This document shows positions 1-64,000 of a stretch of 64,000 nucleotides of DNA, piece after piece. The position numbers were made by a program, and so were the translations under genes. The number at the start of each line of letters is the position of its first letter. Within the stretch, counting starts at the first letter, position 1. The notes under the pieces are model-generated. The model was not told where the DNA came from. It saw nothing but the letters and a program-made list of their open reading frames with translations, and ran no database searches. Origin of the DNA: Coprococcus eutactus (GTDB lineage: Bacteria > Bacillota > Clostridia > Lachnospirales > Lachnospiraceae); the NCBI RefSeq assembly GCF_025149915.1, contig NZ_CP102278.1:721001-785000 (forward strand), in the 5' to 3' direction.

Positions 1-2
1 GG

Positions 3-830
3 CTTTTGTCATACAAGAACGGAAAGCGTATTGCATATGCAGCGGTAAATGGCAGCACGGGCAAAGTGGCTGCGGATATACCGCTTGATATCGGCAAGTT
101 CCTGCTGGGATGCCTGATAGGAGTGATCCCATTATACTTTTTGCTGAACTTATTTCTTACGGTGAGACCTGGCGTGCTACTGGCATTTGTATCTGCGATA
201 GGTGCGCTTGTGACCATGGTATATTGCGATGAGATGGAGAAGATAGCAGATGTAGAGACACATGAAAATGATCTGGGATTCTTCGCAAGGCACACACTCA
301 ATGCAAAGAAAAGTGGAGGCAAGAAGAAAAAGCTACAAACAAAAAAGCTGCAAACAAAAAAGCCACAAAAAGACACAAAAAGAAAAATAAAAAATAAGAT
401 AACTTCATTTGTGAAGTTTTCCTGCTTTCTGGAAGTTATACAGCTGATAGTGTGCATAATAGTATTATTCTGCCTGAAGTTTGATATAAATCCATTTCTT
501 TTTAACTGGGATATTATGGGAAAGGCCAGTTATGTTGTGGCATGTATTTCGTGTCTGGTAGCCATTTATGGGGCAGTAAAAGGCATAGTAAACGTGAGAA
601 GAGTAAAAAGAAAAAGTGGCGTCATGGGATTATTTGTTGCATTTGCCACCATTCTGTCTGTAGCGGTCGTGTTGATAAAACCTGTTATGGACAAGTATTA
701 TTATGGATGCGTGCTTCTGGTGTGTGCTGCAACCATTCTGACACTCATAGATCTGGTTATCAGCCACAACCGGATGTCCACAAGACCACTTCCACAGTTT
801 GAGTATAAGGGAGGTGATCATCGTGCGTAG
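3..830 (+). CDS. Partial membrane protein, 3' part (several TM segments)
   Basis: The reading frame is already open at the left edge, so the true start lies upstream. The visible part begins with a soluble stretch resembling the end of a zinc-ribbon or transport-associated domain (LSYKNGKRIAY...). It is followed by two TM helices, a very basic Lys/Gln linker, and about four more TM helices near the C-terminus. The linker is encoded by a short imperfect A-rich repeat at about 331-375. I recognise no enzymatic motif; similar membrane proteins with an N-terminal zinc ribbon are common in Lachnospiraceae (family knowledge, not checked). The stop overlaps the next start by 8 bases, indicating translational coupling. 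Confidence 0.6.
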   Translation, partial: LLSYKNGKRIAYAAVNGSTGKVAADIPLDIGKFLLGCLIGVIPLYFLLNLFLTVRPGVLLAFVSAIGALVTMVYCDEMEKIADVETHENDLGFFARHTLNAKKSGGKKKKLQTKKLQTKKPQKDTKRKIKNKITSFVKFSCFLEVIQLIVCIIVLFCLKFDINPFLFNWDIMGKASYVVACISCLVAIYGAVKGIVNVRRVKRKSGVMGLFVAFATILSVAVVLIKPVMDKYYYGCVLLVCAATILTLIDLVISHNRMSTRPLPQFEYKGGDHRA

Positions 831-1611
831 AGCGGTAATTACCAGAATGGTGATCACTGTAATGATCATACTGCTGTTTGGGGTTATGGGATGTAATGGT
901 GTAGTGACTGCTCAGGCATCTGAGAAGGATCAGGATGATTCGTATAGTCACCAGCATGAAGTGGTAATCAAAGATGATGCAGATGTGCTGACTGAAAGTC
1001 AGGAGGCACAATTGACAGAGACTATGAAGGAGACTGCCCGTTATTGCAATGTATTGTGTGTGACATCGAACCTTATGTACAAATCTACAGCATACCATGC
1101 GGAATCTGCCTATAAAAGAGAATTTGGCACCCGCGATGGCGTTATGTTCTTCATTGATATGCGTAACAGACAGATATACATCTATTCGTATGGCGAACCA
1201 TACAAGATCATAACCAAGACAAATGCGTATACGATAACAGACAATGTCTATGAATATGCAAGCGAAGAGAAATATTTTGAGTGTGCAAACGAGGCATTCA
1301 AGCAGATAAATACGCTGCTGGCAGGAGAGCAGATAAGCCGTCCCATGAAGCATATCAGCAACATACTCCTTGCAATAATATTTTCTATATTGCTTAATTA
1401 TCTTCTGATGAAGAAGACTTCAAAGGTATATGACATGGGTTCAAAAAATCTGCTTACCGGTACAAAGGTTTCATATAACATGAATCATAAATATGATATG
1501 ATCAGTGAAACGAGAAGTACAAGATCTGGATCCGGCGGTCATGGCGGAATCGGCGGCGGTGGATTCGGAGGCGGAGGCATCGGCGGTGGCGGTGGAGGCC
1601 ACAGTTTCTAG
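823..1611 (+). CDS. TPM-domain (YgcG-type) secreted/membrane protein, Gly-rich tail
   Basis: I place the start at GTG 823 because GGAGGTGAT lies just upstream; an in-frame TTG at 799 has no RBS. The N-terminus is a hydrophobic signal or anchor segment. A TPM-like domain follows, with the typical pattern: a 'D.A.VLTE.QE..L' entry, a strand of the 'RDGVMFFIDMRNRQIYIYSYG' kind, and a helical end. There is then one TM helix, and the last 30 residues are almost all Gly, Ser and His. TPM proteins of this build are membrane-associated and outward-facing; their biochemical role is unsettled. It is coupled to the preceding membrane protein gene, so the two may act together at the envelope. Confidence 0.75.
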   Translation: MRRAVITRMVITVMIILLFGVMGCNGVVTAQASEKDQDDSYSHQHEVVIKDDADVLTESQEAQLTETMKETARYCNVLCVTSNLMYKSTAYHAESAYKREFGTRDGVMFFIDMRNRQIYIYSYGEPYKIITKTNAYTITDNVYEYASEEKYFECANEAFKQINTLLAGEQISRPMKHISNILLAIIFSILLNYLLMKKTSKVYDMGSKNLLTGTKVSYNMNHKYDMISETRSTRSGSGGHGGIGGGGFGGGGIGGGGGGHSF

Positions 1612-1648
1612 TCAAAGAGAAGAAAATCTGACAAAATATAAACGATGA

Positions 1649-1690
1649 AAAATGCTGTGAAGAATTTTCGAAATTCACAGCATTTTATTT
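1649..1690 (+). terminator. Intrinsic terminator after the TPM gene
   Basis: A 12-bp perfect stem (1649-1660 with 1675-1686), with further pairing inside the loop, is followed by a T-rich run. It closes the two-gene operon ending at 1611. Confidence 0.8.
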
Positions 1691-1693
1691 TCA

Positions 1694-1777
1694 TAAGGAG
1701 GGACCCACGTAAGTGGGAGGATTCCTTGTGAAGTACGCAGACGCCGCGCGAAGCGCCTAACATGCGTCTGCTCCTTA
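1694..1777 (+). other. Folded intergenic element, closed by a 7-bp stem
   Basis: A closing stem (1694-1700 with 1771-1777) encloses two or more hairpins. One has a 5-bp stem capped by a GTAA loop, which is a GNRA-type tetraloop (1704-1717). The other has an 8-bp stem (1737-1744 with 1764-1771) holding an inner GC-rich hairpin (1746-1756). One base at the junction is claimed by two stems, so exact pairing is approximate. It lies after a terminator and directly before an ORF that lacks a proper RBS. It fits no riboswitch class I know. A dispersed palindromic repeat or an independent structured RNA are both possible, and strand is uncertain. Confidence 0.5.
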
Positions 1778-1793
1778 GAATGGACTTGAGGGA

Positions 1794-2126
1794 ATGGGAC
1801 AGATAGTAGATATAAGCACTTCAGATGAAATGGATAGCGGTGTATTCAAATTTTATCTCGGGGAGCAGGGATTGACATCACTTGATATATTTGGAAATGC
1901 AAGGTCGTGGATGTCAGGTGAGGCATACCAGAGCTTTGGAGGATATAGAGAGGGCGCGGCTATCCCTCAGACTGAACATGAGCATACAGGCAGTTCAGAT
2001 ATATACTATGGCGATGAGGAGCCAAGAGTTATAAATAAGATAGTGTATTGCCACAAGGATGGAACAGAGGTTGCGACTCTCTGGGAGGAGAACCAGAATC
2101 TGCCGATCCTGAACAGTGAAAAATAG
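1794..2126 (+). CDS. Uncharacterised 110-residue protein, possibly 5'-truncated
   Basis: An ORF of 110 codons. No RBS is correctly spaced: a purine run abuts the ATG. The frame closes upstream with a stop inside the folded element at 1694-1777. The product is soluble, acidic, carries a single Cys and has no motif I recognise. The start position and poor initiation signals suggest it may be the remaining 3' part of a longer gene disrupted by the upstream element, or a gene with an internal start. Function unknown. Confidence 0.4.
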   Translation: MGQIVDISTSDEMDSGVFKFYLGEQGLTSLDIFGNARSWMSGEAYQSFGGYREGAAIPQTEHEHTGSSDIYYGDEEPRVINKIVYCHKDGTEVATLWEENQNLPILNSEK

Positions 2127-2288
2127 AATGTGTATGCCATACAAAACTTACATTACAAATAATTAAAGTAAAAACCACCCTTTTTTGCCATTTAATTGAA
2201 TGATCCATGATATACTAGCATTGTGCATGAAGTTCGCACTGTATTTACAGGGGAATTGCCCCGGATATGAAAAAGGATAGTAAGTTAA

Positions 2289-3314
2289 ATGGAAAATAAG
2301 AAAAAGATGATGTTCAACGTATTGTTCCTGGTCCTCATATTTGCCGGAACTGTATACGGAGTGTTTCACGGCGAGGATATAGGACAGATATCTGATATAC
2401 TTCAGACGGTGAATCCTTGGTGGCTCGTACCGGGAGTGGCATGTGTCGTGGTATTTATATGGGGAGAATCAATTATCATACACTATATGATGCGGAATCT
2501 TGGCGTGAAGGTAGACCGGGGAACCTGTTTCCTGTTCTCGTCGGTTGGATTCTTTTTCAGCTGCATCACACCCTCTGCGTCGGGGGGACAGCCGGCTCAG
2601 ATATATTATATGAAGAAAAAGAAGATACCAATCCCTGTTTCCACACAGGTGCTGCTCATAGTGACGATCACTTACAAGCTGGTGCTGGTACTTCTGGGAC
2701 TTGGAATAGCCATATTTGGACAGAGTTTTATACATACATATATAGATGATGTGCAGTGGGTATTTTACCTTGGGCTTGTACTTAACGTTGTGTGCGTGGT
2801 TGGTATGGTGCTGTTTGCGTTCCACCCATCGCTTGCGAAGGCATTTGTGGTGAATGGCGGCAGGCTTCTTGAGCGGATGAAGTTTTTAAGACACAAGAAG
2901 TCCCGTGAGGAAAAGCTTGCGGCATCAATGGAAAAGTATAACCAGACTGCGGATTACATGGTAGGACATTTCGGGATGCTGGTGGTAGTGTTCATTATAA
3001 CAGTTGTGCAAAGATTATCACTATTTGCAGCTACATGGTTTGTGTACAAGGCGTTTGGACTTTCAGGATCATCAGCATGGCTTATCATTCTCATGCAGGG
3101 AGCCATAGCAGTTGCGGTTGATATGCTGCCTCTTCCGGGTGGTATGGGAATCAGTGAAAAACTCTTTATGGAGATGTTCTTGCCGATATTTGGCAGCACA
3201 TTGCTCCTGCCGGGCATGATACTCAGCAGAGGGCTGGGATACTATACAGAACTTATGATCAGTGCAATATTTACAGTGGTGGCAAGCTTTGTGATAGGAA
3301 GGAGATCTGAATGA
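2289..3314 (+). CDS. Flippase-like membrane protein (LPG synthase TM domain, UPF0104)
   Basis: A 341-residue polytopic membrane protein matching the transmembrane part of lysylphosphatidylglycerol synthase (AglD/YbhN/UPF0104). It shows the characteristic 'TPSASGGQPAQIYYM' stretch after the second TM pair and 'DMLPLPGGMGISE' near residue 280. About eight TM helices are visible. There is no C-terminal aminoacyl-transferase domain, so it is the stand-alone version, thought to move lipid-linked substrates across the membrane; substrate unknown. RBS AAGGAT precedes the ATG. It overlaps the next small gene by ATGA. Confidence 0.85.
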   Translation: MENKKKMMFNVLFLVLIFAGTVYGVFHGEDIGQISDILQTVNPWWLVPGVACVVVFIWGESIIIHYMMRNLGVKVDRGTCFLFSSVGFFFSCITPSASGGQPAQIYYMKKKKIPIPVSTQVLLIVTITYKLVLVLLGLGIAIFGQSFIHTYIDDVQWVFYLGLVLNVVCVVGMVLFAFHPSLAKAFVVNGGRLLERMKFLRHKKSREEKLAASMEKYNQTADYMVGHFGMLVVVFIITVVQRLSLFAATWFVYKAFGLSGSSAWLIILMQGAIAVAVDMLPLPGGMGISEKLFMEMFLPIFGSTLLLPGMILSRGLGYYTELMISAIFTVVASFVIGRRSE

Positions 3315-3604
3315 AACCGAGATCAGAGATGAGCATGGAACTATATGATATGATGCTTGACCGGGGGTATCCGGAGGAGTTCTGCGACCTCATAACAAAG
3401 AATCTGAATACCGACTTCACTGCCGGAAGGATGATAGGATACCTGTCTCACTATCAGGAGCTGCCACTTGAGGAGATTGTGGATGAGATGCTTTCCATCC
3501 TCACAGATAGAAACAGGATCATGCAGAAGAAAAAACTTGAGAGCAATAATGCCGAGTGGAACAGGTTCCTGGAAGAGGGATTTGGACTTTCGGATGATGA
3601 ATAA
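3311..3604 (+). CDS. Uncharacterised 97-residue cytoplasmic protein
   Basis: Starts inside the stop of the preceding flippase-like gene (ATGA overlap), so the two are translationally coupled. The product is small, soluble, mainly helical by composition and acidic, with no signal or TM segment and no motif I know. Its coupling suggests an accessory role for the membrane protein, which is inference. Confidence 0.7.
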   Translation: MKPRSEMSMELYDMMLDRGYPEEFCDLITKNLNTDFTAGRMIGYLSHYQELPLEEIVDEMLSILTDRNRIMQKKKLESNNAEWNRFLEEGFGLSDDE

Positions 3605-3642
3605 ACGACACATATCTGGGTGCTGAATAACAAAAAATAAGA

Positions 3643-3702
3643 AAAAGCAGTCTGCGTACATCACCAGTGTTATACATGGTGATGATCCGTCAGACTGCTT
3701 TT
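3643..3702. terminator. Bidirectional terminator between convergent genes
   Basis: A 12-bp outer stem (3643-3654 with 3691-3702) encloses a second perfect 7-bp hairpin (3659-3665 with 3678-3684). A-tract and T-tract flanks let it serve both the plus-strand operon ending at 3604 and the minus-strand transporter ending at 3709. Confidence 0.85.
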
Positions 3703-3708
3703 GTCTGT

Positions 3709-5031
3709 TTAGCCTATACCTCCAAGTACGATTCCAAGGATCAAAACAAGCAGACATACAGGACAGTAGATATATTTGCAGATTGGAACAAATTTCTCTG
3801 TAAATTTTTTATCCCTGCCGGTGTTGACCTGCTCTTCAACATATTTTTTGCCACATACCCAGAAAAACATGATTCCGGCAAGTCCTGCGCCGAGCGGGCA
3901 GATGTAGATGGACAGAATATCCATCCAGTCTGACACGATACCCTGTATGCAGATGGACACGACAACTGCAATGGCACCAATGATGGCGCATGCGGGTTTT
4001 CTGCCGACGCTCAATTTTTCCTGAACAGTTGCAATCGGTGCTTCATATAGATTTATAAGTGATGACAGTCCAGCCATAAACACAGCCACAAAGAAGATGA
4101 TCGCTATGATATATCCTCCCGGCATTGATTTGAACAGACAAGGCAGGAAGATGAACAGCAGTCCGGGACCTCCCTGGTCGAGCTGAGCTCCGGCAGTCGC
4201 CATGGCAGGTATTATGACAAGCGCTGCAAGCATGGCAGCGATGGTATCGAAGAGGGCCACGCGTCCTGCAGCTTCCGGAATGTCCTCACTGTCGGGAAGG
4301 TAGGAGCCGTATATCAGAGTTCCGTTTCCAGCGACAGACAGTGAGAAGAATGCCTGTCCCAGGGCAAATATCCATGTTTTTGGATCCGCGAGAACCTTCG
4401 GTTCTATGCGGAATATGTATTTGTATCCATCTATTGCACCCGGCTGGCATGCCGCGTATATAGCCAGAATGATGAACAACACAAAGAATGCAGGCATCAG
4501 GATCTTATTTGCCTTTTCGATGCCATTCCCTACTCCAAACATGAGGATGACGATTCCTATGACGAGGGCTATGATCTGCCACATATTATTGCCAAATGCA
4601 GAGGCCATGCCGCCAAATTCAGCACTGAATCCGTCTATGTCAGCTGGAGACAGCGTGCTTCCGGTGAAAGCACCGATCATATACTTGAGTATCCATCCCA
4701 TGACTACGGTGTAACCGATCGCCATTGCAAGGGCACCGAGCACAGGTATTCCGCCGAGCAGCTCTCCAAGTTTTCGTTTCCCTTTTCGTTCCATAGCGAT
4801 TCCAAATGCGTCGATTGGTCCAGACCTTGTAGCCCGGCCAAAACTCATCTCGCCAATGACTCCGGTAAATCCTATAAGTACTACAAATATAAAATAGGGG
4901 ATGAGATAAGATCCGCCCCCGTACATGGAGACCCTTGTGGGAAACATCCAGATGTTGCCCATTCCCACGGCTGATCCGATGCAGGCAAGGATGAACCCCC
5001 ATTTGTTGTTAAAAGATTCTCTGGTTTTCAT
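3709..5031 (-). CDS. Neurotransmitter:sodium symporter (NSS) family transporter
   Basis: A 440-residue membrane protein with the NSS signature in TM1 (residues 19-31, GSAVGMGNIWMFP), which forms the sodium and substrate site in LeuT-type proteins. The family imports amino acids or amines with Na+. About 11 TM helices are visible, as in many bacterial NSS proteins. GGAGGG is well placed before ATG 5031. It is a single-gene unit; the substrate cannot be read from sequence. Confidence 0.9.
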   Translation of the reverse strand: MKTRESFNNKWGFILACIGSAVGMGNIWMFPTRVSMYGGGSYLIPYFIFVVLIGFTGVIGEMSFGRATRSGPIDAFGIAMERKGKRKLGELLGGIPVLGALAMAIGYTVVMGWILKYMIGAFTGSTLSPADIDGFSAEFGGMASAFGNNMWQIIALVIGIVILMFGVGNGIEKANKILMPAFFVLFIILAIYAACQPGAIDGYKYIFRIEPKVLADPKTWIFALGQAFFSLSVAGNGTLIYGSYLPDSEDIPEAAGRVALFDTIAAMLAALVIIPAMATAGAQLDQGGPGLLFIFLPCLFKSMPGGYIIAIIFFVAVFMAGLSSLINLYEAPIATVQEKLSVGRKPACAIIGAIAVVVSICIQGIVSDWMDILSIYICPLGAGLAGIMFFWVCGKKYVEEQVNTGRDKKFTEKFVPICKYIYCPVCLLVLILGIVLGGIG

Positions 5032-5162
5032 GTAATATTCCCTCCAAATATGTTTGTCCCCGCACTGCGCCAGATCTCCTTAACATTGTGAGTATCGTAC
5101 GAAAATGCGTTAACTTTATTAATATACATGAATTTGTTATGGATGTAAATTAAATTGTTTCC

Positions 5163-5244
5163 TGCGCATTACCCTCTTGTGCATTACCTCTTGTGCATTA
5201 CCTCTTGCGCATTACCCTTGCGCATTACCCTTGCGTATTACCAA
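5163..5244. repeat. Minisatellite: six tandem 13-15 bp units
   Basis: Six consecutive units of the form TGCGCATTACCCT, varying between 13 and 15 bases, lie in the 307-base gap between the NSS gene and the glycosylase gene. Units differ by C/T changes and a CT indel. No spacer sequences are present, so this is not CRISPR. The rest of the gap is AT-rich with no ORF. Confidence 0.85.
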
Positions 5245-5338
5245 CATGCAGATTACAATATATTAGGCAAAAATGGTTGTGTATTAAAAATGAGCCTGAA
5301 TTTATTATGGATAGATGTCCGACAAGGGAGGCAGAGTT

Positions 5339-5905
5339 ATGGGATCACAGAACAAAAAATCACAAAAATATGAGCATATAGTACATCCATTTCCACCGCT
5401 TTATGATGATGATTCGGAGATTCTTATATTGGGAAGTCTGCCATCAGTGAAGTCCAGAGAGCAGATGTTCTTTTATGGACATCCCCAGAACAGATTCTGG
5501 AAGGTTATGAGCAGGGTGCTGGGGGAGGAACTCCCAACCACCATTGATGAGAAGAAGATTATGCTTCATGCACATCACATTGCACTCTGGGATGCTATAT
5601 ACAGCTGTGACATCATAGGGTCAAGTGACAGCAGCATAAAAAATGTAATCCCTACAGATCTTGGGAAAATAATTAGTTCATCGAAGGTGACAAAGGTCAT
5701 ATGTAATGGAAAGACATCCGGGAAGTATTTTTCAAAATACCAGCAGAAAGAACTCGATATAGAACCGGTGATACTTCCATCCACAAGTCCTGCAAATGCA
5801 GCATTTTCTGTGGATAAGCTGGTTGAGATCTGGGGGACGGCCATTCCGGATAGCTGTAAATTTCTTGAAACTTTTCAAAAGACGGGTGGTAAAAGCCCAA
5901 TATAA
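5339..5905 (+). CDS. Hypoxanthine-DNA (deoxyinosine) glycosylase, UDG superfamily
   Basis: The start is taken at ATG 5339 because AAGGGAGG lies 7 bases before it; an in-frame ATG at 5315 has no RBS. The 188-residue protein has the family order: 'ILILGSLPS' (motif 1), 'FFYGHPQNRFWKVM', and the C-terminal 'ILPSTSPAN' (motif 2). This fits the family-6 hypoxanthine-DNA glycosylases, which remove deaminated adenine from DNA to begin base-excision repair. A separate family-1 ung lies at 56.3-56.9 kb. Monocistronic. Confidence 0.8.
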   Translation: MGSQNKKSQKYEHIVHPFPPLYDDDSEILILGSLPSVKSREQMFFYGHPQNRFWKVMSRVLGEELPTTIDEKKIMLHAHHIALWDAIYSCDIIGSSDSSIKNVIPTDLGKIISSSKVTKVICNGKTSGKYFSKYQQKELDIEPVILPSTSPANAAFSVDKLVEIWGTAIPDSCKFLETFQKTGGKSPI

Positions 5906-6097
5906 CTGCTCAAATGTAGATATAATGTAAACAGAATCTCAACATTTTCTAAAGCTTAAAAAAGAATGATGTACAATGTAGCAGAATATGTTATTATAAA
6001 GGACGCAGCCGGCTGACAGTGACAATTCAGATACAATGATACAAAAGGCTGTAGCAAGGTAATCAGAGATTAAGGTCGGATCAAAAGGAGAGAAAAA

Positions 6098-6934
6098 ATG
6101 GCACTTAGTTTTATTGAGATACTTAAAGTAGTGTTCCTTGGTATCGTTGAGGGAATCACAGAGTGGCTGCCTATCAGCAGTACAGGTCATATGCTTTTGG
6201 TGGATGAGTTTATCACGCTCGATGCCAGCGACAGGTTTAAGGATATGTTCTTTGTCATCATACAGCTTGGCGCAATACTTGCGGTAGTAACTATTTTTTG
6301 GAACAAGATGTGGCCGTTCCAGATGAAAGATAAGACGCAGTCGGTATTCAAGAAGGATACATGGAGCATGTGGTTTAAGACGGTTGTTGCCTGTATACCG
6401 GGAGCCGTAGTTACGTTATTGTTTGATGATTTTATTGAGGCTCATCTGCACACCGCAGTGGTCATATCGATAGCTCTTATATTTTATGGAGTTGCATTTA
6501 TCGTGATCGAGAACTGGAATAAGACCAGGACACCTAAGGTTGAGACGCTGAATGATATTACATACAAAACCGCTTTTTTCATAGGAATGTTCCAAGTGCT
6601 TTCGATCATCCCAGGAACTTCACGTTCAGGTGCGACCATCATAGGCGCATTGCTTTTGGGTGTATCCAGAGTGGCAGCTGCGGAATTCACATTTTTCCTG
6701 GCAGTTCCAGTCATGTTTGGCCTCAGTGCACTTAAGCTCATAAAGTTTGGACTTTCATTTACCAGTGCAGAGTTTGCTATACTTATAATAGGATGTGTAG
6801 TAGCATATCTTGTTTCTATTGTGGTGATCAAATTCCTTATGGGCTACATCAAGAAACATGATTTCAAGATATTTGGATGGTACAGAATAGTTCTTGGAGT
6901 TATAGTTCTTTTGTATTTTGCTTTCTTTGCGTAG
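6098..6934 (+). CDS. uppP: Undecaprenyl-diphosphatase
   Basis: A 278-residue integral membrane enzyme that dephosphorylates undecaprenyl diphosphate to recycle the lipid carrier for peptidoglycan; overproduction gives bacitracin resistance in other bacteria. Both diagnostic motifs are present: EGITEWLPISSTGH at residues 18-31 and PGTSRSG at 172-178. About eight TM helices. RBS AAAGGAGA precedes the ATG. Monocistronic, closed by a strong terminator at 6977. Confidence 0.95.
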   Translation: MALSFIEILKVVFLGIVEGITEWLPISSTGHMLLVDEFITLDASDRFKDMFFVIIQLGAILAVVTIFWNKMWPFQMKDKTQSVFKKDTWSMWFKTVVACIPGAVVTLLFDDFIEAHLHTAVVISIALIFYGVAFIVIENWNKTRTPKVETLNDITYKTAFFIGMFQVLSIIPGTSRSGATIIGALLLGVSRVAAAEFTFFLAVPVMFGLSALKLIKFGLSFTSAEFAILIIGCVVAYLVSIVVIKFLMGYIKKHDFKIFGWYRIVLGVIVLLYFAFFA

Positions 6935-6976
6935 AATTTTAAATGATGCGATATAAAAATTGGATAAAAATATAAC

Positions 6977-7020
6977 AAACACCCCATAATTTCATTTGTA
7001 AATGAGATTATGGGGTGTTT
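6977..7020. terminator. Bidirectional terminator
   Basis: A 14-bp perfect stem (6977-6990 with 7007-7020) with an inner hairpin separates convergent uppP and the ROK kinase. A and T runs on the two sides suit both directions. Confidence 0.9.
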
Positions 7021-7038
7021 GTGTGTATAGTTTCCGGT

Positions 7039-7893
7039 TTAGAACAGGTTCATAGCTCCGATGATACCCTGGTTGCCTTCAAGCTTTGCAGGTACAATAT
7101 ACGTGTCCGGATTCTTTACCTGTGGCATATCAATGTATCCGGAGAGAAGTTCGGTGTAATATTTGCGGATCATAGGAAACAGAAATTCATTGGACATGAC
7201 GCCGCCCCCAAGGACTATCCTTTCAACAGAGTAGCACATGGTATAGTTTACAAGAGCTTCTGCTATATAGTATGCTTCCAGATCCCATACAGGTGAGTCG
7301 GCGGGGATGTCTTTGCCCTTCATCCCGGTTCTTCGCTCCAGCATAGGCCCCGCAGCCAGACCTTCAGCACAATTCTGATGAAAACGGCATGAACATGGCG
7401 TGCCATCGCCATCACGTCTAGGTATGAGGATATGACCGGTTTCCGGATGCATCATGCCGTGGATGAGATGTCCGTCAGCTATCACGCCGCCACCTATACC
7501 GGTGCCTATGGTGAGATACATTCCAGAGCGAAGTCCTTTTAATGCGCCGAATAGGAATTCGCCCCATGCAGCTGCATTTACGTCTGTATCCACAACCACC
7601 AGACACTTAAGAGCCTCACTGAATGTTTTATAGAAATTGAATCCCTCCCATGCTTTCTTAGGACTCTTTAAAATGGTTCCATATGATGGGGAATTCTGGT
7701 TTACATTTGCCGGTCCGAATGTTCCTATGCCAAGTGCTGATATGTTGTGTTTCTTAAAATAGTCTATCATGACTGGAACAGATTGATCAGGCGTATCTGT
7801 TGGAATAGATATTCTGTCTATTATGTTCTTGTTTTCATCACCTATTGCGCATACCATCTTGGTACCGCCGGCTTCGAGCGCTCCGTAGTACAT
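7039..7893 (-). CDS. ROK-family fructokinase-like sugar kinase
   Basis: A 284-residue ROK kinase. The N-terminus has the phosphate-binding 'ALEAGGTK' motif. The middle has the catalytic 'VDTDVNAAAWGE' region and 'TIGTGIGGGVI'. A Cys/His cluster (PETGH, then CSC...HQNC) matches the ROK zinc site. This is the short fructokinase/ScrK-GmuE type that phosphorylates fructose or a related hexose; the exact sugar is not certain. GAGGAGG precedes the start. Monocistronic, with no linked sugar transporter. Confidence 0.85.
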   Translation of the reverse strand: MYYGALEAGGTKMVCAIGDENKNIIDRISIPTDTPDQSVPVMIDYFKKHNISALGIGTFGPANVNQNSPSYGTILKSPKKAWEGFNFYKTFSEALKCLVVVDTDVNAAAWGEFLFGALKGLRSGMYLTIGTGIGGGVIADGHLIHGMMHPETGHILIPRRDGDGTPCSCRFHQNCAEGLAAGPMLERRTGMKGKDIPADSPVWDLEAYYIAEALVNYTMCYSVERIVLGGGVMSNEFLFPMIRKYYTELLSGYIDMPQVKNPDTYIVPAKLEGNQGIIGAMNLF

Positions 7894-8029
7894 ATTTCCT
7901 CCTCATCGCTGCAGTAAGACAGCATAAAATAATATAAAAAAGTTATATCTATTATAATATGAAGACAGATACATGTCACGCATAATGGTGCGAAAAAAAC
8001 AGTAACATGATGTACATTTTTTTGGACAC

Positions 8030-8057
8030 TTGACAAAGTAAGATAGAGCCATATTAG
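8030..8057 (+). promoter_or_regulatory. Putative sigma-A promoter for the 34-residue gene
   Basis: TTGACA at 8030-8035 and TATTAG at 8052-8057 with a 16-base spacer lie about 75 bases before the small gene at 8133. The -10 is only a fair match. Confidence 0.4.
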
Positions 8058-8132
8058 GGAGTGCAGGAGCGGAATGCATTCTAAAAAACGTTTTGTAGAT
8101 GCAGTTCAAAAGAGTGAACAGGAGGCGTGATT

Positions 8133-8237
8133 ATGTTAAAAGGTTATTTCGTGTCAGATGGATATATGGGATATGTGGACGGTCAGTATCAGTTATTTGC
8201 TGATGAGAGTGATTATATAGACTATATTGAGAACTAA
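8133..8237 (+). CDS. 34-residue small protein (MLKGYFVSDGYMGYVDG... type)
   Basis: A short gene with an excellent AGGAGG RBS 8 bases before its ATG. The product is acidic and unusually rich in Tyr, Gly and Asp (it ends ESDYIDYIEN), with no TM segment. I believe near-identical small ORFs recur in Lachnospiraceae genomes, from memory and unchecked. It stands alone between divergent or unrelated neighbours. Function unknown. The following 216 bases up to the MATE gene are AT-rich and hold nothing I can name. Confidence 0.65.
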   Translation: MLKGYFVSDGYMGYVDGQYQLFADESDYIDYIEN

Positions 8238-8453
8238 AAGGAATGTAACTTGAGTTTATTAGCTAATTAGCCGTTGCGCATTATTATATGTATGTTATGA
8301 TGCTGTAACGGGTTAGCAGATAAGAGGGTTATATATGCATGTATTAGAATATGTGCATTATTTGTATTGTATAAAGAAGATACTGCGAGACTATGTATGG
8401 GTGAATGATCAGAAAGAATAAGACGTAATATATGAATGTCAGAGGAGAACATA

Positions 8454-9851
8454 GTGGAGAAAGTATTGAACAGTACAGTATCAGAGAAACAATTAAATAG
8501 AAAAGAACATGTGATGGATATGACAGAAGGGAACAGTCTGAAACTTATCATGAAGTTCTCGATTCCTTTGCTCATAGGTAACCTGTTTCAGCAGGTCTAC
8601 AGTGTGGTTGATTCAGTTGTTGTCGGAAGGCATCTCGGGGCAAATGCCCTTGGAGGAGTCGGTTCGGTTGGAATGATAAGTTTCCTGTTCTTTTCTTTGT
8701 GTAGTGGGATGGCATCTGGGATAGGTGTTGTCATAGCGAAGTATTTTGGTGCAAAGCGTGATGATCTTGTGCGAAAAGCCATAGCAAATTCCATTTACGT
8801 GATATTGGGAGTTGGCTTGCTCATGAGTGTGCTGGGGGTCTGCCTTACGGGGCCGCTCATCAGGCTTATGAACACGCCTGCGGAGACAGTTCCATACGCG
8901 TATACATATATGAAGATAACCTGTGCCTTTACGGTGGCAGTAGCGGTATATAATGGAATATCTTCGATACTGCGGGCTCTTGGTGATTCGAGAACTCCGC
9001 TGATATTCCTAATGATCGCATCAGTTATAAATGCAGTGCTGGACATAATATTTGTGGTATATCTGGATATGGGAGTTGCCGGAGCTGCGTATGCAACTGT
9101 ATTCAGTCAGATTGTCTCGGGAATAGGCTCGATAATATATGCAGTGAAAACCAATTCATATTTCAAAATCAGACGAGAAGACTTTAGGGTGGATCACAGT
9201 ATATTAAAAGCAGATTTCAAGATAGGACTTCCGATGGCAGTCCAGACTTCTATGATATCCATATCGTGCTCACTTCTTCAGGCGCTTATAAATGGATATG
9301 GTCCTGCGGTCATGGCAGCTTACACTGCAACCGGAAAGGTGGAGGGGATAGTATTCCAGCCGTTTTCGTCGCTTGGGCTTGCACTTTCGACATTTGCCGG
9401 ACAGAACATTGGAGCAGGGCAATATGACAGAATAAAAAAGGCTGTATGGCAGGCGGAATGCATAACAATAGGTTTGAGCGCTGTACTCTTTGCTGCAATA
9501 CTGCTTTTCAGAGAAAACATCATTCATTTCTTCGTGACGGATCAGGAGGTTATCCGCCTTGGCGCAAAGGGCATGGTGATATCGGGCAGCATGTATGTTG
9601 CACTTGGAACTATCTATACGTTGAGAGGTGCCTTAAACGGTATGGGGGATGTGGTATTCTCCATGATAAACGGTTTCCTGGAGGTCGGCGGCAGGGTTGT
9701 GTTTGCGCTGTTCCTCATGTATGCTTTGGATATGGGATTCTGGGGAATCTGGTATACGAATATATTCACGTGGATAGTCATAGCACTGACAGCTGCGGTG
9801 AGACTGATCGTGTATCTGAAAAAGGCACAAAGAAATACTAACCAGATGTAA
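8454..9851 (+). CDS. MATE-family efflux transporter
   Basis: A 12-TM multidrug/Na+ or H+ antiporter of the MATE family, with the typical entry 'PLLIGNLFQQVYSVVDSVVVGR' region and internal two-fold similarity. Start: GTG 8454 has GAGGAG six bases before it. ATG 8436 would add six residues but has no RBS, and an ATG further in (8520, DMTEGNSLK) would also leave the domain intact. MATE proteins export cationic compounds. The substrate is unknown. Monocistronic with a strong terminator. Confidence 0.9.
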   Translation: MEKVLNSTVSEKQLNRKEHVMDMTEGNSLKLIMKFSIPLLIGNLFQQVYSVVDSVVVGRHLGANALGGVGSVGMISFLFFSLCSGMASGIGVVIAKYFGAKRDDLVRKAIANSIYVILGVGLLMSVLGVCLTGPLIRLMNTPAETVPYAYTYMKITCAFTVAVAVYNGISSILRALGDSRTPLIFLMIASVINAVLDIIFVVYLDMGVAGAAYATVFSQIVSGIGSIIYAVKTNSYFKIRREDFRVDHSILKADFKIGLPMAVQTSMISISCSLLQALINGYGPAVMAAYTATGKVEGIVFQPFSSLGLALSTFAGQNIGAGQYDRIKKAVWQAECITIGLSAVLFAAILLFRENIIHFFVTDQEVIRLGAKGMVISGSMYVALGTIYTLRGALNGMGDVVFSMINGFLEVGGRVVFALFLMYALDMGFWGIWYTNIFTWIVIALTAAVRLIVYLKKAQRNTNQM

Positions 9852-9876
9852 TTATAAAATAATGATGATTAATGAA

Positions 9877-9912
9877 AAAAGACCGGACATGCTTAGGTAT
9901 GACCGGTCTTTT
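9877..9912 (+). terminator. Intrinsic terminator after the MATE gene
   Basis: Perfect 10-bp stem, 9877-9886 with 9903-9912, followed by T-rich sequence. Confidence 0.85.
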
Positions 9913-9917
9913 ATATT

Positions 9918-9946
9918 TTGACAAAAATCCAGTGCTATATTATTTT
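9918..9946 (+). promoter_or_regulatory. Putative sigma-A promoter of the LuxR-type regulator
   Basis: TTGACA (9918-9923), a 17-base spacer and TATTTT (9941-9946), directly downstream of the MATE terminator and shortly before the regulator gene. Confidence 0.55.
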
Positions 9947-9977
9947 AGATATATAACAAATGGGAGATGCAGATCAT

Positions 9978-11414
9978 ATGTCAAATGAGATAACAGGAAA
10001 TACTGCAAAAGAGAAAAGTCTGGATAGTATACACATAAGGAGCATAGTTGTACTTGCCATGTTCAGTTTTGTATTTCTGGGGACAGAGTTTTTCTATGAC
10101 AATCGTGCTGCGGAAGTGGTGGATGCAAGGAAGGTACTTCTTTATCAGAGCGTGATATTGCTTGCAAGCGTAGTGGGGGTATTCATGTATGCCCTGATCC
10201 AGAAAAAGGCAGGAGACAATATTGTAAAAAAAGTGCTTATAGCCTCGAATTTTGTGGGGGTATTTGCACTTGCAGGGATAATGTTCGGAGATGAAAGCAT
10301 AATATTGTTGTATGGCATAGTGTTCTTCATTATCTGGGGTATGACAGGATGCTGCACATATCATGTTGTGGCTGGTGCATATACGGATAGAAAGCATCTC
10401 ACTGTGACGGTTGGCATATCATATGCTGCGGGGCTGTTTTTACAGTATATTAATTATAATGTCATAGGAAGCATGACGATACGGCTTGTGGTGTTCATAT
10501 TGGCTGTCGTGGTAATTGTGACAATATTTATGGTATATAGTGATACAGCGTACGCACCAGAGAAGATAGGGGATGCGGAGCAGAGCGCTGGCAGCAAGTC
10601 TATAGCATTTGCGTTCGTGATCGTAATATTGCTCATGACTTTCATATTTTCAGAACTTGACAATATTGTGACACTTGTACATGCAGAGGGCGGTGCGGAT
10701 ATAGGTCAGTGGCCAAGACTTTTCCTGGCGATCAGCGGTATAGCAGCGGGATTGCTGTTTGATATAAAGGATCAGAGATTTATGAACCAGATGATGTATT
10801 GTGTAACAGTGCTGTCTGTAATTGCAATGCTGGTCATAGAATTTGGGGGAGCGTTCCTCATAGGACTCATTGTATTTTATCTCGCAGCGGGATTTTTTGT
10901 TGTTTATTTCACCACAGGATTTATAAATGTCTCCTACACCATGAAATGGCAGTCATTTTGGGCGGGAGCAGGCAGGGCGATAAATAATATTGGTGCAGGT
11001 ATTGTGGGAGTTATATCATATGTGATCGTTAAAACGCCGGGGATCATGGCGATGAGCGTCACAGTTATACTGTTACTGGTTTTCATAAGTATAGCAGTGT
11101 TTGTGCTTGAGAGCCTTCAAAAGAAACAATATAGACAATATGATGAGGAAAAAGTGATGAGATCATCGAAGAGTTTAAGTGAAAGAACTGAGGTGGACTT
11201 TGAACGATTTGCAGACATGCACGGTCTCACTGGCCGTGAACGGGAGGTTTTGCAAAAACTCCTTATATCTGACGAAAGTATACAGAAGATTGCTGATGAA
11301 CTATATATATCCAGGGCATCGTTATACAGACATATATCATCCATGAATGAAAAGACAGGGACTAAGTCAAGGGTAGGTCTGATACAGTATTATTACAGTT
11401 GGCACGAGGAATGA
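9978..11414 (+). CDS. Membrane-anchored LuxR-type transcriptional regulator (MFS-like sensor)
   Basis: About 420 residues of MFS-like membrane domain with roughly 12 TM helices are followed by a cytoplasmic C-terminal LuxR/GerE helix-turn-helix ('LTGREREVLQKLL...IADELYISRASLYRHISSM'). This architecture is known from Actinobacteria such as Eggerthella and from some Clostridia, where the membrane part is thought to sense a ligand. Start: ATG 9978 has GGGAGA upstream with a 10-base gap; ATG 9960 lacks an RBS. The next gene encodes a secreted protein whose promoter carries a perfect palindrome, a plausible target. Confidence 0.8.
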   Translation: MSNEITGNTAKEKSLDSIHIRSIVVLAMFSFVFLGTEFFYDNRAAEVVDARKVLLYQSVILLASVVGVFMYALIQKKAGDNIVKKVLIASNFVGVFALAGIMFGDESIILLYGIVFFIIWGMTGCCTYHVVAGAYTDRKHLTVTVGISYAAGLFLQYINYNVIGSMTIRLVVFILAVVVIVTIFMVYSDTAYAPEKIGDAEQSAGSKSIAFAFVIVILLMTFIFSELDNIVTLVHAEGGADIGQWPRLFLAISGIAAGLLFDIKDQRFMNQMMYCVTVLSVIAMLVIEFGGAFLIGLIVFYLAAGFFVVYFTTGFINVSYTMKWQSFWAGAGRAINNIGAGIVGVISYVIVKTPGIMAMSVTVILLLVFISIAVFVLESLQKKQYRQYDEEKVMRSSKSLSERTEVDFERFADMHGLTGREREVLQKLLISDESIQKIADELYISRASLYRHISSMNEKTGTKSRVGLIQYYYSWHEE

Positions 11415-11523
11415 CACTATAGACGGGAAAGTGTTGGATGACTAGCCGTGTCAGGAAAATTAAAATGACATTATTGATTAAAAAAATGAGATAAAACTGT
11501 CCAAAATTGAATATGAGACATAT

Positions 11524-11533
11524 GTAACGTTAC
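11524..11533. promoter_or_regulatory. Perfect 10-bp palindrome GTAACGTTAC, candidate operator
   Basis: A perfect palindrome overlapping the upstream edge of the -35 of the secreted protein gene and immediately downstream of a LuxR-type regulator gene. A regulatory role is inference from position. Confidence 0.5.
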
Positions 11534-11558
11534 GAAAACGGCAGCAAATGACTATAAT
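11530..11558 (+). promoter_or_regulatory. Putative promoter of the secreted FN3 protein
   Basis: A perfect TATAAT at 11553-11558 with a weak -35 (TTACGA, 11530-11535) 17 bases upstream. A weak -35 next to a palindrome is typical of an activated promoter. Confidence 0.55.
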
Positions 11559-11653
11559 CTATGATATGAAACAGATGGGTGGAAGATGCATTTCATCTGT
11601 ATACGAGAACTATCAAACTATCCTATCAAACTATCATAGAAAGGGGAATGACT

Positions 11654-13555
11654 ATGAAACATTTCAGAAGACTAACATTTTTGCTGTCGTTTATTTTAAT
11701 TCTGACAGCGGGCGGCGTTGTGGCGATGGCTGCGAACAATGGACCGTGTGAAGATGAGGAAGAGAGCTATGCATATGTTCAGTTTTACAATTCGGAGAAA
11801 GACGACATGATATATGTGTACAGCTTCAGAACTCCACAGGAAGGAATAGCGACAAGTGCAAAGGGTGCAGTATATGACAAAAAAACAAATACGCTGACAC
11901 TCACCAATTGTAATATGCCAGACTATATGCTCAGCATGAATATGATGGGAGACAATTTCAAGATCAAACTGGTTGGTTCAAGTCACATAGGTATGTTGTG
12001 TGCCTGGGGATATGGATATGGCGGTTCGGTTGAGATTATTGGTGATGGTAAGTTATATGTCAATGAGGAACAGAAGAAGTCAGATGCCATAGTATTACAG
12101 CCGGAAGGAACAAAGTCTTACTTCAGGATAAGTGGGAATGCGGAAGTGTATGTATATGCAGGTAAAACAGATGGAAGTATTGTTATAGCAGATTATACAA
12201 CTGTTTCTGATTGCTTTGTCGTGAATGGACTCACTGGTCTGAAAAAGGAGCAGGCGTCCGAGATGAGGTATGATGAAATACAGGCGATTATTGTAGACAT
12301 GGAGAATTCACATGATTGTCACGTATATACAAAGGGCGATAATGGGAAAAAATATACAGTAGAAGATTATGTCAGAACTTACTATAACGATGATGGAAGT
12401 ATAAAGGCAGAAAATGTTAAGGGATACACGTTATATGAGCTTATGCTGATGCCTGGATATACAGACAAATATTATATGCGTGAAATTGATGCCACGGATG
12501 GTGTTTTTGATCCGGAAAAGTACGGTTATACAGATACGGAAGAAAACGTAAATGGGTATTCATACAGATCAACTATGCCGGCAAAAGTATATATTGATCA
12601 GAATACTGGCGACCGGTGTGTGTTCATGCGTGATGCAGTAGATGATAGTTATAAAGAGTTTGAAAATTTTAAGTATGATATCAAAGGTGAACTCGGAGAT
12701 GTGACGGATAAATATGGAAATGTTATGTCGTACTGTATGGTTGAAAGGTCTAAGGATAATGTGAAATTCACAGATGTTGAGTTTTATGATCCTGATTATT
12801 TATTGTCACAGGGTTATAAGATTTCAGGTGAACTGGAGTACATAAAGGGACTTTATAAAGTGTACAGCAATGCCAAGTCGGCAGTCCTCACCTCAAAGAC
12901 CCAGACTGTTTGTAAGCATACATCAAAGGTAAATAAGGTTACGAAAAAGGCGACAATGACGACCGATGGAATCATAACCACAACATGTAAATCTTGTGGC
13001 AAGAAGCTTTCAACATCAAAAATCGCCAAAGTGTCTACGGTTAAACTGAGCGCGGTGTCATGTGTATATAATGGCAAAGTCAGAACACCAGCCGTTCAGG
13101 TGAAGGATTCAGCTGGGAAGGCTCTGGTAAAGAATACAGATTACAAGGTCACTTACAGTGCGGGGAGAAAAAGTGTAGGAAAATATCTGGTAAAGGTCAC
13201 ATTTGCAGGTTCTAAATATTCTGGAAGTAAAAGGATGGCGTTTGAGATCAATCCAAAGGGAACAACGATAGTAAAGAAGGCGGCAGGAAAGAACAGTATT
13301 GCGATAAGATGGAGTGCCCAGAAGGTAGAGACCTCCGGATATCAGATACAGTGTTCGACTGATAGCCGATTCAGGAAGAGCAACAGGACTGCCACGCTGC
13401 GAAATAACGCCACGACATATTACAAGATATCAAAATGCAATACCGGCAGCGTTTACTATGTGAGGGTAAGAACATATAAAAATGTGAAGGTGAGCGGAAA
13501 AGTTGTTAAAATCTATTCAGCATGGAGCAAAGTGGTTGCGATAAAAGCAAAATAG
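11654..13555 (+). CDS. Secreted cell-surface protein with C-terminal FN3-like domain
   Basis: ATG 11654 is preceded by AAAGGGG and gives a clean signal peptide (MKHFRRL then a hydrophobic core ending AMA-A). The frame also reads through from 11579, but that extension has no RBS. The mature protein has about 400 residues of beta-rich sequence with no known domain. A Lys/Cys-containing linker (KHTSKVNKVTKKAT...CKSCGKK) follows, then a 'VYNGKVRTPAVQVKD...NTDYKVTY' repeat typical of clostridial surface proteins. It ends with a fibronectin type III-like domain. No sortase signal is seen. Function unknown, probably adhesion or cell-surface. Confidence 0.8.
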   Translation: MKHFRRLTFLLSFILILTAGGVVAMAANNGPCEDEEESYAYVQFYNSEKDDMIYVYSFRTPQEGIATSAKGAVYDKKTNTLTLTNCNMPDYMLSMNMMGDNFKIKLVGSSHIGMLCAWGYGYGGSVEIIGDGKLYVNEEQKKSDAIVLQPEGTKSYFRISGNAEVYVYAGKTDGSIVIADYTTVSDCFVVNGLTGLKKEQASEMRYDEIQAIIVDMENSHDCHVYTKGDNGKKYTVEDYVRTYYNDDGSIKAENVKGYTLYELMLMPGYTDKYYMREIDATDGVFDPEKYGYTDTEENVNGYSYRSTMPAKVYIDQNTGDRCVFMRDAVDDSYKEFENFKYDIKGELGDVTDKYGNVMSYCMVERSKDNVKFTDVEFYDPDYLLSQGYKISGELEYIKGLYKVYSNAKSAVLTSKTQTVCKHTSKVNKVTKKATMTTDGIITTTCKSCGKKLSTSKIAKVSTVKLSAVSCVYNGKVRTPAVQVKDSAGKALVKNTDYKVTYSAGRKSVGKYLVKVTFAGSKYSGSKRMAFEINPKGTTIVKKAAGKNSIAIRWSAQKVETSGYQIQCSTDSRFRKSNRTATLRNNATTYYKISKCNTGSVYYVRVRTYKNVKVSGKVVKIYSAWSKVVAIKAK

Positions 13556-13592
13556 ATGATCAAAAGTAAACGAAGACCAGAAAAATATCACA

Positions 13593-13630
13593 GCGGGCAT
13601 TTCATATGACATGGAATGTCCGCATTATTT
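13593..13630 (+). terminator. Intrinsic terminator after the secreted protein gene
   Basis: A 13-bp stem with two G-T pairs (13593-13605 with 13611-13623) and a following T-rich run. Confidence 0.7.
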
Positions 13631-13715
13631 ATATGTGGAAAAATCACCTCAAAGTATTATAATATACGGTGAATTTAGTATTGAGCTAAGAACTGTGAAT
13701 GGAGAATAATATAAT

Positions 13716-15002
13716 ATGAAGAAAATACTCGTGGCAGTGGATTCATTTAAGGGAAGCATGACTTCCATTGAGGCGGGGGAATCCATAGAAAAGGGAATAA
13801 AAATAGTACTGCCAGACAGTCAGGTCAGGGTTAGGCCTGTGGCTGACGGCGGCGAGGGTACAACAGAGGCGATTATATATGGAAGAAAAAATGTTAATGC
13901 AGAGAAGTGCACGGTGACGGGACCGCTAGGAGAGCGGCTTACGGTGAGTTATATCACATACGATGCAGATGAGGGAAAGACAGCGGTCATGGAGATGTCA
14001 GCTGCTGCGGGACTTCCGCTTGTACCGGAGGAGCAGAGAGATCCTATGCGCACAACAACTTACGGCGTCGGTGAGATGATAAGAGATGCGGTCTCAAAGG
14101 GCTGTGAGCGTTTTATCATCGGGATAGGTGGCAGTGCTACAAATGACGGCGGGATAGGAATGCTTCAGGCACTTGGCTTTTCTTGCCTTGATGCGGATGG
14201 GAGGGATGTGCCCTATGGAGCGGAGGGACTTGGAGTCCTAGAACGTATCATCAGCCCGTATAAACCGGAGAGAGGTGGAAATACTGTAGAATTTTTTAGT
14301 GTTGGTGACTCTGGCATGCATAGCGGAGACGACGTAGATGTTGCATTAAAGTTATCTTACTGCACGTTCTTAATAGCTTGTGACGTGACGAATCCACTTG
14401 TAGGTGAGCTTGGATGCAGCCGTGTATTTGCACCGCAAAAAGGTGCGGATGCGGAGTCTGTTGAGCTTATGGATGTATATATGAAGCATTATGCTGATGT
14501 AGTGGAAAGATCCGCTGAAGGAAAATCTGACAGATACACCCCAGGTTCCGGCGCGGCTGGGGGCCTCGGATATGCATTTCTCATGTTCCTCGGCGGAAAA
14601 CTAACGCCGGGAATTGATATAGTTTTGTCTGAGACAGGGCTTGAGACAGATGTAGAGTGGGCGGATACAGTCATAACAGGTGAGGGCAGGATAGATGCCC
14701 AGACCATGATGGGTAAGACCCCATCCGGAGTGGCAAAGCTTGCAAAGAAACACGGTAAATATGTGATCGCCATAGGAGGATGTCTCGGAGATGGTGCAGA
14801 GAAATGTATCAAAGAAGGCGTGTTCAATGAGTGCTATGCGGTAAACAATGTGCTTGGTATAGATGACAGTGATCCGGAGCAGGTGAGAACGGCGATGAAG
14901 CCTGAAAATGCTGTGGTGAATCTGACGACGTGTGCCGCAAAGATCACAGAACTTAAGGAACAGATGTCGGCGCGTGTGTGCAGACCTGCACGGCTTAGAT
15001 AG
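13716..15002 (+). CDS. glxK: Glycerate kinase (GlxK/GarK type)
   Basis: A 428-residue protein of the glycerate kinase type-1 family, which phosphorylates D-glycerate with ATP to feed lower glycolysis. It shows the family entry 'ILVAVDSFKGSMTS', 'PVADGGEGT', 'GIGGSATNDGGIGML', and the C-terminal 'VITGEGRIDAQTMMGK'. It is longer than the usual ~380 residues, partly through a loop around residues 188-212. A short ORF and an anion permease follow immediately, suggesting one unit for uptake and phosphorylation. Confidence 0.9.
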   Translation: MKKILVAVDSFKGSMTSIEAGESIEKGIKIVLPDSQVRVRPVADGGEGTTEAIIYGRKNVNAEKCTVTGPLGERLTVSYITYDADEGKTAVMEMSAAAGLPLVPEEQRDPMRTTTYGVGEMIRDAVSKGCERFIIGIGGSATNDGGIGMLQALGFSCLDADGRDVPYGAEGLGVLERIISPYKPERGGNTVEFFSVGDSGMHSGDDVDVALKLSYCTFLIACDVTNPLVGELGCSRVFAPQKGADAESVELMDVYMKHYADVVERSAEGKSDRYTPGSGAAGGLGYAFLMFLGGKLTPGIDIVLSETGLETDVEWADTVITGEGRIDAQTMMGKTPSGVAKLAKKHGKYVIAIGGCLGDGAEKCIKEGVFNECYAVNNVLGIDDSDPEQVRTAMKPENAVVNLTTCAAKITELKEQMSARVCRPARLR

Positions 15003-15032
15003 ATATGGTATTTTTACGAGGAGGATAAAAAG

Positions 15033-15104
15033 ATGACAAGAGAAGAATCGTGGGAATTACTCACAGAGTACAACAAGAACGAGTTCAGGACATTTAGACC
15101 ATGA
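15033..15104 (+). pseudogene. 23-codon ORF, likely N-terminal remnant of an HD-hydrolase gene
   Basis: It has a perfect GAGGAGG RBS and encodes 23 residues (MTREESWELLTEYNKNEF...). This resembles the first residues of a common Lachnospiraceae HD-domain hydrolase ('MTREEAL.LL..YN...FH'), recalled from memory. The stop overlaps the permease start as ATGA. I read it as what is left of that gene after a deletion; its strong RBS now leads by coupling into the permease. It could instead be a genuine leader peptide. Confidence 0.45.
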
Positions 15105-16240
15105 TCCGGGGTATAAAGAAAATCGGAGAATTTGTCCGCAAAGAGACAGTGCTAAGTGTGGCACTTTTTCTGGCAGTGATATCGGCATTTGTTGTGCCTC
15201 CGGACAGAGCGTATGTGGACTACATAGATTTCAGGACACTTGCGATACTTTTCTGTCTTATGACGGTGGTTGCGGGATTTTCACAGCAGGGGATTTTTAA
15301 CATCGTAGCAAAGGGCATGATAAATCGTATGGGGTCACTCATGGCGGTGACATTTGTGCTTGCATTTATGTGTTTCTTTTTCAGCATGTTCATCACAAAT
15401 GATGTGTCGCTCATAACATTTGTACCGATGACACTTACGGTCCTTGGTATGGCAGGCGAGGAAGTACTCACCAGATGGATGGTGCCGGTGATAACCCTCC
15501 AGACTATAGCTGCGAACCTTGGAAGCATGCTGACACCTATAGGCAACCCGCAGAATCTGTATTTGTATGGACTTGCCGGAATCAGTGCAGGCAGGTTTGT
15601 ATTGCTTATGCTGCCATATACAGTGGCATCAGCAGCGCTTCTTGTGATATGGATCATAGTATGTATGAAAGGAAAAAACAGGCAGCTTGAGATCAGACTC
15701 TCGGACGGAGATGTACAGGTTGACAGGAAGCTTGTCGGAATTTACTGCATACTTTTTGTGTTGTCATTGCTCACCGTGGCGCGGATCGTCCCATACTGGG
15801 TGACATTTGCGGTAGTGCTTGTGGTTGTTCTTATATGCCAGAGAAGATTACTGCTGAAGGTAGACTATTCGCTGATATTCACATTTGTGGGATTCTTCGT
15901 ATTTATAGGAAATATGGGAAGGATCGATGGATTTAGGATATTTGTAGAGAATGTGCTTGGCGGGCATGAGATGATCACCTCTGTTATTGCCAGCCAGGTC
16001 ATAAGCAATGTTCCGGCTGCAGTATTGCTGTCAGGATTTACAGACAGTTACACAGATCTGATAATCGGCACCAATCTAGGCGGACTTGGAACTCTGATAG
16101 CGTCCATGGCAAGCCTGATCTCATTCAAATACGTGGCGAGACAGGACAAGGGCGCCAGAGGAAGATATCTGGCATACTTCACATTTGCAAATGTGCTGTT
16201 CCTGGCGGTACTAATATGCATTTGGAATATAATAAAATAA
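15101..16240 (+). CDS. SLC13/ArsB-type (IT superfamily) anion permease
   Basis: A 379-residue polytopic protein of the ion-transporter superfamily. Two-fold repeat features are seen: 'FITNDVSLITFVPMTL' and 'LGSMLTPIGNPQNLYLY' in the first half, 'VISNVPAAVLLSG' and 'GTNLGGLGTLIASMASLISFK' in the second. Such hairpins bind carboxylates or oxyanions. It lies directly after glycerate kinase and starts by ATGA coupling. A glycerate or other organic acid importer is therefore likely, though an arsenite or other anion role cannot be excluded from sequence. Confidence 0.8.
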   Translation: MIRGIKKIGEFVRKETVLSVALFLAVISAFVVPPDRAYVDYIDFRTLAILFCLMTVVAGFSQQGIFNIVAKGMINRMGSLMAVTFVLAFMCFFFSMFITNDVSLITFVPMTLTVLGMAGEEVLTRWMVPVITLQTIAANLGSMLTPIGNPQNLYLYGLAGISAGRFVLLMLPYTVASAALLVIWIIVCMKGKNRQLEIRLSDGDVQVDRKLVGIYCILFVLSLLTVARIVPYWVTFAVVLVVVLICQRRLLLKVDYSLIFTFVGFFVFIGNMGRIDGFRIFVENVLGGHEMITSVIASQVISNVPAAVLLSGFTDSYTDLIIGTNLGGLGTLIASMASLISFKYVARQDKGARGRYLAYFTFANVLFLAVLICIWNIIK

Positions 16241-16376
16241 ACGTGCCTTACGATGAATAATATTCACTGCTGTCGTACATTGTGTAAGACTATTTTAGCC
16301 AAAAAATTATTGCCCTTAGATGGCAGTAGTCATAAAATAGAAGGGTAAGTTTCTTCAAATTAAGGAGGCAGATAAT

Positions 16377-16931
16377 ATGAGTAAGAATCTTGGTGCAAAA
16401 CCTATGCTGGTGCCACAGCCGGTCATGATGATCGGAACATACGATGCCGATGGCAATGCAAATGTCATGAATGCGGCATGGGGCGGAATAGTCGGAGCAA
16501 ATGAGATCATATTTGACCTTGGAAGTCATAAGACTACCGAGAATATAAAGCTGAACAAAGCGTTCACAGTTGCCATTGCTGATGCAGAGCATGTGGCAGC
16601 CTGTGACTATGTGGGAATCGTGTCGGCAAATGACGATCCGGACAAGATGAAGAAGGCTGGTTTTACAACCAGAAAGAGCGAGTTTGTAAATGCTCCAGTC
16701 ATCAACGAGCTTTCTCTGACAATGGAGTGCAAGCTCAAGGAGATCATAGACGGGGACAAGTTCCTCGGCGAGATCGTAAATGTTGTTGCAGACGACCGTA
16801 TCCTGGGCGATGACGGCGAGATCACATATGAAGAGTTCCATCCTATCGTGTTTGACACCATCGGACATGGATATTTTGCACTCGGCGACAGGGTTGGCGA
16901 TGCTTTCTCAGAGGGTAATAAGTTGAAGTAG
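16377..16931 (+). CDS. Flavin reductase / flavoredoxin-like FMN protein
   Basis: A 184-residue protein of the flavin reductase-like split-barrel family. It has 'PQPVMMIGTYDADGNANVMNAAWGG' at the N-terminus, a pattern of FMN-binding flavoredoxin-type proteins, and a 'TTENIKLNKAFTVAI' strand-helix. The family uses bound FMN for electron transfer or flavin reduction; the partner is unknown. AAGGAGG precedes the ATG. Monocistronic; no clear terminator is visible before ilvE. Confidence 0.85.
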   Translation: MSKNLGAKPMLVPQPVMMIGTYDADGNANVMNAAWGGIVGANEIIFDLGSHKTTENIKLNKAFTVAIADAEHVAACDYVGIVSANDDPDKMKKAGFTTRKSEFVNAPVINELSLTMECKLKEIIDGDKFLGEIVNVVADDRILGDDGEITYEEFHPIVFDTIGHGYFALGDRVGDAFSEGNKLK

Positions 16932-17116
16932 ACAAGCTTGTAACTTGGGAAAATCATCAAATTGTACATTGTAACATGAAAAAATTAGCCGTTTTCGGAA
17001 GAAAAACCTTAATTTTTCAAGCAAATGTTCAATATACATATGGAAAAAGGCGAAATAATGTGATATAACAGACACATATAAAAAAGCACAAGCTAAAGTG
17101 AAAGGAAGATTTAGAT

Positions 17117-18142
17117 ATGGATAAGAAGAATATCGATTGGGCAAACCTTGGATTTGGCTATGTTCAGACAGATAAGAGATTTGTAGCAAATTATAAGGAT
17201 GGAGCATGGGATGAGGGTACACTCACAGAGGATCCTAACGTAGTATTAAACGAGTGCGCAGGTGTTCTTCAGTACGCTCAGACAGTTTTCGAGGGAATGA
17301 AGGCTTATAGAACAGAGGATGGACGTGTTGTATGTTTCCGTCCTGACCTGAACGCAAGCAGAATGGCAGACTCAGCAAGAAGACTTGAGATGCCACCTTT
17401 CCCAGAGGATAGATTTGTACAGGCAATAGTAGATACAGTAAAGGCAAACATTGATTATGTACCACCTTATGGTTCAGGTGCTACATTATATATCAGACCA
17501 TATATGTTCGGTTCAAACCCTGTTATAGGTGTAAAGCCGGCAGATGAATATCAGTTCAGAATCCTCACAACACCAGTTGGTCCTTACTTCAAGGGCGGTG
17601 CAAAGCCTATCACAATTAAGGTTTCAGATTTCGATAGAGCAGCACCTCACGGAACAGGACACATCAAGGCTGGTCTTAACTATGCAATGAGCCTTCATGC
17701 AATAGTTACAGCACACAAAGAGGGATTCGATGAGAATATGTATCTCGATGCAGCTACAAGAACAAAGGTTGAGGAGACAGGTGGAGCAAACTTCATCTTC
17801 GTTACAAAGGACGGCAAGGTAGTTACACCTAAGTCAAACAGTATCCTCCCATCGATCACAAGACGTTCACTGATGGTAGTTGCAAAGGATATCCTTGGAC
17901 TTGAGGCTGAGGAGAGAGAAGTATACTTCGATGAGGTTAAGGATTTTGCAGAGTGCGGTCTGTGCGGTACAGCAGCAGTTATCTCACCTGTAGGCAAGAT
18001 CAACGACCACGGCAAGGAGATCTGTTTCCCAAGCGGTATGGAGAAAATGGGACCAGTTATCCAGAAGCTGTATGATACTCTCACAGGAATCCAGATGGGC
18101 AGAATCGAAGGTCCAGAGGGATGGCTCAAGGTAATCGAGTAA
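17117..18142 (+). CDS. ilvE: Branched-chain amino acid aminotransferase
   Basis: A 341-residue fold-type IV PLP enzyme that performs the last step of Leu, Ile and Val synthesis and the first step of their breakdown, in the cytoplasm. The catalytic Lys is K184 in 'TGHIKAGLNYAMS'. Also present are 'VFEGMKAYR' near residue 57 and 'VEETGGANFIF' for the cofactor. AAAGGAAG RBS. No T-box or other leader was found in the 185 bases upstream, in contrast to leuA in this window. Single gene with its own terminator. Confidence 0.95.
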   Translation: MDKKNIDWANLGFGYVQTDKRFVANYKDGAWDEGTLTEDPNVVLNECAGVLQYAQTVFEGMKAYRTEDGRVVCFRPDLNASRMADSARRLEMPPFPEDRFVQAIVDTVKANIDYVPPYGSGATLYIRPYMFGSNPVIGVKPADEYQFRILTTPVGPYFKGGAKPITIKVSDFDRAAPHGTGHIKAGLNYAMSLHAIVTAHKEGFDENMYLDAATRTKVEETGGANFIFVTKDGKVVTPKSNSILPSITRRSLMVVAKDILGLEAEEREVYFDEVKDFAECGLCGTAAVISPVGKINDHGKEICFPSGMEKMGPVIQKLYDTLTGIQMGRIEGPEGWLKVIE

Positions 18143-18187
18143 TGATCGAGTAATTCGATGTGAGATAATAATTATTGAGAACATTAT

Positions 18188-18234
18188 AACCCCACGGATG
18201 TCTGATGGTAAGTCGGATGTCGGTGGGGTTTTTG
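18188..18234 (+). terminator. Intrinsic terminator after ilvE
   Basis: Stem 18188-18195 with 18223-18230 plus inner pairing, followed by TTTTTG. Confidence 0.8.
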
Positions 18235-18290
18235 TGTATCCAAGTTAGTTCAGTGTAAGAAAGATTAGCCCCATATACTAACAATTAGAA

Positions 18291-18321
18291 TTGACTTGCA
18301 CCGACCCTGAAGAGTTATAAT
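18291..18321 (+). promoter_or_regulatory. Putative sigma-A promoter of the FeoA-like gene
   Basis: TTGACT (18291-18296) and a perfect TATAAT (18316-18321), with a long 19-base spacer. Confidence 0.5.
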
Positions 18322-18422
18322 TGTGTAGACAATAGAAGAAACGAAAGACAAATTGCATATCGGATAGTGCATTGAAAAATAATATAATTCATAAAAACAA
18401 TTATTTTGAAGGGGTGGTTACT

Positions 18423-18629
18423 ATGATGTCATTATCAGATACAGTAAACGGTTTCTCAGGTGAGATAGCCTGGAACTGTGCGGACAGATCACTGTTCGGC
18501 GCATGCCAGCTTGAGACCGGAGATCAGGTGCAGGTCGTATCGTCTTACTTTGGCAATGTGATAATCAAAGTAAAGGGAAAAAGACTTGCTATAACAAGGG
18601 ATGCGGCGGAGCGGATAAAGCTGGCTTAG
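18423..18629 (+). CDS. FeoA-like small SH3-fold protein
   Basis: A 68-residue protein starting at ATG 18423 behind a GGGGTGG purine run. The last 30 residues (FGNVIIKVKGKRLAITRDAAERIKL) match the end of FeoA domains, which in FeoB iron transport act as small cytoplasmic partners. There is no feoB nearby, so this is an orphan; a role in iron uptake is not established. It has its own promoter and terminator. The assignment rests on the C-terminal pattern only. Confidence 0.6.
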   Translation: MMSLSDTVNGFSGEIAWNCADRSLFGACQLETGDQVQVVSSYFGNVIIKVKGKRLAITRDAAERIKLA

Positions 18630-18655
18630 ATTGAAAGTCAGAAGAAACGGAAAAA

Positions 18656-18692
18656 AACGGTAGTTGCTGGAGAACAGCGGCTGCCGTTCTTT
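18656..18692 (+). terminator. Intrinsic terminator after the FeoA-like gene
   Basis: A 14-bp stem with three G-T pairs (18656-18669 with 18675-18688), followed by a T run. Confidence 0.8.
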
Positions 18693-18783
18693 TGTCATAA
18701 AAATTATTAAATCTTTATAGATATTTAATTGACTAAGAATATATGCAATGATAAACTTTCAAAGATATTCAAATAAAGTAAGA

Positions 18784-18976
18784 ATACGCTTGGAAATGTA
18801 AAGGGGAAAACAACGTCAGCTAAAGCATGGCATTTTCTCCGTCAGAAGAAAGCGTAGATATCAGATGAATGTATCCTTGCATAATGTATATTAACGTTTA
18901 CAACATAACATCACCTGTACAGGTGATGTTATGTTGTGCACATAGAAAGACTAGAGGGGGATACATTCATCTGATT
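18784..18976 (+). promoter_or_regulatory. Heavily structured leader of the ABC exporter operon (nested inverted repeats)
   Basis: The 372-base gap before the exporter holds layered inverted repeats. First comes a stem 18785-18791 with 18850-18856, enclosing a smaller GGGGAAAA/TTTTCTCC hairpin. Next, a perfect 17-bp outer arm pair (18860-18876 with 18959-18975) encloses a perfect 38-base palindrome (18900-18937). The last arm ends about 13 bases before the exporter RBS. No T run follows the palindrome, so it is not a plain terminator. Transcriptional operator or RNA-level control (attenuation) are both possible. It matches no riboswitch I know. Confidence 0.6.
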
Positions 18977-19001
18977 AATAATTGTTCAAGGAGGAAATGA
19001 C

Positions 19002-21194
19002 ATGCAGATATTCAGAAATCTGAAGCCGTATTGGAAGTCGGTCATTATCATAGCCCTGCTTCTCGTTCTGCAGGCATACTGTGATCTGTCACTTCCGGAC
19101 TACACCTCAAAGCTCATAGATACCGGTATACAGAACTACGGTATAGAGAACTGTAGCCCAAAACAGATCCCGGAGAAAGCCTATAACGTGATAGACGGAT
19201 TTATGGATGACGATGAGAAAGCCGTATGGGAGAAATATTATAAAGACGGTTCGGATGGTTATTATTATCTGACAGAAGACGGCGAGAAACACATAGAAGA
19301 AGTGGATAGTGCCTGTATGAAGGGACTTATGATGTATTACTATCCCTATCAGATGGTGAACTCTGACGAGGACAATGCAATTAAGGCAGGACTCGATAAG
19401 ATGGGAATCACCCTTGACGAGATGCCGGAGGAGATGTGGGCGCAGATCGGTGAACAGATGAAGCCTACGGTTGACGGCATGCTCGACAGCATGGGTGAAG
19501 ACTATATGGAATCCACAGCCATAGCATGTACAAGGATATGCTACGACAGCTTTGGCTACGATTATAAGGCAGGACAGATGTCATATCTGAAGTGGGCAGC
19601 GGTGAAGATGCTTGGGATGTCACTTCTCATGGCTGCAGCTGCGGTTCTCATAGGACTTGTGGCGTCAAGGGTTGCGGCAAGCGTTGCCTGCGGACTCAGA
19701 GAGAAGGTGTTCAACAAGGTTATCGCATTTTCGGATGCTGAGATCAACAAGTTCTCAACCGCATCTCTTATAACGAGATCTACAAATGATGTCCAGCAGA
19801 TACAGATGGTTACAGTTATGATGCTCAGAATGGTTCTATATGCACCGATACTTTCTATTGGAGGAATCGTCAAGGTTGTTGAGAATGGAGCCGGAATGGG
19901 CTGGGTAATATTCATCGGTATAGCAGCAGTTGTGATTCTCATGGGAACGCTTATGGTCATCGCCATGCCAAAGTTTAAAGTTATGCAGACACTGGTGGAC
20001 AGAGTAAACCTTGTGTCAAGAGAGATACTTACAGGTATCCCGGTTATCAGGGCATTTGGCAGAGAGGAACGAGAGGAAGAGAGATTTGACGAGGCAAATA
20101 AAGACCTGACGAAGAACACATTGTTCGTCAATAGAGTCATGACATTTGCAATGCCTATACTCATGTTCATCATGTATGCCATAAGCATACTCATAGAGTG
20201 GGTGGCAGCTCACAAGATTGATGCGGGTGTCCTCCAGGTAGGATCAATGACTGCATTTATTACATACACAATGCTTATTATCATGTCGTTCCTTATGCTC
20301 AGCATGATGTCAGTCATGCTCCCTCGTGCCAGTGTGGCAGCAGACAGAATACAGGAGATCATAGATACGGATGTGACGGTTCAGGACGCAGCCGGGGCAA
20401 AGAAGCTTGAAGCACCAAGGGGTGTCGTAAAGTATGACAATGTCGCATTTGCATATCCGGGAGCAGATGAGAACGTACTTGAGAATATCTCATTTGAGGC
20501 CAAGCCTGGACAGACTACGGCGATCATAGGAAGTACCGGTTGTGGTAAGAGTACACTGGTTCAGCTCCTCCCGAGATTCTATGATGTTACGGAGGGGTCG
20601 ATAACGATAGACGGACAGGATATAAGAGACCTCACCATGGAGAGCGTGAGACAGAATATCGGTTTTGTTCCGCAGAAGGGAATTCTGTTCTCGGGAACGA
20701 TTGCGTCCAATATAAGATTCGGTGCACCAGATGCATCTGATGAAGATGTCAAGCTTGCAGCTGAGATTGCCCAGGCATCCGACTTCATAGAGGAGAAGGA
20801 GCACGGTTACGACAGTGCGGTTGCCCAGGGCGGTGGAAATGTGTCCGGTGGTCAGAAACAGCGTCTTGCTATAGCCAGGGCCATAGCGAGAAAGCCGAAG
20901 ATCCTGATATTTGACGACAGCTTTTCGGCGCTTGATTTCAAGACGGATGTGGCAGTCAGAAAGGCACTTGGCGAGCACGTAAATGACAGTACAGTATTTA
21001 TCGTTGCACAGCGAGTAAGCACCATACTCTCAGCAGATCAGATACTTGTGCTTGACGAGGGTACGATAGTCGGCAAGGGAACTCACAAGGAACTCATGCA
21101 GACCTGTGAGGAGTACAGGCAGATAGCCGAGTCGCAGCTTTCCCCATCGGAGATAGCAGCCAGTCTTGGAACTGACTCAGAAAGGCAGGTGTAG
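19002..21194 (+). CDS. ABC exporter subunit 1 (TMD-NBD; degenerate catalytic site)
   Basis: A 730-residue half-exporter. TM1 (about 14-30) is followed by an extracytoplasmic insert of about 165 residues (35-200, acidic and Tyr-rich), then the remaining TM helices and a nucleotide-binding domain. The NBD has Walker A GSTGCGKST, signature VSGGQ and Walker B ending D638. The catalytic Glu position is Asp (D639). With the next gene it forms a heterodimer of the BmrCD/TM287-288 type; this subunit supplies the good signature and the poor hydrolysis site. Likely role: drug or lipid export. RBS AAGGAGG. Confidence 0.9.
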   Translation: MQIFRNLKPYWKSVIIIALLLVLQAYCDLSLPDYTSKLIDTGIQNYGIENCSPKQIPEKAYNVIDGFMDDDEKAVWEKYYKDGSDGYYYLTEDGEKHIEEVDSACMKGLMMYYYPYQMVNSDEDNAIKAGLDKMGITLDEMPEEMWAQIGEQMKPTVDGMLDSMGEDYMESTAIACTRICYDSFGYDYKAGQMSYLKWAAVKMLGMSLLMAAAAVLIGLVASRVAASVACGLREKVFNKVIAFSDAEINKFSTASLITRSTNDVQQIQMVTVMMLRMVLYAPILSIGGIVKVVENGAGMGWVIFIGIAAVVILMGTLMVIAMPKFKVMQTLVDRVNLVSREILTGIPVIRAFGREEREEERFDEANKDLTKNTLFVNRVMTFAMPILMFIMYAISILIEWVAAHKIDAGVLQVGSMTAFITYTMLIIMSFLMLSMMSVMLPRASVAADRIQEIIDTDVTVQDAAGAKKLEAPRGVVKYDNVAFAYPGADENVLENISFEAKPGQTTAIIGSTGCGKSTLVQLLPRFYDVTEGSITIDGQDIRDLTMESVRQNIGFVPQKGILFSGTIASNIRFGAPDASDEDVKLAAEIAQASDFIEEKEHGYDSAVAQGGGNVSGGQKQRLAIARAIARKPKILIFDDSFSALDFKTDVAVRKALGEHVNDSTVFIVAQRVSTILSADQILVLDEGTIVGKGTHKELMQTCEEYRQIAESQLSPSEIAASLGTDSERQV

Positions 21195-21197
21195 GAC

Positions 21198-23042
21198 ATG
21201 GCAGAACAGAATCAGACAAATAATCAGAGAAGTTTCAGAGGCCCTAGAAGAGGCCACGGTCCTATGAGGGGCGGCGAGAAAGCCAAGGACTTCAAGGGAA
21301 CGATAGGAAAGTTATTCAGATATATAGGCAAGTACAAGGCAGCGGTTGTTGTCGTTGCTATATTTGCAATTGGAAGTACAATATTCAACGTAGTATGTCC
21401 GAAGGTACTCGGCAAGGCGACAACAGCCCTGTCCGAGGGGATCATGAACAAGATAACAGGCAACGGCGGAATTGATTTCACGTATATCGGTAAGATATTG
21501 CTGTTCTGTCTCGGTTTGTATGTGCTAAGTGTGACATTTAGCTTTGTTCAGGGCTTCATCATGACCGGTATCACCCAGAAGGTGTGCTACAGGATGAGAC
21601 GTGAGGTATCCGAGAAGATCAACAGGATGCCGATGAGCTACTTTGAGAGCAGAACCTATGGCGAGGTACTTTCAAGGATCACAAATGATATAGACACCAT
21701 GGGAAATGGTCTGAACCAGAGTATCACACAGCTCATTACATCGGTTAGTACGGTCATCGGTGTAATCGTGATGATGCTCACGATCAGCCCGCTTATGACA
21801 CTTATATCAGTGCTGATACTTCCGATAAGTATCATGCTCATGATGTTTGTCATCAAGAAATCCCAGAGATTCTTCAAGCAGCAGCAGGAATACGTGGGAC
21901 ACATAAACGGTCAGGTTGAAGAGGTGTATGGCGGACACAATGTCATAAAAGCGTTCAATAAGGAGAACGACGTTAGAAGAGAGTTCCATGAGACAAATGA
22001 GACTCTGTACAAGTCAGCATGGAAGTCACAGTTCTTCTCAGGACTGATGCAGCCTATTATGATGTTTGTCGGTAATCTGGGCTATGTGGCAGTTGCCATA
22101 TCAGGTGCGGCTCTGGCGATCAGAGGAACTATCCAGATAGGTGATATCCAGGCATTTATACAGTACGTGAAGAATCTCACACAGCCTGTTCAGCAGGTTG
22201 CCCAGGTCACAAATATGATGCAGCAGATGGCAGCAGCCGCTGAGCGAGTATTTGAACTTCTTGAAGAGAAAGAAGAGGAGCAGATAGTAGAGAATCCTGT
22301 ATCCACAGAGAGAATCAAGGGTGAAGTTACATTTGAACATGTAAAGTTTGGCTACAATCCGGATCAGATCATCATCAAGGATTTCTCAGCCCATGTAAAA
22401 CCGGGACAGCAGGTAGCCATAGTCGGACCTACCGGAGCGGGCAAGACCACCATGGTCAAGCTGCTCATGAGATTCTACGACGTGAATGGCGGTGCTATAC
22501 TTCTGGACGGACACAATATTAAGGACTTCAACAGGCGTGAGCTCAGGGATGTATTTGGCATGGTGCTTCAGGACACATGGCTGTTCAAGGGCACTATCAT
22601 GGAGAATATCAGATATGGAAGATTGAACGCTACGGATGAGGAAGTTATCGCAGCGGCAAAGGCAGCTCATGCACATAGATTTATCTCGGCACTTCCGGGT
22701 GGATACAACATGGAGCTCAATGAGGAGATAACAAATATCTCCCAGGGACAGAAACAGCTCTTAACTATCGCAAGAGCAATTCTTGCTGACAATCCGGTCC
22801 TAATCCTCGATGAGGCTACATCATCAGTCGATACGAGAACAGAACACAGGATTCAGAGAGCCATGGACAATCTGATGAAGGGCAGAACAAGCTTTGTCAT
22901 AGCCCACAGACTGTCAACCATCAAGAATGCAGACATCATCCTTGTTATGAAGGACGGTGACATCATAGAGCAGGGTAACCATGATGAGCTTATGGCGCAG
23001 AATGGATTCTATGCGGATTTGTATAACTCGCAGTGGAGTTAA
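21198..23042 (+). CDS. ABC exporter subunit 2 (TMD-NBD; competent Walker B)
   Basis: A 614-residue half-exporter only three bases after subunit 1. It has a Gly/Arg-rich N-terminus, six TM helices and an NBD with Walker A GPTGAGKTT and Walker B LILDE. The catalytic Glu is E539. Its signature is ISQGQ instead of SGGQ, so it is the degenerate signature that completes the inactive site. The working ATP site therefore uses this Walker A/B with the VSGGQ of subunit 1, the expected asymmetry of heterodimeric exporters. No MarR or TetR regulator gene is adjacent. Confidence 0.92.
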   Translation: MAEQNQTNNQRSFRGPRRGHGPMRGGEKAKDFKGTIGKLFRYIGKYKAAVVVVAIFAIGSTIFNVVCPKVLGKATTALSEGIMNKITGNGGIDFTYIGKILLFCLGLYVLSVTFSFVQGFIMTGITQKVCYRMRREVSEKINRMPMSYFESRTYGEVLSRITNDIDTMGNGLNQSITQLITSVSTVIGVIVMMLTISPLMTLISVLILPISIMLMMFVIKKSQRFFKQQQEYVGHINGQVEEVYGGHNVIKAFNKENDVRREFHETNETLYKSAWKSQFFSGLMQPIMMFVGNLGYVAVAISGAALAIRGTIQIGDIQAFIQYVKNLTQPVQQVAQVTNMMQQMAAAAERVFELLEEKEEEQIVENPVSTERIKGEVTFEHVKFGYNPDQIIIKDFSAHVKPGQQVAIVGPTGAGKTTMVKLLMRFYDVNGGAILLDGHNIKDFNRRELRDVFGMVLQDTWLFKGTIMENIRYGRLNATDEEVIAAAKAAHAHRFISALPGGYNMELNEEITNISQGQKQLLTIARAILADNPVLILDEATSSVDTRTEHRIQRAMDNLMKGRTSFVIAHRLSTIKNADIILVMKDGDIIEQGNHDELMAQNGFYADLYNSQWS

Positions 23043-23065
23043 AGAATATTGAATAATAGGGTATG

Positions 23066-23147
23066 AAAGCCTGTATAAGCCTATATGAAATCATATTTGA
23101 CGATTGTCATTGTGGATGATTTCACATAGGGATTATGCAGGCTTTTT
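23066..23147 (+). terminator. Long-stem terminator after the ABC operon
   Basis: An outer stem (about 23066-23074 with 23137-23144) and a long inner stem (TATGAAATCAT against ATGATTTCACATA) end in TTTTTG. Confidence 0.75.
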
Positions 23148-23208
23148 GTTATAGATTTGGCGGTTTATAGAATTTTAAGCATTGATAGTGGAGTACTCTT
23201 ATCATATT

Positions 23209-23227
23209 CCATAGTTTAAAACTATGG
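23209..23227. repeat. Perfect 19-base palindrome upstream of the MetE-like gene
   Basis: CCATAGTTT-A-AAACTATGG, about 100 bases before the coding start. It could be an operator or a small RNA hairpin. No S-box or B12 riboswitch signature is seen in the 282-base gap. Confidence 0.5.
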
Positions 23228-23324
23228 CGAGCCTCGAAATAATAGTATTTTCCATGGACAGCCTATCCTGTTAGAATATCCTCAAGTTAAGAAAACGAGA
23301 AAACACTACGGAGGATAAAGACAT

Positions 23325-24440
23325 ATGAGCAAATTACAGACACCTTTCAGATACGATTTTGTAGGAAGCTTCCTTAGACCACAGGCACTCAAGGATGCGA
23401 AGGCAGCATACAGGGACGGAAAGATCACCAAGGAAGAGTTCGACAAAGTTGTCAATGAGGAGATTACCAAGGTTGTTGCAAAACAGAAGGAACTCGGATT
23501 CCATGCGATCACAGATGGCGAGTTCAGAAGAACATTCTGGCATCTTGACTTTATGTGGGGACTTGATGGCGTTGCCCATGAGAACACTGGAAATGGTGTG
23601 AAATTCGATGCAGAGCTTGCAGTTCTTGACGACACTTATCTTGTAGGCAAGATAAAGGCAAAGGCGCACCCATTTGTTGAATATTTTAAGTTCTTAAAGC
23701 AGTTCGAGGATGAGAATACTGTTGCAAAGTATACGATACCGGCTCCTGCACAGACATTTCAGCAGATGATAGTACCTGACAATATTGCAAACACAAGGAA
23801 GTTCTATCCTGCAAATGAGGAGCTTATCCAGGACATTGGAAAGGCTTATCAGGATGTAATTAAGCAGTTTTATGATGCAGGCTGTCGAAATCTTCAGCTT
23901 GACGATTGTACATGGGGCGCCATAGTGGGGGATGCCGCAAAGCAGAGATATAAGGCACTTGGAATATCACTTGAGGATGTCAAGAAAGAGCTGCTTGCAG
24001 TGAACAACCTTGCATTGGAGGGAAAGCCGGAGGATATGGTTATTACATCACATATCTGCAGAGGAAATTATCACTCAACATTCTTCACCAGTGGTCCTTA
24101 TGACACAGTTGCAGATTACGTATTTGCAAATGAGAATGTGGATGCGCTGTTCCTTGAGTATGATGATGAGAGATCAGGCGGATTTGCACCTCTTGCAAAG
24201 GTTTCAGAGAACAAGAAGGTCGTGCTCGGACTCATCACTACAAAGTCTCCGGTTCTTGAGGATAAGGAGAAGGTCATTGCAAGGATCCATGAGGCTGCAA
24301 AGTATGTACCACTTGACAGATTATGCCTGAGCCCTCAGTGCGGATTTGCATCATGTGAGATCGGAAACAAGCTGACAGAGGATGAGCAGTGGGCAAAGCT
24401 CAAGCTCGTTAAGAAGATAGCAGAGGAAGTCTGGTCATAA
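23325..24440 (+). CDS. Cobalamin-independent methionine synthase-like protein (MetE C-terminal family, YxjG type)
   Basis: A 371-residue single-domain relative of the MetE catalytic barrel. It has the N-terminal 'DFVGSFLRP' motif and the zinc-ligand region: His and Cys in 'SHICRGN', then 'EYDDERSGGFAPL', then Cys in 'LSPQCGFAS'. Short proteins of this kind transfer methyl groups to homocysteine from donors other than long-chain methyl-THF, or act on related thiols. The exact methyl donor is unknown. GGAGG precedes the ATG by about 10 bases. Monocistronic. Confidence 0.85.
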   Translation: MSKLQTPFRYDFVGSFLRPQALKDAKAAYRDGKITKEEFDKVVNEEITKVVAKQKELGFHAITDGEFRRTFWHLDFMWGLDGVAHENTGNGVKFDAELAVLDDTYLVGKIKAKAHPFVEYFKFLKQFEDENTVAKYTIPAPAQTFQQMIVPDNIANTRKFYPANEELIQDIGKAYQDVIKQFYDAGCRNLQLDDCTWGAIVGDAAKQRYKALGISLEDVKKELLAVNNLALEGKPEDMVITSHICRGNYHSTFFTSGPYDTVADYVFANENVDALFLEYDDERSGGFAPLAKVSENKKVVLGLITTKSPVLEDKEKVIARIHEAAKYVPLDRLCLSPQCGFASCEIGNKLTEDEQWAKLKLVKKIAEEVWS

Positions 24441-24465
24441 AACAGAATATTATAGAAGTGAAGTG

Positions 24466-24502
24466 GCGGCGAACAGAAGCAAGAATCTGTTCGCCGCTTT
24501 TT
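24466..24502 (+). terminator. Intrinsic terminator
   Basis: Perfect 11-bp GC-rich stem (24466-24476 with 24487-24497) followed by TTTTTT. Confidence 0.9.
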
Positions 24503-24687
24503 TGTGTTATGAAATCTGTTATATACAAGCCTGATCGATATATGATACTATTAAGAAACGCGGAATCCTTGCGTGAGTTATATTCCCAGTGCTTTTGCTC
24601 GTGAGGATACTTCTTCTGAGAAAGAAGAATACTAAAGAAAATGTGTGTTAAAAAGCAGAAATATAGATATAGTTAGGAGTTAGATTC

Positions 24688-25938
24688 ATGAAAAAGATTG
24701 TAGAGATGTGGAATAGGGTGTCGCTGATCGCGAAGATATTGGTTGGAATAGTGATCGGTGCGGTGCTGGGACTTCTGGTGCCGGGGGCAACGGGAATAGG
24801 CCTGATCGGAACCATGTTCGTCAGGGCGCTCAAGGCAATTGCGCCGATACTGGTGTTTGCCCTTGTCATCAGCTCAATTGCAAATGCAGGAAAGGGAAAT
24901 GGCCAGCAGTTCCGTATGGTGACGATCATGTATATGCTCAGCACGCTATGCGCAGCGGTAGTGGCGGTGAGCGCAAGTTTTATTTTCCCTGTAACTATGA
25001 CACTGGACCTTGAATCATATCAGGCGGATGTCGTCCCATCGGGAATCATGGAGGTCCTCCAGAATCTTTTGCTCAACATCACCGATAATCCCGTAAATGC
25101 GATACTCAACGCAAATTATCTCTGCATACTTGCATGGGCACTTTTGTTTGGACTTGCCATGCGACGGACAAGCAAGTCTATAAAATCTGCACTTGTATCC
25201 ATATCGGATGCGGTATCAACCGTCGTGAGGTGGATCATCGGGTGCGCACCATTTGGAATCATGGGACTTGTGTTCACGACAGTATCGGAGAGTGGATTGT
25301 CGATATTCAAGGAATATGGCAGATTGCTGCTTGTGCTTGTGGGCGCCATGCTTACGGTTGCATTGATCGTAGATCCGCTCCTTGCGACTATCGTCTTAAG
25401 GAGAAATGCATATCCACTTGCGTGGAGATGCCTCAGAGAGTCAGGTGTGACGGCGTTCTTCACCAGAAGTTCTGCGGCAAATATCCCAGTGAACATGTCA
25501 CTTTGCAAAAGACTTGGACTTGACCCGGATGTGTATTCGGTATCCATACCGCTTGGCGCGACCATCAATATGGATGGTGCCGCCATCACTATAACTATAA
25601 TGGCGCTTTCCGTTGCAAATACCATGGGAGTGTCGGTTGACGTTCCGACAGCACTCATGCTCAGTCTTATGGCAACCCTTGGCGCGTGCGGTGCCTCAGG
25701 TGTTGCGGGAGGTTCGCTGTTGCTCATTCCTATGGCGTGCTCGCTGTTTGGAATCCCACAGGATATATCCATGCAGGCTGTTGCTGTCGGAATGATCATC
25801 GGAGTGGTCCAGGATTCACTTGAGACGGCAATCAACTCATCGGGAGATGTACTCTTTGCCGCTACAGCGGAGTACAGACAGTGGCAAAAGGATGGCAGAG
25901 AGTTTAAGATAGGCGCCATCGTGAATCCAGATGAGTAG
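24688..25938 (+). CDS. sstT: Serine/threonine:Na+ symporter
   Basis: A 416-residue dicarboxylate/amino acid:cation symporter family protein of the SstT type. It carries the hallmarks 'FFTRSSAANIPVNM' (SSAA hairpin) and 'PLGATINMDGAA' in TM7, which form the sodium and substrate sites. The C-terminus has 'GMIIGVVQDSLETAINSSGDV', typical of SstT. It imports Ser and Thr with Na+. RBS TAGGAG. Single gene, ending at a terminator shared with the opposite strand. Confidence 0.9.
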   Translation: MKKIVEMWNRVSLIAKILVGIVIGAVLGLLVPGATGIGLIGTMFVRALKAIAPILVFALVISSIANAGKGNGQQFRMVTIMYMLSTLCAAVVAVSASFIFPVTMTLDLESYQADVVPSGIMEVLQNLLLNITDNPVNAILNANYLCILAWALLFGLAMRRTSKSIKSALVSISDAVSTVVRWIIGCAPFGIMGLVFTTVSESGLSIFKEYGRLLLVLVGAMLTVALIVDPLLATIVLRRNAYPLAWRCLRESGVTAFFTRSSAANIPVNMSLCKRLGLDPDVYSVSIPLGATINMDGAAITITIMALSVANTMGVSVDVPTALMLSLMATLGACGASGVAGGSLLLIPMACSLFGIPQDISMQAVAVGMIIGVVQDSLETAINSSGDVLFAATAEYRQWQKDGREFKIGAIVNPDE

Positions 25939-25954
25939 GATATTCCCATATAAA

Positions 25955-25997
25955 AAATAATCGGGCATGTTCAGGAAGAAACATACCCGGTTATTTT
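25955..25997. terminator. Bidirectional terminator
   Basis: Long stem, about 25955-25971 with 25980-25996, with A and T runs, between convergent sstT and the small zinc-ribbon gene. Confidence 0.8.
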
Positions 25998-26002
25998 TGT
26001 CT

Positions 26003-26233
26003 TTATATTCCCCGTATCCCTGATTCCACAATTCCATTTGAATCTTTAGAGATTCCCTCAAGAATATGCGGAATTACCAGCATATCCGTTCCGCATTTAG
26101 GACATGCCGCAATTCCCAGCAGTTCGCTGGTGCTTTCCAGACGATATTCAGACTGATATTCTATACCATCTTTCTGCCACATAAAAATGTGTCCGCATTT
26201 GAAACACTGCACTTCCCTGAATGTATTCCCCAT
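26003..26233 (-). CDS. Small zinc-ribbon-like protein, 76 residues
   Basis: It has two Cys pairs, CFKCG near the N-terminus and CPKCG near residue 45, the spacing of a zinc ribbon. The rest is soluble with no catalytic motif. It lies 38 bases after the amidohydrolase stop on the same strand and is probably co-transcribed. GGAGG is 12 bases before the ATG, a loose spacing. Function unknown. Confidence 0.6.
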   Translation of the reverse strand: MGNTFREVQCFKCGHIFMWQKDGIEYQSEYRLESTSELLGIAACPKCGTDMLVIPHILEGISKDSNGIVESGIRGI

Positions 26234-26271
26234 AATAAATAATAACCTCCGTTGCAGTTTGTTTGTATTGC

Positions 26272-27552
26272 CTACAGAAACTTGTCCAGCTCTGCATCGA
26301 CATTCTTCCTCTTCTTGATCTTTGGGTGGTCGATGATGTTTCCCTTGGTGATGACCATCTCAAGGTTTCTTAGGACGCGCAGATCGTCAAGAGGATTTCC
26401 TGCGGTGACTATCATGTCTGCATATTTGCCCTTCTCGATGGATCCGGTGAGCTGTCCAATCCCGGCAAGCTCCGCACTCCGCTTTGTCGCGGTGTACAGT
26501 GCAAATGAGTTGGATACCCCGACGTATTTGTGGAAGTAGTACAGCTCACGCCAGAAGTCATACTGTGTGATCCATGGACAGCCGACGTCATTTCCCAGTA
26601 CAACAGGGATGTCATTTGCCAGGGCTGCCTTTGAGCAGTCTATGATTCCCTCAAATACGACATTTCCATTGTACTGTTCGACCTCGGTCGCATTCGTGAG
26701 TGCGCGTTCAAACAGGGCATATGGAAGAGCCGGAGAGATAGTGGTGCAGAGGAATGCTCCGCGTTCCTTGAAAAGTCTGATCATGTCATCGTCCATTTTG
26801 GCACCGTGCTCTATGGAATCAACTCCGTTTTCCAGAGCAACGCGGACACCTTCGGGTGATTCGACGTGTGCGGAAACCATGTAGCCGTCTGCATGAGCCT
26901 TGTCGCAGACTGCGCGCACCATATCAGGTGACATCTTCAGTTCTCCTGGAGTGCCCTTTTCCTTTGCATCAAGCACTCCACCGGTGATCATGAGCTTGAT
27001 TATGTCAACCTTTTCTTTCTCACATTTGTTCAGGTGGGCAAGTGCTTCATCTATGTTTGCAGCAGCGATAGCTACAGATCCCGCCATATGTCCCCCGGGA
27101 ACCGAGATTCCCCGGTTGGCGGCAAGGATACGCGGCCCCGTCTTGGTGCCTGCTTCGATTTCGTCACGCAGTCTGGTGTCAAAGTTTCCAAGGCCGCCAA
27201 CAGTTCTTATGGTAGTGACACCGCTTAGCAGTTCGTCCTTTGCAAAGCCCGCCACCATGTTGTATGCGATGGCTCTGGTAAGCGCCGAGCCCATGATGGT
27301 ATTTACAAGTTTTTCATTGTTGCGCTGCTTCTTCTGTGGTTTTCCGCTTCCCGCAAGATGTACATGCATATTGATAAGACCCGGCAGAATGTAATGTCCC
27401 TGAAGGTCTATGATCTTGTATCCGTCAAGATCAGCAGTATCCTTTGCGATGTCGTATATTTTGCAGTCCCTGACCAGGATACAGAGACCGGTCTGTATCT
27501 GCATATCTTTAGTTCCGTTTAATATTTGTCCATTTGTAAATGCATAATTCAT
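26272..27552 (-). CDS. Amidohydrolase-superfamily enzyme (imidazolonepropionase-like)
   Basis: A metal-dependent hydrolase of 426 residues counted from ATG 27552, chosen because GAGGG lies six bases before it; ATG 27558 abuts the RBS. Metal-ligand motifs: H63-V-H65 in 'GLINMHVHLAGSG', Lys in 'DIIKLMITGG', His in 'VSAHVES' and 'SIEHGAK', and Asp in 'VVLGNDVG'. This fits the imidazolonepropionase-like or prolidase-like subgroup. The C-terminus has the usual 'GSIEKGKYADMIV' strand. Substrate unknown; probably an amide or peptide-like compound in the cytoplasm. Confidence 0.85.
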   Translation of the reverse strand: MNYAFTNGQILNGTKDMQIQTGLCILVRDCKIYDIAKDTADLDGYKIIDLQGHYILPGLINMHVHLAGSGKPQKKQRNNEKLVNTIMGSALTRAIAYNMVAGFAKDELLSGVTTIRTVGGLGNFDTRLRDEIEAGTKTGPRILAANRGISVPGGHMAGSVAIAAANIDEALAHLNKCEKEKVDIIKLMITGGVLDAKEKGTPGELKMSPDMVRAVCDKAHADGYMVSAHVESPEGVRVALENGVDSIEHGAKMDDDMIRLFKERGAFLCTTISPALPYALFERALTNATEVEQYNGNVVFEGIIDCSKAALANDIPVVLGNDVGCPWITQYDFWRELYYFHKYVGVSNSFALYTATKRSAELAGIGQLTGSIEKGKYADMIVTAGNPLDDLRVLRNLEMVITKGNIIDHPKIKKRKNVDAELDKFL

Positions 27553-27709
27553 AGTCATCCCTCACTTATAAAATGTGAATTTCCATAGCTCAAATATACA
27601 ATATCCTAAACATGGTTTGCAACAGATGAAGAACTTTTATATAATTGTAGACAGTATGCGGAAGCTGGAAACGAAGATAATATGTGGGAATTGAAAGAAA
27701 AACAGAAAA

Positions 27710-28660
27710 ATGAACACTATGAAGAATGAGCCATTGTCTGGCAGATCAATGCCAGAGAATAACAAAACAGAATACAAGGCACATTACCATCTGCCCGGAC
27801 TTTTTGAATTCTACGAGCTGTACAAGGTATTCCTGCCACTATACCGTGAGCACAGGGAATATTTTTACGACTGGTGTGATATCGGCTCGGTGTATGGAGC
27901 ACCGGGAGACTGCCTCTGGGGTGGTGGCAGAGTGGGATATGGCGACAGCGATGCCGGAGATGTGCTGGAGTTTATGAGTGAGTATGGAATATCGGCGAGG
28001 CTGACCTTCAGCAACTCATTGTTAAGACTGGAACATCTTGCGGATAAACGGTGTAATGATTTGTGCAGAGCGTTTGAGAAGGGTGATATTCAAAACGGTG
28101 TCATAGTCCATTCGGAGTTGTTACTTGACTATCTGCAGGAGAATTATCCGGGACTATATCTGGTTTCATCGACAACAAAGGTCATCACGGACTTTGATCT
28201 GTTTTCAGCAGAGCTTGACCGGGATGAATTCAGGTATGTTGTGCCGGATTTCCGGCTGAACAAAGCATTTGACAGGCTGAGAGCGCTTTCGCAAAAGCAG
28301 AAAGACAAAGTGGAATTCCTGTGCAACGAGTGTTGTTCGTTCTCCTGTCAGGACAGGAAAGCCTGCTATGAGGATGTGAGCCGTATGGCTCTCGGTGAGA
28401 GATCAATTCACCGCTGTACATCGCCGAACGCAGCAGACGGCTATCGTTTTTCAAAGGCGATGGAGAATCCTGGATTTATAGGTATAGATGATATAAGGAA
28501 CATTTACCTGCCGATGGGATTTTCCAATCTCAAGATAGAGGGGAGAAGTCTTGGGAGTGCCATAGTGCTGGAATTTCTGCTATACTATATGACAAAGCCA
28601 GAGTATCAGCTCAAGGTTAGAGAAGAAATATATCTTGACAATACGCTGGATCTGTTCTAG
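27710..28660 (+). CDS. Uncharacterised protein with Cys cluster, possibly U32-peptidase-like
   Basis: A 316-residue soluble protein that looks like an alternating beta/alpha barrel. It has a Cys cluster (C205, C208, C209, C213, C219) followed by Arg, Lys and Tyr, similar in placement to the cluster of U32-type proteins, some of which hold a 4Fe-4S centre. Further Cys occur near residues 106-110. The assignment to U32 is tentative; I cannot see the full family signature. The start is poorly supported, with no strong RBS; the first two in-frame ATGs are close together. Confidence 0.5.
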   Translation: MNTMKNEPLSGRSMPENNKTEYKAHYHLPGLFEFYELYKVFLPLYREHREYFYDWCDIGSVYGAPGDCLWGGGRVGYGDSDAGDVLEFMSEYGISARLTFSNSLLRLEHLADKRCNDLCRAFEKGDIQNGVIVHSELLLDYLQENYPGLYLVSSTTKVITDFDLFSAELDRDEFRYVVPDFRLNKAFDRLRALSQKQKDKVEFLCNECCSFSCQDRKACYEDVSRMALGERSIHRCTSPNAADGYRFSKAMENPGFIGIDDIRNIYLPMGFSNLKIEGRSLGSAIVLEFLLYYMTKPEYQLKVREEIYLDNTLDLF

Positions 28661-28800
28661 GCGTGCGTGGGCATTAGTCAGGGGCTGCGGATAGCACGGG
28701 AGGATAATATAGGCAGTCGATATGTACTTGAAACTTGCAGAGCATGTTTTGGCAGCTCATGAAGATAACAGAAAATTGGTGGTTGAAGGGAGAACTGTGT

Positions 28801-29568
28801 ATGGAAAGAATAAAGAATTTATCTAAGACGCAGAAGGTTCTAATGATCATTATAGTGGTGATGATCATAGCATTTTCTATAATTTATCCGATTATAATGT
28901 CCATAAAGGGAATAGAGTTCAGGGATGACTTTTTGACTCGAAAAGAAGAACAGGGAAAGGTGATATATACAGATGAATATACAAGCATCACAGTATATGA
29001 TGACCAGAGGATAGAATTTAAGTGTTATCACCGATTTACAGGAGACGAATATAGGGACATAACATATGGACCATATAGCTGGATGGAGGATCCTTCTGTC
29101 ATACCAGCAGGGACAGAGGATGGCATGTTATCATCTGATGATTATATCGGAGTAAAGATCATGGAAGGTGATAAGGTGTTTTTTAGAGGCGCTGTCTCAA
29201 AAGATGGCTACATGGTATACAATGCGGACGGCACGATGGCAAACGATTTTGATGTGGTTTTAGGAGATTATTATGCAAATCCACCGGATATTTATGAAAT
29301 AGTGAAGTTTATTACTGGTCCGCAGACTACAAACAGAGGAAATATAGTATTATATATATTCGGAATCATTATATGCATTATTGCAGTCGTAAGCATGTTG
29401 TTTCCTGATGAACTTTTCAAACTGGCTATGTGGCCCAGAGTGAGAAACTTGCATGATGTTGAGCCGTCGGACTGGGAACTTGCAGTCCGTGTCATTGAGT
29501 GGTACGTGCTTACAATTGGTGCATTTGTGGTATTTGTGATTGGGCTTACGATGGGCAGTGTGACGTGA
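28801..29568 (+). CDS. Uncharacterised membrane protein, 255 residues
   Basis: ATG 28801 is preceded by AAGGGAG; the frame is open from 28735 but without an RBS. The order is one N-terminal TM helix (about 15-35), an extracytoplasmic beta-rich domain of about 145 residues, then two more TM helices near residues 180-255. No known domain was recognised. It lies downstream of the Cys-cluster gene on the same strand with a 140-base gap. Confidence 0.65.
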   Translation: MERIKNLSKTQKVLMIIIVVMIIAFSIIYPIIMSIKGIEFRDDFLTRKEEQGKVIYTDEYTSITVYDDQRIEFKCYHRFTGDEYRDITYGPYSWMEDPSVIPAGTEDGMLSSDDYIGVKIMEGDKVFFRGAVSKDGYMVYNADGTMANDFDVVLGDYYANPPDIYEIVKFITGPQTTNRGNIVLYIFGIIICIIAVVSMLFPDELFKLAMWPRVRNLHDVEPSDWELAVRVIEWYVLTIGAFVVFVIGLTMGSVT

Positions 29569-29646
29569 TGACACCGGATGTGAGAATGAAAAAAGTGCTT
29601 AGCGCATAGATCATAGACAAATAGACGAAAGGACAACTTGAGTAAC

Positions 29647-30075
29647 ATGGCATACACACCGAATGATATATATGATTACATAATTGAGAATGACAGGGAA
29701 TCAGAATTCCTGCAGGCGATAACACTCCATAAACAGAACTTTTCCATAGGAGAGATTACAGACAGGCGTTTTCTCGTAAAAGAAGACAAGACGGTAAAGT
29801 TTATATCAAAGATGTATAAGATAAATATACAGATCACGGATGACGACATCATAACAGCGGTCATGAATGGCCTCTATGTGAGTGCATTTATATCAAGACA
29901 GGGCGATGCCTACAATGTGCATTTTCTCGTACATGCGTATCCGGAAAATATGAAGTCGCAGTTTGACGAAGAGATATTAAAGGAAGTCCTGCGATACATG
30001 ATCATGATGACTATTGTACGGCTGAGACTGGATACGCCGGAGAAGGTGGAAGAATATCTGGGGAGCAGGGAGTAG
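29647..30075 (+). CDS. Uncharacterised soluble protein, about 142 residues
   Basis: The start is either ATG 29647 or TTG 29638; the AAAGG purine run is far from the first and close to the second. The product is acidic and soluble, with no TM segment and no motif I recognise. It may be in one unit with the preceding membrane protein gene. A clear terminator follows. Confidence 0.55.
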   Translation: MAYTPNDIYDYIIENDRESEFLQAITLHKQNFSIGEITDRRFLVKEDKTVKFISKMYKINIQITDDDIITAVMNGLYVSAFISRQGDAYNVHFLVHAYPENMKSQFDEEILKEVLRYMIMMTIVRLRLDTPEKVEEYLGSRE

Positions 30076-30121
30076 CACTTTATGTAAATAAAGCTTATAG
30101 CCGCACCCCATGTGTATACGG

Positions 30122-30176
30122 AAAGTCAGGGGATGATATGTGAAGTATATCACAATCACCCCCCTGGCTTTTTTAT
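30122..30176 (+). terminator. Intrinsic terminator
   Basis: Stem about 30122-30131 with 30162-30171 (one G-T pair), an inner hairpin, and a T run after it. Confidence 0.75.
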
Positions 30177-30215
30177 GAATAATATTTGGCTGTTATAAAG
30201 TAGTTTTGATGAAAC

Positions 30216-30247
30216 AAAAAAGCTGTCTGAAATAATTCAGACAGCTT
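30216..30247 (-). terminator. Terminator of tRNA-Arg
   Basis: Perfect 12-bp stem (30220-30231 with 30236-30247). Read on the minus strand it is followed by TTTTTTG, just downstream of the tRNA. Confidence 0.85.
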
Positions 30248-30253
30248 CTGTCA

Positions 30254-30327
30254 CGTGCGCAAGAGGATTCGAACCCCCGACACCTTGGTCCGTAGCCAAG
30301 TGCTCTATCCAGCTGAGCTATGCACAC
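30254..30327 (-). tRNA. tRNA-Arg (anticodon ACG)
   Basis: A 74-base cloverleaf on the minus strand. The acceptor stem is GTGTGCA with TGCGCAC, the D-arm is present, the anticodon stem/loop is TTGGC-TACGGAC-type with anticodon ACG, and the T-loop is GGTTCGAATCC. CCA is not encoded. The wobble A is expected to become inosine and read CGN codons. Confidence 0.95.
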
Positions 30328-30451
30328 ATGTTGCTTAACAACATCAGTTATACTACAACAGATTTGATAAAATGTCAAATGAAAAGTTGCAAATATTTCA
30401 ATTTTTTCATTCTACCTGAGGTTGAAAAATATCAGTAATAAATAACTGTAG

Positions 30452-31171
30452 TTATTCTTCAGGTGATTCTCTCTTAAGTTCAGGAATATACCTCTGACCA
30501 TATATGCTGTTCTTGATGGACTGCATCTCAAGGTCTGTTGCGGATATCACATCTGCGCATTTCTTAAGTCTTGCGGAGATCATGTCCACGTTCGGGATAT
30601 CCTTCTTATATCTGAGCTGGTGATCCAGGCTCGCCCAGAAGTCCATCGCGATTGTTCTGATCTGTACCTCCACACGCATATTCCTTGTGTGGTCTGCGAA
30701 GAACACAGGAATCTCGACTATGACATGCAGACTGCGGTAGCCATTTGGCTTTGGATGCGATATGTAGTCTTTTGCTTCAATCAGGGTGATGTCGTCCTGA
30801 CTTATGAGCTTTTCTGCCACCATATATATGTCGTCGATGAATGGGCAGATGACTCTTATTCCGGCGACATCATCCAGATTGTTCAGTATACTTGCACATG
30901 TAACCGGACAGCCCTTGCTAGCAAGCTTTTTGGCAATGCTGACAGGCTTTTTGATCCTTGACTGTATGAATTCTATAGGATTTCTCTTATATCTTACGCT
31001 GAAATCATCATTCAGCACTTCGAATTTTGTCTTTACCTCTCTGATGGCACATGAATACATCATCATGATCTCCTCAAAGTTCTGCATCTCCTGCATGAAG
31101 GGATTTTCCTCCGGACGCAGAAGGGAATTGATGTATTTGCTGTTCAGAGCATTTGTCTGTATTGATTCCAT
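30452..31171 (-). CDS. relQ: Small alarmone synthetase (RelQ/YjbM-type GTP pyrophosphokinase)
   Basis: A 239-residue stand-alone (p)ppGpp synthetase domain. The start is ATG 31171 behind GGAGGAG; the longer frame to 31219 lacks an RBS. The conserved parts are 'RIKKPVSIAKKL', 'DVAGIRVICPFIDDIY', 'PKPNGYRSLHVIV' and 'VEVQIRTIAMDFWASLDH'. There is no HD hydrolase, TGS or ACT domain, so it only makes alarmone. A hydrolase-like HD protein is encoded at 54.9 kb. RelQ members are usually transcriptionally controlled during cell-wall stress. Confidence 0.9.
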   Translation of the reverse strand: MESIQTNALNSKYINSLLRPEENPFMQEMQNFEEIMMMYSCAIREVKTKFEVLNDDFSVRYKRNPIEFIQSRIKKPVSIAKKLASKGCPVTCASILNNLDDVAGIRVICPFIDDIYMVAEKLISQDDITLIEAKDYISHPKPNGYRSLHVIVEIPVFFADHTRNMRVEVQIRTIAMDFWASLDHQLRYKKDIPNVDMISARLKKCADVISATDLEMQSIKNSIYGQRYIPELKRESPEE

Positions 31172-31351
31172 AACTCCTCCAAAATGTAAAAAACTGGAAT
31201 GGTGTGTCCTGTTGCACAACTATGTGTATTATACTACATTACACTTGTGCTTAAAAATAAAATTTTATAAAATACCTGTGAATGATCAATAAATACTGAC
31301 AGGCATAACCCTTTTGCTTTATTTGTCAGTTCACAGAGTCAGGAGAAGACA

Positions 31352-32293
31352 ATGAGCTATTTTGATGAGATGATCGCCACGGAGCGTATACCGGATTCCT
31401 ATGTGGGATGGGAACAGTACAGACGTGAGGTGACGGAATATATAGAAAATAACTGCCGGGTAAAAAAAGAATCCGGGCAGGATGCAGATGCAGCGAATTC
31501 AAAGCCTGTGCTTGCACTGTGGGGAATAGGACCGGCCGGCGATATAGATATAGGAAGATTGGCAGATAATTACAGGCTGGTGCTCATAGACAGAGACAGG
31601 GAAGCTTTGCTTTCGGCAGTCAGGGAATATGGGCTGAAGGAACAGGATTATATAATAGCGGATATTCCATTCTGGCATGTAGACGATGACCAGTACCGCT
31701 TGTATGAGGCGATGCTTGAGGACTGTGCGGACACCGAGCATATACTTGAGTTCCTGACAGGCATAGCGACTGCCAATTCCGGTAAATATATTGGCAGAAC
31801 GGAATCTGGGGATATAGTAAATGACACTGACAGGTATCTTGATATATTTGATTACAGTGTGGCGGTCGGGCTTCACAGCCAGCTCAATTCCAGATTTGCT
31901 GCATTGCTTTACCACTACAGGGACAATTATCATGACGAGGATCTTAGACTCATAAGCAGTGCCATCTCGGGGCTGAACGAGGCGGCGGTGGAGAGACTCA
32001 ATGACTACATGTATCATATGACAAAGGATGTCCTCATATATGGATATGAGGTCGTTGCATGTGAGGATCAGACATGCGCAGAGAAGCTTGCAAATGCATT
32101 TGACAGGCGGGATGTGGAGACGATGAAGTCGGTGGAGGACATAGAAGGTGTGGCACAGCTCATGAAGGATATGTCGCTTCATATGAACTACGACGTGGAG
32201 CTGGTTGACAGCCGCCATATGGTATGGCCATTTGACACGGCTGGTGGCAGTAAAAATTACGTGATGGGATTTGCCGCCATGCGGAAGATATGA
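31352..32293 (+). CDS. Rossmann-fold, SAM-methyltransferase-like protein
   Basis: A 313-residue soluble protein. A motif-I-like glycine region ('LALWGIGPAGDIDIGRL') is followed by 'YRLVLIDRDREAL', a strand ending in acid as in class I methyltransferases, then 'DYIIADIPFWHVD'. The C-terminal region ('VVACEDQTC...HMNYDVELVDSRHMVWPF') resembles the end of such enzymes. I cannot name the substrate. AGGAGA precedes the ATG. Monocistronic, with 89 bases to the sigma factor gene. Confidence 0.55.
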   Translation: MSYFDEMIATERIPDSYVGWEQYRREVTEYIENNCRVKKESGQDADAANSKPVLALWGIGPAGDIDIGRLADNYRLVLIDRDREALLSAVREYGLKEQDYIIADIPFWHVDDDQYRLYEAMLEDCADTEHILEFLTGIATANSGKYIGRTESGDIVNDTDRYLDIFDYSVAVGLHSQLNSRFAALLYHYRDNYHDEDLRLISSAISGLNEAAVERLNDYMYHMTKDVLIYGYEVVACEDQTCAEKLANAFDRRDVETMKSVEDIEGVAQLMKDMSLHMNYDVELVDSRHMVWPFDTAGGSKNYVMGFAAMRKI

Positions 32294-32382
32294 TGTTGCA
32301 AATAGGCGGAAAAGATTAAAAAGTTAAATTACATTCCATAAAAATCAGTTGATATAACGTATATTATCATGAGGAGGGAGCT

Positions 32383-32901
32383 ATGACAGACAGAGAATTT
32401 GAACAGTGCATGTCTGCGATGGCGGCGGGCGACAGTGATAGCCTGCGGCACATATATGATGCGTATCTGAAGCTCATATATGCTGTGGTGTACGACGCCA
32501 TAGGACAGCGCGAGGAGGCTGAGGATGTGACATCGGAATTCTTCATCAAGCTGTACAGCATTGCGGGAAGCTATAAGCCGGGAAATGGACATAAGAAATG
32601 GCTGGTCACGATCGCCCGGAATATGGCGGTGGACAGGATCAGGAAGATAGACCGTGAGGCTCTGGTGGATGAGATACCGGAGACCGGGCAGAGTGGCAGC
32701 ATGGAGGAACAGGTTGTGAACAGCGTGTCACTGAAGGTGGCCATGGAGTCGCTTAAGCCTGATGAGCGGGAGATAGTTGATATGAAGGTGGCTGGAGGAT
32801 TTACCTTCAGAGAGATATCAGAGATAGTTGGCAAGCCGATGGGAACAGTCACGTGGCTTTACAACAGTGCAATCAAGAGACTTAGGAGGTGCAGACTATG
32901 A
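32383..32901 (+). CDS. ECF-type sigma-70 factor
   Basis: A 172-residue sigma factor with region 2 ('DAYLKLIYAVVYDAIGQREEAEDVTSEFFIKLY' area) and region 4 ('LKPDEREIVDMKVAGGFTFREISEIVGKPMGTVTWLYNSAIKRL'), and no regions 1 or 3. GAGGAGGG RBS. The next gene overlaps by ATGA and encodes a one-TM protein of anti-sigma build, so this is a sigma/anti-sigma pair. The target promoters are unknown. Confidence 0.9.
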   Translation: MTDREFEQCMSAMAAGDSDSLRHIYDAYLKLIYAVVYDAIGQREEAEDVTSEFFIKLYSIAGSYKPGNGHKKWLVTIARNMAVDRIRKIDREALVDEIPETGQSGSMEEQVVNSVSLKVAMESLKPDEREIVDMKVAGGFTFREISEIVGKPMGTVTWLYNSAIKRLRRCRL

Positions 32902-33608
32902 ACAGACATGAAGATGAACTGGAAAAGGAAATAGCTGACAAATATATAGAGAATATGGATGCACCTGATCTCTGGGAAAAAATAGAGGCAGGACTTGATG
33001 CGGTGGATGCGCAGCGGGTGCAGGATAAGAAATCTGGAGATAAGAAGTTTGGAGTCAAGAAAGACCGTAAAGTCAGGAACAGAAGAACCATCCAGATCGT
33101 CTCCGGTCTTGTGGCAGCGGCAGTGGTGTGTGTGCTGATCGTAGCCGGACCGTTAAGGAACAGCCGTAAGAGGGCAAGCGATAAGACAGCGCAGGACAAC
33201 AGTGTGAAGGTGACTTCGGATGAAAGTTATTATGCAGAAGAAAGTGACGCGGCTGCGGCAGACGATATTCAAGGCGACGCTGCTGAAATGGCAGACAACG
33301 CCACGGCGAGCTATGATGTACAGAGAAATACTGATGCTCAGAATTCTGTGAATAGTGCTGACTATATCCCCATGATCATGTTGGATGGTGTGCTCTACAG
33401 GGACACATACGACATGGTCGATGCTGACAGCGTGGATGAGAGCAAAGCGGCCTACGCTGAGAGCTACACCGATGGCGTGCCGGCAAATGACGGCGAGGTC
33501 AACTTTGACATGAACCCATCCAGAAACTCAGCCTACATTGTGTGTGATGATGGCAGCCTTGTAGTGAAGGTTGAGGGCAACTGGTACAGATTTGAGAGGG
33601 CAGAATAG
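32898..33608 (+). CDS. Putative anti-sigma factor, one TM segment
   Basis: The start is ATG 32898 with AGGAGG eight bases upstream and an ATGA overlap with the sigma gene; GTG 32889 would overlap the RBS. The cytoplasmic N-terminal ~64 residues contain 'MDAPDLWEKIEAGL', a motif common in clostridial ECF-linked membrane proteins. The TM helix spans about 65-84. An acidic, low-complexity extracytoplasmic part and a small C-terminal domain (Ser/Tyr/Val-rich) follow. Anti-sigma function is inferred from position and topology. Confidence 0.7.
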   Translation: MNRHEDELEKEIADKYIENMDAPDLWEKIEAGLDAVDAQRVQDKKSGDKKFGVKKDRKVRNRRTIQIVSGLVAAAVVCVLIVAGPLRNSRKRASDKTAQDNSVKVTSDESYYAEESDAAAADDIQGDAAEMADNATASYDVQRNTDAQNSVNSADYIPMIMLDGVLYRDTYDMVDADSVDESKAAYAESYTDGVPANDGEVNFDMNPSRNSAYIVCDDGSLVVKVEGNWYRFERAE

Positions 33609-33659
33609 CACAAACAAATCAAAAATTAAAAAAATACAGAAATTACCATAAAAAATAAT

Positions 33660-33723
33660 AATCCCTTCGTATATAGAATATAAGGCTTGACCGGTAGCTT
33701 GAAATTCATATTACGGAGGGATT
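33660..33723 (+). promoter_or_regulatory. 12-bp hairpin that buries the vWA gene RBS, terminator-like
   Basis: Stem 33660-33671 with 33712-33723 (one G-T pair) has the GGAGGG RBS of the next gene in its 3' arm and is followed by a TTTTTT run into the ATG. It can act as an attenuating terminator or as a translational lock between the anti-sigma and lipoprotein genes. A TTGACC sits inside the loop, but its spacing to a -10 is poor. Confidence 0.55.
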
Positions 33724-33727
33724 TTTT

Positions 33728-35566
33728 ATGATGAAATATAATTCAAAAATATTTGCAAGATCCATATGCGCAGTTATGGCAGGGATTATGATGGTAGGAG
33801 GTCTTACGGGCTGCGGTAACGATGATGCAGTAGATGGCAGGGGAATGCGCCTTGAAAAACAAAATGGGGATAAGACAGAGATAACAGGGATCGCAGAAAA
33901 GTACAGGGAAAAAGAAAGTAAGCAAAAAAAGAAGTCGCTGCAGGACAATGGCTTGAGAGGAATATTCAACAGTACGTCGAATGATGTTATGTATGCGGAG
34001 GAAGCTTGTGATGTGGAAACAGTCGCTGGAGATACAGCGATGGTGACAGATACTTCAAATTCTATGTATTCAGAGGTCGCCTACGATACGAGAGAATATG
34101 ACAGCATGACGGAGAATGGATTTGTGTCCACAGTTGACAGACCACTTTCTACATTTGCGGCGGACAGGGATACAGCATCCTACAGCAACGTTAGGTCATA
34201 TATAGAGTCAGGTAGTCTTCCTCCTGATGGAGCGGTGAGAATAGAGGAGATGTTGAATTATTTTACCTATGACTACAGAAAGAAGCCTGAGGACGGAGAG
34301 AAGTTTTCTATATACACAGAATATTCGGACTGCCCGTGGAACAAGGACACAAAGCTTATGATGGTGGGGATCAACACAGACGAGATAGATTTCGGGGACA
34401 AGAAGCCTTCAAATCTAGTGTTCCTGATCGATACCTCGGGATCTATGTATGATGACAATAAACTCCCTCTTGTGCAGCAGTCATTTGCTATGCTCGCGGA
34501 GAATCTGGATGAAAATGACAGGGTTAGCATAGTGACTTATGCGGGAGAGGATACTGTGGTGCTCTCGGGTACACCAGGTTCAGAGCAGTATACTATAAGT
34601 GAGGCTCTTTCAAATATGACCGCTGAGGGCTGCACCAACGGCGGCGATGCCATCATCACAGCTTATGAGCTGGCGGAGAAAAACTTCATAAATGGTGGAA
34701 ATAACCGTGTCATACTTGCGACAGATGGGGACTTGAACGTGGGGCTGACCAGTGAAAGCGACCTTGTGGATCTAATAACCGAGGAGAAAAAGGAAAACAA
34801 CATTTTCCTCAGCGTGCTTGGGTTTGGAACGGACAATCTGAAGGACAACAAGCTTGAAGCGCTGGCAGATAACGGCGATGGAAGCTATGCATTTATAGAT
34901 TCCGCATATGAGGCAAAGAAGGTGCTGGTGGACGAGATGGGCGGCACACTGAACACCGTTGCCAAGGACGTGAAGTTTCAGTTAGAGTTCAACCCGACAA
35001 ATGTAAAGGGATACAGACAGATAGGCTATGAGAACCGCGCTCTTGCGGATGCGGATTTTGCAAATGATGCGGTGGACGGCGGTGAGATAGGTGCAGGACA
35101 CATGGTTACGGTGCTGTATGAGATAGTGCCGGCCGGATCTGATTTTGAAGTACCTGCGGCCAATCACAAATACGGAGAAAATATAAATCAGGTGAATACA
35201 GCAGAGTCAACATCACAAGACCTTCGGGATAAGTCAGATAGCGCAGAGAACTATGCAGGTGAGCTTGCGACAGTGAACATAAGATACAAGGACCCCGATG
35301 GAGATAAGAGCAACCTTGTGAGCTGTGTGGTGAAGACAGACAGCTACAACGGCGGAATGTCCGCTGACATGAGTGCGGCAAGTGCAGTGGCGGCTTATGG
35401 CATGCTCCTCAAAAACAGTGAGTACGCGGGAGCAGCAGATCTTGATATGGTTCTGTCGCTGGTTAGTGGGAAGACGGGAAGTTCATCCGACAGTGATGAC
35501 ATTATCGATATGCAGTGGCAGGATTTTGCAGATATGGTACGTCAGACTCAGAAAATCAAGGGTTAG
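33728..35566 (+). CDS. von Willebrand factor A lipoprotein (YfbK-like)
   Basis: A 612-residue surface lipoprotein: signal peptide with lipobox LTG-C29, then a low-complexity acidic linker. Next is a vWA N-terminal segment ('FAADRDTASYSNVRSYIESG') and the vWA domain with MIDAS D235-T-S-G-S239. A C-terminal beta-rich domain (YfbK/DUF3520 type) closes the protein. vWA domains bind metal-mediated ligands; the role here is unknown. It follows the sigma/anti-sigma pair and may be their target or partner. Either of two adjacent ATGs could start it. Confidence 0.85.
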   Translation: MMKYNSKIFARSICAVMAGIMMVGGLTGCGNDDAVDGRGMRLEKQNGDKTEITGIAEKYREKESKQKKKSLQDNGLRGIFNSTSNDVMYAEEACDVETVAGDTAMVTDTSNSMYSEVAYDTREYDSMTENGFVSTVDRPLSTFAADRDTASYSNVRSYIESGSLPPDGAVRIEEMLNYFTYDYRKKPEDGEKFSIYTEYSDCPWNKDTKLMMVGINTDEIDFGDKKPSNLVFLIDTSGSMYDDNKLPLVQQSFAMLAENLDENDRVSIVTYAGEDTVVLSGTPGSEQYTISEALSNMTAEGCTNGGDAIITAYELAEKNFINGGNNRVILATDGDLNVGLTSESDLVDLITEEKKENNIFLSVLGFGTDNLKDNKLEALADNGDGSYAFIDSAYEAKKVLVDEMGGTLNTVAKDVKFQLEFNPTNVKGYRQIGYENRALADADFANDAVDGGEIGAGHMVTVLYEIVPAGSDFEVPAANHKYGENINQVNTAESTSQDLRDKSDSAENYAGELATVNIRYKDPDGDKSNLVSCVVKTDSYNGGMSADMSAASAVAAYGMLLKNSEYAGAADLDMVLSLVSGKTGSSSDSDDIIDMQWQDFADMVRQTQKIKG

Positions 35567-35675
35567 AGAAAACTCTTTTATTTTATTGATAATTCTTGTA
35601 TAATAACAAATTAGAGTGTCTTATTAGACGAAATAAATTAAAAATATCAATAAATAGACAGAAAGGGTAAGATTC

Positions 35676-37418
35676 ATGGGCGAGAAGAAGATTATGCTTG
35701 GTAACGCAGCCATTGCAAGAGGCTGTTATGAAGCAGGTGTCAAGGTGTCAGCGGCATATCCTGGAACACCAAGTACAGAGATCAGTGAGAACATGGTGCA
35801 GTATAAAGGAGACATTTACTCAGAATGGTCACCAAATGAAAAGGTTGCCACAGAGGTAGCTATTGGTGCATCATTTGCTGGGGTAAGATCCATAGTGTCG
35901 ATGAAGCACGTAGGTGTGAATGTTGCATCAGATCCACTGTTCACAGCAGCATACACAGGTGTGAACGGAGGTATGGTACTTGTTGCAGCGGACGATCCAG
36001 GAATGTACTCATCGCAGAATGAGCAGGATTCAAGACTTGTTGCAAGAACAGCCATGATTCCGGTGGTTGAGCCATCAGACAGCCAGGAGGCAAAGGATTT
36101 CACAAAGTATGCATTTGAGCTGAGTGAGAAGTATGATACTCCTGTAATGCTCCGTACAACCACAAGACTTTCACACTCACAGGGGGTTGTAGAGCTTTGC
36201 GACAGACAGGAGATTCCTGACAAGCCATATGAGAGAAATATAAAGAAATATGTCATGATGCCTGGTAATGCTATACCACGTCATGTATTCGTAGAGCAGA
36301 GACTCAAGGACATGGCAGCAGATGGCGCTGACATGCCGATCAACAGAGTTGAGATGAGGGACAAGAGCGTGGGTGTCATCACCAGTGGTATCCCTTATCA
36401 GTATGTGAGAGAGGCTATGCCAAACGCATCAGTCTTAAAGCTTGGTATGGTAAATCCGCTTCCAAGAAAGATGATCGAGGATTTCTGTGCACAGGTTGAC
36501 AAGGTATATGTCATCGAGGAGCTTGAGCCACATATCGAGACTCAGGTGAGAGCGTGGGGGATAGATGCAGTCGGTAAAGAACTACTCACAGTTCAGGGTG
36601 AGTACAGTGCCAACATGCTCAGGGAGAAAATCCTGGGCGAGAAGGTTGAGACTGCTGAGGCTGCTCAGGTTCCAGCAAGACCACCTATCCTCTGCCCTGG
36701 TTGTCCACATAGAAGCGTATTCTCAGTTCTCTCAGAGCTGAAGATACACGCAGCAGGAGATATCGGATGCTATACACTTGGAGCTGTTGCGCCACTCAGT
36801 GTTATTGACACAACAGTCTGCATGGGTTCATCTATCTCTACCCTTCATGGAATGGAGAAGGCAAAGGGCAAGGATTACATCAAGAACTGGGTAGCAGTCA
36901 TAGGTGATTCAACATTCCTTCACACAGGTGTGAACTCACTCATGAACATGGTATATAACCAGAGTACAGGAACAGTCATCATACTTGACAACTCTACAAC
37001 AGGTATGACAGGACATCAGGATCACGCCGCAACAGGCAAGACACTGATGGGAGATCCTACATACGCCATTGATATTTACAATCTCTGCAAGGCACTGGGA
37101 ATCCAGAACGTCCATGAGATAAATGCATTTGATATAGAAGGTCTTAAGAAGCTCATCAAGGAGGAGACAGCAAAGGATGAGGTATCAGTCATCATCACAA
37201 AGTCACCTTGTGTACTTTTGAAGACGACTAAGATAACAGGAAGATGCAAGGCAATACCTGAGAAGTGTAAGAAGTGCGGTATGTGCTTAAAGCCAGGATG
37301 TCCTGCAGTTATCAGGCAGGAGGATGGAACCATCCGTATAGATGACACACTCTGTACAGGCTGCGGACTGTGCATGAAGCGATGCAAGTTCGATGCTATA
37401 GAAAGGGAGGAGTTCTAA
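35676..37418 (+). CDS. iorA: Indolepyruvate:ferredoxin oxidoreductase, alpha subunit
   Basis: A 580-residue thiamine-diphosphate enzyme subunit. The N-terminal pyrimidine-binding domain has 'AAYPGTPSTEI'. The ThDP domain has 'CPGCPHRSVF', 'GDIGCYTLG' and 'GDSTFLHTGVNSL', and the C-terminus has two ferredoxin-like CxxCxxC clusters. With IorB it oxidatively decarboxylates aromatic 2-oxo acids to acyl-CoA and reduced ferredoxin, a route of aromatic amino acid fermentation. RBS AAAGGG. First gene of a two-gene operon. Confidence 0.95.
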   Translation: MGEKKIMLGNAAIARGCYEAGVKVSAAYPGTPSTEISENMVQYKGDIYSEWSPNEKVATEVAIGASFAGVRSIVSMKHVGVNVASDPLFTAAYTGVNGGMVLVAADDPGMYSSQNEQDSRLVARTAMIPVVEPSDSQEAKDFTKYAFELSEKYDTPVMLRTTTRLSHSQGVVELCDRQEIPDKPYERNIKKYVMMPGNAIPRHVFVEQRLKDMAADGADMPINRVEMRDKSVGVITSGIPYQYVREAMPNASVLKLGMVNPLPRKMIEDFCAQVDKVYVIEELEPHIETQVRAWGIDAVGKELLTVQGEYSANMLREKILGEKVETAEAAQVPARPPILCPGCPHRSVFSVLSELKIHAAGDIGCYTLGAVAPLSVIDTTVCMGSSISTLHGMEKAKGKDYIKNWVAVIGDSTFLHTGVNSLMNMVYNQSTGTVIILDNSTTGMTGHQDHAATGKTLMGDPTYAIDIYNLCKALGIQNVHEINAFDIEGLKKLIKEETAKDEVSVIITKSPCVLLKTTKITGRCKAIPEKCKKCGMCLKPGCPAVIRQEDGTIRIDDTLCTGCGLCMKRCKFDAIEREEF

Positions 37419-37420
37419 TC

Positions 37421-37990
37421 ATGGAGACAAAAAATATTATGATCGTCGGCGTAGGCGGACAGGGAACACTTCTCACAAGCCGTATACTCGGTGGAATCAC
37501 CACGGCAGCAGGATATGATGTCAAGCTCTCAGAGGTTCACGGAATGAGCCAGAGAGGTGGAAGTGTTGTTACATATGTAAGATATGGCGAGAAGGTCAAT
37601 GAGCCTATCGTTGAAGAGGGCTGTGCAGATGTGCTTATAGCATTTGAGAGACTTGAGGCGCTCAGATATGCACACTTTCTGAAGAAGGATGGAGTTATCA
37701 TAGTCAATGACCAGAGAATAGATCCGATAACAGTAGTTACAGGCGTAGCACAGTATCCGGATGGAATCATAGAGAATCTGAGCAAGGAGTATAAGGTAAT
37801 ATCTGTGGATGCCATGGATGAGGCTAAGAAGCTTGGCAACAATAAGGTATTCAACACAGTTATCATAGGTATCGCAGCTCAGCATATGGATTTTTCACAT
37901 GATGCATGGGTAGAGGTCATCAAGAATACGGTTCCACCTAAGACGGTTGAGAAGAACCTTGAGGCATTTGAGGTTGGATATAATCTGTAA
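37421..37990 (+). CDS. iorB: Indolepyruvate:ferredoxin oxidoreductase, beta subunit
   Basis: A 189-residue gamma-type 2-oxoacid oxidoreductase subunit ('IMIVGVGGQGTLLTSRILGG' at the N-terminus, 'LSEVHGMSQRGGSVVTYVRYG'). The start is ATG 37421 with GGGAGG upstream; the frame extends into iorA without an RBS. It is two bases after the iorA stop, so the operon is iorAB. It completes the enzyme that uses ferredoxin as acceptor. Confidence 0.95.
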   Translation: METKNIMIVGVGGQGTLLTSRILGGITTAAGYDVKLSEVHGMSQRGGSVVTYVRYGEKVNEPIVEEGCADVLIAFERLEALRYAHFLKKDGVIIVNDQRIDPITVVTGVAQYPDGIIENLSKEYKVISVDAMDEAKKLGNNKVFNTVIIGIAAQHMDFSHDAWVEVIKNTVPPKTVEKNLEAFEVGYNL

Positions 37991-38012
37991 ATGATAACAA
38001 TAAACTAATAAG

Positions 38013-38056
38013 ATGGCGGGGTTTGTTAATTAGTTATTAAAAACCCCGCCATTTTA
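38013..38056 (+). terminator. Intrinsic terminator after iorAB
   Basis: Perfect 12-bp GC-rich stem (38013-38024 with 38041-38052) followed by TTTT. Confidence 0.9.
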
Positions 38057-38082
38057 TGTATTAATGATGGAAAAATGAAACC

Positions 38083-39228
38083 ATGTATGGTAAAATGTAT
38101 ACAAATTTACTTGCATGGGGTATCAAGGTTATGAATGATATGTACAAAGAAGATATAGAAGCAAGATGGCAGCTGCTTGTATGGCGGACGGTCATTGCTA
38201 TATGTGGTGTTACATTTGCGCTTTCATGGATATTGTATGGGGTTCATAGGGTAGAGAAGAATATAGGCAGCGGTCTTTATATGCTGGAATACATATTTAT
38301 TCCGATGGCCATACAGATCATTACACTGGTGGTGTGTTACTTTATGATCAAAGCGGACAATATATCCAATGAGAAGAAAAATTACGTGGTCATAGGATTG
38401 ATATTCGTGTCTATAGGAGTTATATCATTCACATATTATTCCGTTTTGCCACTCATCATGTTGCCAATCTTAACCATAGTTGCTACGGCATTGTTTGCGG
38501 ATCAGTCACTAACCATATGGTCTGGTGTTGTGGTGGCGATACTAACCGTAATTGATATGGTGAGGTATCATTTTGAGTACACTGACAGTGTGGCGGGGCT
38601 TAACTGGGTCGGAGTGCTCAGCATATTTCTTTTGTTGATCATTCTTTTGTGCGTGATGGTGGTTATAGTCAACACACATACAAAAGCACTTATGAGTTCT
38701 ATAATGGGCAGCTACAACAGACAGGTCACTCTCATGAGTGAGCTTATGATAGATCCGATGACGGGACTTTACAACAGACGTTCATTTGAGGACAGTCTGG
38801 AGAAGGAGATAGAACGTGCCGAGCAGACAGGAGCCAAGTCGTATGTGACTATATTTGATATAGATCATTTCAAGGAGGTAAATGACACATACGGACATAG
38901 CAACGGTGATATAGTCATCAAGGCTCTCTGCAAGATGATGAAAGAGAAATCTAAGGATATGGGGCTTGCGTTCAGATACGGCGGCGAGGAGTTTGTCATA
39001 CTGTTCCATGATGTGGAACTATCAAAGGTCATGAATATTGTAGAGGACATAAGAACAGAGTTCAGATGTTATTATTTCCATTTTATGAACAAGGATGGAA
39101 TCACATGTAGCTGTGGTGTGGCAGAGTACATCAAGGGTGAGAGCTCAAAGGCCTGGTTTAACAGAGCTGATTCAGCGCTTTATAAGGCAAAGGAGTCAGG
39201 ACGTAACAGGACGGTCATAAGCGAGTGA
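38083..39228 (+). CDS. Membrane diguanylate cyclase (GGDEF)
   Basis: About six N-terminal TM helices (residues ~25-205) are followed by a cytoplasmic GGDEF domain ('DPMTGLYNRRSFE', catalytic 'RYGGEEF', then 'SCGVAEY'). The GGEEF form is active in known cyclases, so it should make cyclic-di-GMP. The inhibitory I-site RxxD is not obvious: KSKD stands in its place. The start is uncertain; ATGs at 38083, 38095 and 38131 are in frame and none has a strong RBS. Monocistronic. Confidence 0.85.
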   Translation: MYGKMYTNLLAWGIKVMNDMYKEDIEARWQLLVWRTVIAICGVTFALSWILYGVHRVEKNIGSGLYMLEYIFIPMAIQIITLVVCYFMIKADNISNEKKNYVVIGLIFVSIGVISFTYYSVLPLIMLPILTIVATALFADQSLTIWSGVVVAILTVIDMVRYHFEYTDSVAGLNWVGVLSIFLLLIILLCVMVVIVNTHTKALMSSIMGSYNRQVTLMSELMIDPMTGLYNRRSFEDSLEKEIERAEQTGAKSYVTIFDIDHFKEVNDTYGHSNGDIVIKALCKMMKEKSKDMGLAFRYGGEEFVILFHDVELSKVMNIVEDIRTEFRCYYFHFMNKDGITCSCGVAEYIKGESSKAWFNRADSALYKAKESGRNRTVISE

Positions 39229-39283
39229 TGTATATTCATATGATATTTTAGATACAGAATACAAGATGAGAATATAAGATGTG

Positions 39284-39341
39284 GAACAAATAAAACCTTG
39301 CATCATTTCCCGGAACGGGTGATGCAAGGTTTTATTTGTTT
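39284..39341. terminator. Strong bidirectional terminator
   Basis: A very long stem (about 39284-39305 with 39319-39341) with A/T flanks, between the convergent cyclase and amidase genes. Confidence 0.9.
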
Positions 39342-39363
39342 CGTATATTTATGTTTGTTAGAG

Positions 39364-40104
39364 TTATTCAACATATTCATTGAGCCATTCCACAATCCCG
39401 TTGGATATTGCCTTGGCGTAGTTTTCAATATTTTCGTTAAAGTAGTCCAGATCATCCTGACTTGTCATAAATCCCATCTCTATAATCATGCTTGTCATAT
39501 CCGTGTCACGGATCACCGCGTAATCGTCGTCACTGTCTCCCTGGGTTCCAATCCTCACACCTCGGTTGTCGGTTATGCCAACTTCCTCAAGGTTAGTCAG
39601 GATGTCGTCTGCCGCCGCGTAACTGCGTTCCGAACCTGAACTATGTATCCATATCTCTATCCCCTTTGTGGTATTGGCTGTTGCGGTTGAATTGCGGTGT
39701 AGGGATACGAATAAGTCCGCTTTCGCCTTGTTTGCTATGACTGATCTTGAAGCGAGCTGTGTATCGCTGTCATCAGATCTTGTCAGAACCACGTTGACAC
39801 CGCTCTTTTCAAGGGCATCAGCAACCTTCAGGGCAAGCCGGAGATTGTCATCTTTTTCGTAGCTTCCATCGAGTCCAACAGCTCCCACATCGCTTCCGCC
39901 GTGGCCGGCATCCACACATACGGTATATGTATCATTTGCTTTTTTCAGGCGCACAGTCTGCTGTCTGGCTTTGCCGGAGTTTGCCTTTGCCAGAAATATT
40001 CCAAGCACGAGAACACAAATCAGCAATATAATATTTATTACAACCAGAAATGCCACAAGGGCACGTAGTTGCTTTACTGTCATTTTCTTTTTTCGTTTGC
40101 TCAT
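39364..40104 (-). CDS. N-acetylmuramoyl-L-alanine amidase (Amidase_3), membrane-anchored
   Basis: The start is ATG 40104 behind GGAGGA; a longer frame to 40161 has no RBS. A basic N-terminus and one TM helix (about 12-37) anchor a zinc amidase that cuts the lactyl-peptide bond in peptidoglycan. Ligands: His in 'VDAGHGGSDVG', Glu in 'YEKDDNL', His in 'SLHRNS' and catalytic Glu in 'IIEMGF'. The third motif has Arg instead of the usual small residue after His. No SPOR or cell-wall-binding repeats. Role: envelope remodelling, possibly sporulation or division. Confidence 0.9.
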   Translation of the reverse strand: MSKRKKKMTVKQLRALVAFLVVINIILLICVLVLGIFLAKANSGKARQQTVRLKKANDTYTVCVDAGHGGSDVGAVGLDGSYEKDDNLRLALKVADALEKSGVNVVLTRSDDSDTQLASRSVIANKAKADLFVSLHRNSTATANTTKGIEIWIHSSGSERSYAAADDILTNLEEVGITDNRGVRIGTQGDSDDDYAVIRDTDMTSMIIEMGFMTSQDDLDYFNENIENYAKAISNGIVEWLNEYVE

Positions 40105-40240
40105 ATTTCCTCCAATAAAAATACCATCAATAAACATAAACGAATTTTCGATCTTTTTCAACCCTGTACAACGGATTAGTTGAAATGTTATAATTATCAG
40201 AAAATATAAACAAAAATATAAACGAAGGATGTGATTGACA

Positions 40241-41080
40241 ATGATAATCGATTTTCACACACACACATACCCGGATAAAATAGCGGCGAAGACTGTGGAG
40301 CTTCTTGCGGGAAGATCCGGAACTGTGCCGCACTCAGACGGAACACTCATGGGTCTTGAGAGTGATATGGAGCACAGACGTGTGGATATATCCGTGGTGC
40401 TTCCTGTTGCCACTTCGCCGAAACAGTATAAGCATATAAATGAATCAGCACAGGTGGAGAATGAACAGTTTGCGGACACCCATGTGTGGTCATTTGGCGG
40501 TATACACCCGGATAACGACAACTACAAAGAGATACTCAGGGATATAAGTGACAAAGGACTTAAGGGGATAAAGCTTCATCCGGACTATCAGGGGGCGTTC
40601 TTCAACGATATAAGATACAAGAGGATAATAAGCTATGCCACGGAGCTAGGACTTATCGTGGTCACTCATGCAGGGCAGGATATAGGCCTTCCTGAAGTGG
40701 TGCACTGTACACCGGCAATGACGGAGGAGGTGCTGGATGAGGTTCAGCCGGACAAGCTTGTTCTTGCCCATATGGGTGGGTGGCAGATGTGGCAGGATGT
40801 TTTGGACAGGCTGTGTGGCAGGGATGTATATCTGGATACGGCATTTTCATATGGACATATACAGTACAGGGATGGAGCAGTACACAAATGGAAACTTATG
40901 GATTCCGATATGTTCAAGGCAATAGTGGAGAAGCATGGCGCTGACCGTGTACTCTTCGGAACCGACAGCCCATGGTCAGATCAGTCCGAGACGATCTCAG
41001 ATATAGAGGGATTAAAGTTTCCCGAGGATGTGAGAAAAAAGATAATGGGGGAAAACGCGGCTCGTCTGCTTCGTATATAA
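40241..41080 (+). CDS. Amidohydrolase-2 family metal-dependent hydrolase
   Basis: A 279-residue TIM-barrel enzyme. It has N-terminal 'IDFHTHTYPD' (HxH metal site), 'LKGIKLHPDYQG', 'VVTHAGQDIG', 'VLAHMGGWQMW' and 'VLFGTDSPW' with the catalytic Asp. This is the amidohydro-2 family, which includes decarboxylases and hydrolases of aromatic or lactone compounds; the substrate is unknown. The start is ATG 40241 with AAGGATG upstream; TTG 40235 is also in frame. The 547 bases after it hold a terminator and tRNA-Gln. Confidence 0.85.
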   Translation: MIIDFHTHTYPDKIAAKTVELLAGRSGTVPHSDGTLMGLESDMEHRRVDISVVLPVATSPKQYKHINESAQVENEQFADTHVWSFGGIHPDNDNYKEILRDISDKGLKGIKLHPDYQGAFFNDIRYKRIISYATELGLIVVTHAGQDIGLPEVVHCTPAMTEEVLDEVQPDKLVLAHMGGWQMWQDVLDRLCGRDVYLDTAFSYGHIQYRDGAVHKWKLMDSDMFKAIVEKHGADRVLFGTDSPWSDQSETISDIEGLKFPEDVRKKIMGENAARLLRI

Positions 41081-41208
41081 ATACTTTGTAAAACTGGAAA
41101 AAACTATTGCAAGTAATTTAAAAATATGTTACATTTTTATTACGGGATTGAATTTTCCACAAATACTATAAGCCGATTCCTATATGAATCATATACTAGT
41201 TGAGGACA

Positions 41209-41248
41209 ATAGAGACATGTCGATGCCTTCCGACATGTCTCTATTTTT
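41209..41248 (+). terminator. Strong intrinsic terminator
   Basis: Perfect 14-bp stem (41209-41222 with 41231-41244) plus a TTTTT run, about 130 bases after the amidohydrolase stop. It may end that transcript or a small RNA; no ORF lies between. Confidence 0.85.
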
Positions 41249-41349
41249 GTATATATGGATATCAGAAAATGGGGCCATACAGTGTATTGATATGTTACAG
41301 ATAAATTGAAAATATAATATTTTGAGATATATAAAGTCATTACAATAAA

Positions 41350-41380
41350 AAAACTTGAAATCATATGATCTCAAGTCTTT
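41350..41380 (-). terminator. Terminator of tRNA-Gln
   Basis: A hairpin (CTTGAGATCATATGATTTCAAG on the minus strand, with one mismatch) followed by TTTTTTT, just downstream of the tRNA. Confidence 0.75.
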
Positions 41381-41387
41381 TTAAGAG

Positions 41388-41460
41388 CTGGGCTACAAGG
41401 ATTCGAACCTTGAAAATGCTGGAGTCAGAGTCCAGTGCCTTACCATTTGGCGATAGCCCA
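41388..41460 (-). tRNA. tRNA-Gln (anticodon CTG)
   Basis: A 73-base cloverleaf on the minus strand. The acceptor stem is TGGGCTA with TAGCCCA, the anticodon stem CTGGA/TCCAG encloses loop CTCTGAC, and the T-loop is GGTTCGAATCC. CCA is not encoded. Reads CAG. Confidence 0.95.
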
Positions 41461-41564
41461 TTGCCTCAACAAATAGTAGTATATATTATTGTTCGAAAAA
41501 TTGCAAGTGTTTTTTTGAAAAAATTTAAAAAAAATTTGTAAGCCTTCAGAATGGCTGTTTTGGC

Positions 41565-41593
41565 TTGTCGATTAGATAAAAATAGGGTATAAA
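41565..41593 (+). promoter_or_regulatory. Putative sigma-A promoter of the acyl-ACP thioesterase gene
   Basis: TTGTCG (41565-41570), 17 bases, TATAAA (41588-41593), 35 bases before the coding start. Confidence 0.55.
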
Positions 41594-41627
41594 ATTATAT
41601 AGAAATTGCATCGGGGGTAGAACATAA

Positions 41628-42338
41628 ATGTATTCATATGACGCGATAGTTAGATACAGTGAGACAGGCGGAAGAAAGACATCGAGCATGGCGACCATCG
41701 CCAACTATTTTCAGGATTGCGCTATCCTTCAATCGGAGGAGGTCGGAATAGGTCTTGATTACCTTGCAGAACATAACAGAGCATGGTTTTTGATATCATG
41801 GCAGATAGAGGTGGATAGATATCCTGAGCTTGGAGAGCAGATAAAGGTCCGCACATGGGCTTATGATTTCAAGGCATCACTCGGATTTAGAAACATAGAT
41901 GTGATTGATGGTGAAGGAAACAGGATTGTCAAGGCAGCATCGATATGGAGTTATGTTGATACTGAGAGCATGCGTCCGGTCAAGATAGACCAGGAGGTTG
42001 CAGAGGCTTATCCGATGGAACCTGCAATAGATATGGAATATGCGCCGCGAAAGATAAAACTTTGGGATGAATATACAAAGGTGGATACACGGCATGTCAT
42101 GTCGTATCAGATAGATTCCAACAATCATATGAACAACGAGGCTTATATAGCTCTTGCACAGGAATATGTGGAAGATATAACAGATATTACAGCGGTCAGG
42201 GCAGAATATAAGATGCAATATGTCAAGGATGACGTTATAGTAGTAAAGAGGGCTCGTGATGGAAAGTATGTACAGATACTTTTGTGTGACGAGGAGGACC
42301 GGGTAAAGTGTGTTGTCCAGTTTGAACTCAGGGCATAG
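41628..42338 (+). CDS. Acyl-ACP thioesterase (FatA/FatB family)
   Basis: A 236-residue double hot-dog protein that releases fatty acids from acyl carrier protein in the cytoplasm. The N-terminal hot-dog has 'NYFQDCAILQSEEVGIG' and 'WFLISWQIEV'; the C-terminal hot-dog has 'SNNHMNNEAYI', matching the Asn/His catalytic region N-x-H-x-N-N. It is shorter than plant FatA, as is usual in clostridia. It may set membrane fatty-acid supply or release medium-chain acids. RBS GGGGG. Confidence 0.9.
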   Translation: MYSYDAIVRYSETGGRKTSSMATIANYFQDCAILQSEEVGIGLDYLAEHNRAWFLISWQIEVDRYPELGEQIKVRTWAYDFKASLGFRNIDVIDGEGNRIVKAASIWSYVDTESMRPVKIDQEVAEAYPMEPAIDMEYAPRKIKLWDEYTKVDTRHVMSYQIDSNNHMNNEAYIALAQEYVEDITDITAVRAEYKMQYVKDDVIVVKRARDGKYVQILLCDEEDRVKCVVQFELRA

Positions 42339-42384
42339 AGAAAACACTGGTACGGTCAGATTATAATAAGAGGACGGTATAACG

Positions 42385-43488
42385 ATGATAAGAATAGGTG
42401 AATGGAACGATCTGGTTATCAAGAGAGAAAGAGATTTTGGCGTGTACGTCGGAAGCGCTGATGACGACAGGGAAGTACTCCTGCCAAGAAAACAGGTTCC
42501 AAACGGCGCGAAGATCGGGGAACATATAAATGTGTTCGTGTACAGAGACTCGGATGACAGAATAATTGCGACGGTTAAGGTTCCATATATAACTATGGGG
42601 AAGATGGCAGTGCTCAGGTGCGTTGGAACAACCAAGATAGGCGCGTTCATGGACTGGGGACTTGAGAAGGACATACTTCTTCCATTTAAAGAGCAGTCAG
42701 GACCAGTCAGGGAAGGCAGAGAGTATCTGGTGAGAATGTATACGGATAAGTCAGACAGACTGTGCGTATCAATGAAGGTCTATGAATATCTTAGTTGCGA
42801 ATCTCCATATAAGCAGGGCGACGAGATATCAGGCATAGTGATAGAGTACAAGTCGGAATATGGAGCATTTGTCGCAGTCGACAACAAATATGCGGCACTC
42901 GTACCTGGCAAGGAGATTCACAGTGCAATATATCCAGGAGATAAGATCCAGGGAAGGGTTGCGGATGTCCGTGAAGATGGTAAACTCAATCTCACGCTTC
43001 AGAAACCAGCAAAGATACAGACTCGTGAGAATGCGGAGATGATAGTTAACATAATAGAATCCTATAACGGCGTGCTGCCATTTAATGATAAAGCCGACAC
43101 ATCAGTCATTGAGAAGGAATTTGGAATAAGCAAGAGATCGTTCAAGATGGCGGTGGGCAAGCTGCTCAGAGACGGTCTGATCCGTATAACTGAGAATAAT
43201 ATCGAGCTACTTACAGAGGAGGAGAGAAAAGAGCTTGCGGCAAAAGGAACGACAAAGGATGACGTTGTAAAGAGGAAAAAAACTCAGAAATCATTTGGAC
43301 AGACGTATGCAGGAGACATATCAAAGACCAGAAATAAGCCGGAGGGAAGCAGTAGAAAAGAATTTGCAGGGAAAACTGTTCCAAATAGGTCTGGAAAGGT
43401 CAAATTCACCCGCAGCAGCGGTGGAAGACGAAACAACTGGCATGCTATGCTGGCAGAGCAGGAGACAGACAGCACGGATGATATTTGA
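42385..43488 (+). CDS. cvfB: CvfB/YitL-type S1 RNA-binding protein
   Basis: A 367-residue protein with an S1-like N-terminal fold, a second S1 domain (near 70-140), a third (about 145-220) and a winged helix ('NDKADTSVIEKEFGISKRSFKMAVGKLLRDGLI', about 230-280). That is the CvfB order. CvfB binds RNA and tunes virulence or metabolism in Gram-positives. Unusual is a basic, low-complexity C-terminal tail of about 75 residues (Lys/Arg/Ser-rich), which the usual ~290-residue protein lacks. Starts 46 bases after the thioesterase stop, likely one unit. Confidence 0.85.
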   Translation: MIRIGEWNDLVIKRERDFGVYVGSADDDREVLLPRKQVPNGAKIGEHINVFVYRDSDDRIIATVKVPYITMGKMAVLRCVGTTKIGAFMDWGLEKDILLPFKEQSGPVREGREYLVRMYTDKSDRLCVSMKVYEYLSCESPYKQGDEISGIVIEYKSEYGAFVAVDNKYAALVPGKEIHSAIYPGDKIQGRVADVREDGKLNLTLQKPAKIQTRENAEMIVNIIESYNGVLPFNDKADTSVIEKEFGISKRSFKMAVGKLLRDGLIRITENNIELLTEEERKELAAKGTTKDDVVKRKKTQKSFGQTYAGDISKTRNKPEGSSRKEFAGKTVPNRSGKVKFTRSSGGRRNNWHAMLAEQETDSTDDI

Positions 43489-43500
43489 ATATGATATAAT

Positions 43501-43567
43501 GAGCATTGCGACTGTTGCGCTTGCGCAAACCGTCATAATGCGAATGCCTACATGGAGCCGGTAGGCG
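43501..43567. repeat. Pair of GC-rich hairpins after cvfB
   Basis: The first hairpin is 43501-43542 with an inner perfect TTGCGC-TT-GCGCAA (43514-43527). The second is perfect: GCCTAC (43546-43551) with GTAGGC (43561-43566). No T run follows. Position between operons suggests a small palindromic repeat or an mRNA 3'-end element. Confidence 0.5.
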
Positions 43568-43641
43568 ACATGATATTTTAGAATTATATTCAGATATATC
43601 ATTATAAAAGAATTATAAAATAATAACAGGAGGATGTTGAC

Positions 43642-44022
43642 ATGAAGACAATTATAAGTACACCAAAGGCACCGGCAGCAATAGGCCCATATTCACAGGC
43701 TGTTCTTGTGAATGGAATGTTATTTACATCAGGTGTTATACCTATCGATCCGGAGACAAATACATTGGTTCAGGGAGATGTTGAGACTCAGGCAAGACAG
43801 GCAATCGGCAACCTGAAGAATCTTATTGAGGCATCAGGTTCATCAATGGAAAAGGTAGTAAAGACAACTGTATTTATCAAGGATATGAATGATTTCGGAA
43901 AGATAAACGATATATACAAGGAATTCTTTACAAGTGATTTCCCGGCACGTTCATGTGTTGAGGTAGCAAGACTTCCAAAGGATGTTCTGATCGAGATAGA
44001 AGCCATAGCAGTGGTAGAGTAA
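43642..44022 (+). CDS. ridA: RidA-family reactive imine/enamine deaminase
   Basis: A 126-residue YjgF/RidA protein that hydrolyses reactive 2-imino or enamine intermediates such as those released by PLP enzymes. It has 'PAAIGPYSQAVLVNG', 'TSGVIPIDPET', the catalytic Arg in 'FPARSCVEVARLPKD', and Glu in 'VLIEIEAIAV'. AGGAGG RBS. It ends three bases before the CPBP protease gene. Confidence 0.95.
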   Translation: MKTIISTPKAPAAIGPYSQAVLVNGMLFTSGVIPIDPETNTLVQGDVETQARQAIGNLKNLIEASGSSMEKVVKTTVFIKDMNDFGKINDIYKEFFTSDFPARSCVEVARLPKDVLIEIEAIAVVE

Positions 44023-44025
44023 GAT

Positions 44026-44988
44026 ATGGAGATTGGAGAAGCAAGAAAGAAAGTAAAGGGTGCGACGTGGTTTTTCGCATCGCTCATAGGGGTGTACCTG
44101 ATAGTCCTTGCAGTGCTGATGCTGAGCGGACTTGGGGGAAGGATATCAATGATCCAGAACCTGCTTATCAGCCAGGGAATGATATTTATTCCAACTCTGG
44201 TATATATAAGCATAACCAGGTGTGATATCAGGGAGACCTTAAGGATAAGAAAGACACACTGGTCGGCGATCTTTATCGTGCCGGTTTTTGTACTTGCACT
44301 TGAACCTGCCATGTCGGTCATCAATTCCATAAGTCTCCTGTGGGTGGATAGTGCCACAACGGAGCTGACAGAAGGCCTTGTGGCTAAGTACCCATTCTGG
44401 GTATCAACGGCACTTATGGCACTCACACCGTGTATAGTCGAGGAACTCGCATACAGGGGAGTCATTCTGGGCAGCTACAGGTACAGCAGCCGTCTGTGGG
44501 CGATTATTGTATCCGGATTATTGTTTGGTGCAATGCACATGAACTTTAACCAGATGGCATATGCTGTGGTTCTGGGAATTATGCTGGGACTTCTGGCGGA
44601 GGTAACGGGAAGCATACTGCCGACTATGTTGGCGCATTTTTGCTTTAATGAGATATCTGTCTGTATAGGCTATTTCCTATATCATGACAGCTCATTAAAA
44701 AAGGTTGCGGAGTCTGCATCTGAAAATATCGTAACGACAAAGCAACTCATAATAACTATAGTCAGCATGATACCGTTTGCGGTCGGTGGGTTATGCGTAG
44801 CATTTGCCCTTCTATATGCCCTTGCGGTCATCAATTGCAGGAAGGATGAAGTCTTGGGAATGTTCCGGAGACAAATGAGATTTGCAGATGATGGTTCAGA
44901 GATCCGGAGACCAAGGATAATCTCGATTCCACTTGTGCTCTCACTGGCAGTGTGTATAGGATTTATGGTAGTCAGTGAGATCTTATAG
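44026..44988 (+). CDS. CPBP-family intramembrane glutamic protease
   Basis: A 320-residue protein with about eight TM helices. The active site shows E139-E140 and R144 in 'CIVEELAYRG', H171 in 'FGAMHMNFNQ', and 'HFCFNE' near residue 203, the third motif. CPBP (Abi/CAAX) enzymes cleave prenyl-type or other peptides in membranes; some give self-immunity to bacteriocins. No peptide gene is adjacent. It starts three bases after ridA, without a clear own RBS, so it is likely co-translated. Confidence 0.85.
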   Translation: MEIGEARKKVKGATWFFASLIGVYLIVLAVLMLSGLGGRISMIQNLLISQGMIFIPTLVYISITRCDIRETLRIRKTHWSAIFIVPVFVLALEPAMSVINSISLLWVDSATTELTEGLVAKYPFWVSTALMALTPCIVEELAYRGVILGSYRYSSRLWAIIVSGLLFGAMHMNFNQMAYAVVLGIMLGLLAEVTGSILPTMLAHFCFNEISVCIGYFLYHDSSLKKVAESASENIVTTKQLIITIVSMIPFAVGGLCVAFALLYALAVINCRKDEVLGMFRRQMRFADDGSEIRRPRIISIPLVLSLAVCIGFMVVSEIL

Positions 44989-45048
44989 TGAGATTTACGA
45001 AATATAGTGTTAATATGTAAGCTTGGACAACATATGATCCAACATCAA

Positions 45049-45083
45049 AAAATGCCTGCAGATAATATATCTGTGGGCATTTT
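45049..45083. terminator. Bidirectional terminator
   Basis: Stem 45049-45056 with 45076-45083, extended inside by GCAGATA/TATCTGT. It lies between the convergent CPBP gene and the DUF378 gene. Confidence 0.8.
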
Positions 45084-45103
45084 CTGTATGTTGATGAGTA
45101 TTA

Positions 45104-45304
45104 TTACTGATCTCTGTCGAGAAACCAGTAGAAAGATATGGTGTACAATCCGGCAACTCCCACCAGTGTATATATGATCCTCGAGAATGCTGTGCCGGAA
45201 CCAAATATACCGTCCACGATGTTGTAGCTGAACAGACCTATGATGCCCCATACAATGGCGCCGATTATTGTAAGCGTCAGGCATATACAGTTAAGTGTTT
45301 TCAT
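45104..45304 (-). CDS. DUF378 two-TM membrane protein
   Basis: A 66-residue protein with two TM helices and the DUF378 core ('LTIIGAIVWGIIGLF', then 'RIIYTLVGVAGLYTI'). RBS GGGAGG. Family function is unknown. Single gene. Confidence 0.9.
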   Translation of the reverse strand: MKTLNCICLTLTIIGAIVWGIIGLFSYNIVDGIFGSGTAFSRIIYTLVGVAGLYTISFYWFLDRDQ

Positions 45305-45421
45305 TGTAGACCTCCCAAATTTATCTGCGCCATAATAAGACGCATTTATATATTCCTACAATGTAAGTGTGTACTGCAAAAGGAATTTTTATTCTGAAAA
45401 ATCAGATTAACTGTGAGATAC

Positions 45422-45450
45422 TTGACACTTTTGATTGACTGTAGTACATT
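45422..45450 (+). promoter_or_regulatory. Sigma-A promoter of the ArsR-type repressor
   Basis: Perfect TTGACA (45422-45427), 17 bases, TACATT (45445-45450). A zinc-sensor-type operator lies six bases after the -10, across the start of transcription. Confidence 0.75.
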
Positions 45451-45455
45451 TACAT

Positions 45456-45471
45456 TTGAATAATTGTTCAA
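45456..45471. promoter_or_regulatory. SmtB/ArsR-type operator
   Basis: TTGAATAATTGTTCAA; read on the other strand its core is TGAACAATTATTCA. This equals the 6-2-6 core (TGAACA-nn-TATTCA) known for SmtB/CzrA-type repressors. It overlaps the expected +1 region of the repressor's own promoter, so autorepression is likely. Confidence 0.75.
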
Positions 45472-45550
45472 TTGGCACAGATATAACGCTTCGTCTGTTT
45501 TATTCAGAAGAAGCGTTTATGTTCATATACGGAAAGGACAAGGTGGAAAT

Positions 45551-45856
45551 ATGATAGATTTTGGCGAGTATGAACTTGAAAGCTCAGATCTCTCGGATCT
45601 TGCAGAGTTGTTCAAGGTATTTGGAGATTCGACAAGGATATCGATCATGTTCGCATTGCTCAAGCAGGAGCTGAGTGTCGGTGAGATAGCGGACAGGCTA
45701 GAAATGAATGCATCAGCGATATCGCATCAGCTCAGGGTACTTAAGCAGGCAAAGCTGATAAAAAGCAGAAGATCAGGTAAGAATATCATATACGAATTGG
45801 CAGACGAGCATGTGGTTACGATTATCAAGCAGGGCGTTGATCATATTTTGGAATAA
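45551..45856 (+). CDS. ArsR/SmtB-family repressor with alpha-5 zinc site
   Basis: The start is ATG 45551 with AAGGTGG upstream. A 101-residue winged-helix repressor ('LSVGEIADRLEMNASAISHQLRVLKQAKLIKSRRSGK'). The C-terminal helix carries D85, H87, H98 and E101, the D-x-H...H-x-x-E spacing of the alpha-5 Zn/Co site in SmtB. There are no Cys residues, so no alpha-3N Cd/Pb site. Expected: it leaves its operator when zinc binds. The gene ends 16 bases before a HAD phosphatase gene; no metal transporter is adjacent. Confidence 0.9.
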   Translation: MIDFGEYELESSDLSDLAELFKVFGDSTRISIMFALLKQELSVGEIADRLEMNASAISHQLRVLKQAKLIKSRRSGKNIIYELADEHVVTIIKQGVDHILE

Positions 45857-45872
45857 GAGATGAGGTATTTGA

Positions 45873-46499
45873 ATGAAGGTAGAATCACTTATATTTGATA
45901 TGGATGGAACACTGTGGGACAGTGCTGAGAATGTGGCGAGATCCTGGACTGAGGTGCTTAAGGAGAAGTCTGATGTGGACATGGTGGTGACTGAGTCTGA
46001 CATAAAGGCGGTTATGGGCATGCCTATGGATGCCATAGCAAGAAAGATGTTCGGTGAATTTCCAGAGGAGAGGCAGATGGAACTTGTGGATGCCTGTGGC
46101 GATTATGAGAATGACTATCTTAGGCAGCATGGAGGAAAACTCTATGATGGCGTTGAGGATACATTGGCAAAGTTATCAGAAGCGCACAGGCTTTATATAG
46201 TGAGCAACTGTCAGAGTGGGTATATAGAAGCATTCCTTGAGTATTATGGATTTGGCAGATATTTTAAGGATATTCTGTGCTGGGGTGATACAAAGGTATC
46301 AAAGGGCGAGAGCATAAAGATACTTATGGATAAGAACGGCATAACTGATGCTGCGTATGTGGGAGATATACAGGGCGATTGTGACAGTGCAAGATATGCA
46401 GGCATAAAGTTTATTCATGCCGCATATGGATTTGGTAAGGTCGAGGATAAGGATGCATCTATACAGCGGTTTGAGGGTCTTTTGGATATTGTAGAGTAA
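45873..46499 (+). CDS. HAD-family phosphatase (phosphoglycolate phosphatase-like)
   Basis: A 208-residue HAD hydrolase of subfamily IA: motif I 'IFDMDGTLWDS', motif II Ser in 'LYIVSNCQSG', motif III Lys in 'DTKVSKGESIK', motif IV 'YVGDIQGDCDSA'. It has an alpha-helical cap after motif I. It dephosphorylates small metabolites; the substrate is not certain. Co-transcribed with the ArsR-type gene, 16 bases apart, and so probably under zinc-responsive control, which would be unusual for this family. Confidence 0.85.
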   Translation: MKVESLIFDMDGTLWDSAENVARSWTEVLKEKSDVDMVVTESDIKAVMGMPMDAIARKMFGEFPEERQMELVDACGDYENDYLRQHGGKLYDGVEDTLAKLSEAHRLYIVSNCQSGYIEAFLEYYGFGRYFKDILCWGDTKVSKGESIKILMDKNGITDAAYVGDIQGDCDSARYAGIKFIHAAYGFGKVEDKDASIQRFEGLLDIVE

Positions 46500-46567
46500 G
46501 ATTTAATGAACCTGGGGATATCACAGACCTAGGTGATATTGTGGCAGCAGCTATATAGTTTAATACT

Positions 46568-46618
46568 AAAAAAGAACAGACAGTATTATTAACCAATGGT
46601 ACTACCTGTTCTTTTTTT
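46568..46618. terminator. Bidirectional terminator between convergent genes
   Basis: Stem 46568-46579 with 46606-46617 and A/T runs on both sides, between the HAD gene and pyrG. Confidence 0.9.
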
Positions 46619-46641
46619 GCATATATATGAAATGGATAAAA

Positions 46642-48258
46642 TTATTTGTTCATGTGCTCAAGAGAGGCAGCTACAAATCCTTTGAAAAGAGGATGTGGCT
46701 TGTTTGGTCTTGACTTGAATTCAGGATGAGCCTGGGTTCCGATGAACCATGGATGATCTGGAATCTCGATCATCTCAACGATGTGTCCGTCAGGTGAGAG
46801 ACCGACCAGCTCCATTCCATTGTCTGAGAGAGCCTGTCTATAATCGTTGTTGACCTCATATCTGTGCCTGTGGCGTTCGTGGATGTATTCTGTTCCGTAC
46901 AGCTTGTACGACTTGGAATCCTTTGCAAGTACACAAGGGTAAGAACCCAGTCTGAGAGTTCCGCCGAGGTCTGTTACATCGTGCTGGTTTGGCATGATAT
47001 GTATGACCTGATGGAATGAGTTTGGGTTGAATTCTGAGCTGTGTGCATCTGAATAGCCAAGTACATTTCTTGCAAATTCAACTATGGTAAGCTGCATTCC
47101 GAGGCAGAGGCCAAGGTAAGGAACATTTTGTGTACGAGCGTAATTAATGGAAGTGATCATGCCCTCGATACCTCTGTCGCCGAATCCACCAGGAACGATG
47201 ATTCCATCCACATCGCCGAGCATCTCGGAAACATTGTCCGGGGTTACGAGTTCGGAATCGATCCATTTGATCTCAACCTCAGCTTTGTTAGCGACTCCAG
47301 CATGCTTCAGGGATTCCACAACTGATATGTATGCGTCATGCAGTGAAACGTATTTGCCAACAAGGGCAACCTTCACAGAGGTGGTTGGATGTTTCCATGC
47401 ATCTATCATATCTGTCCATTCTTTCCATGCATGATCATCTGGTGGGGGACATTCCATGTCAAGACATTCGCAGACAACGTCGGCGAGATGCTCTTTCTCC
47501 ATTGCAAGAGGGACCTCATATAATACGTCTACATCAAGGTTCTGAATGACATTTCTGCTTGGAACGTTACAGAACAGAGCAATCTTGTCTTTTATTCCTT
47601 GATCCAGAGGAAGGTCAGAACGGCATACAAGTATATCCGGCTGGATTCCCATTCCCTGAAGATTTTTGACGCTGGCCTGCGTAGGCTTTGTCTTGATCTC
47701 TCCAGAAGCCTTGAGATAAGGAATGAGGGTAACATGTATCATGATGCAGTTGTTAGGACCTACCTCGTGCTGGAACTGTCTGATAGCCTCAAGAAATGGC
47801 TGGCTCTCTATGTCACCGACAGTACCACCTATTTCGATGATGGCAACCTCGGTGCCCTTGGCATCGGGATTCCTGTAAAATCTGTCCTTTATCTCATTGG
47901 TGATGTGGGGAACAACCTGGACGGTGTGTCCGCCAAAATCACCGTGTCTTTCTTTCTGAAGAATGCTCCAGTAAACCTTACCGGTTGTTACATTTGAATT
48001 CTTGTTGAGACTTTCATCAATAAAACGCTCATAGTGTCCGAGATCTAGATCGGTCTCAGCACCATCATCCGTTACAAACACCTCGCCGTGCTGAATGGGA
48101 TTCATTGTGCCGGGATCAATGTTGATATATGGGTCGAATTTCTGACTGGTCACCTTGTAGCCTCTCATTTTGAGAAGACGACCAAGGGAAGCAGCAGTAA
48201 TACCCTTACCGAGTCCTGATACAACACCACCAGTAACAAACACATACTTGACTGCCAT
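46642..48258 (-). CDS. pyrG: CTP synthase
   Basis: A 538-residue enzyme that converts UTP to CTP with glutamine and ATP. The N-terminal synthetase has '[13 protein letters not shown]' and '[38 protein letters not shown]'-type blocks. The C-terminal class I glutaminase has 'VPGGFGDRG', the nucleophile Cys in 'YLGLCLGMQ', and 'AHPEFKSRP'. The start is ATG 48258 behind GGAGG; a GGAGG-containing ATG at 48273 would use its own RBS as codons. A sigma-A promoter lies 42 bases upstream; I see no attenuator. Confidence 0.97.
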
Positions 48259-48299
48259 AATTTTATCCTCCATAAAAACTTAAAAAACTACATTAACAT

Positions 48300-48328
48300 A
48301 TTATATGCAAGCCATATTCAAAAGTCAA
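48300..48328 (-). promoter_or_regulatory. Sigma-A promoter of pyrG
   Basis: On the minus strand, TTGACT (48323-48328), 17 bases, perfect TATAAT (48300-48305). The leader is about 35 bases. No GGGC start site for reiterative transcription, as used by Bacillus pyrG, is apparent. Confidence 0.75.
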
Positions 48329-48492
48329 TTTAGAAAAACAAGTTAAAACAAAAGAGAACTTGATAAAATAATGCTGGAGCAAATAAAACAAATGTTTTTG
48401 AACTTAAATACGTGATAATCTAAGGTAAGTATGTTATCATGAAAAAAACTGAGGTGTTGTGACTGAATAGCCTGTGCTGAAGGTGGAGATCT

Positions 48493-50304
48493 ATGAGAAC
48501 TGTAAAATTCATACATATATCAGATGTACTCCTGGGAATAGATGTGGATAAGGAAACATCCTGGGGGGACGACAGGAAAAAGGAGATATATGAAACATTT
48601 GAAAAGATAATAGAGCGCGCAACAGATATCGGAGTGGATTTTCTGTTTATATCCGGCAATCTGTTTGATCATAAGCCTGATGACGGGGAACTTGAGTGGC
48701 TTGACGGTGTGCTTGGGAGCCTTAAAGACACAGTGGTTATATATGCCGCAGGATTTAACGACAATCTTGGTGGCGGGGCGGCGATCATGTCCTACAGGTT
48801 CAGATCCTCCGTGTGTGTCATTGGCAGTCCGGCGATGGGCAGCTATTTGTCACTGGGCGGAGGGTACAGGGATGCACAGGCCACGATGGCGATGGATCAC
48901 CTGCATTTTCCTGAGAAAGACCTAGATGTGTATGGCGTGAGCTATTTTGATGGCAGGATGGATGCGCATGCCATAGATGAAGCAGAGCCGGATGACAGAG
49001 CTGTGCACAATGTGCTTGTGGCCTGTGGCGGTGACAGACACAGGATGCCCGTTAATTGGCACAGTCTGCATGACAGGGGTTTTGATTATATAGCTATGGG
49101 AGGCCGCCAGAAATATTCGGTAGAGATACCGGGCAAGGTCTATTATCCGGGAAGTCCAGAGGCGGTGTCTATGGAATCCACCGGTCCACATGGGTATATA
49201 TATGTAGAGATAGGATCCGATGGGACAAAGGCAGAGTTTGTGCCTGTGGCGGCAAGGGAATACAAGCGGATCGATTATCATGTAGATAATTATACAAGGG
49301 ACGGCGAGCTCGGCGAAGCGATAGAGAGACTTCTTAATATTGAAGGAGTCGAAAATATATACACTATCAATATAGTGAGGGAAGGTGGCTGTGAGAAAAG
49401 CTTTGATATTTCAGAAATGTTGTCGGAATACAGAATCCTGGCGGTGAATGGAGAGGAATTTGAGCGGACGGATTACAGCGAATATGTAAAAGCCAACAAA
49501 AACACGGAATTTGGGAAACTGCTAGAGAAACTGGACGATTCAGATATTGATAGCAGCAGTGGAGCAAAAATGGCTGTGGATAGGATGATAGATATGTCTA
49601 TGCTCTATTGTAAAAATAATAAGAAAATGGGAAATGATGTATTTCGTGAAATGAAAAGGCAGGTAATGAGCTTGTTGGAAATAGAATGTCATGCCTATGA
49701 AAATCAAAGAGATATTAAGGAATATCTTGAAATTAGAAATGATTATATCATCAGTCCTGATGTTTTAGAACAACTCAACCTAGTATGGGCAAAAGAAAGG
49801 GCGATGGAGCTGGAGATTACAACACTTAGAAAACGAGCAGAAGAGTTGCCCCGAAAATACAGAAGAGAATGGATCCTTATGGGAATCAGAGCGACAGTCA
49901 TACCAATGATGACGATGGGAATTTTGTCAATAATATTGTTGTCTGCCACATTGAAAAGAACAGGAGGTTCGTTTCCTGATGATAGATTGGTGTATATCCT
50001 AATATTTATGATGCTAGTCATTTGGGGGTTTTATTGTGCGGGATATGTATTTGCTAAATACAGGGGAATTATAAAAAAAGGCGGCAAAACCAGACTGCAT
50101 GAAGAACTTGAACATAATCAGATATGCTTAAATGCCCTGTGTGCAGACCGTGATGCAATTCACAAAAAAAGGACAGAGCTGCAGATGCTTGATGGACGCA
50201 GAAGGGATATGTATGAAAGCATGAATGACAGGGAGAAAAAACTGGATGTGAAACTACAGAAGCTCCGTCTCGTAAGGTCTGCGTTGGACATGCTACGTGA
50301 ATAA
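48493..50304 (+). CDS. SbcD/YhaO-like protein with dead metallophosphoesterase site, coiled coil and two TM helices
   Basis: Residues 1-230 clearly follow the SbcD/YhaO exonuclease fold. However, every metal-site motif except the first Asp is altered: SDVLLG for SDxHLG (L13 for His), GNLFD for GDLFD (N56), GFND for GNHD, VACGGD for VAHGGD (C168), and GGRQK for GHIHK (G184, Q186). About residues 330-465 are helical. Two TM helices follow (about 475-530), then a coiled coil to the end. No ATPase domain is present. GC also falls within the gene (32/60 at 48661-48720, 21/60 at 49621-49680). Monocistronic, function unknown. Confidence 0.7.
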   Translation: MRTVKFIHISDVLLGIDVDKETSWGDDRKKEIYETFEKIIERATDIGVDFLFISGNLFDHKPDDGELEWLDGVLGSLKDTVVIYAAGFNDNLGGGAAIMSYRFRSSVCVIGSPAMGSYLSLGGGYRDAQATMAMDHLHFPEKDLDVYGVSYFDGRMDAHAIDEAEPDDRAVHNVLVACGGDRHRMPVNWHSLHDRGFDYIAMGGRQKYSVEIPGKVYYPGSPEAVSMESTGPHGYIYVEIGSDGTKAEFVPVAAREYKRIDYHVDNYTRDGELGEAIERLLNIEGVENIYTINIVREGGCEKSFDISEMLSEYRILAVNGEEFERTDYSEYVKANKNTEFGKLLEKLDDSDIDSSSGAKMAVDRMIDMSMLYCKNNKKMGNDVFREMKRQVMSLLEIECHAYENQRDIKEYLEIRNDYIISPDVLEQLNLVWAKERAMELEITTLRKRAEELPRKYRREWILMGIRATVIPMMTMGILSIILLSATLKRTGGSFPDDRLVYILIFMMLVIWGFYCAGYVFAKYRGIIKKGGKTRLHEELEHNQICLNALCADRDAIHKKRTELQMLDGRRRDMYESMNDREKKLDVKLQKLRLVRSALDMLRE

Positions 50305-50320
50305 AAATGATCATTGGGGG

Positions 50321-51268
50321 TTAAGGCAGTCTTGTCTGCTCCGCCTGTATTATGGCTTTTTCGTTTCTGAATGTCTGAATAGCGACCATTTGAATAGAGC
50401 CGAGTATGAGCAGAAAGCCAGCCAGATCCATTCCGGAAAATTTTGTACCGAGAACCAGCCATGTCAGAAGAGCGCTCGTAACAGGTTCAACTGTGACAAA
50501 CAGACTCGCTTTGACACTGCCAAGTATACTGATTCCTATGCCGTATATAGTAAATGGAATGAGTGAGCCGACAATAGCAACAGCAAGGGAAGCTGTGAGT
50601 ATCTGTATGTTCATATGGGGGAAGGTAAATGTCCTAGTTACAAGTAACAGGATGATGGAAGCGAATAGAGAAGCCCATCCTATAACGTTGACAAGCCCAT
50701 ACGAATTGTATAATTTCTGCGGATAAAGACAATATATAGTAAAGCAAACGGCTGATATAAGCCCCCAAAAAAGAGCAGGGAATGATATGGCAAGAGAATT
50801 AAGTCTGCCGTGTGTTGCAATCAGAAATATCCCGGCAAATGCGCATATTACGGATATGGTCTCGTAATTTTGTGGTTTTTTATGCATGAATATAGCAGTG
50901 TAAATCAAAATCATAATGATATATGTAAACTGGATGACTGTGCCTGTGGCTGCATTTGAATGCTCGATTGAGGCAAAGTAGGTGAATTGTACGCCCATCA
51001 CTCCGGTGAGGGAGAAAAAAATCAGAGATATAACACTTTTAGGCTTTGACCATATGGACAAAGCCTTTTTATCTTTTTTTAGTGCAGAGATAAAGAGTAA
51101 TACTATACCGGATATAAACTGGCGAATGATAGATAACTGGATTGAATTCACATCGGATGCCTGAAAGATATATTGTCCCAGAACTCCGCTGATTCCCCAC
51201 ATGATTCCGCATGAAAGCACCAGTATGATCCCGAATTTTTGTGAATGAGCAGTTTGTGTATTAGTCAT
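50321..51268 (-). CDS. EamA (DMT) family transporter
   Basis: A 315-residue protein with ten TM helices in two EamA repeats ('CGIMWGISGVLGQYIF' in the first, 'SLIPFTIYGIGISILGSVKASLFVTVEPVTSALLTWLVLG' in the second). The family exports amino acids or other metabolites; the substrate is unknown. AAGGAGT RBS. It is convergent with the gene ending at 50304, only 16 bases away, and no terminator hairpin is seen between them. Confidence 0.9.
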   Translation of the reverse strand: MTNTQTAHSQKFGIILVLSCGIMWGISGVLGQYIFQASDVNSIQLSIIRQFISGIVLLFISALKKDKKALSIWSKPKSVISLIFFSLTGVMGVQFTYFASIEHSNAATGTVIQFTYIIMILIYTAIFMHKKPQNYETISVICAFAGIFLIATHGRLNSLAISFPALFWGLISAVCFTIYCLYPQKLYNSYGLVNVIGWASLFASIILLLVTRTFTFPHMNIQILTASLAVAIVGSLIPFTIYGIGISILGSVKASLFVTVEPVTSALLTWLVLGTKFSGMDLAGFLLILGSIQMVAIQTFRNEKAIIQAEQTRLP

Positions 51269-51323
51269 AGCATTACTCCTTCTAGTAAAAGTGCCATTAT
51301 TTTAGCACTGCTCCGGCATTATT

Positions 51324-51947
51324 TCAACTGTTCTTCAGACATGGAGCCTTAGTGTCAAATGAAGGATTGAAGGCATAGAAATTCTTGAAATCAAGATTAT
51401 CCTTCACGGCTTCCAGACACTCACCAAAACGCTGAAAATGAACAATCTCACGTTCTCTAAGGAATTTTATCGGTTCAGCAACATCCGGGTGATCTTTGCA
51501 AAGGCGGAGAATATTGTCGTAGGTTGATCGCGCCTTCTGCTCCGCAGCCATATCCTCGAAGAGATCTGTTATAGGATCCCCTTTGCACTGAAATTCACAT
51601 GCGTTGAATGGAATGCCTCCGGCGGCCTGTGGCCAGATGCCTGTAGTATGATCGATATAGTATTTATCGAAGCCAGATGCCTTTATCTCTTCCATGCTCA
51701 GATCTCGGGTGAGCTGGTGTATGATGGACCCGATCATCTCCAAGTGACCGAGTTCCTCGGTGCCGATGTCGGTGAGTGCTGATTTGACCTTGTTGTCAGT
51801 CATTGAATATCTCTGCGAGAGATATCTCATGGATGCACTCAACTCGCCGTCGGGACCGCCGTACTGACTGATTATATCCTGAGCAAGTTTTGCGTTTGTC
51901 TCCTTTATATTAACAGGAAACTGTAGTCTTTTTTCATAAATCCACAT
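51324..51947 (-). CDS. cotJC: Spore coat protein CotJC (manganese catalase family)
   Basis: A 207-residue ferritin-like protein with Mn-catalase helices and metal ligands: 'LTDIGTEELGHLEMIG', then 'DMAAEQKARSTYD' and 'REREIVHFQRFGECL'. CotJC is a spore-coat-associated manganese catalase. It starts by TGATG overlap with cotJB, RBS GGGAGGG. Third gene of cotJABC. Confidence 0.93.
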   Translation of the reverse strand: MWIYEKRLQFPVNIKETNAKLAQDIISQYGGPDGELSASMRYLSQRYSMTDNKVKSALTDIGTEELGHLEMIGSIIHQLTRDLSMEEIKASGFDKYYIDHTTGIWPQAAGGIPFNACEFQCKGDPITDLFEDMAAEQKARSTYDNILRLCKDHPDVAEPIKFLREREIVHFQRFGECLEAVKDNLDFKNFYAFNPSFDTKAPCLKNS

Positions 51948-52210
51948 CAGCAGTTACCCTCCCTTTCCCATGGCCATGGGTCGTTAACCCATGTGAAATA
52001 ATTGTCATCGTTTACCTGATATTTGTTGAGCGGACCATACAGACTGATGTAATCCTTCACAGCCTGCTGCCTCATGCTCTGGTAGTTTTCATAGCTGGAT
52101 AGTGCGTGTTTGCATGATGGGTGCAGATCAAGGTAGAGGGCGATGTCGTCCATGGCAAAAGATACTTCTGTTATAAAACGCATGAGCTGTTTCTTGTTCA
52201 TTTTGTTCAT
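51947..52210 (-). CDS. cotJB: Spore coat protein CotJB
   Basis: An 87-residue CotJB protein ('LMRFITEVSFAMDDIALYLDLHP', 'LYGPLNKYQV', ending 'WVNDPWPWE'). It overlaps cotJA by ATGA and cotJC by TGATG, so the three are translationally coupled. GGGGG before the ATG. The family assembles in the coat with CotJC. Confidence 0.93.
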   Translation of the reverse strand: MNKMNKKQLMRFITEVSFAMDDIALYLDLHPSCKHALSSYENYQSMRQQAVKDYISLYGPLNKYQVNDDNYFTWVNDPWPWEREGNC

Positions 52211-52488
52211 GACTGTTTCCCCCTTATGCCGCAGAATATGAGATTGAGATCCTTAAACATGGTGCCTTCCTGAAGACCGCACTTGGCGTCATAGAGATTT
52301 TCGAATGGTTGTTCCGGAATATAAGTCATGCCCACAGGACGTCTTCTTGAATCCTCCGGGCATGTTTTTGGTTCATCTTTTGCAGGGCGGCATCCGCCAG
52401 CCTGATTGGTGTATTTGACCGTGGTGCCCTGGTTGTTGTAATAGCAGCGTCCCTGGCTGCCACGGCTGCAGTTTCTGTTTGCTTCCAC
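52207..52488 (-). CDS. cotJA: Spore coat associated protein CotJA
   Basis: The C-terminal half ('VGMTYIPEQPFENLYDAKCG' then '...FKDLNLIFCG') is CotJA. I choose GTG 52488 because GGAGG lies five bases before it; ATG 52509 would sit at the expected transcription start and has no RBS. The N-terminal ~50 residues are Gly/Asn/Cys-rich and less conserved. It leads cotJABC. Confidence 0.9.
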   Translation of the reverse strand: MEANRNCSRGSQGRCYYNNQGTTVKYTNQAGGCRPAKDEPKTCPEDSRRRPVGMTYIPEQPFENLYDAKCGLQEGTMFKDLNLIFCGIRGKQS

Positions 52489-52517
52489 AAAAGCCTCCAG
52501 ATATAACATTCTCTGTA

Positions 52518-52545
52518 TAGAGTATGCTGTGGGAGAGCTGGTGTG
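52518..52545 (-). promoter_or_regulatory. Sporulation (sigma-E/K type) promoter of cotJABC
   Basis: On the minus strand, CATACTCTA (52518-52526) fits the sigma-K -10 CATAnnnTA and also nearly the sigma-E CATACA-T. A mACm element (CACA, 52542-52545) lies 15 bases upstream, fitting sigma-K better. Expected start of RNA is near 52510, leaving a 22-base leader with the RBS before GTG 52488. Mother-cell control matches Bacillus cotJABC, which uses sigma-E. Confidence 0.6.
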
Positions 52546-52550
52546 ACAGC

Positions 52551-54698
52551 TTAATTTATTCCTTTCATAGATAACTGTATACGCTTTTTGTTCAGATCAA
52601 TGCCGATGACTTTGACCTGAACTATATCTCCGACACTCACGACATCGAGAGGGTGCTTGATAAATTTGTTGGACATCTCAGAGATATGTACAAGTCCGTC
52701 CTGATGCACTCCGATATCCACAAATGCGCCGAAATCAATAACGTTTCTGACGGTTCCCTTGAGGATCATTCCCTCAGTGAGATCTTTCATCTCCAGCACA
52801 TCGCCCCTCAAGATAGGTTTAGGCATCTCATCACGTGGATCCCTGGCGGGTTTCTCAAGCTCCTTGATAATGTCTGTGAGAGTTATGATTCCTGTTCCCA
52901 GTTCTTCGGCAAGTTTCTTGACATTGCCTGCGGCTTTGGAAAGCTCCTTAAGGTTGCCCTTCGAGATATCATCTGAGCTGTAGCCGAGGTGTTCCAGAAG
53001 GGCGGTGGCTAAATCGTAGCTTTCCGGATGGACAGATGTCGCATCAAGCGGATTTTTTCCATCACTGATTCTCATGAATCCTGCGCACTGTTCAAATGCC
53101 TTAGGACCGAGTTTCGCAACCTTGAGAAGTTCTTTTCTTGTGGTGAAACGACCATTTGTTTCTCTGTAATCCACGATATTCTTTGCAAGAGTCTTGTTGA
53201 TTCCTGAAATGTGTTCCATGAGTGGCGCTGAAGCTGTGTTGAGGTCGACACCGACCTTGTTTACAGAATCTTCAACAACGGCATCAAGAGCCTCAGCAAG
53301 TTTTTTCTGATTCATGTCATGCTGATACTGTCCGACGCCTATAGCCTTCGGGTCTATTTTTACAAGCTCTGCGAGAGGATCCTGAACTCGTCTGGCGATG
53401 GAGGCGGCACTTCTCTGCCCTACATCAAAATTAGGAAACTCCTCGGTTGCGAGCTTACTTGCGGAGTATACCGATGCTCCTGCTTCATTGGTTATCACGT
53501 ACTGGACAGGCGTGTCCAGCTCGCTGATAAGCTCCGCAATCACCATCTCAGACTCTCTGGATGCTGTTCCGTTTCCAACGGATATCAGAGAGATGCCGTA
53601 CTTTTTGATGAGAGCTTTCACAGTCTTTTTTGCCTCGGCGACCTTGTTCTGCGGAGCGGTAGGAAATATGACTACAGTGTCAAGAACCTTGCCGGTTGGA
53701 TCCACCACTGCAAGCTTACATCCGGTTCTGAATGCCGGATCCCATCCAAGTACAGTTTTACCTGCGATAGGAGGCTGCATGAGCAGCTGCTGGAGATTGG
53801 ATGCGAATACCTTTATGGCACCATCCTCGGCGCTTTCGGTGAGGGAGTTTCGAATCTCTCGCTCTATGGCAGGTGCGATAAGTCTGGAGTAGCTGTCGTC
53901 TATGACATTATCCAGAATCTCTGATGTGTCAGAGTTATCCCTCGCGATGATCTTCTTTCTAAGGTAAGAGATTATCTCGTCCACAGGAGCCTCAATCTTC
54001 ACGGTTATGAATTTTTCTTTCTCGCCTCTGTTTATTGCAAGTGTGCGATATCCGGTCATCTTGGATATCGGGGCAGAGAAATTGTAATACATTTCATATA
54101 CAGATTCAGCATCAGGATCCTTGGCGGTCGTGTTGATAAACCCTTTTTTAGTCGTGAGGTCACGGATCTTCGTTCTGTAATCTGCTGTATCAGATATGTT
54201 TTCGGCGATGATGTCCATGGCTCCGGAGATGGCGTCGTCCACAGTCTCCACGCCCTTTTCAGTTGACACATATTTTTCAGCCTCTGTCCTTATCGGGGTG
54301 GAAGTCATCTGAAGTGATATTATATTTGCAAGTCCCTCAAGTCCCTTGTCCTTTGCTACTGTGGCTCTGGTCTTTCTCTTAGGTCTGTAAGGTCTGTACA
54401 GGTCGTCCACCAACACCATGGTTTCGGCTGCTTCTATCTCAGCGCGCAGCTCTGGAGTAAGTTTTCCCTGCTCCTCAATGCTTGCGATAACCTGGGCTTT
54501 TTTATCCTCGAGATTTCTCAGGTATGTAAGGCGCTCGTGAAGTGTCCTGAGCTGTTCGTCATTGAGCGCGCCAGTTGCCTCTTTTCTGTATCGGGCGATG
54601 AAAGGAATGGTGTTGCCTTCGTCTATGAGTTTTACAGCCGCCTCAGTCTGTGAGGTGCGGCATCCGATCTCCTCGGAGATTTTTTTGATTATATCCAT
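52551..54698 (-). CDS. tex: Tex/YhgF-family RNA-binding protein
   Basis: A 715-residue Tex protein. It has an N-terminal helical region ('TIPFIARYRKEATGALNDEQLR'), a YqgF-like RNase H fold ('VLGWDPAFRTGCKLAVVDPTGK'), helix-hairpin-helix repeats ('LMEHISGINKTLAKNIVDYRE' and 'LLKVAKLGPKAFEQCAGFMRI'), and a C-terminal S1 domain ('GTVRNVIDFGAFVDIGVHQDGLVHISE'). It binds nucleic acid in transcription or ribosome quality roles. RBS AAAGGAG. Monocistronic. Confidence 0.95.
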   Translation of the reverse strand: MDIIKKISEEIGCRTSQTEAAVKLIDEGNTIPFIARYRKEATGALNDEQLRTLHERLTYLRNLEDKKAQVIASIEEQGKLTPELRAEIEAAETMVLVDDLYRPYRPKRKTRATVAKDKGLEGLANIISLQMTSTPIRTEAEKYVSTEKGVETVDDAISGAMDIIAENISDTADYRTKIRDLTTKKGFINTTAKDPDAESVYEMYYNFSAPISKMTGYRTLAINRGEKEKFITVKIEAPVDEIISYLRKKIIARDNSDTSEILDNVIDDSYSRLIAPAIEREIRNSLTESAEDGAIKVFASNLQQLLMQPPIAGKTVLGWDPAFRTGCKLAVVDPTGKVLDTVVIFPTAPQNKVAEAKKTVKALIKKYGISLISVGNGTASRESEMVIAELISELDTPVQYVITNEAGASVYSASKLATEEFPNFDVGQRSAASIARRVQDPLAELVKIDPKAIGVGQYQHDMNQKKLAEALDAVVEDSVNKVGVDLNTASAPLMEHISGINKTLAKNIVDYRETNGRFTTRKELLKVAKLGPKAFEQCAGFMRISDGKNPLDATSVHPESYDLATALLEHLGYSSDDISKGNLKELSKAAGNVKKLAEELGTGIITLTDIIKELEKPARDPRDEMPKPILRGDVLEMKDLTEGMILKGTVRNVIDFGAFVDIGVHQDGLVHISEMSNKFIKHPLDVVSVGDIVQVKVIGIDLNKKRIQLSMKGIN

Positions 54699-54882
54699 GT
54701 ATAAACTCCTTTGTACAAATGTCTAGTGCCAAATTATAAATATATCATCATAAAGTAAAATATGATAGCGGCACATCTGTAAAGTATATAAAAAATACGT
54801 GGATTATTCAAGACCGCTATGTTATACTCTGCTTAGTTGAGAACCACGTAAAAGGGATAAGATAAGGTTGGGAAAGCTGGAT

Positions 54883-55467
54883 ATGACAGATAAGATGGAT
54901 ACAAAACCAGACTTAATTCAGAAAGCCAAGGATATGGCAAAGAGCTACCATGAAGGACAGACACGCCGGGGAAGCGCCGGCTTTGTTCCTTATTATGATG
55001 AGCATATTCTTGGTGTATATAATATATTGAAAGATGAGTGTCAGATAGATGACGAGGAGGTGCTTGTGACGGCACTTCTCCATGACACGGTGGAGGACAC
55101 GTCCTGCACGCTTGAAGATATAGAGAGAGCCTTTGGACCGGAGATAAAAGAACAGGTAAGGCTTCTCACCAGAATAGATGGAGAACCGTTTTCTGTTTAT
55201 GCCAGACGCCTGTTTGCAAATGGCACAGACAAGACTATACTTGTAAAACTGGCGGACAGACTGCACAACCTCAGAACCATATCATATATGCCTGATATAC
55301 AGTGGATACAGAAGAAGGTAAAGCAGTCTTACACAGATATACTGAATCCTTTGCATGAGACCATGAAGGGGATTGACGGACCATACAATGACAAGATCAA
55401 CAAACTTGCTGATATGATAGAAGATCAGATACTTACGGTACAGAGAAAATTAAAGTTGAAAATATAA
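54883..55467 (+). CDS. HD-domain (p)ppGpp hydrolase-like protein (MESH1/SpoT-HD type)
   Basis: The start is ATG 54883 with GGGAAAG upstream; TTG 54868 is in frame but weaker. A 194-residue protein with the SpoT-type HD site: His in 'YYDEHILGV', 'LLHDTVEDT' and 'VKLADRLHNLRTI'. There is no synthetase domain. Small proteins of this kind hydrolyse (p)ppGpp. It complements the synthetase-only relQ at 30.5 kb. Monocistronic. Confidence 0.8.
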   Translation: MTDKMDTKPDLIQKAKDMAKSYHEGQTRRGSAGFVPYYDEHILGVYNILKDECQIDDEEVLVTALLHDTVEDTSCTLEDIERAFGPEIKEQVRLLTRIDGEPFSVYARRLFANGTDKTILVKLADRLHNLRTISYMPDIQWIQKKVKQSYTDILNPLHETMKGIDGPYNDKINKLADMIEDQILTVQRKLKLKI

Positions 55468-55489
55468 GAGATAAGATAAAATATAAAAG

Positions 55490-55556
55490 ATCCTGCAGCT
55501 ATATAGTCGGTATCGTTGATCGGCGGTTTGAAACACATAGCGGCAGGATTTTTTCT
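55490..55556 (+). terminator. Intrinsic terminator after the HD gene
   Basis: Stem 55490-55496 with 55543-55549, extended by GCTAT/ATAGC after a one-base bulge, then TTTTTT. On the other strand it may also serve the histidine-phosphatase gene. Confidence 0.8.
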
Positions 55557-55620
55557 TTTGTTAAAAAATATGTGTAATAGCAATAAAGAACGCAGCTCAG
55601 GTATAGTATCAATATAGAAA

Positions 55621-56229
55621 TTAATAAAATATTTTGGTCTCATCGATTATCCTGTATATGCCATCGGAGTAATCCATTATTATGACGTTGCAGTTTTGTT
55701 GGAGTCCACCGGACCAAAAATCCTTGAGATCGTGTTTTTTGACGTGCATCATCATAGCTTTGTTGATGGCACCGTGGGCTACTATCATGACTCTCGTGTC
55801 AGTTTTGGCAAGAGGCTCGATATATTCAGTCATGAATTTGGAGGCTCTGTCACACAGCTCCTGGAATGACTCACCACATCCTATAGGATGGTAGAGTTCA
55901 GGATGTTTGAAAAAATACTGAAAATCCTGACTTGGATCCTTTAATAGTTCAGACATGTTCTGTCCCTCCCAGTCACCGAAACACATTTCCTTGATGAGGT
56001 CGTTGGTTACTATAGGTATGTTTCTGTCTCCAACTATAAGGCAGGCTGTTTCGTGTGCTCTCTTCAGAGGGCTTGAGAACACTATGTCAAAATGAGTGTT
56101 CCTGAGATTCTTTCCGGTTATTATTGCCAGTTTTCGTCCGTTTTCGTTTAGTTCAATATCGGTTCTTCCCTGAAGTAGTTTCTTCTCATTCCATATGGTT
56201 TCACCGTGTCGTACTATATATATTTCCAT
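55621..56229 (-). CDS. Histidine phosphatase (phosphoglycerate mutase-like)
   Basis: A 202-residue branch-1 histidine phosphatase. It has the RHG motif in 'IYIVRHGETIWN' with catalytic His, 'FSSPLKRAHETA', acid Glu in 'EMCFGDWEGQ', and 'VMIVAHGAINKAM'. It could be a sugar-phosphate or nucleotide phosphatase; the substrate is not clear. GGAGA before the ATG. It lies 36 bases downstream of ung on the same strand, likely co-transcribed. Confidence 0.9.
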   Translation of the reverse strand: MEIYIVRHGETIWNEKKLLQGRTDIELNENGRKLAIITGKNLRNTHFDIVFSSPLKRAHETACLIVGDRNIPIVTNDLIKEMCFGDWEGQNMSELLKDPSQDFQYFFKHPELYHPIGCGESFQELCDRASKFMTEYIEPLAKTDTRVMIVAHGAINKAMMMHVKKHDLKDFWSGGLQQNCNVIIMDYSDGIYRIIDETKIFY

Positions 56230-56265
56230 TTTGTAATCTCCGTTATTATGTTTGGTATAAAATGC

Positions 56266-56940
56266 TTAAATGTCTTCAATCTGCCAGTCTATAGGTTCAA
56301 CGCCGTGTGCGGTGAGAAAATCGTTTGTCTTGCTGAATGGACGACTGCCCCAGAATCCTCTGTATACAGAGAGTGGACTTGGGTGGGCTGACTTCAGTAT
56401 CAGATGATGTGGATTATTCAAAAATGCTGCTTTTTTCTGTGCATAAGCCCCCCATAGAATAAATACGATAGGTTTGTCCTGCTTGTTGAGTATACGGATT
56501 GCGGCATCTGTGAATTTCTCCCAGCCTCTTCCTTGATGGGAGCCGGCTCTGTGTGCCTGAACAGTCAGCACGGCATTGAGCATGAGGACTCCTTGATCTG
56601 CCCATTTCTCAAGATATCCGTTGTTGGGTATTTTACAGCCGAGGTCATCGTGGAGCTCCTGGTATATGTTAACAAGTGAAGGTGGGATTGCAACTCCTGG
56701 TTTCACGCTGAAACTGAGTCCGTGTGCCTGCCCTGGTTCATGATATGGATCCTGGCCTATGATAACGCACTTGACCTTTGACAATGGTGTGTTGTGGAAT
56801 GCGTTGAAAATATCATCAGCGGGTGGATATACGGTCTGCGTTGCGTACGCCTGACCGACAAAATTAAAAAGGTCTCTGTAGTATTCTTTGCTGTATTCGG
56901 GCTTTAAGTATTCGGCCCAGTCATTTGTTATAGCGGGCAT
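56266..56940 (-). CDS. ung: Uracil-DNA glycosylase (family 1)
   Basis: A 224-residue enzyme that removes uracil from DNA. Motif A 'GQDPYHEPGQAHGLSFS' carries the water-activating Asp. Motif B 'HPSPLSVYRGFWGSRPFS' carries the DNA-intercalating loop. Central 'GVLMLNAVLTV' is also present. RBS AAAGGAG. It heads a two-gene unit with the histidine phosphatase. Confidence 0.97.
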   Translation of the reverse strand: MPAITNDWAEYLKPEYSKEYYRDLFNFVGQAYATQTVYPPADDIFNAFHNTPLSKVKCVIIGQDPYHEPGQAHGLSFSVKPGVAIPPSLVNIYQELHDDLGCKIPNNGYLEKWADQGVLMLNAVLTVQAHRAGSHQGRGWEKFTDAAIRILNKQDKPIVFILWGAYAQKKAAFLNNPHHLILKSAHPSPLSVYRGFWGSRPFSKTNDFLTAHGVEPIDWQIEDI

Positions 56941-57134
56941 ATATATTATCTCCTTTTTGAATCAAATTCATTTGTATATCTGTACTTGAAATATTTTATC
57001 ACAGCGCGGAAATAATGTAAAACAATCGGTGGACTTTTGAGGTTTTGAGTTGTAAGAAAAAAGCTGACATGTTATAATTATATAGTGTTGTGGTATCCGA
57101 TAAATATCAGTTAAGTTGAAAGGAGCATATATGT

Positions 57135-57284
57135 ATGGAGAAAGCATATAATACTATGAAACATGTAGGAGCACTCAATATTGCACTTGGAGTTATAACT
57201 ATAGTTACAGGTCTTGTGGTTGGCATACTTATGCTTACAGCAGGTGGAAGATCTCTCAAGAACAAGAGATTTATAGTTTGGTAA
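57135..57284 (+). CDS. 49-residue single-TM small protein
   Basis: A short gene with AAAGGAG nine bases before ATG 57135. An ATG at 57131 in another frame stops after seven codons. The product has a short polar start, a long hydrophobic helix (about 11-36, Val/Ile/Gly-rich) and a basic tail. It fits a small membrane-protein type I know from Lachnospiraceae; its function is unknown. It lies alone before the leuA T-box. Confidence 0.65.
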   Translation: MEKAYNTMKHVGALNIALGVITIVTGLVVGILMLTAGGRSLKNKRFIVW

Positions 57285-57399
57285 GGCTGAAATATAAGTT
57301 AAAAATATAATATGAGATGTACACCGTAAAGTGTACTTCAGAAATGTGTTATAACGCATTAAAACAAATGCATTAAAACCATTAAAACATAGAAAAAGG

Positions 57400-57428
57400 T
57401 TGACATCTGACTTTGTGATGTGTTAGAG
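57400..57428 (+). promoter_or_regulatory. Promoter of the leuA T-box transcript
   Basis: Perfect TTGACA (57400-57405), 17 bases, TTAGAG (57423-57428). RNA should begin near 57435, directly at the T-box 5' end. Confidence 0.6.
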
Positions 57429-57435
57429 TCAACCT

Positions 57436-57776
57436 AGAAAATGCAATGAAGAGGAGTAGTAGAATCCTGGAGATGTTCAGAGAACTGCCGGTTGGTGTGA
57501 GACAGTGATTGAGAGGATTTGAACTCGCCTTGGAGCAGCCCGCTAAAAGATACGACGTTACACAGTAGCGTTGAGCGTATCGAGTAGGATGGGACGGAGG
57601 CTGGCCGTTATAGCAGAAGGATATAAGATATGTAAAAGATATGTATTTGAGTTGTATAAGATCTGCATGTCTGTATCTGTAACGAGAGCATATTTTGTAA
57701 TTATTATGAAGTATGAAATAGAGTGGTACCGCGTAACTTACGTCTCTATAGTATGGGAGATGTGAGTTTTTTTTAT
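57436..57776 (+). promoter_or_regulatory. Leucine T-box riboswitch controlling leuA
   Basis: A tRNA-sensing leader. Stem I has the usual AGAGGAGTAGTA-type start, a GGTTGGTGTGAG apical region, and a specifier stretch GAACTCGCC; the specifier codon is CTC (57524-57526), Leu. The diagnostic T-box AGAGTGGTACCGCG is at 57720-57733, with TGGT to pair with the uncharged tRNA 3' end (discriminator A). A terminator follows. Uncharged tRNA-Leu should favour the antiterminator and leuA expression. Confidence 0.93.
57735..57776 (+). terminator. T-box terminator hairpin
   Basis: A 12-bp stem with two G-T pairs (AACTTACGTCTC with GAGATGTGAGTT) followed by an eight-base T run. Its 5' part competes with the antiterminator. 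Confidence 0.9.
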
Positions 57777-57862
57777 GGTTTAAGTTGACTGTCGATATCA
57801 GATAGCGTTACAGAATCCTAAAAATATTTATTTCAACATTTTAGAATTAGGAGGATTTATCA

Positions 57863-59524
57863 ATGAAGAATTATCAAAATTACAAGCGCGGATATTTTAT
57901 GCCGCCGGTGGAGTGCACAGACTGGGTAAAGAAAGAGTATATAGACAAAGCTCCTGCATGGTGCAGCGTTGATCTCAGAGATGGCAATCAGGCGCTTATA
58001 GTTCCAATGAGTCTTGACGAAAAGCTTGAGTTTTTCCAGGAGCTTGTGAGAATAGGTTTCAAGGAGATTGAGATCGGTTTTCCGGCAGCATCAGAGACAG
58101 AGTATGAATTCTGCAGAACACTTATAGAAAAAAATCTCATACCTGATGATGTTACTATTCAGGTACTTACACAGGCAAGACCTCATATTATCGAGAAGAC
58201 ATTTAAGGCTATAGAGGGATGCAGTAATGTTATCGTACATCTTTACAACTCAACATCATTTGCACAGAGACAGCAGGTGTTCAGAAAGTCAAAGGAAGAG
58301 ATACTGAAGATCGCTGTTGATGGTGCAGAGCTTCTCAACAAGATGGCAGAAGAATATGGCGTGCCATATCAGTTCGAGTATTCACCGGAGAGCTTTACAG
58401 GAACAGAGATGGATTATGCGCTTGAGGTGTGCAATGCAGTTATAGATGTGTGGAAGCCTACTGCTGACAGAAAGGTTATAATCAATCTTCCTGCGACCGT
58501 AGAGATGTCACTGCCGCATGTCTATGCAAGCCAGATAGAGTACATGAGCAAGAACCTCCACGACAGAGAGAATGTGGTATTATCACTTCATCCTCACAAT
58601 GACAGAGGCTGCGGAGTTGCCGACGCAGAGCTTGGTATACTTGCCGGAGCAGATAGAATAGAAGGAACACTGTTTGGCAATGGTGAGAGAACGGGAAATG
58701 TAGATATAATCACACTGTGTATGAACATGTTCACTCACGGAGTTGATCCTGAACTTGACTTTAGCGATATTCCAAAGCTTACAGAACTCTATGAGAGAGT
58801 TACAGGAATGAAGGTATATGACCGTTCCCCATACACAGGAAAGCTTGTATTCGCTGCATTCTCAGGCTCACATCAGGATGCCATAGCAAAGGGTATGAAG
58901 TTCAGAAAAGAGCAGGGCAATGGAATGTGGACCTGTCCATATCTGCCGCTTAATCCAGAGGATATCGGAAGAAAATATGATGGAGATGTTATAAGAATAA
59001 ACAGCCAGTCTGGAAAGGGTGGAATCGGATTTATACTTCAGACAAAGTATGGATTTGACCTGCCTGCCAAGTTCAGGGAGGACCTTGGATATACTGTTAA
59101 GGATGTATCAGATAAGGAACACAAGGAGCTCAGCCCTAAGGAAGTTCTTGATATATTCCAGAATACATATGTAAATGTTGATGGACCTATAAAGATGCTT
59201 GAGAACCATTTTGTTCAGGGAGATGGAATATCAACGGAGATCACTATTCTCAAGAATGGTGAAAAGAAGGTGTATCATGGCAAGGGAAATGGACGTCTTG
59301 ATGCAGTCAGCAACGCCATTAAAAAGCATTTTGATATACAGTTTAAGGTCGTATGCTATGAGGAGCATTCTCTTCAGACTGGATCCAACTCACAGGCTGT
59401 GGCTTATGTCGGAATTGAGATTGAAAACGGCAGTGTTGTATGGGGGGCAGGAATAAAGGATGATATCATCGATGCCTCTGTACATGCACTTGTAAGCGCA
59501 GTGAATAGAACAGGTAAATTATAA
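57863..59524 (+). CDS. leuA: 2-isopropylmalate synthase, long type
   Basis: A 553-residue enzyme that condenses 2-ketoisovalerate with acetyl-CoA, the first committed step to leucine. The catalytic barrel has 'WCSVDLRDGNQAL' and metal-binding 'LSLHPHNDRGCGVAD', then 'GNGERTGNVD'. A C-terminal regulatory domain for leucine feedback follows (residues ~430-553, 'GSNSQAVAYVGIEI'). This is the fungal/LeuA2-type length. AGGAGG RBS. It is directly under the Leu T-box; no leuBCD follows in this window. Confidence 0.95.
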   Translation: MKNYQNYKRGYFMPPVECTDWVKKEYIDKAPAWCSVDLRDGNQALIVPMSLDEKLEFFQELVRIGFKEIEIGFPAASETEYEFCRTLIEKNLIPDDVTIQVLTQARPHIIEKTFKAIEGCSNVIVHLYNSTSFAQRQQVFRKSKEEILKIAVDGAELLNKMAEEYGVPYQFEYSPESFTGTEMDYALEVCNAVIDVWKPTADRKVIINLPATVEMSLPHVYASQIEYMSKNLHDRENVVLSLHPHNDRGCGVADAELGILAGADRIEGTLFGNGERTGNVDIITLCMNMFTHGVDPELDFSDIPKLTELYERVTGMKVYDRSPYTGKLVFAAFSGSHQDAIAKGMKFRKEQGNGMWTCPYLPLNPEDIGRKYDGDVIRINSQSGKGGIGFILQTKYGFDLPAKFREDLGYTVKDVSDKEHKELSPKEVLDIFQNTYVNVDGPIKMLENHFVQGDGISTEITILKNGEKKVYHGKGNGRLDAVSNAIKKHFDIQFKVVCYEEHSLQTGSNSQAVAYVGIEIENGSVVWGAGIKDDIIDASVHALVSAVNRTGKL

Positions 59525-59555
59525 AACCAGATCGTATATGCGATAATATAATAAT

Positions 59556-59594
59556 AAAACCGGAAGACCTTGTATGTAAAGGCTTCCGGTTTTG
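59556..59594. terminator. Bidirectional terminator
   Basis: Perfect 11-bp stem (59556-59566 with 59583-59593) with A and T flanks, between convergent leuA and the CBS gene. Confidence 0.9.
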
Positions 59595-59648
59595 CTGTTG
59601 TATAACGGCTATTTCGTGAGCTGTGTCTAGATCTGTGATCAAAAATGA

Positions 59649-60065
59649 TCAATCTGACTGCATGGTTTTCAGTTTTTTATAACAGTAGCCTATGATATCC
59701 TTACGTGTCACGATGCCAATAAATTTATTCTGATCGTCTACGACCGGGACAAAGTTCTGAGCCATTGCGCGGGCTATCAGATCTTCCATGTTTGAGTTGA
59801 TCGATACGGAGGCGTACTCGAATTTCTTTGGGATGTCACTCAGAAAGATCGTCTCGGCGGTCTTGAGTGCACTCATTGAATTCTTTTTGCAATACCAGAG
59901 AATATCGCCCTCTGTTATAGTTCCAACGTACTCGCCATTGTTTGACAATATAGGGATGGCAGAGTAGCGGTGTATCTCCATTTTTTCAAGTATCTGTCTG
60001 AGGGAAAAACTATCCTCAATATATGCAACCTCACTTTTGGGTGTCAGAAAAAATAAAATATTCAT
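59649..60065 (-). CDS. Two-CBS-domain protein
   Basis: A 138-residue protein composed of two CBS motifs ('VAYIEDSFSLRQILEKMEIHRYSAIPIL...EYVGTITEGDIL' and 'DLIARAMAQNFVPVVDDQNKFIGIVTRKDII'), the form that binds adenine nucleotides as a sensor. No other domain is present, so its partner is unknown. AAGGAG RBS. The 281-base gap after it contains no gene. Confidence 0.9.
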   Translation of the reverse strand: MNILFFLTPKSEVAYIEDSFSLRQILEKMEIHRYSAIPILSNNGEYVGTITEGDILWYCKKNSMSALKTAETIFLSDIPKKFEYASVSINSNMEDLIARAMAQNFVPVVDDQNKFIGIVTRKDIIGYCYKKLKTMQSD

Positions 60066-60346
60066 GTTAATTCTCCTTGATGCAAATAATAAGCTTGAGT
60101 AACAAACTGACTACATTTAATTATAGGCGATAATCCGTTGAAGTTCAATTGAATAAAGTGTGAAAAAGAGGCATTGCATGAAAAAAGGGCATTTTACGTT
60201 CGACAAATGGAAAATATGTTGTTTTCAGAATACACAGATACAACATTGTAATATGTCTGAATTTGCAAAAAGCTGTTGTTAAATGTCTAGCTATTTGATA
60301 TTATTAAAATGTATATACAATTTGGAAGCGATATAAGGAGGTTTGT

Positions 60347-61459
60347 ATGGGAACAGAAAATGTTTTCCAGGAAAATCAGGAATATCTTATAAAGGCAAGA
60401 GAGCTGGTGACAGCTATAGATGATATGGAGGATGAACTTGACCAGGCAAAGGCGCTTCAGAAGCGTACTTCCAGGAGTTTATCCCAGGAAGAGAAAGGTC
60501 TGGCGGACGAGGTTGGTTCAACACTCAAAAATAGAAAAATAGAGATAGAAGATGGATATGATGCAAGACTTGCGGAGAACGGTGCAAATATAAGAAAGCT
60601 TCAATCCAAGAAAGACAAAAAGAAGACTGAACGCATGGGAAACAGGATAGAGAGCGAGACAGCCGCGCTCAATGAGGACAACAGGCAGTTGCGACTTGAG
60701 GCAAAGGAATTGTTCAAACAGAATCATGTATCAGCGTTCTGTAATAGTGGATTCTTTTACTGCATGTTTGCACCGAGCGGCGCAGGGGAGATCATACGGC
60801 TTATTTTGCTTATAATACTGTTTTGTCTTGGTATCCCGGCGTTGGTTTCTGTGACACTTTCGTATACAGTGTTTGCGGATGGAGTGGATAAGCTTGTATA
60901 TGTGGTTATAGGACTTTCTATTATAATATTTGAATTCATTGTCTATTTCATTGTGTTCAATATGGCGAAGGTGAGAAACTTGGATGTTGTACGCGAGGGA
61001 CGACAGATACGAAATAAGGTGAGAGCAAATGACAGACAGATCAGAGCCATAAGAAACTCTATAACAAGAGACAAGGATGAGAGTGTTTACAATCTCGAAA
61101 AGTATGATGATAGACTCAAGGAACTTGAAGAAGAGAGAGAAGATATCAGCAACCGCAAGATAGAAGCCATAAAGGTGTTTGAGAATGAAACGAAGCAGGT
61201 GATTGTGGCAGAGATAACAAGCCGCAGACAGCCAAAGATAGACTCCCTAAAGGAGGAATTGAAGTCTCTTGAGGAGAAGATCAATGCAATGGAGAGCAAG
61301 CTGGCTGATATGCGGAGTCATCTCACTGATAGCTATGTCACATTTCTTGGAAAAGATCTTTGTACAGAAGAAAAACTTACAGATCTTATATCCATTATGG
61401 AAGAAGGTACAGCAAGTACGGTGTCGGGGGCTATAGAAGTATACAAGGGAGAGGATTGA
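60347..61459 (+). CDS. Coiled-coil/two-TM/coiled-coil protein, unknown
   Basis: A 370-residue protein. The N-terminal ~125 residues are strongly charged coiled coil. Two TM helices follow (about 148-172 and 178-203), then a basic patch and a second long coiled coil (about 215-330). No catalytic motif is seen. The helix-hairpin-helix layout resembles the C-terminal part of the SbcD-like protein at 48.5-50.3 kb, but no sequence match is evident to me. RBS AAGGAGG. Convergent with yyaC, 39 bases apart; no clear terminator between. Confidence 0.7.
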   Translation: MGTENVFQENQEYLIKARELVTAIDDMEDELDQAKALQKRTSRSLSQEEKGLADEVGSTLKNRKIEIEDGYDARLAENGANIRKLQSKKDKKKTERMGNRIESETAALNEDNRQLRLEAKELFKQNHVSAFCNSGFFYCMFAPSGAGEIIRLILLIILFCLGIPALVSVTLSYTVFADGVDKLVYVVIGLSIIIFEFIVYFIVFNMAKVRNLDVVREGRQIRNKVRANDRQIRAIRNSITRDKDESVYNLEKYDDRLKELEEEREDISNRKIEAIKVFENETKQVIVAEITSRRQPKIDSLKEELKSLEEKINAMESKLADMRSHLTDSYVTFLGKDLCTEEKLTDLISIMEEGTASTVSGAIEVYKGED

Positions 61460-61498
61460 TACAACCGTATATAATTTAAGTTTATGGTTTATCAGATC

Positions 61499-62065
61499 CT
61501 ATGTGGAAGCTTCGGTCCGCATGATGACGTCGGCGATGTAATGCGCCATGTTGTTTACAGTATACAATCTTGTACTCTGCAGAAGACTGAGTCCTGGTTT
61601 TCCAGACAGATTAACGATCCCGGTAATAGACAAGTCGCCTATTGCCGGGAGTTTTTTATTTACACCTATACCGGGAAGAAGCGGAGCTTTGGTGAGAGTT
61701 ACCATCCCCACATCTGTTCTGTGCCCGAGCGACGCGTCCACGGCGATCACAACCGGGTATTGGTGCTCTGTATATATCTTCTTTATCGTATCGTTTAGGT
61801 TGAGAGCGTGGACTGGGTGCTGCAATGTGCCATATACTCTGTAGGCACACTGGGAATTGGAAAGCAAGCTGCCTACGAGCGGGCCAAGAGCATCGCCTGT
61901 TGCCCGGTCTGTTCCTATGCATAGAACAACTGTGCTCCTATCTCCACTGCGCAGGGACTTTAATATTTTGCACATTCTGGCGGACATATCGTCCGCGGAT
62001 GAAGTGATTGTGGGATTGTAATATTCAGTTCGCCTGAGCATTCTTCTGCGATCGGTTATATTCAT
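61499..62065 (-). CDS. yyaC: Spore protease YyaC
   Basis: A 188-residue protein of the YyaC family, related to GPR-type spore proteases. It has 'VVLCIGTDRATGDALGPLVGS', 'VYGTLQHPVHALNL', 'VIAVDASLG' and 'GVNKKLPAIGDLSITGIVN'. YyaC is a forespore-specific protein in Bacillus; its exact role is not fixed. AAGGCAGG before the ATG. Single gene. Together with cotJABC it marks the organism as from a spore-forming lineage. Confidence 0.93.
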   Translation of the reverse strand: MNITDRRRMLRRTEYYNPTITSSADDMSARMCKILKSLRSGDRSTVVLCIGTDRATGDALGPLVGSLLSNSQCAYRVYGTLQHPVHALNLNDTIKKIYTEHQYPVVIAVDASLGHRTDVGMVTLTKAPLLPGIGVNKKLPAIGDLSITGIVNLSGKPGLSLLQSTRLYTVNNMAHYIADVIMRTEAST

Positions 62066-62289
62066 ATGGTAGACCTGCCTTGATTCTATAATATTAGATT
62101 ATTTCCAAACAATGTAAAGTTTACACATCTTTGGCTTAATAACTGAGAAATTGATGTGATGATAAAAGTCATATAAAAAAGAAAAAGTCAATAAAATAAA
62201 AGCCTCCGGTGACAGAATTTCCTAAAAAAAAGATAGGATGGATGCTATCATACAGACTACTAAAATAAAATTCGGGAGGTAAGTTATGT

Positions 62290-63546
62290 ATGATAGAGAT
62301 AGTATATGATGAGGAGAGAGAAAAAAACAGTGACACAGGGAGAAAGAAATATGAACTCCCAAAGAATATCAGACAGGTGGGAAATGCTCCAGGAAATTAC
62401 AAGATATATATAGAAGATTATGTGATGACGTATCTGAGAAAACTTGCTGCCCCGGGAAATATGATGTGCAGAGGGGCGATACTGCTTGGAAGGATATACC
62501 GTCAAGATGGCGAAAAAGTTATGTTTATAAGTGGTGCGGTGGATGCGCAGAATCTCGAATTTGATATCTCGATGATAAGCTTTGATGACAGCGTGTGGAG
62601 CAGCTTGTATTCAGAGATAAACAAATATTTTGATGATCTGGTTATAGTCGGCTGGTTTTTATCCAGAATGGGATTTTCGACAAATATAAATGAGCAGATG
62701 AAAAAGCTGCACAGGGATAATTTCCCAGGGGATGATAAGATATTGTTTCTCATGGATTCCCTCGAGTGCGATGAGGCGTTTTATTATTATGAAAATGGCA
62801 GTCTTGTGAGAGAAAAGGGATATTACATATACTATGTTCGAAATGAGAAAATGCAGAACTATATAATAAGCAGAAAAAATGATGCGACGGAGTCGAAGAG
62901 GGATGCAGTCGCTATAAAGGATAAGACCGTGGTGGAGACATTCCGTGAGAAGGAGCGCAGTAGAACGAAGGACCACCGGAAGGGAAGAGGCGGATTTGTA
63001 CGTACTGCTGCGGGCATCGGAGTCGTGTGTGCTGTGTCTCTGGGGGCTCTATGGTGTGTGTCACCGTCCACATTTGATAGGCTGGGGGATGTGGTGATGC
63101 GAAAAAATGGAGGGGAAGTTCAGGTGTTCATGAACAATGCTGACGTCAGAAGTGCAGACGAACCGTCAGGTGTTATAAATAAGGGAAGCTCCAAGCGAAA
63201 TGTGAATATGCAGCAGATAGATTCACAGGAGGGAGATGCACAGACAGAGCAAACTCAGTCAGCAGACCAGACATCCCAGGATAGAGCGCAGCCTGACTCA
63301 GGAAGTATCACAGAAAATATCACAGAAAATATCACAGAAAATATCACAGAAAATACAGCCGATGTTATAGCAGCGGACTCTGGTCAGAATATATATATCG
63401 TGGAGGCCGGGGATACCCTGGTAAGTATTGCGATAAAGATGTATGGTGATCAGACTAAGGCCGATTATATAGCCACTGTGAATGAACTGGATATAGACAC
63501 CCCCATATACGAGGGGCAGAAAATAGTTATTCCATATATAGAGTAA
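62290..63546 (+). CDS. Membrane protein: degenerate JAB/MPN-like domain, TM helix, LysM
   Basis: A 418-residue protein behind GGGAGG. Residues ~37-175 look like an MPN (JAB) fold: 'RGAILLGRIYR...VMFISGAVDAQN', then 'LVIVGWFLSRMGFS', then 'ILFLMDSLECDEAFYYYENG'. The JAMM ligands H-x-H should be at 124-126, but L-S-R is found, so metal binding is lost. A TM helix spans 238-257. An acidic, Gln/Ser-rich linker with ITEN repeats follows, then a LysM domain (368-416, 'YIVEAGDTLVSIAIKMYG'). It may tie the cytosol to peptidoglycan. Confidence 0.7.
   Translation: MIEIVYDEEREKNSDTGRKKYELPKNIRQVGNAPGNYKIYIEDYVMTYLRKLAAPGNMMCRGAILLGRIYRQDGEKVMFISGAVDAQNLEFDISMISFDDSVWSSLYSEINKYFDDLVIVGWFLSRMGFSTNINEQMKKLHRDNFPGDDKILFLMDSLECDEAFYYYENGSLVREKGYYIYYVRNEKMQNYIISRKNDATESKRDAVAIKDKTVVETFREKERSRTKDHRKGRGGFVRTAAGIGVVCAVSLGALWCVSPSTFDRLGDVVMRKNGGEVQVFMNNADVRSADEPSGVINKGSSKRNVNMQQIDSQEGDAQTEQTQSADQTSQDRAQPDSGSITENITENITENITENTADVIAADSGQNIYIVEAGDTLVSIAIKMYGDQTKADYIATVNELDIDTPIYEGQKIVIPYIE
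63307..63354 (+). repeat. Four perfect 12-bp tandem repeats, coding
   Basis: ATCACAGAAAAT repeated four times in frame, giving an (ITEN) tetrapeptide array in the extracytoplasmic linker of the LysM protein. Perfect units point to recent slippage or expansion. Confidence 0.9.
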
Positions 63547-63581
63547 AAATGCTATAATTAGCGTGTTTTTTATGAAGAATA

Positions 63582-63632
63582 CTCATTATGCTGAGAGGAA
63601 ATCTGAGCGTAATGGGAGAATTTTTATTGGTG
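63582..63632 (+). terminator. Probable terminator after the LysM gene
   Basis: A 15-bp stem with a mismatch and G-T pairs (63582-63596 with about 63602-63617), followed by a TTTTTA run. Confidence 0.55.
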
Positions 63633-63674
63633 AGAGATTTTACTAACGGATTATAATTTCAGAGGATGAGTGTA

Positions 63675-64000
63675 ATGAGTTTATTTAATAAGAACAGAAA
63701 AAAAGAGAATTATAAACACGAAGAAAAAGATGAATCAGTAAAGGCTCTTTATGATGAGTGTGCAGATGATTCGGTGGATAATGTAATAGAAGTAAAGCGC
63801 ACTATGGGCAAAAGAGGGCGTGTCATAGTGGCAGTGGCTGTTGCGGTGATTGCCGTCGGACTGAGCATATCGTATATGAGGTATAGTGCTGTAAAGACGT
63901 ATGACGGGTTTGATGTTGTCAAATCGGTTGAGACATCCGGAGACAATATAGCGGATTATTTTGTGTTTGCAGGAAATGTCCTCAAGGTTACAAAGGATGG
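63675..64000 (+). CDS. Partial DUF5711-like membrane protein (cut by window end)
   Basis: The start is ATG 63675; GAGGATGAG lies about four to ten bases before it. The frame is still open at the window end. A charged N-terminal ~50 residues are followed by one TM helix ('RVIVAVAVAVIAVGLSISY') and an extracytoplasmic start ('YDGFDVVKSVETSGDNIADY'). It matches what I know of the DUF5711 family in Lachnospiraceae, of unknown function. The assignment is from a partial sequence. Confidence 0.6.
   Translation, partial: MSLFNKNRKKENYKHEEKDESVKALYDECADDSVDNVIEVKRTMGKRGRVIVAVAVAVIAVGLSISYMRYSAVKTYDGFDVVKSVETSGDNIADYFVFAGNVLKVTKD

Follow-up and report, generated by a model that had tools for sequence, protein, structure and literature searches.

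Can the framework of a nuclease subunit be maintained at a bacterial membrane after its active site has gone, or is such a gene simply decaying? The question is raised by one ORF in a window of 64,000 nucleotides of the Coprococcus eutactus chromosome (NZ_CP102278.1, positions 721,001 to 785,000), which an earlier note, made from the letters of the DNA, had described as an SbcD/YhaO-type protein with altered metal motifs joined to a coiled coil and transmembrane (TM) helices. The ORF had been placed exactly, at 48493 to 50304 on the + strand, with an ATG start and 603 codons for 603 amino acids. Our analysis indicates that its product, P0001, is probably a maintained, membrane-tethered pseudo-nuclease and a putative noncutting scaffold. 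We refer to its family as f600, a name coined here, and to its genome as G000. The ORF stands alone in the window, with divergent pyrG upstream and a converging EamA-type transporter gene downstream. The features are as follows.

46642 to 48273, - strand: pyrG (CTP synthase), divergent neighbor, name confirmed by search
48493 to 50304, + strand: putative membrane-tethered pseudo-SbcD of family f600, 603 aa, the whole ORF
48493 to 49212, + strand: SbcD/Mre11-type phosphoesterase domain, residues 1 to 240, from the Mre11-structure profile match over residues 4 to 226 and from the alignment
49213 to 49527, + strand: capping domain, about residues 241 to 345 (approximate bounds), with the f600 signature R296 and C300, from alignment counts
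49591 to 49887, + strand: stalk 1, about residues 367 to 465, helical by eye, from the sequence and a profile resemblance to the SbcC stalk for which controls score nearly as high
49897 to 49953, + strand: TM helix 1, residues 469 to 487, from hydropathy
49987 to 50043, + strand: TM helix 2, residues 499 to 517, from hydropathy
50068 to 50301, + strand: stalk 2, about residues 526 to 603, helical by eye, from the sequence
50321 to 51268, - strand: EamA-type transporter gene, convergent, downstream of the f600 gene in the window

Whether P0001 has the SbcD fold at all is not obvious from the single sequence, which scores 13.2 bits against Pfam Metallophos (under the cut-off of 21.5), matches the NCBIfam Mre11 model at an E value of 1.1e-5 (far under the cut-off), reaches 20.3 against TIGR00619 (cut-off, 77.65), and finds its best PDB chain at an E value of 9.4e-4. 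The missed TIGR00619 cut-off is a weak test, because an intact 386-aa paralogue in the same genome misses it too (50.0). The earlier note had called for a profile search and had made its reading depend on a metallophosphoesterase fold; by sequence profile, the Mre11 phosphoesterase domain is indeed matched, with the f600 family profile (A1) aligning to the solved Mre11 structure 1ii7 over residues 4 to 226 (E value, 3.9e-15). Judged from its sequence, f600 is descended from SbcD/Mre11-type proteins yet is not classed as an active one. The SbcD-like framework is longer than the 230 residues first proposed. It includes the capping domain, to about residue 345, since a 350-aa paralogue from the same genome aligns with residues 4 to 366 of P0001 at 30% identity.

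The protein is not a solitary oddity. A protein search returned at least 55 matches among 8000 candidates scored, 30 of them 586 aa or longer. A genome scan with P0001 by itself gave no relative; with an alignment as the query, the best 80 loci revealed a second f600 clade (clade B) of the same size and plan in metagenome-assembled genomes of other Lachnospiraceae, and a search from clade B added further members. Many of these relatives are metagenome derived, and their ORF calls are mechanical. The family occurs in four of five genomes of the window's genus, each time beside a divergent pyrG, and was not found in the fifth, which is 79% complete. In a tree of 51 sequences, all 17 f600 rows form one clade (100/100), and a single f600 clade is also recovered (99) in a quick tree whose 150 rows include 32 from f600. 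By these trees, f600 is one orthologous Lachnospiraceae family. Literature searches turned up no such family of membrane-tethered pseudo-SbcD proteins, most subscription papers being outside the reach of that search.

We scored eight positions of the active site, D11, H13, D56, N88, H89, H178, H204, and H206, which we take to be the metal-binding and catalytic residues of Mre11-type enzymes (D, H, D, N-H, H, and H-x-H). P0001 keeps one of the eight, D11. Every motif alteration listed in the earlier note was borne out by the alignment, with one residue misnumbered by ten: the cysteine placed at 168 is C178. All are on the + strand.

48523 to 48525: D11, the sole retained residue of the eight scored, from the alignment
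48529 to 48531: L13 in place of a metal-ligand His, from the alignment
48658 to 48660: N56 replacing a metal-ligand Asp; Asn shared by all 21 members that keep zero to two of the eight residues
48751 to 48762: G87-F88-N89-D90 (GFND) in place of GNHD, from the alignment
49024 to 49026: C178 in place of a metal-ligand His, from the alignment
49099 to 49110: G203-G204-R205-Q206 (GGRQ) replacing GHxH; G204 shared by all 21 members that keep zero to two of the eight residues

A complete set of eight residues was found in 0 of 79 distinct f600 proteins (540 aa or longer) versus 94 of 119 relatives shorter than 440 aa. This comparison set includes one fragment and, because its members were collected for their resemblance to f600, does not sample SbcD proteins at random; one protein of 447 aa and one of 473 aa belong to neither class. 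Among the 79, no residue is kept in 1 protein, one in 18, two in 2, four in 3, five in 9, six in 45, seven in 1, and eight in 0. The systematic loss of motifs claimed from the single sequence is therefore near total in the window's subclade but does not extend to most clade B proteins, which keep six of the eight residues, including every metal ligand except N88, replaced by E. The clade B pattern D-H-D-E-A-H-H-H, with GEAD for GNHD and the metal ligands otherwise kept, occurs in 25 of 39 proteins. Position 178 is Cys, Ser, or Tyr in 19 of 20 members of the window's subclade, and residues vary at positions 88, 89, and 206. Conservation of the altered residues in orthologues, proposed earlier as a check, was found at N56 and G204, which are fixed in the 21 most altered members. 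The family also has markers of its own in the capping domain: R296 in 76 of 79 proteins (the other 3 are gapped there) and C300 in 74 of 79. Position 296 is Gly in all 94 intact shorter relatives.

The membrane segments are consistent across the family. Two hydrophobic segments past residue 400 were detected by hydropathy in 39 of 39 aligned f600 members, as had been predicted for P0001, whose stalk is helical or coiled coil by eye. In ten f600 members the outer flanks on both sides of the TM hairpin carry a net positive charge, from which we judge the two hairpin ends to be probably cytoplasmic. We treat this topology as a suggestion, because the short loop is itself near neutral to slightly positive. 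Three members of 544 aa (P0143, P0145, and P0146) have apparently lost the capping domain and kept the phosphoesterase domain and the hairpin. Elsewhere in the window, positions 60347 to 61459 (+ strand) encode a 370-aa protein with a helix-two TM-helix layout by eye; it has 51 homologues among the matches listed, self and fragments included, the few that are named being Coprococcus and Lachnospiraceae, and it has no NCBIfam match at an E value of 0.001. Its similarity to the TM region of f600 is weak (E value of 1e-4, one comparison) and probably reflects composition.

Is the gene nevertheless on its way out? A lone pseudogene was considered and is ruled out by the family data. Intact motifs were found in the shorter paired relatives and in no f600 orthologue, and the copy in the window is not alone. 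A slower form of decay, in which a once-useful membrane SbcD drifts under weak constraint, deserves separate weighing. Between G000 and G202, the f600 gene has diverged more than any of the seven other genes compared (40% identity versus 72 to 95%), and such divergence, like the variable residues at positions 88, 89, and 206, would also fit weak constraint. However, the proteins are full length throughout the 79 members, positions 56 and 204 are fixed, and the family has invariant residues of its own. In clade B, dN/dS is 0.057 to 0.108 in five of seven tested pairs (the other two are dS saturated), ratios that are rough because dS is high (1.5 to 2.5), and between G000 and G202 pN (0.396) is about half of pS (0.745, near saturation). 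We consider slow decay highly improbable. The family-wide loss, the fixed replacements, the full-length ORFs, and the purifying selection in the sister clade instead support the earlier view of a pseudoenzyme.

One argument made from the window alone did not survive. The earlier note had read a drop in GC content between two 60-base windows as a sign that the two parts of the gene differ in origin. Such windows mean little, as 196 of 1066 lie at or below 35% and 134 of 1066 at or above 53.3%, but at the level of domains the step is real: GC content is 48.6% for residues 1 to 240, 43.4% for 241 to 366, and 38.3% for 367 to 603. Among 20 other long ORFs of the window, divided at matching proportions, none reaches this difference of 10.3 points, and the greatest is 5.8. 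In seven of seven tested f600 relatives the step is no more than 4.6. Because relatives of the same build lack the step and the alleles are mosaic, it does not serve as general support for two origins, and recombination between alleles in the C-terminal half is more likely to have produced it. P0004 and P0007 share 80 to 98% identity in the first 360 residues and 44 to 72% beyond, and P0003 and P0005 share 55 to 65% in the first 120 residues and 98 to 100% in the last 240. The sequences of alleles P0003 to P0008 suggest that N- and C-terminal parts have been exchanged by intragenic recombination, and some may be assembly chimeras. Mosaic alleles and fast evolution are also what one would look for in a decoy or surveillance protein directed against phages that attack SbcCD-type nucleases. 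We find this idea barely credible, given that PADLOC gave no match for P0001 or two f600 relatives, that no defense neighborhood was noticed, that the housekeeping synteny is conserved, and that some of the mosaics could be chimeras of assembly.

Active SbcD-type nucleases are linked to an SbcC/YhaN ATPase gene, and the gene neighborhoods were compared in this respect. A same-strand ORF longer than 400 aa lies within 200 bases downstream in 100 of 106 entries for 350-aa loci (not de-duplicated). For f600, 6 of 15 entries have a same-strand ORF of that size downstream (4 distinct genes), and 0 are ATPases; two of the four genes match the MATE transporter family, and two look alike by eye. A linked SbcC/YhaN gene, which the earlier note had suggested looking for, was absent from the loci that were read: the 14 distinct f600 loci, for three of which the flanks covered 1.5 kb only, include no neighboring ATPase of the SbcC/YhaN type.

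What does lie beside clade B f600 genes raises another reading, in which f600 serves a heavy-metal exporter as an accessory or metal-binding sensor, with clade B proteins still able to bind metal and the window copy a derived, metal-free remnant. Apart from N88, the metal ligands are intact in most clade B proteins, and of 10 distinct clade B loci, 7 have a P-type ATPase gene that ends 17 to 45 bases before f600; the one of these seven ATPases searched against families is of the Zn/Cd type, and an ArsR-type regulator gene (one searched) lies upstream where the locus reaches. The arrangement of P-type ATPase and ArsR-type regulator is seen in loci L050, L051, L053, and L055, where f600 is followed by a CBS-domain protein; that of L050 resembles the c-di-AMP-binding protein CbpB at 84.3 bits, below the cut-off of 125. 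In the window's own genus, an exporter gene lies 2.3 to 5.6 kb from f600 in G200 and G201, and the best exporter match in G000 and G202 is a 59% copy elsewhere in the genome. This contrast amounts to one event, however, and similar exporters are present in 134 of 150 Lachnospiraceae genomes, and in 0 of 20 exporter loci examined did f600 appear among the closest ORFs at a distance of up to 1.5 kb. The exporter being nearly universal and its loci so regularly free of f600, the adjacency may be chance synteny, and we regard a role in metal export as improbable.

The ATPase-bearing relatives offer a second place to look. The Lachnospiraceae pairs we take to be of the YhaO-YhaN kind on the basis of gene order and family matches, and the 350-aa paralogue to be of the YhaO kind on the basis of gene order. 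Among 69 distinct pairs with a complete partner ORF, the SbcD subunit keeps all eight residues in 52 and five or fewer in 17. In the 52 intact pairs, the partner carries an ABC signature of SxG (49 pairs) or SxA (3 pairs), and SxG is lost in 16 of the 17 pairs in which SbcD keeps five or fewer residues; 13 of these 16 partners retain Walker A. Of three degenerate pairs beyond this set, one has lost SxG and two have kept it, and Walker A is altered in the degenerate pair of G216. The tree places the losses mainly in two groups, one being L041/L074 and the other a larger clade, with single rows besides; the 16 SxG losses therefore represent far fewer than 16 events. G000 itself carries, outside the window, a doubly degenerate pair (L041, from G000:C1:186532 onward) and a second pair (L042) whose SbcD has all eight residues. 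At L041:4533-7294, the nuclease subunit motifs now read GSSD, MYGG, and GYLRK, and the ATPase has no ABC signature but keeps Walker A; the doubly degenerate state recurs in a larger Lachnospiraceae clade.

It is conceivable that f600 acts in trans as a regulatory subunit of the YhaO-YhaN pair of its own genome, with the SbcD folds heterodimerizing or the stalks pairing so that the complex is tethered to the membrane. A pair is present in G000 (L041) and in three other f600-bearing members of the genus, where G000 and G202 combine the most altered f600 with a pair that has lost catalytic residues in both subunits, and G200 and G201 combine an intact pair with an f600 that keeps five of eight. 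That contrast is again a single event on the tree. Across ten genomes examined, clade B f600 co-occurs both with degraded pairs (G205, G206, G207, G216, G217, G219, and G221) and with intact ones (G218, G220, and G222), and a further ten genomes with degraded pairs (G160, G204, and G208 to G215), some of them perhaps incomplete, yielded no f600. Strict coupling of f600 to degraded pairs is excluded, as both pair states co-occur with it and degraded pairs also occur without it. These comparisons of f600 presence drew on selected genomes; among 32 chosen for intact pairs, none had f600 at an E value of 1e-100. A trans-acting subunit appears unlikely, and we continue to favor a tethered pseudo-nuclease.

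Where, then, did the stalk come from? Neither ATPase half is matched by the C-terminal part of f600 (scores of 12.4 and 10.0), and Walker A, the ABC signature, and Walker B are absent. The f600 stalk matches the SbcC stalk profile with a probability of 96 and a score of 72.8, but controls score almost as high: the stalk read in reverse gives 56.0 and 58.7 in two comparisons, and a helix-TM-TM-helix family of the window that is unrelated gives 60.0. We therefore take the resemblance as indecisive. Twenty locally shuffled stalks score up to 43, and the clade A stalk alone scores 52.5 versus 49.6 reversed. In a search for end-of-stalk motifs, clade A ends resemble SbcC ends by eye and clade B ends do not.

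A clearer case comes from another genus, g103 (G102 and G450), in which one protein of 647 to 657 aa lies between asnS and nfo, the two proteins being 78% alike.

L162:2651-4594 and L200:1155-3128, - strand: g103-type fusions of SbcD and the SbcC stalk, between asnS and nfo

The names of the flanking genes were confirmed as asnS and nfo for G102 and as nfo beside the G450 fusion. In the nearest genus, g91 (G090 and G444), asnS and nfo enclose two genes instead, one for an intact SbcD (347 aa) and one for an SbcC (565 to 566 aa) whose stalk has two hydrophobic segments by eye. Residues 1 to 348 of the fusion match this SbcD at 56 to 57%, residues 580 to 633 match the SbcC stalk at 41% (E value, 1.5e-5), and neither SbcC ATPase half is matched. 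The active site of the fusion in G102 reads D-H-D-S-H-Y-Y-H. Because the g103 fusion clusters with G090/G444 and apart from f600 (100/98), it is an independent event; the f600 and g103 stalks do not match (score, 19.5). Full SbcD-SbcC fusions were suspected in six frames of 869 to 995 aa at other SbcD loci (in G321, G111, G287, G353, G402, and G113), but the three fetched (G321, G111, and G287) were each two separate genes, as was a 523-aa frame in G005. The g103 fusion makes an origin of f600 from SbcD plus an SbcC stalk plausible, and a descent of the f600 stalk from SbcC can be proposed by analogy. The earlier description of a YhaN-like plan lacking the ATPase gains support from both the architecture and this in situ fusion.

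Collectively, these observations are consistent with a model in which an SbcD/YhaO-type subunit, comprising the phosphoesterase and capping domains, was joined to a helix-TM hairpin-helix stalk of the SbcC/YhaN-partner kind, the two ATPase halves being absent from the joined build. The first step may have been a loss of catalysis at GNHD that spared the metal ligands, which is the state of the sister clade, followed in the window clade by loss of the ligands themselves. The product would be a noncutting binder or dimeric scaffold held at the membrane with both ends of its hairpin in the cytoplasm, and constraint would have moved away from the metal site toward residues such as R296 and C300 in the capping domain. 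It is possible, and we offer it tentatively, that Lachnospiraceae repeatedly convert SbcCD/YhaON-type machines to noncatalytic membrane complexes, through fusions that discard the ATPase (f600 and, independently, g103) and through joint decay of the nuclease site and the ABC signature in two-gene pairs. If this is true, the degraded pairs and the fusions would point to a conserved nonenzymatic role at the membrane, of which f600 would be the minimal, stripped-down form.

SbcD/Mre11 proteins have been studied chiefly as nucleases. A build that has no complete site, is tied to the membrane, has no ATPase motor, and has arisen at least twice suggests that the phosphoesterase-capping framework is useful without cutting. 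The f600 proteins offer natural separation-of-function variants from gut bacteria, with metal ligands ranging from mostly kept (clade B) to nearly gone (window), and paired complexes that have lost nuclease and ABC-signature residues together provide a second system in which the question can be tested.

Several known systems share parts of this plan. In B. pumilus, YhaO and YhaN are under the LexA/SOS regulon and yhaONM is a putative double-strand break repair cluster, according to PMC3896406, whose reference list equates YhaN with SbcE. With YhaO, f600 shares the phosphoesterase and capping domains (the 30% identity over residues 4 to 366 with the 350-aa paralogue), but it differs in having neither the catalytic residues nor a linked ATPase gene and in carrying about 240 extra residues with a TM hairpin. 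With YhaN/SbcE, an SbcC/Rad50-type protein with a membrane hairpin, it shares the helix-TM hairpin-helix plan; partners of 563 to 570 aa in the window's genus have two hydrophobic segments between the ATPase halves by eye. Unlike these proteins, f600 has neither ATPase half, and the homology of the stalks is not decisive. The B-subunits of eukaryotic replicative DNA polymerases are inactivated calcineurin-like phosphoesterases put to structural use in a DNA-handling complex; they belong to a different subfamily from f600 and are not known to be membrane bound. Another likeness in kind is to VPS29, which is not known to have a capping domain or a membrane stalk. PMC3101248 describes VPS29 of the retromer as a metallophosphoesterase fold that serves as a scaffold without enzyme activity and still binds metal ions at low affinity. 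VPS29 is eukaryotic and f600 bacterial, but f600 likewise appears to keep the fold, presumably as a nonenzymatic scaffold, and with its fold kept, its catalytic residues lost, and its gene conserved, it can be classed from its sequence as a metallophosphoesterase-fold pseudoenzyme that is VPS29-like in the broad sense.
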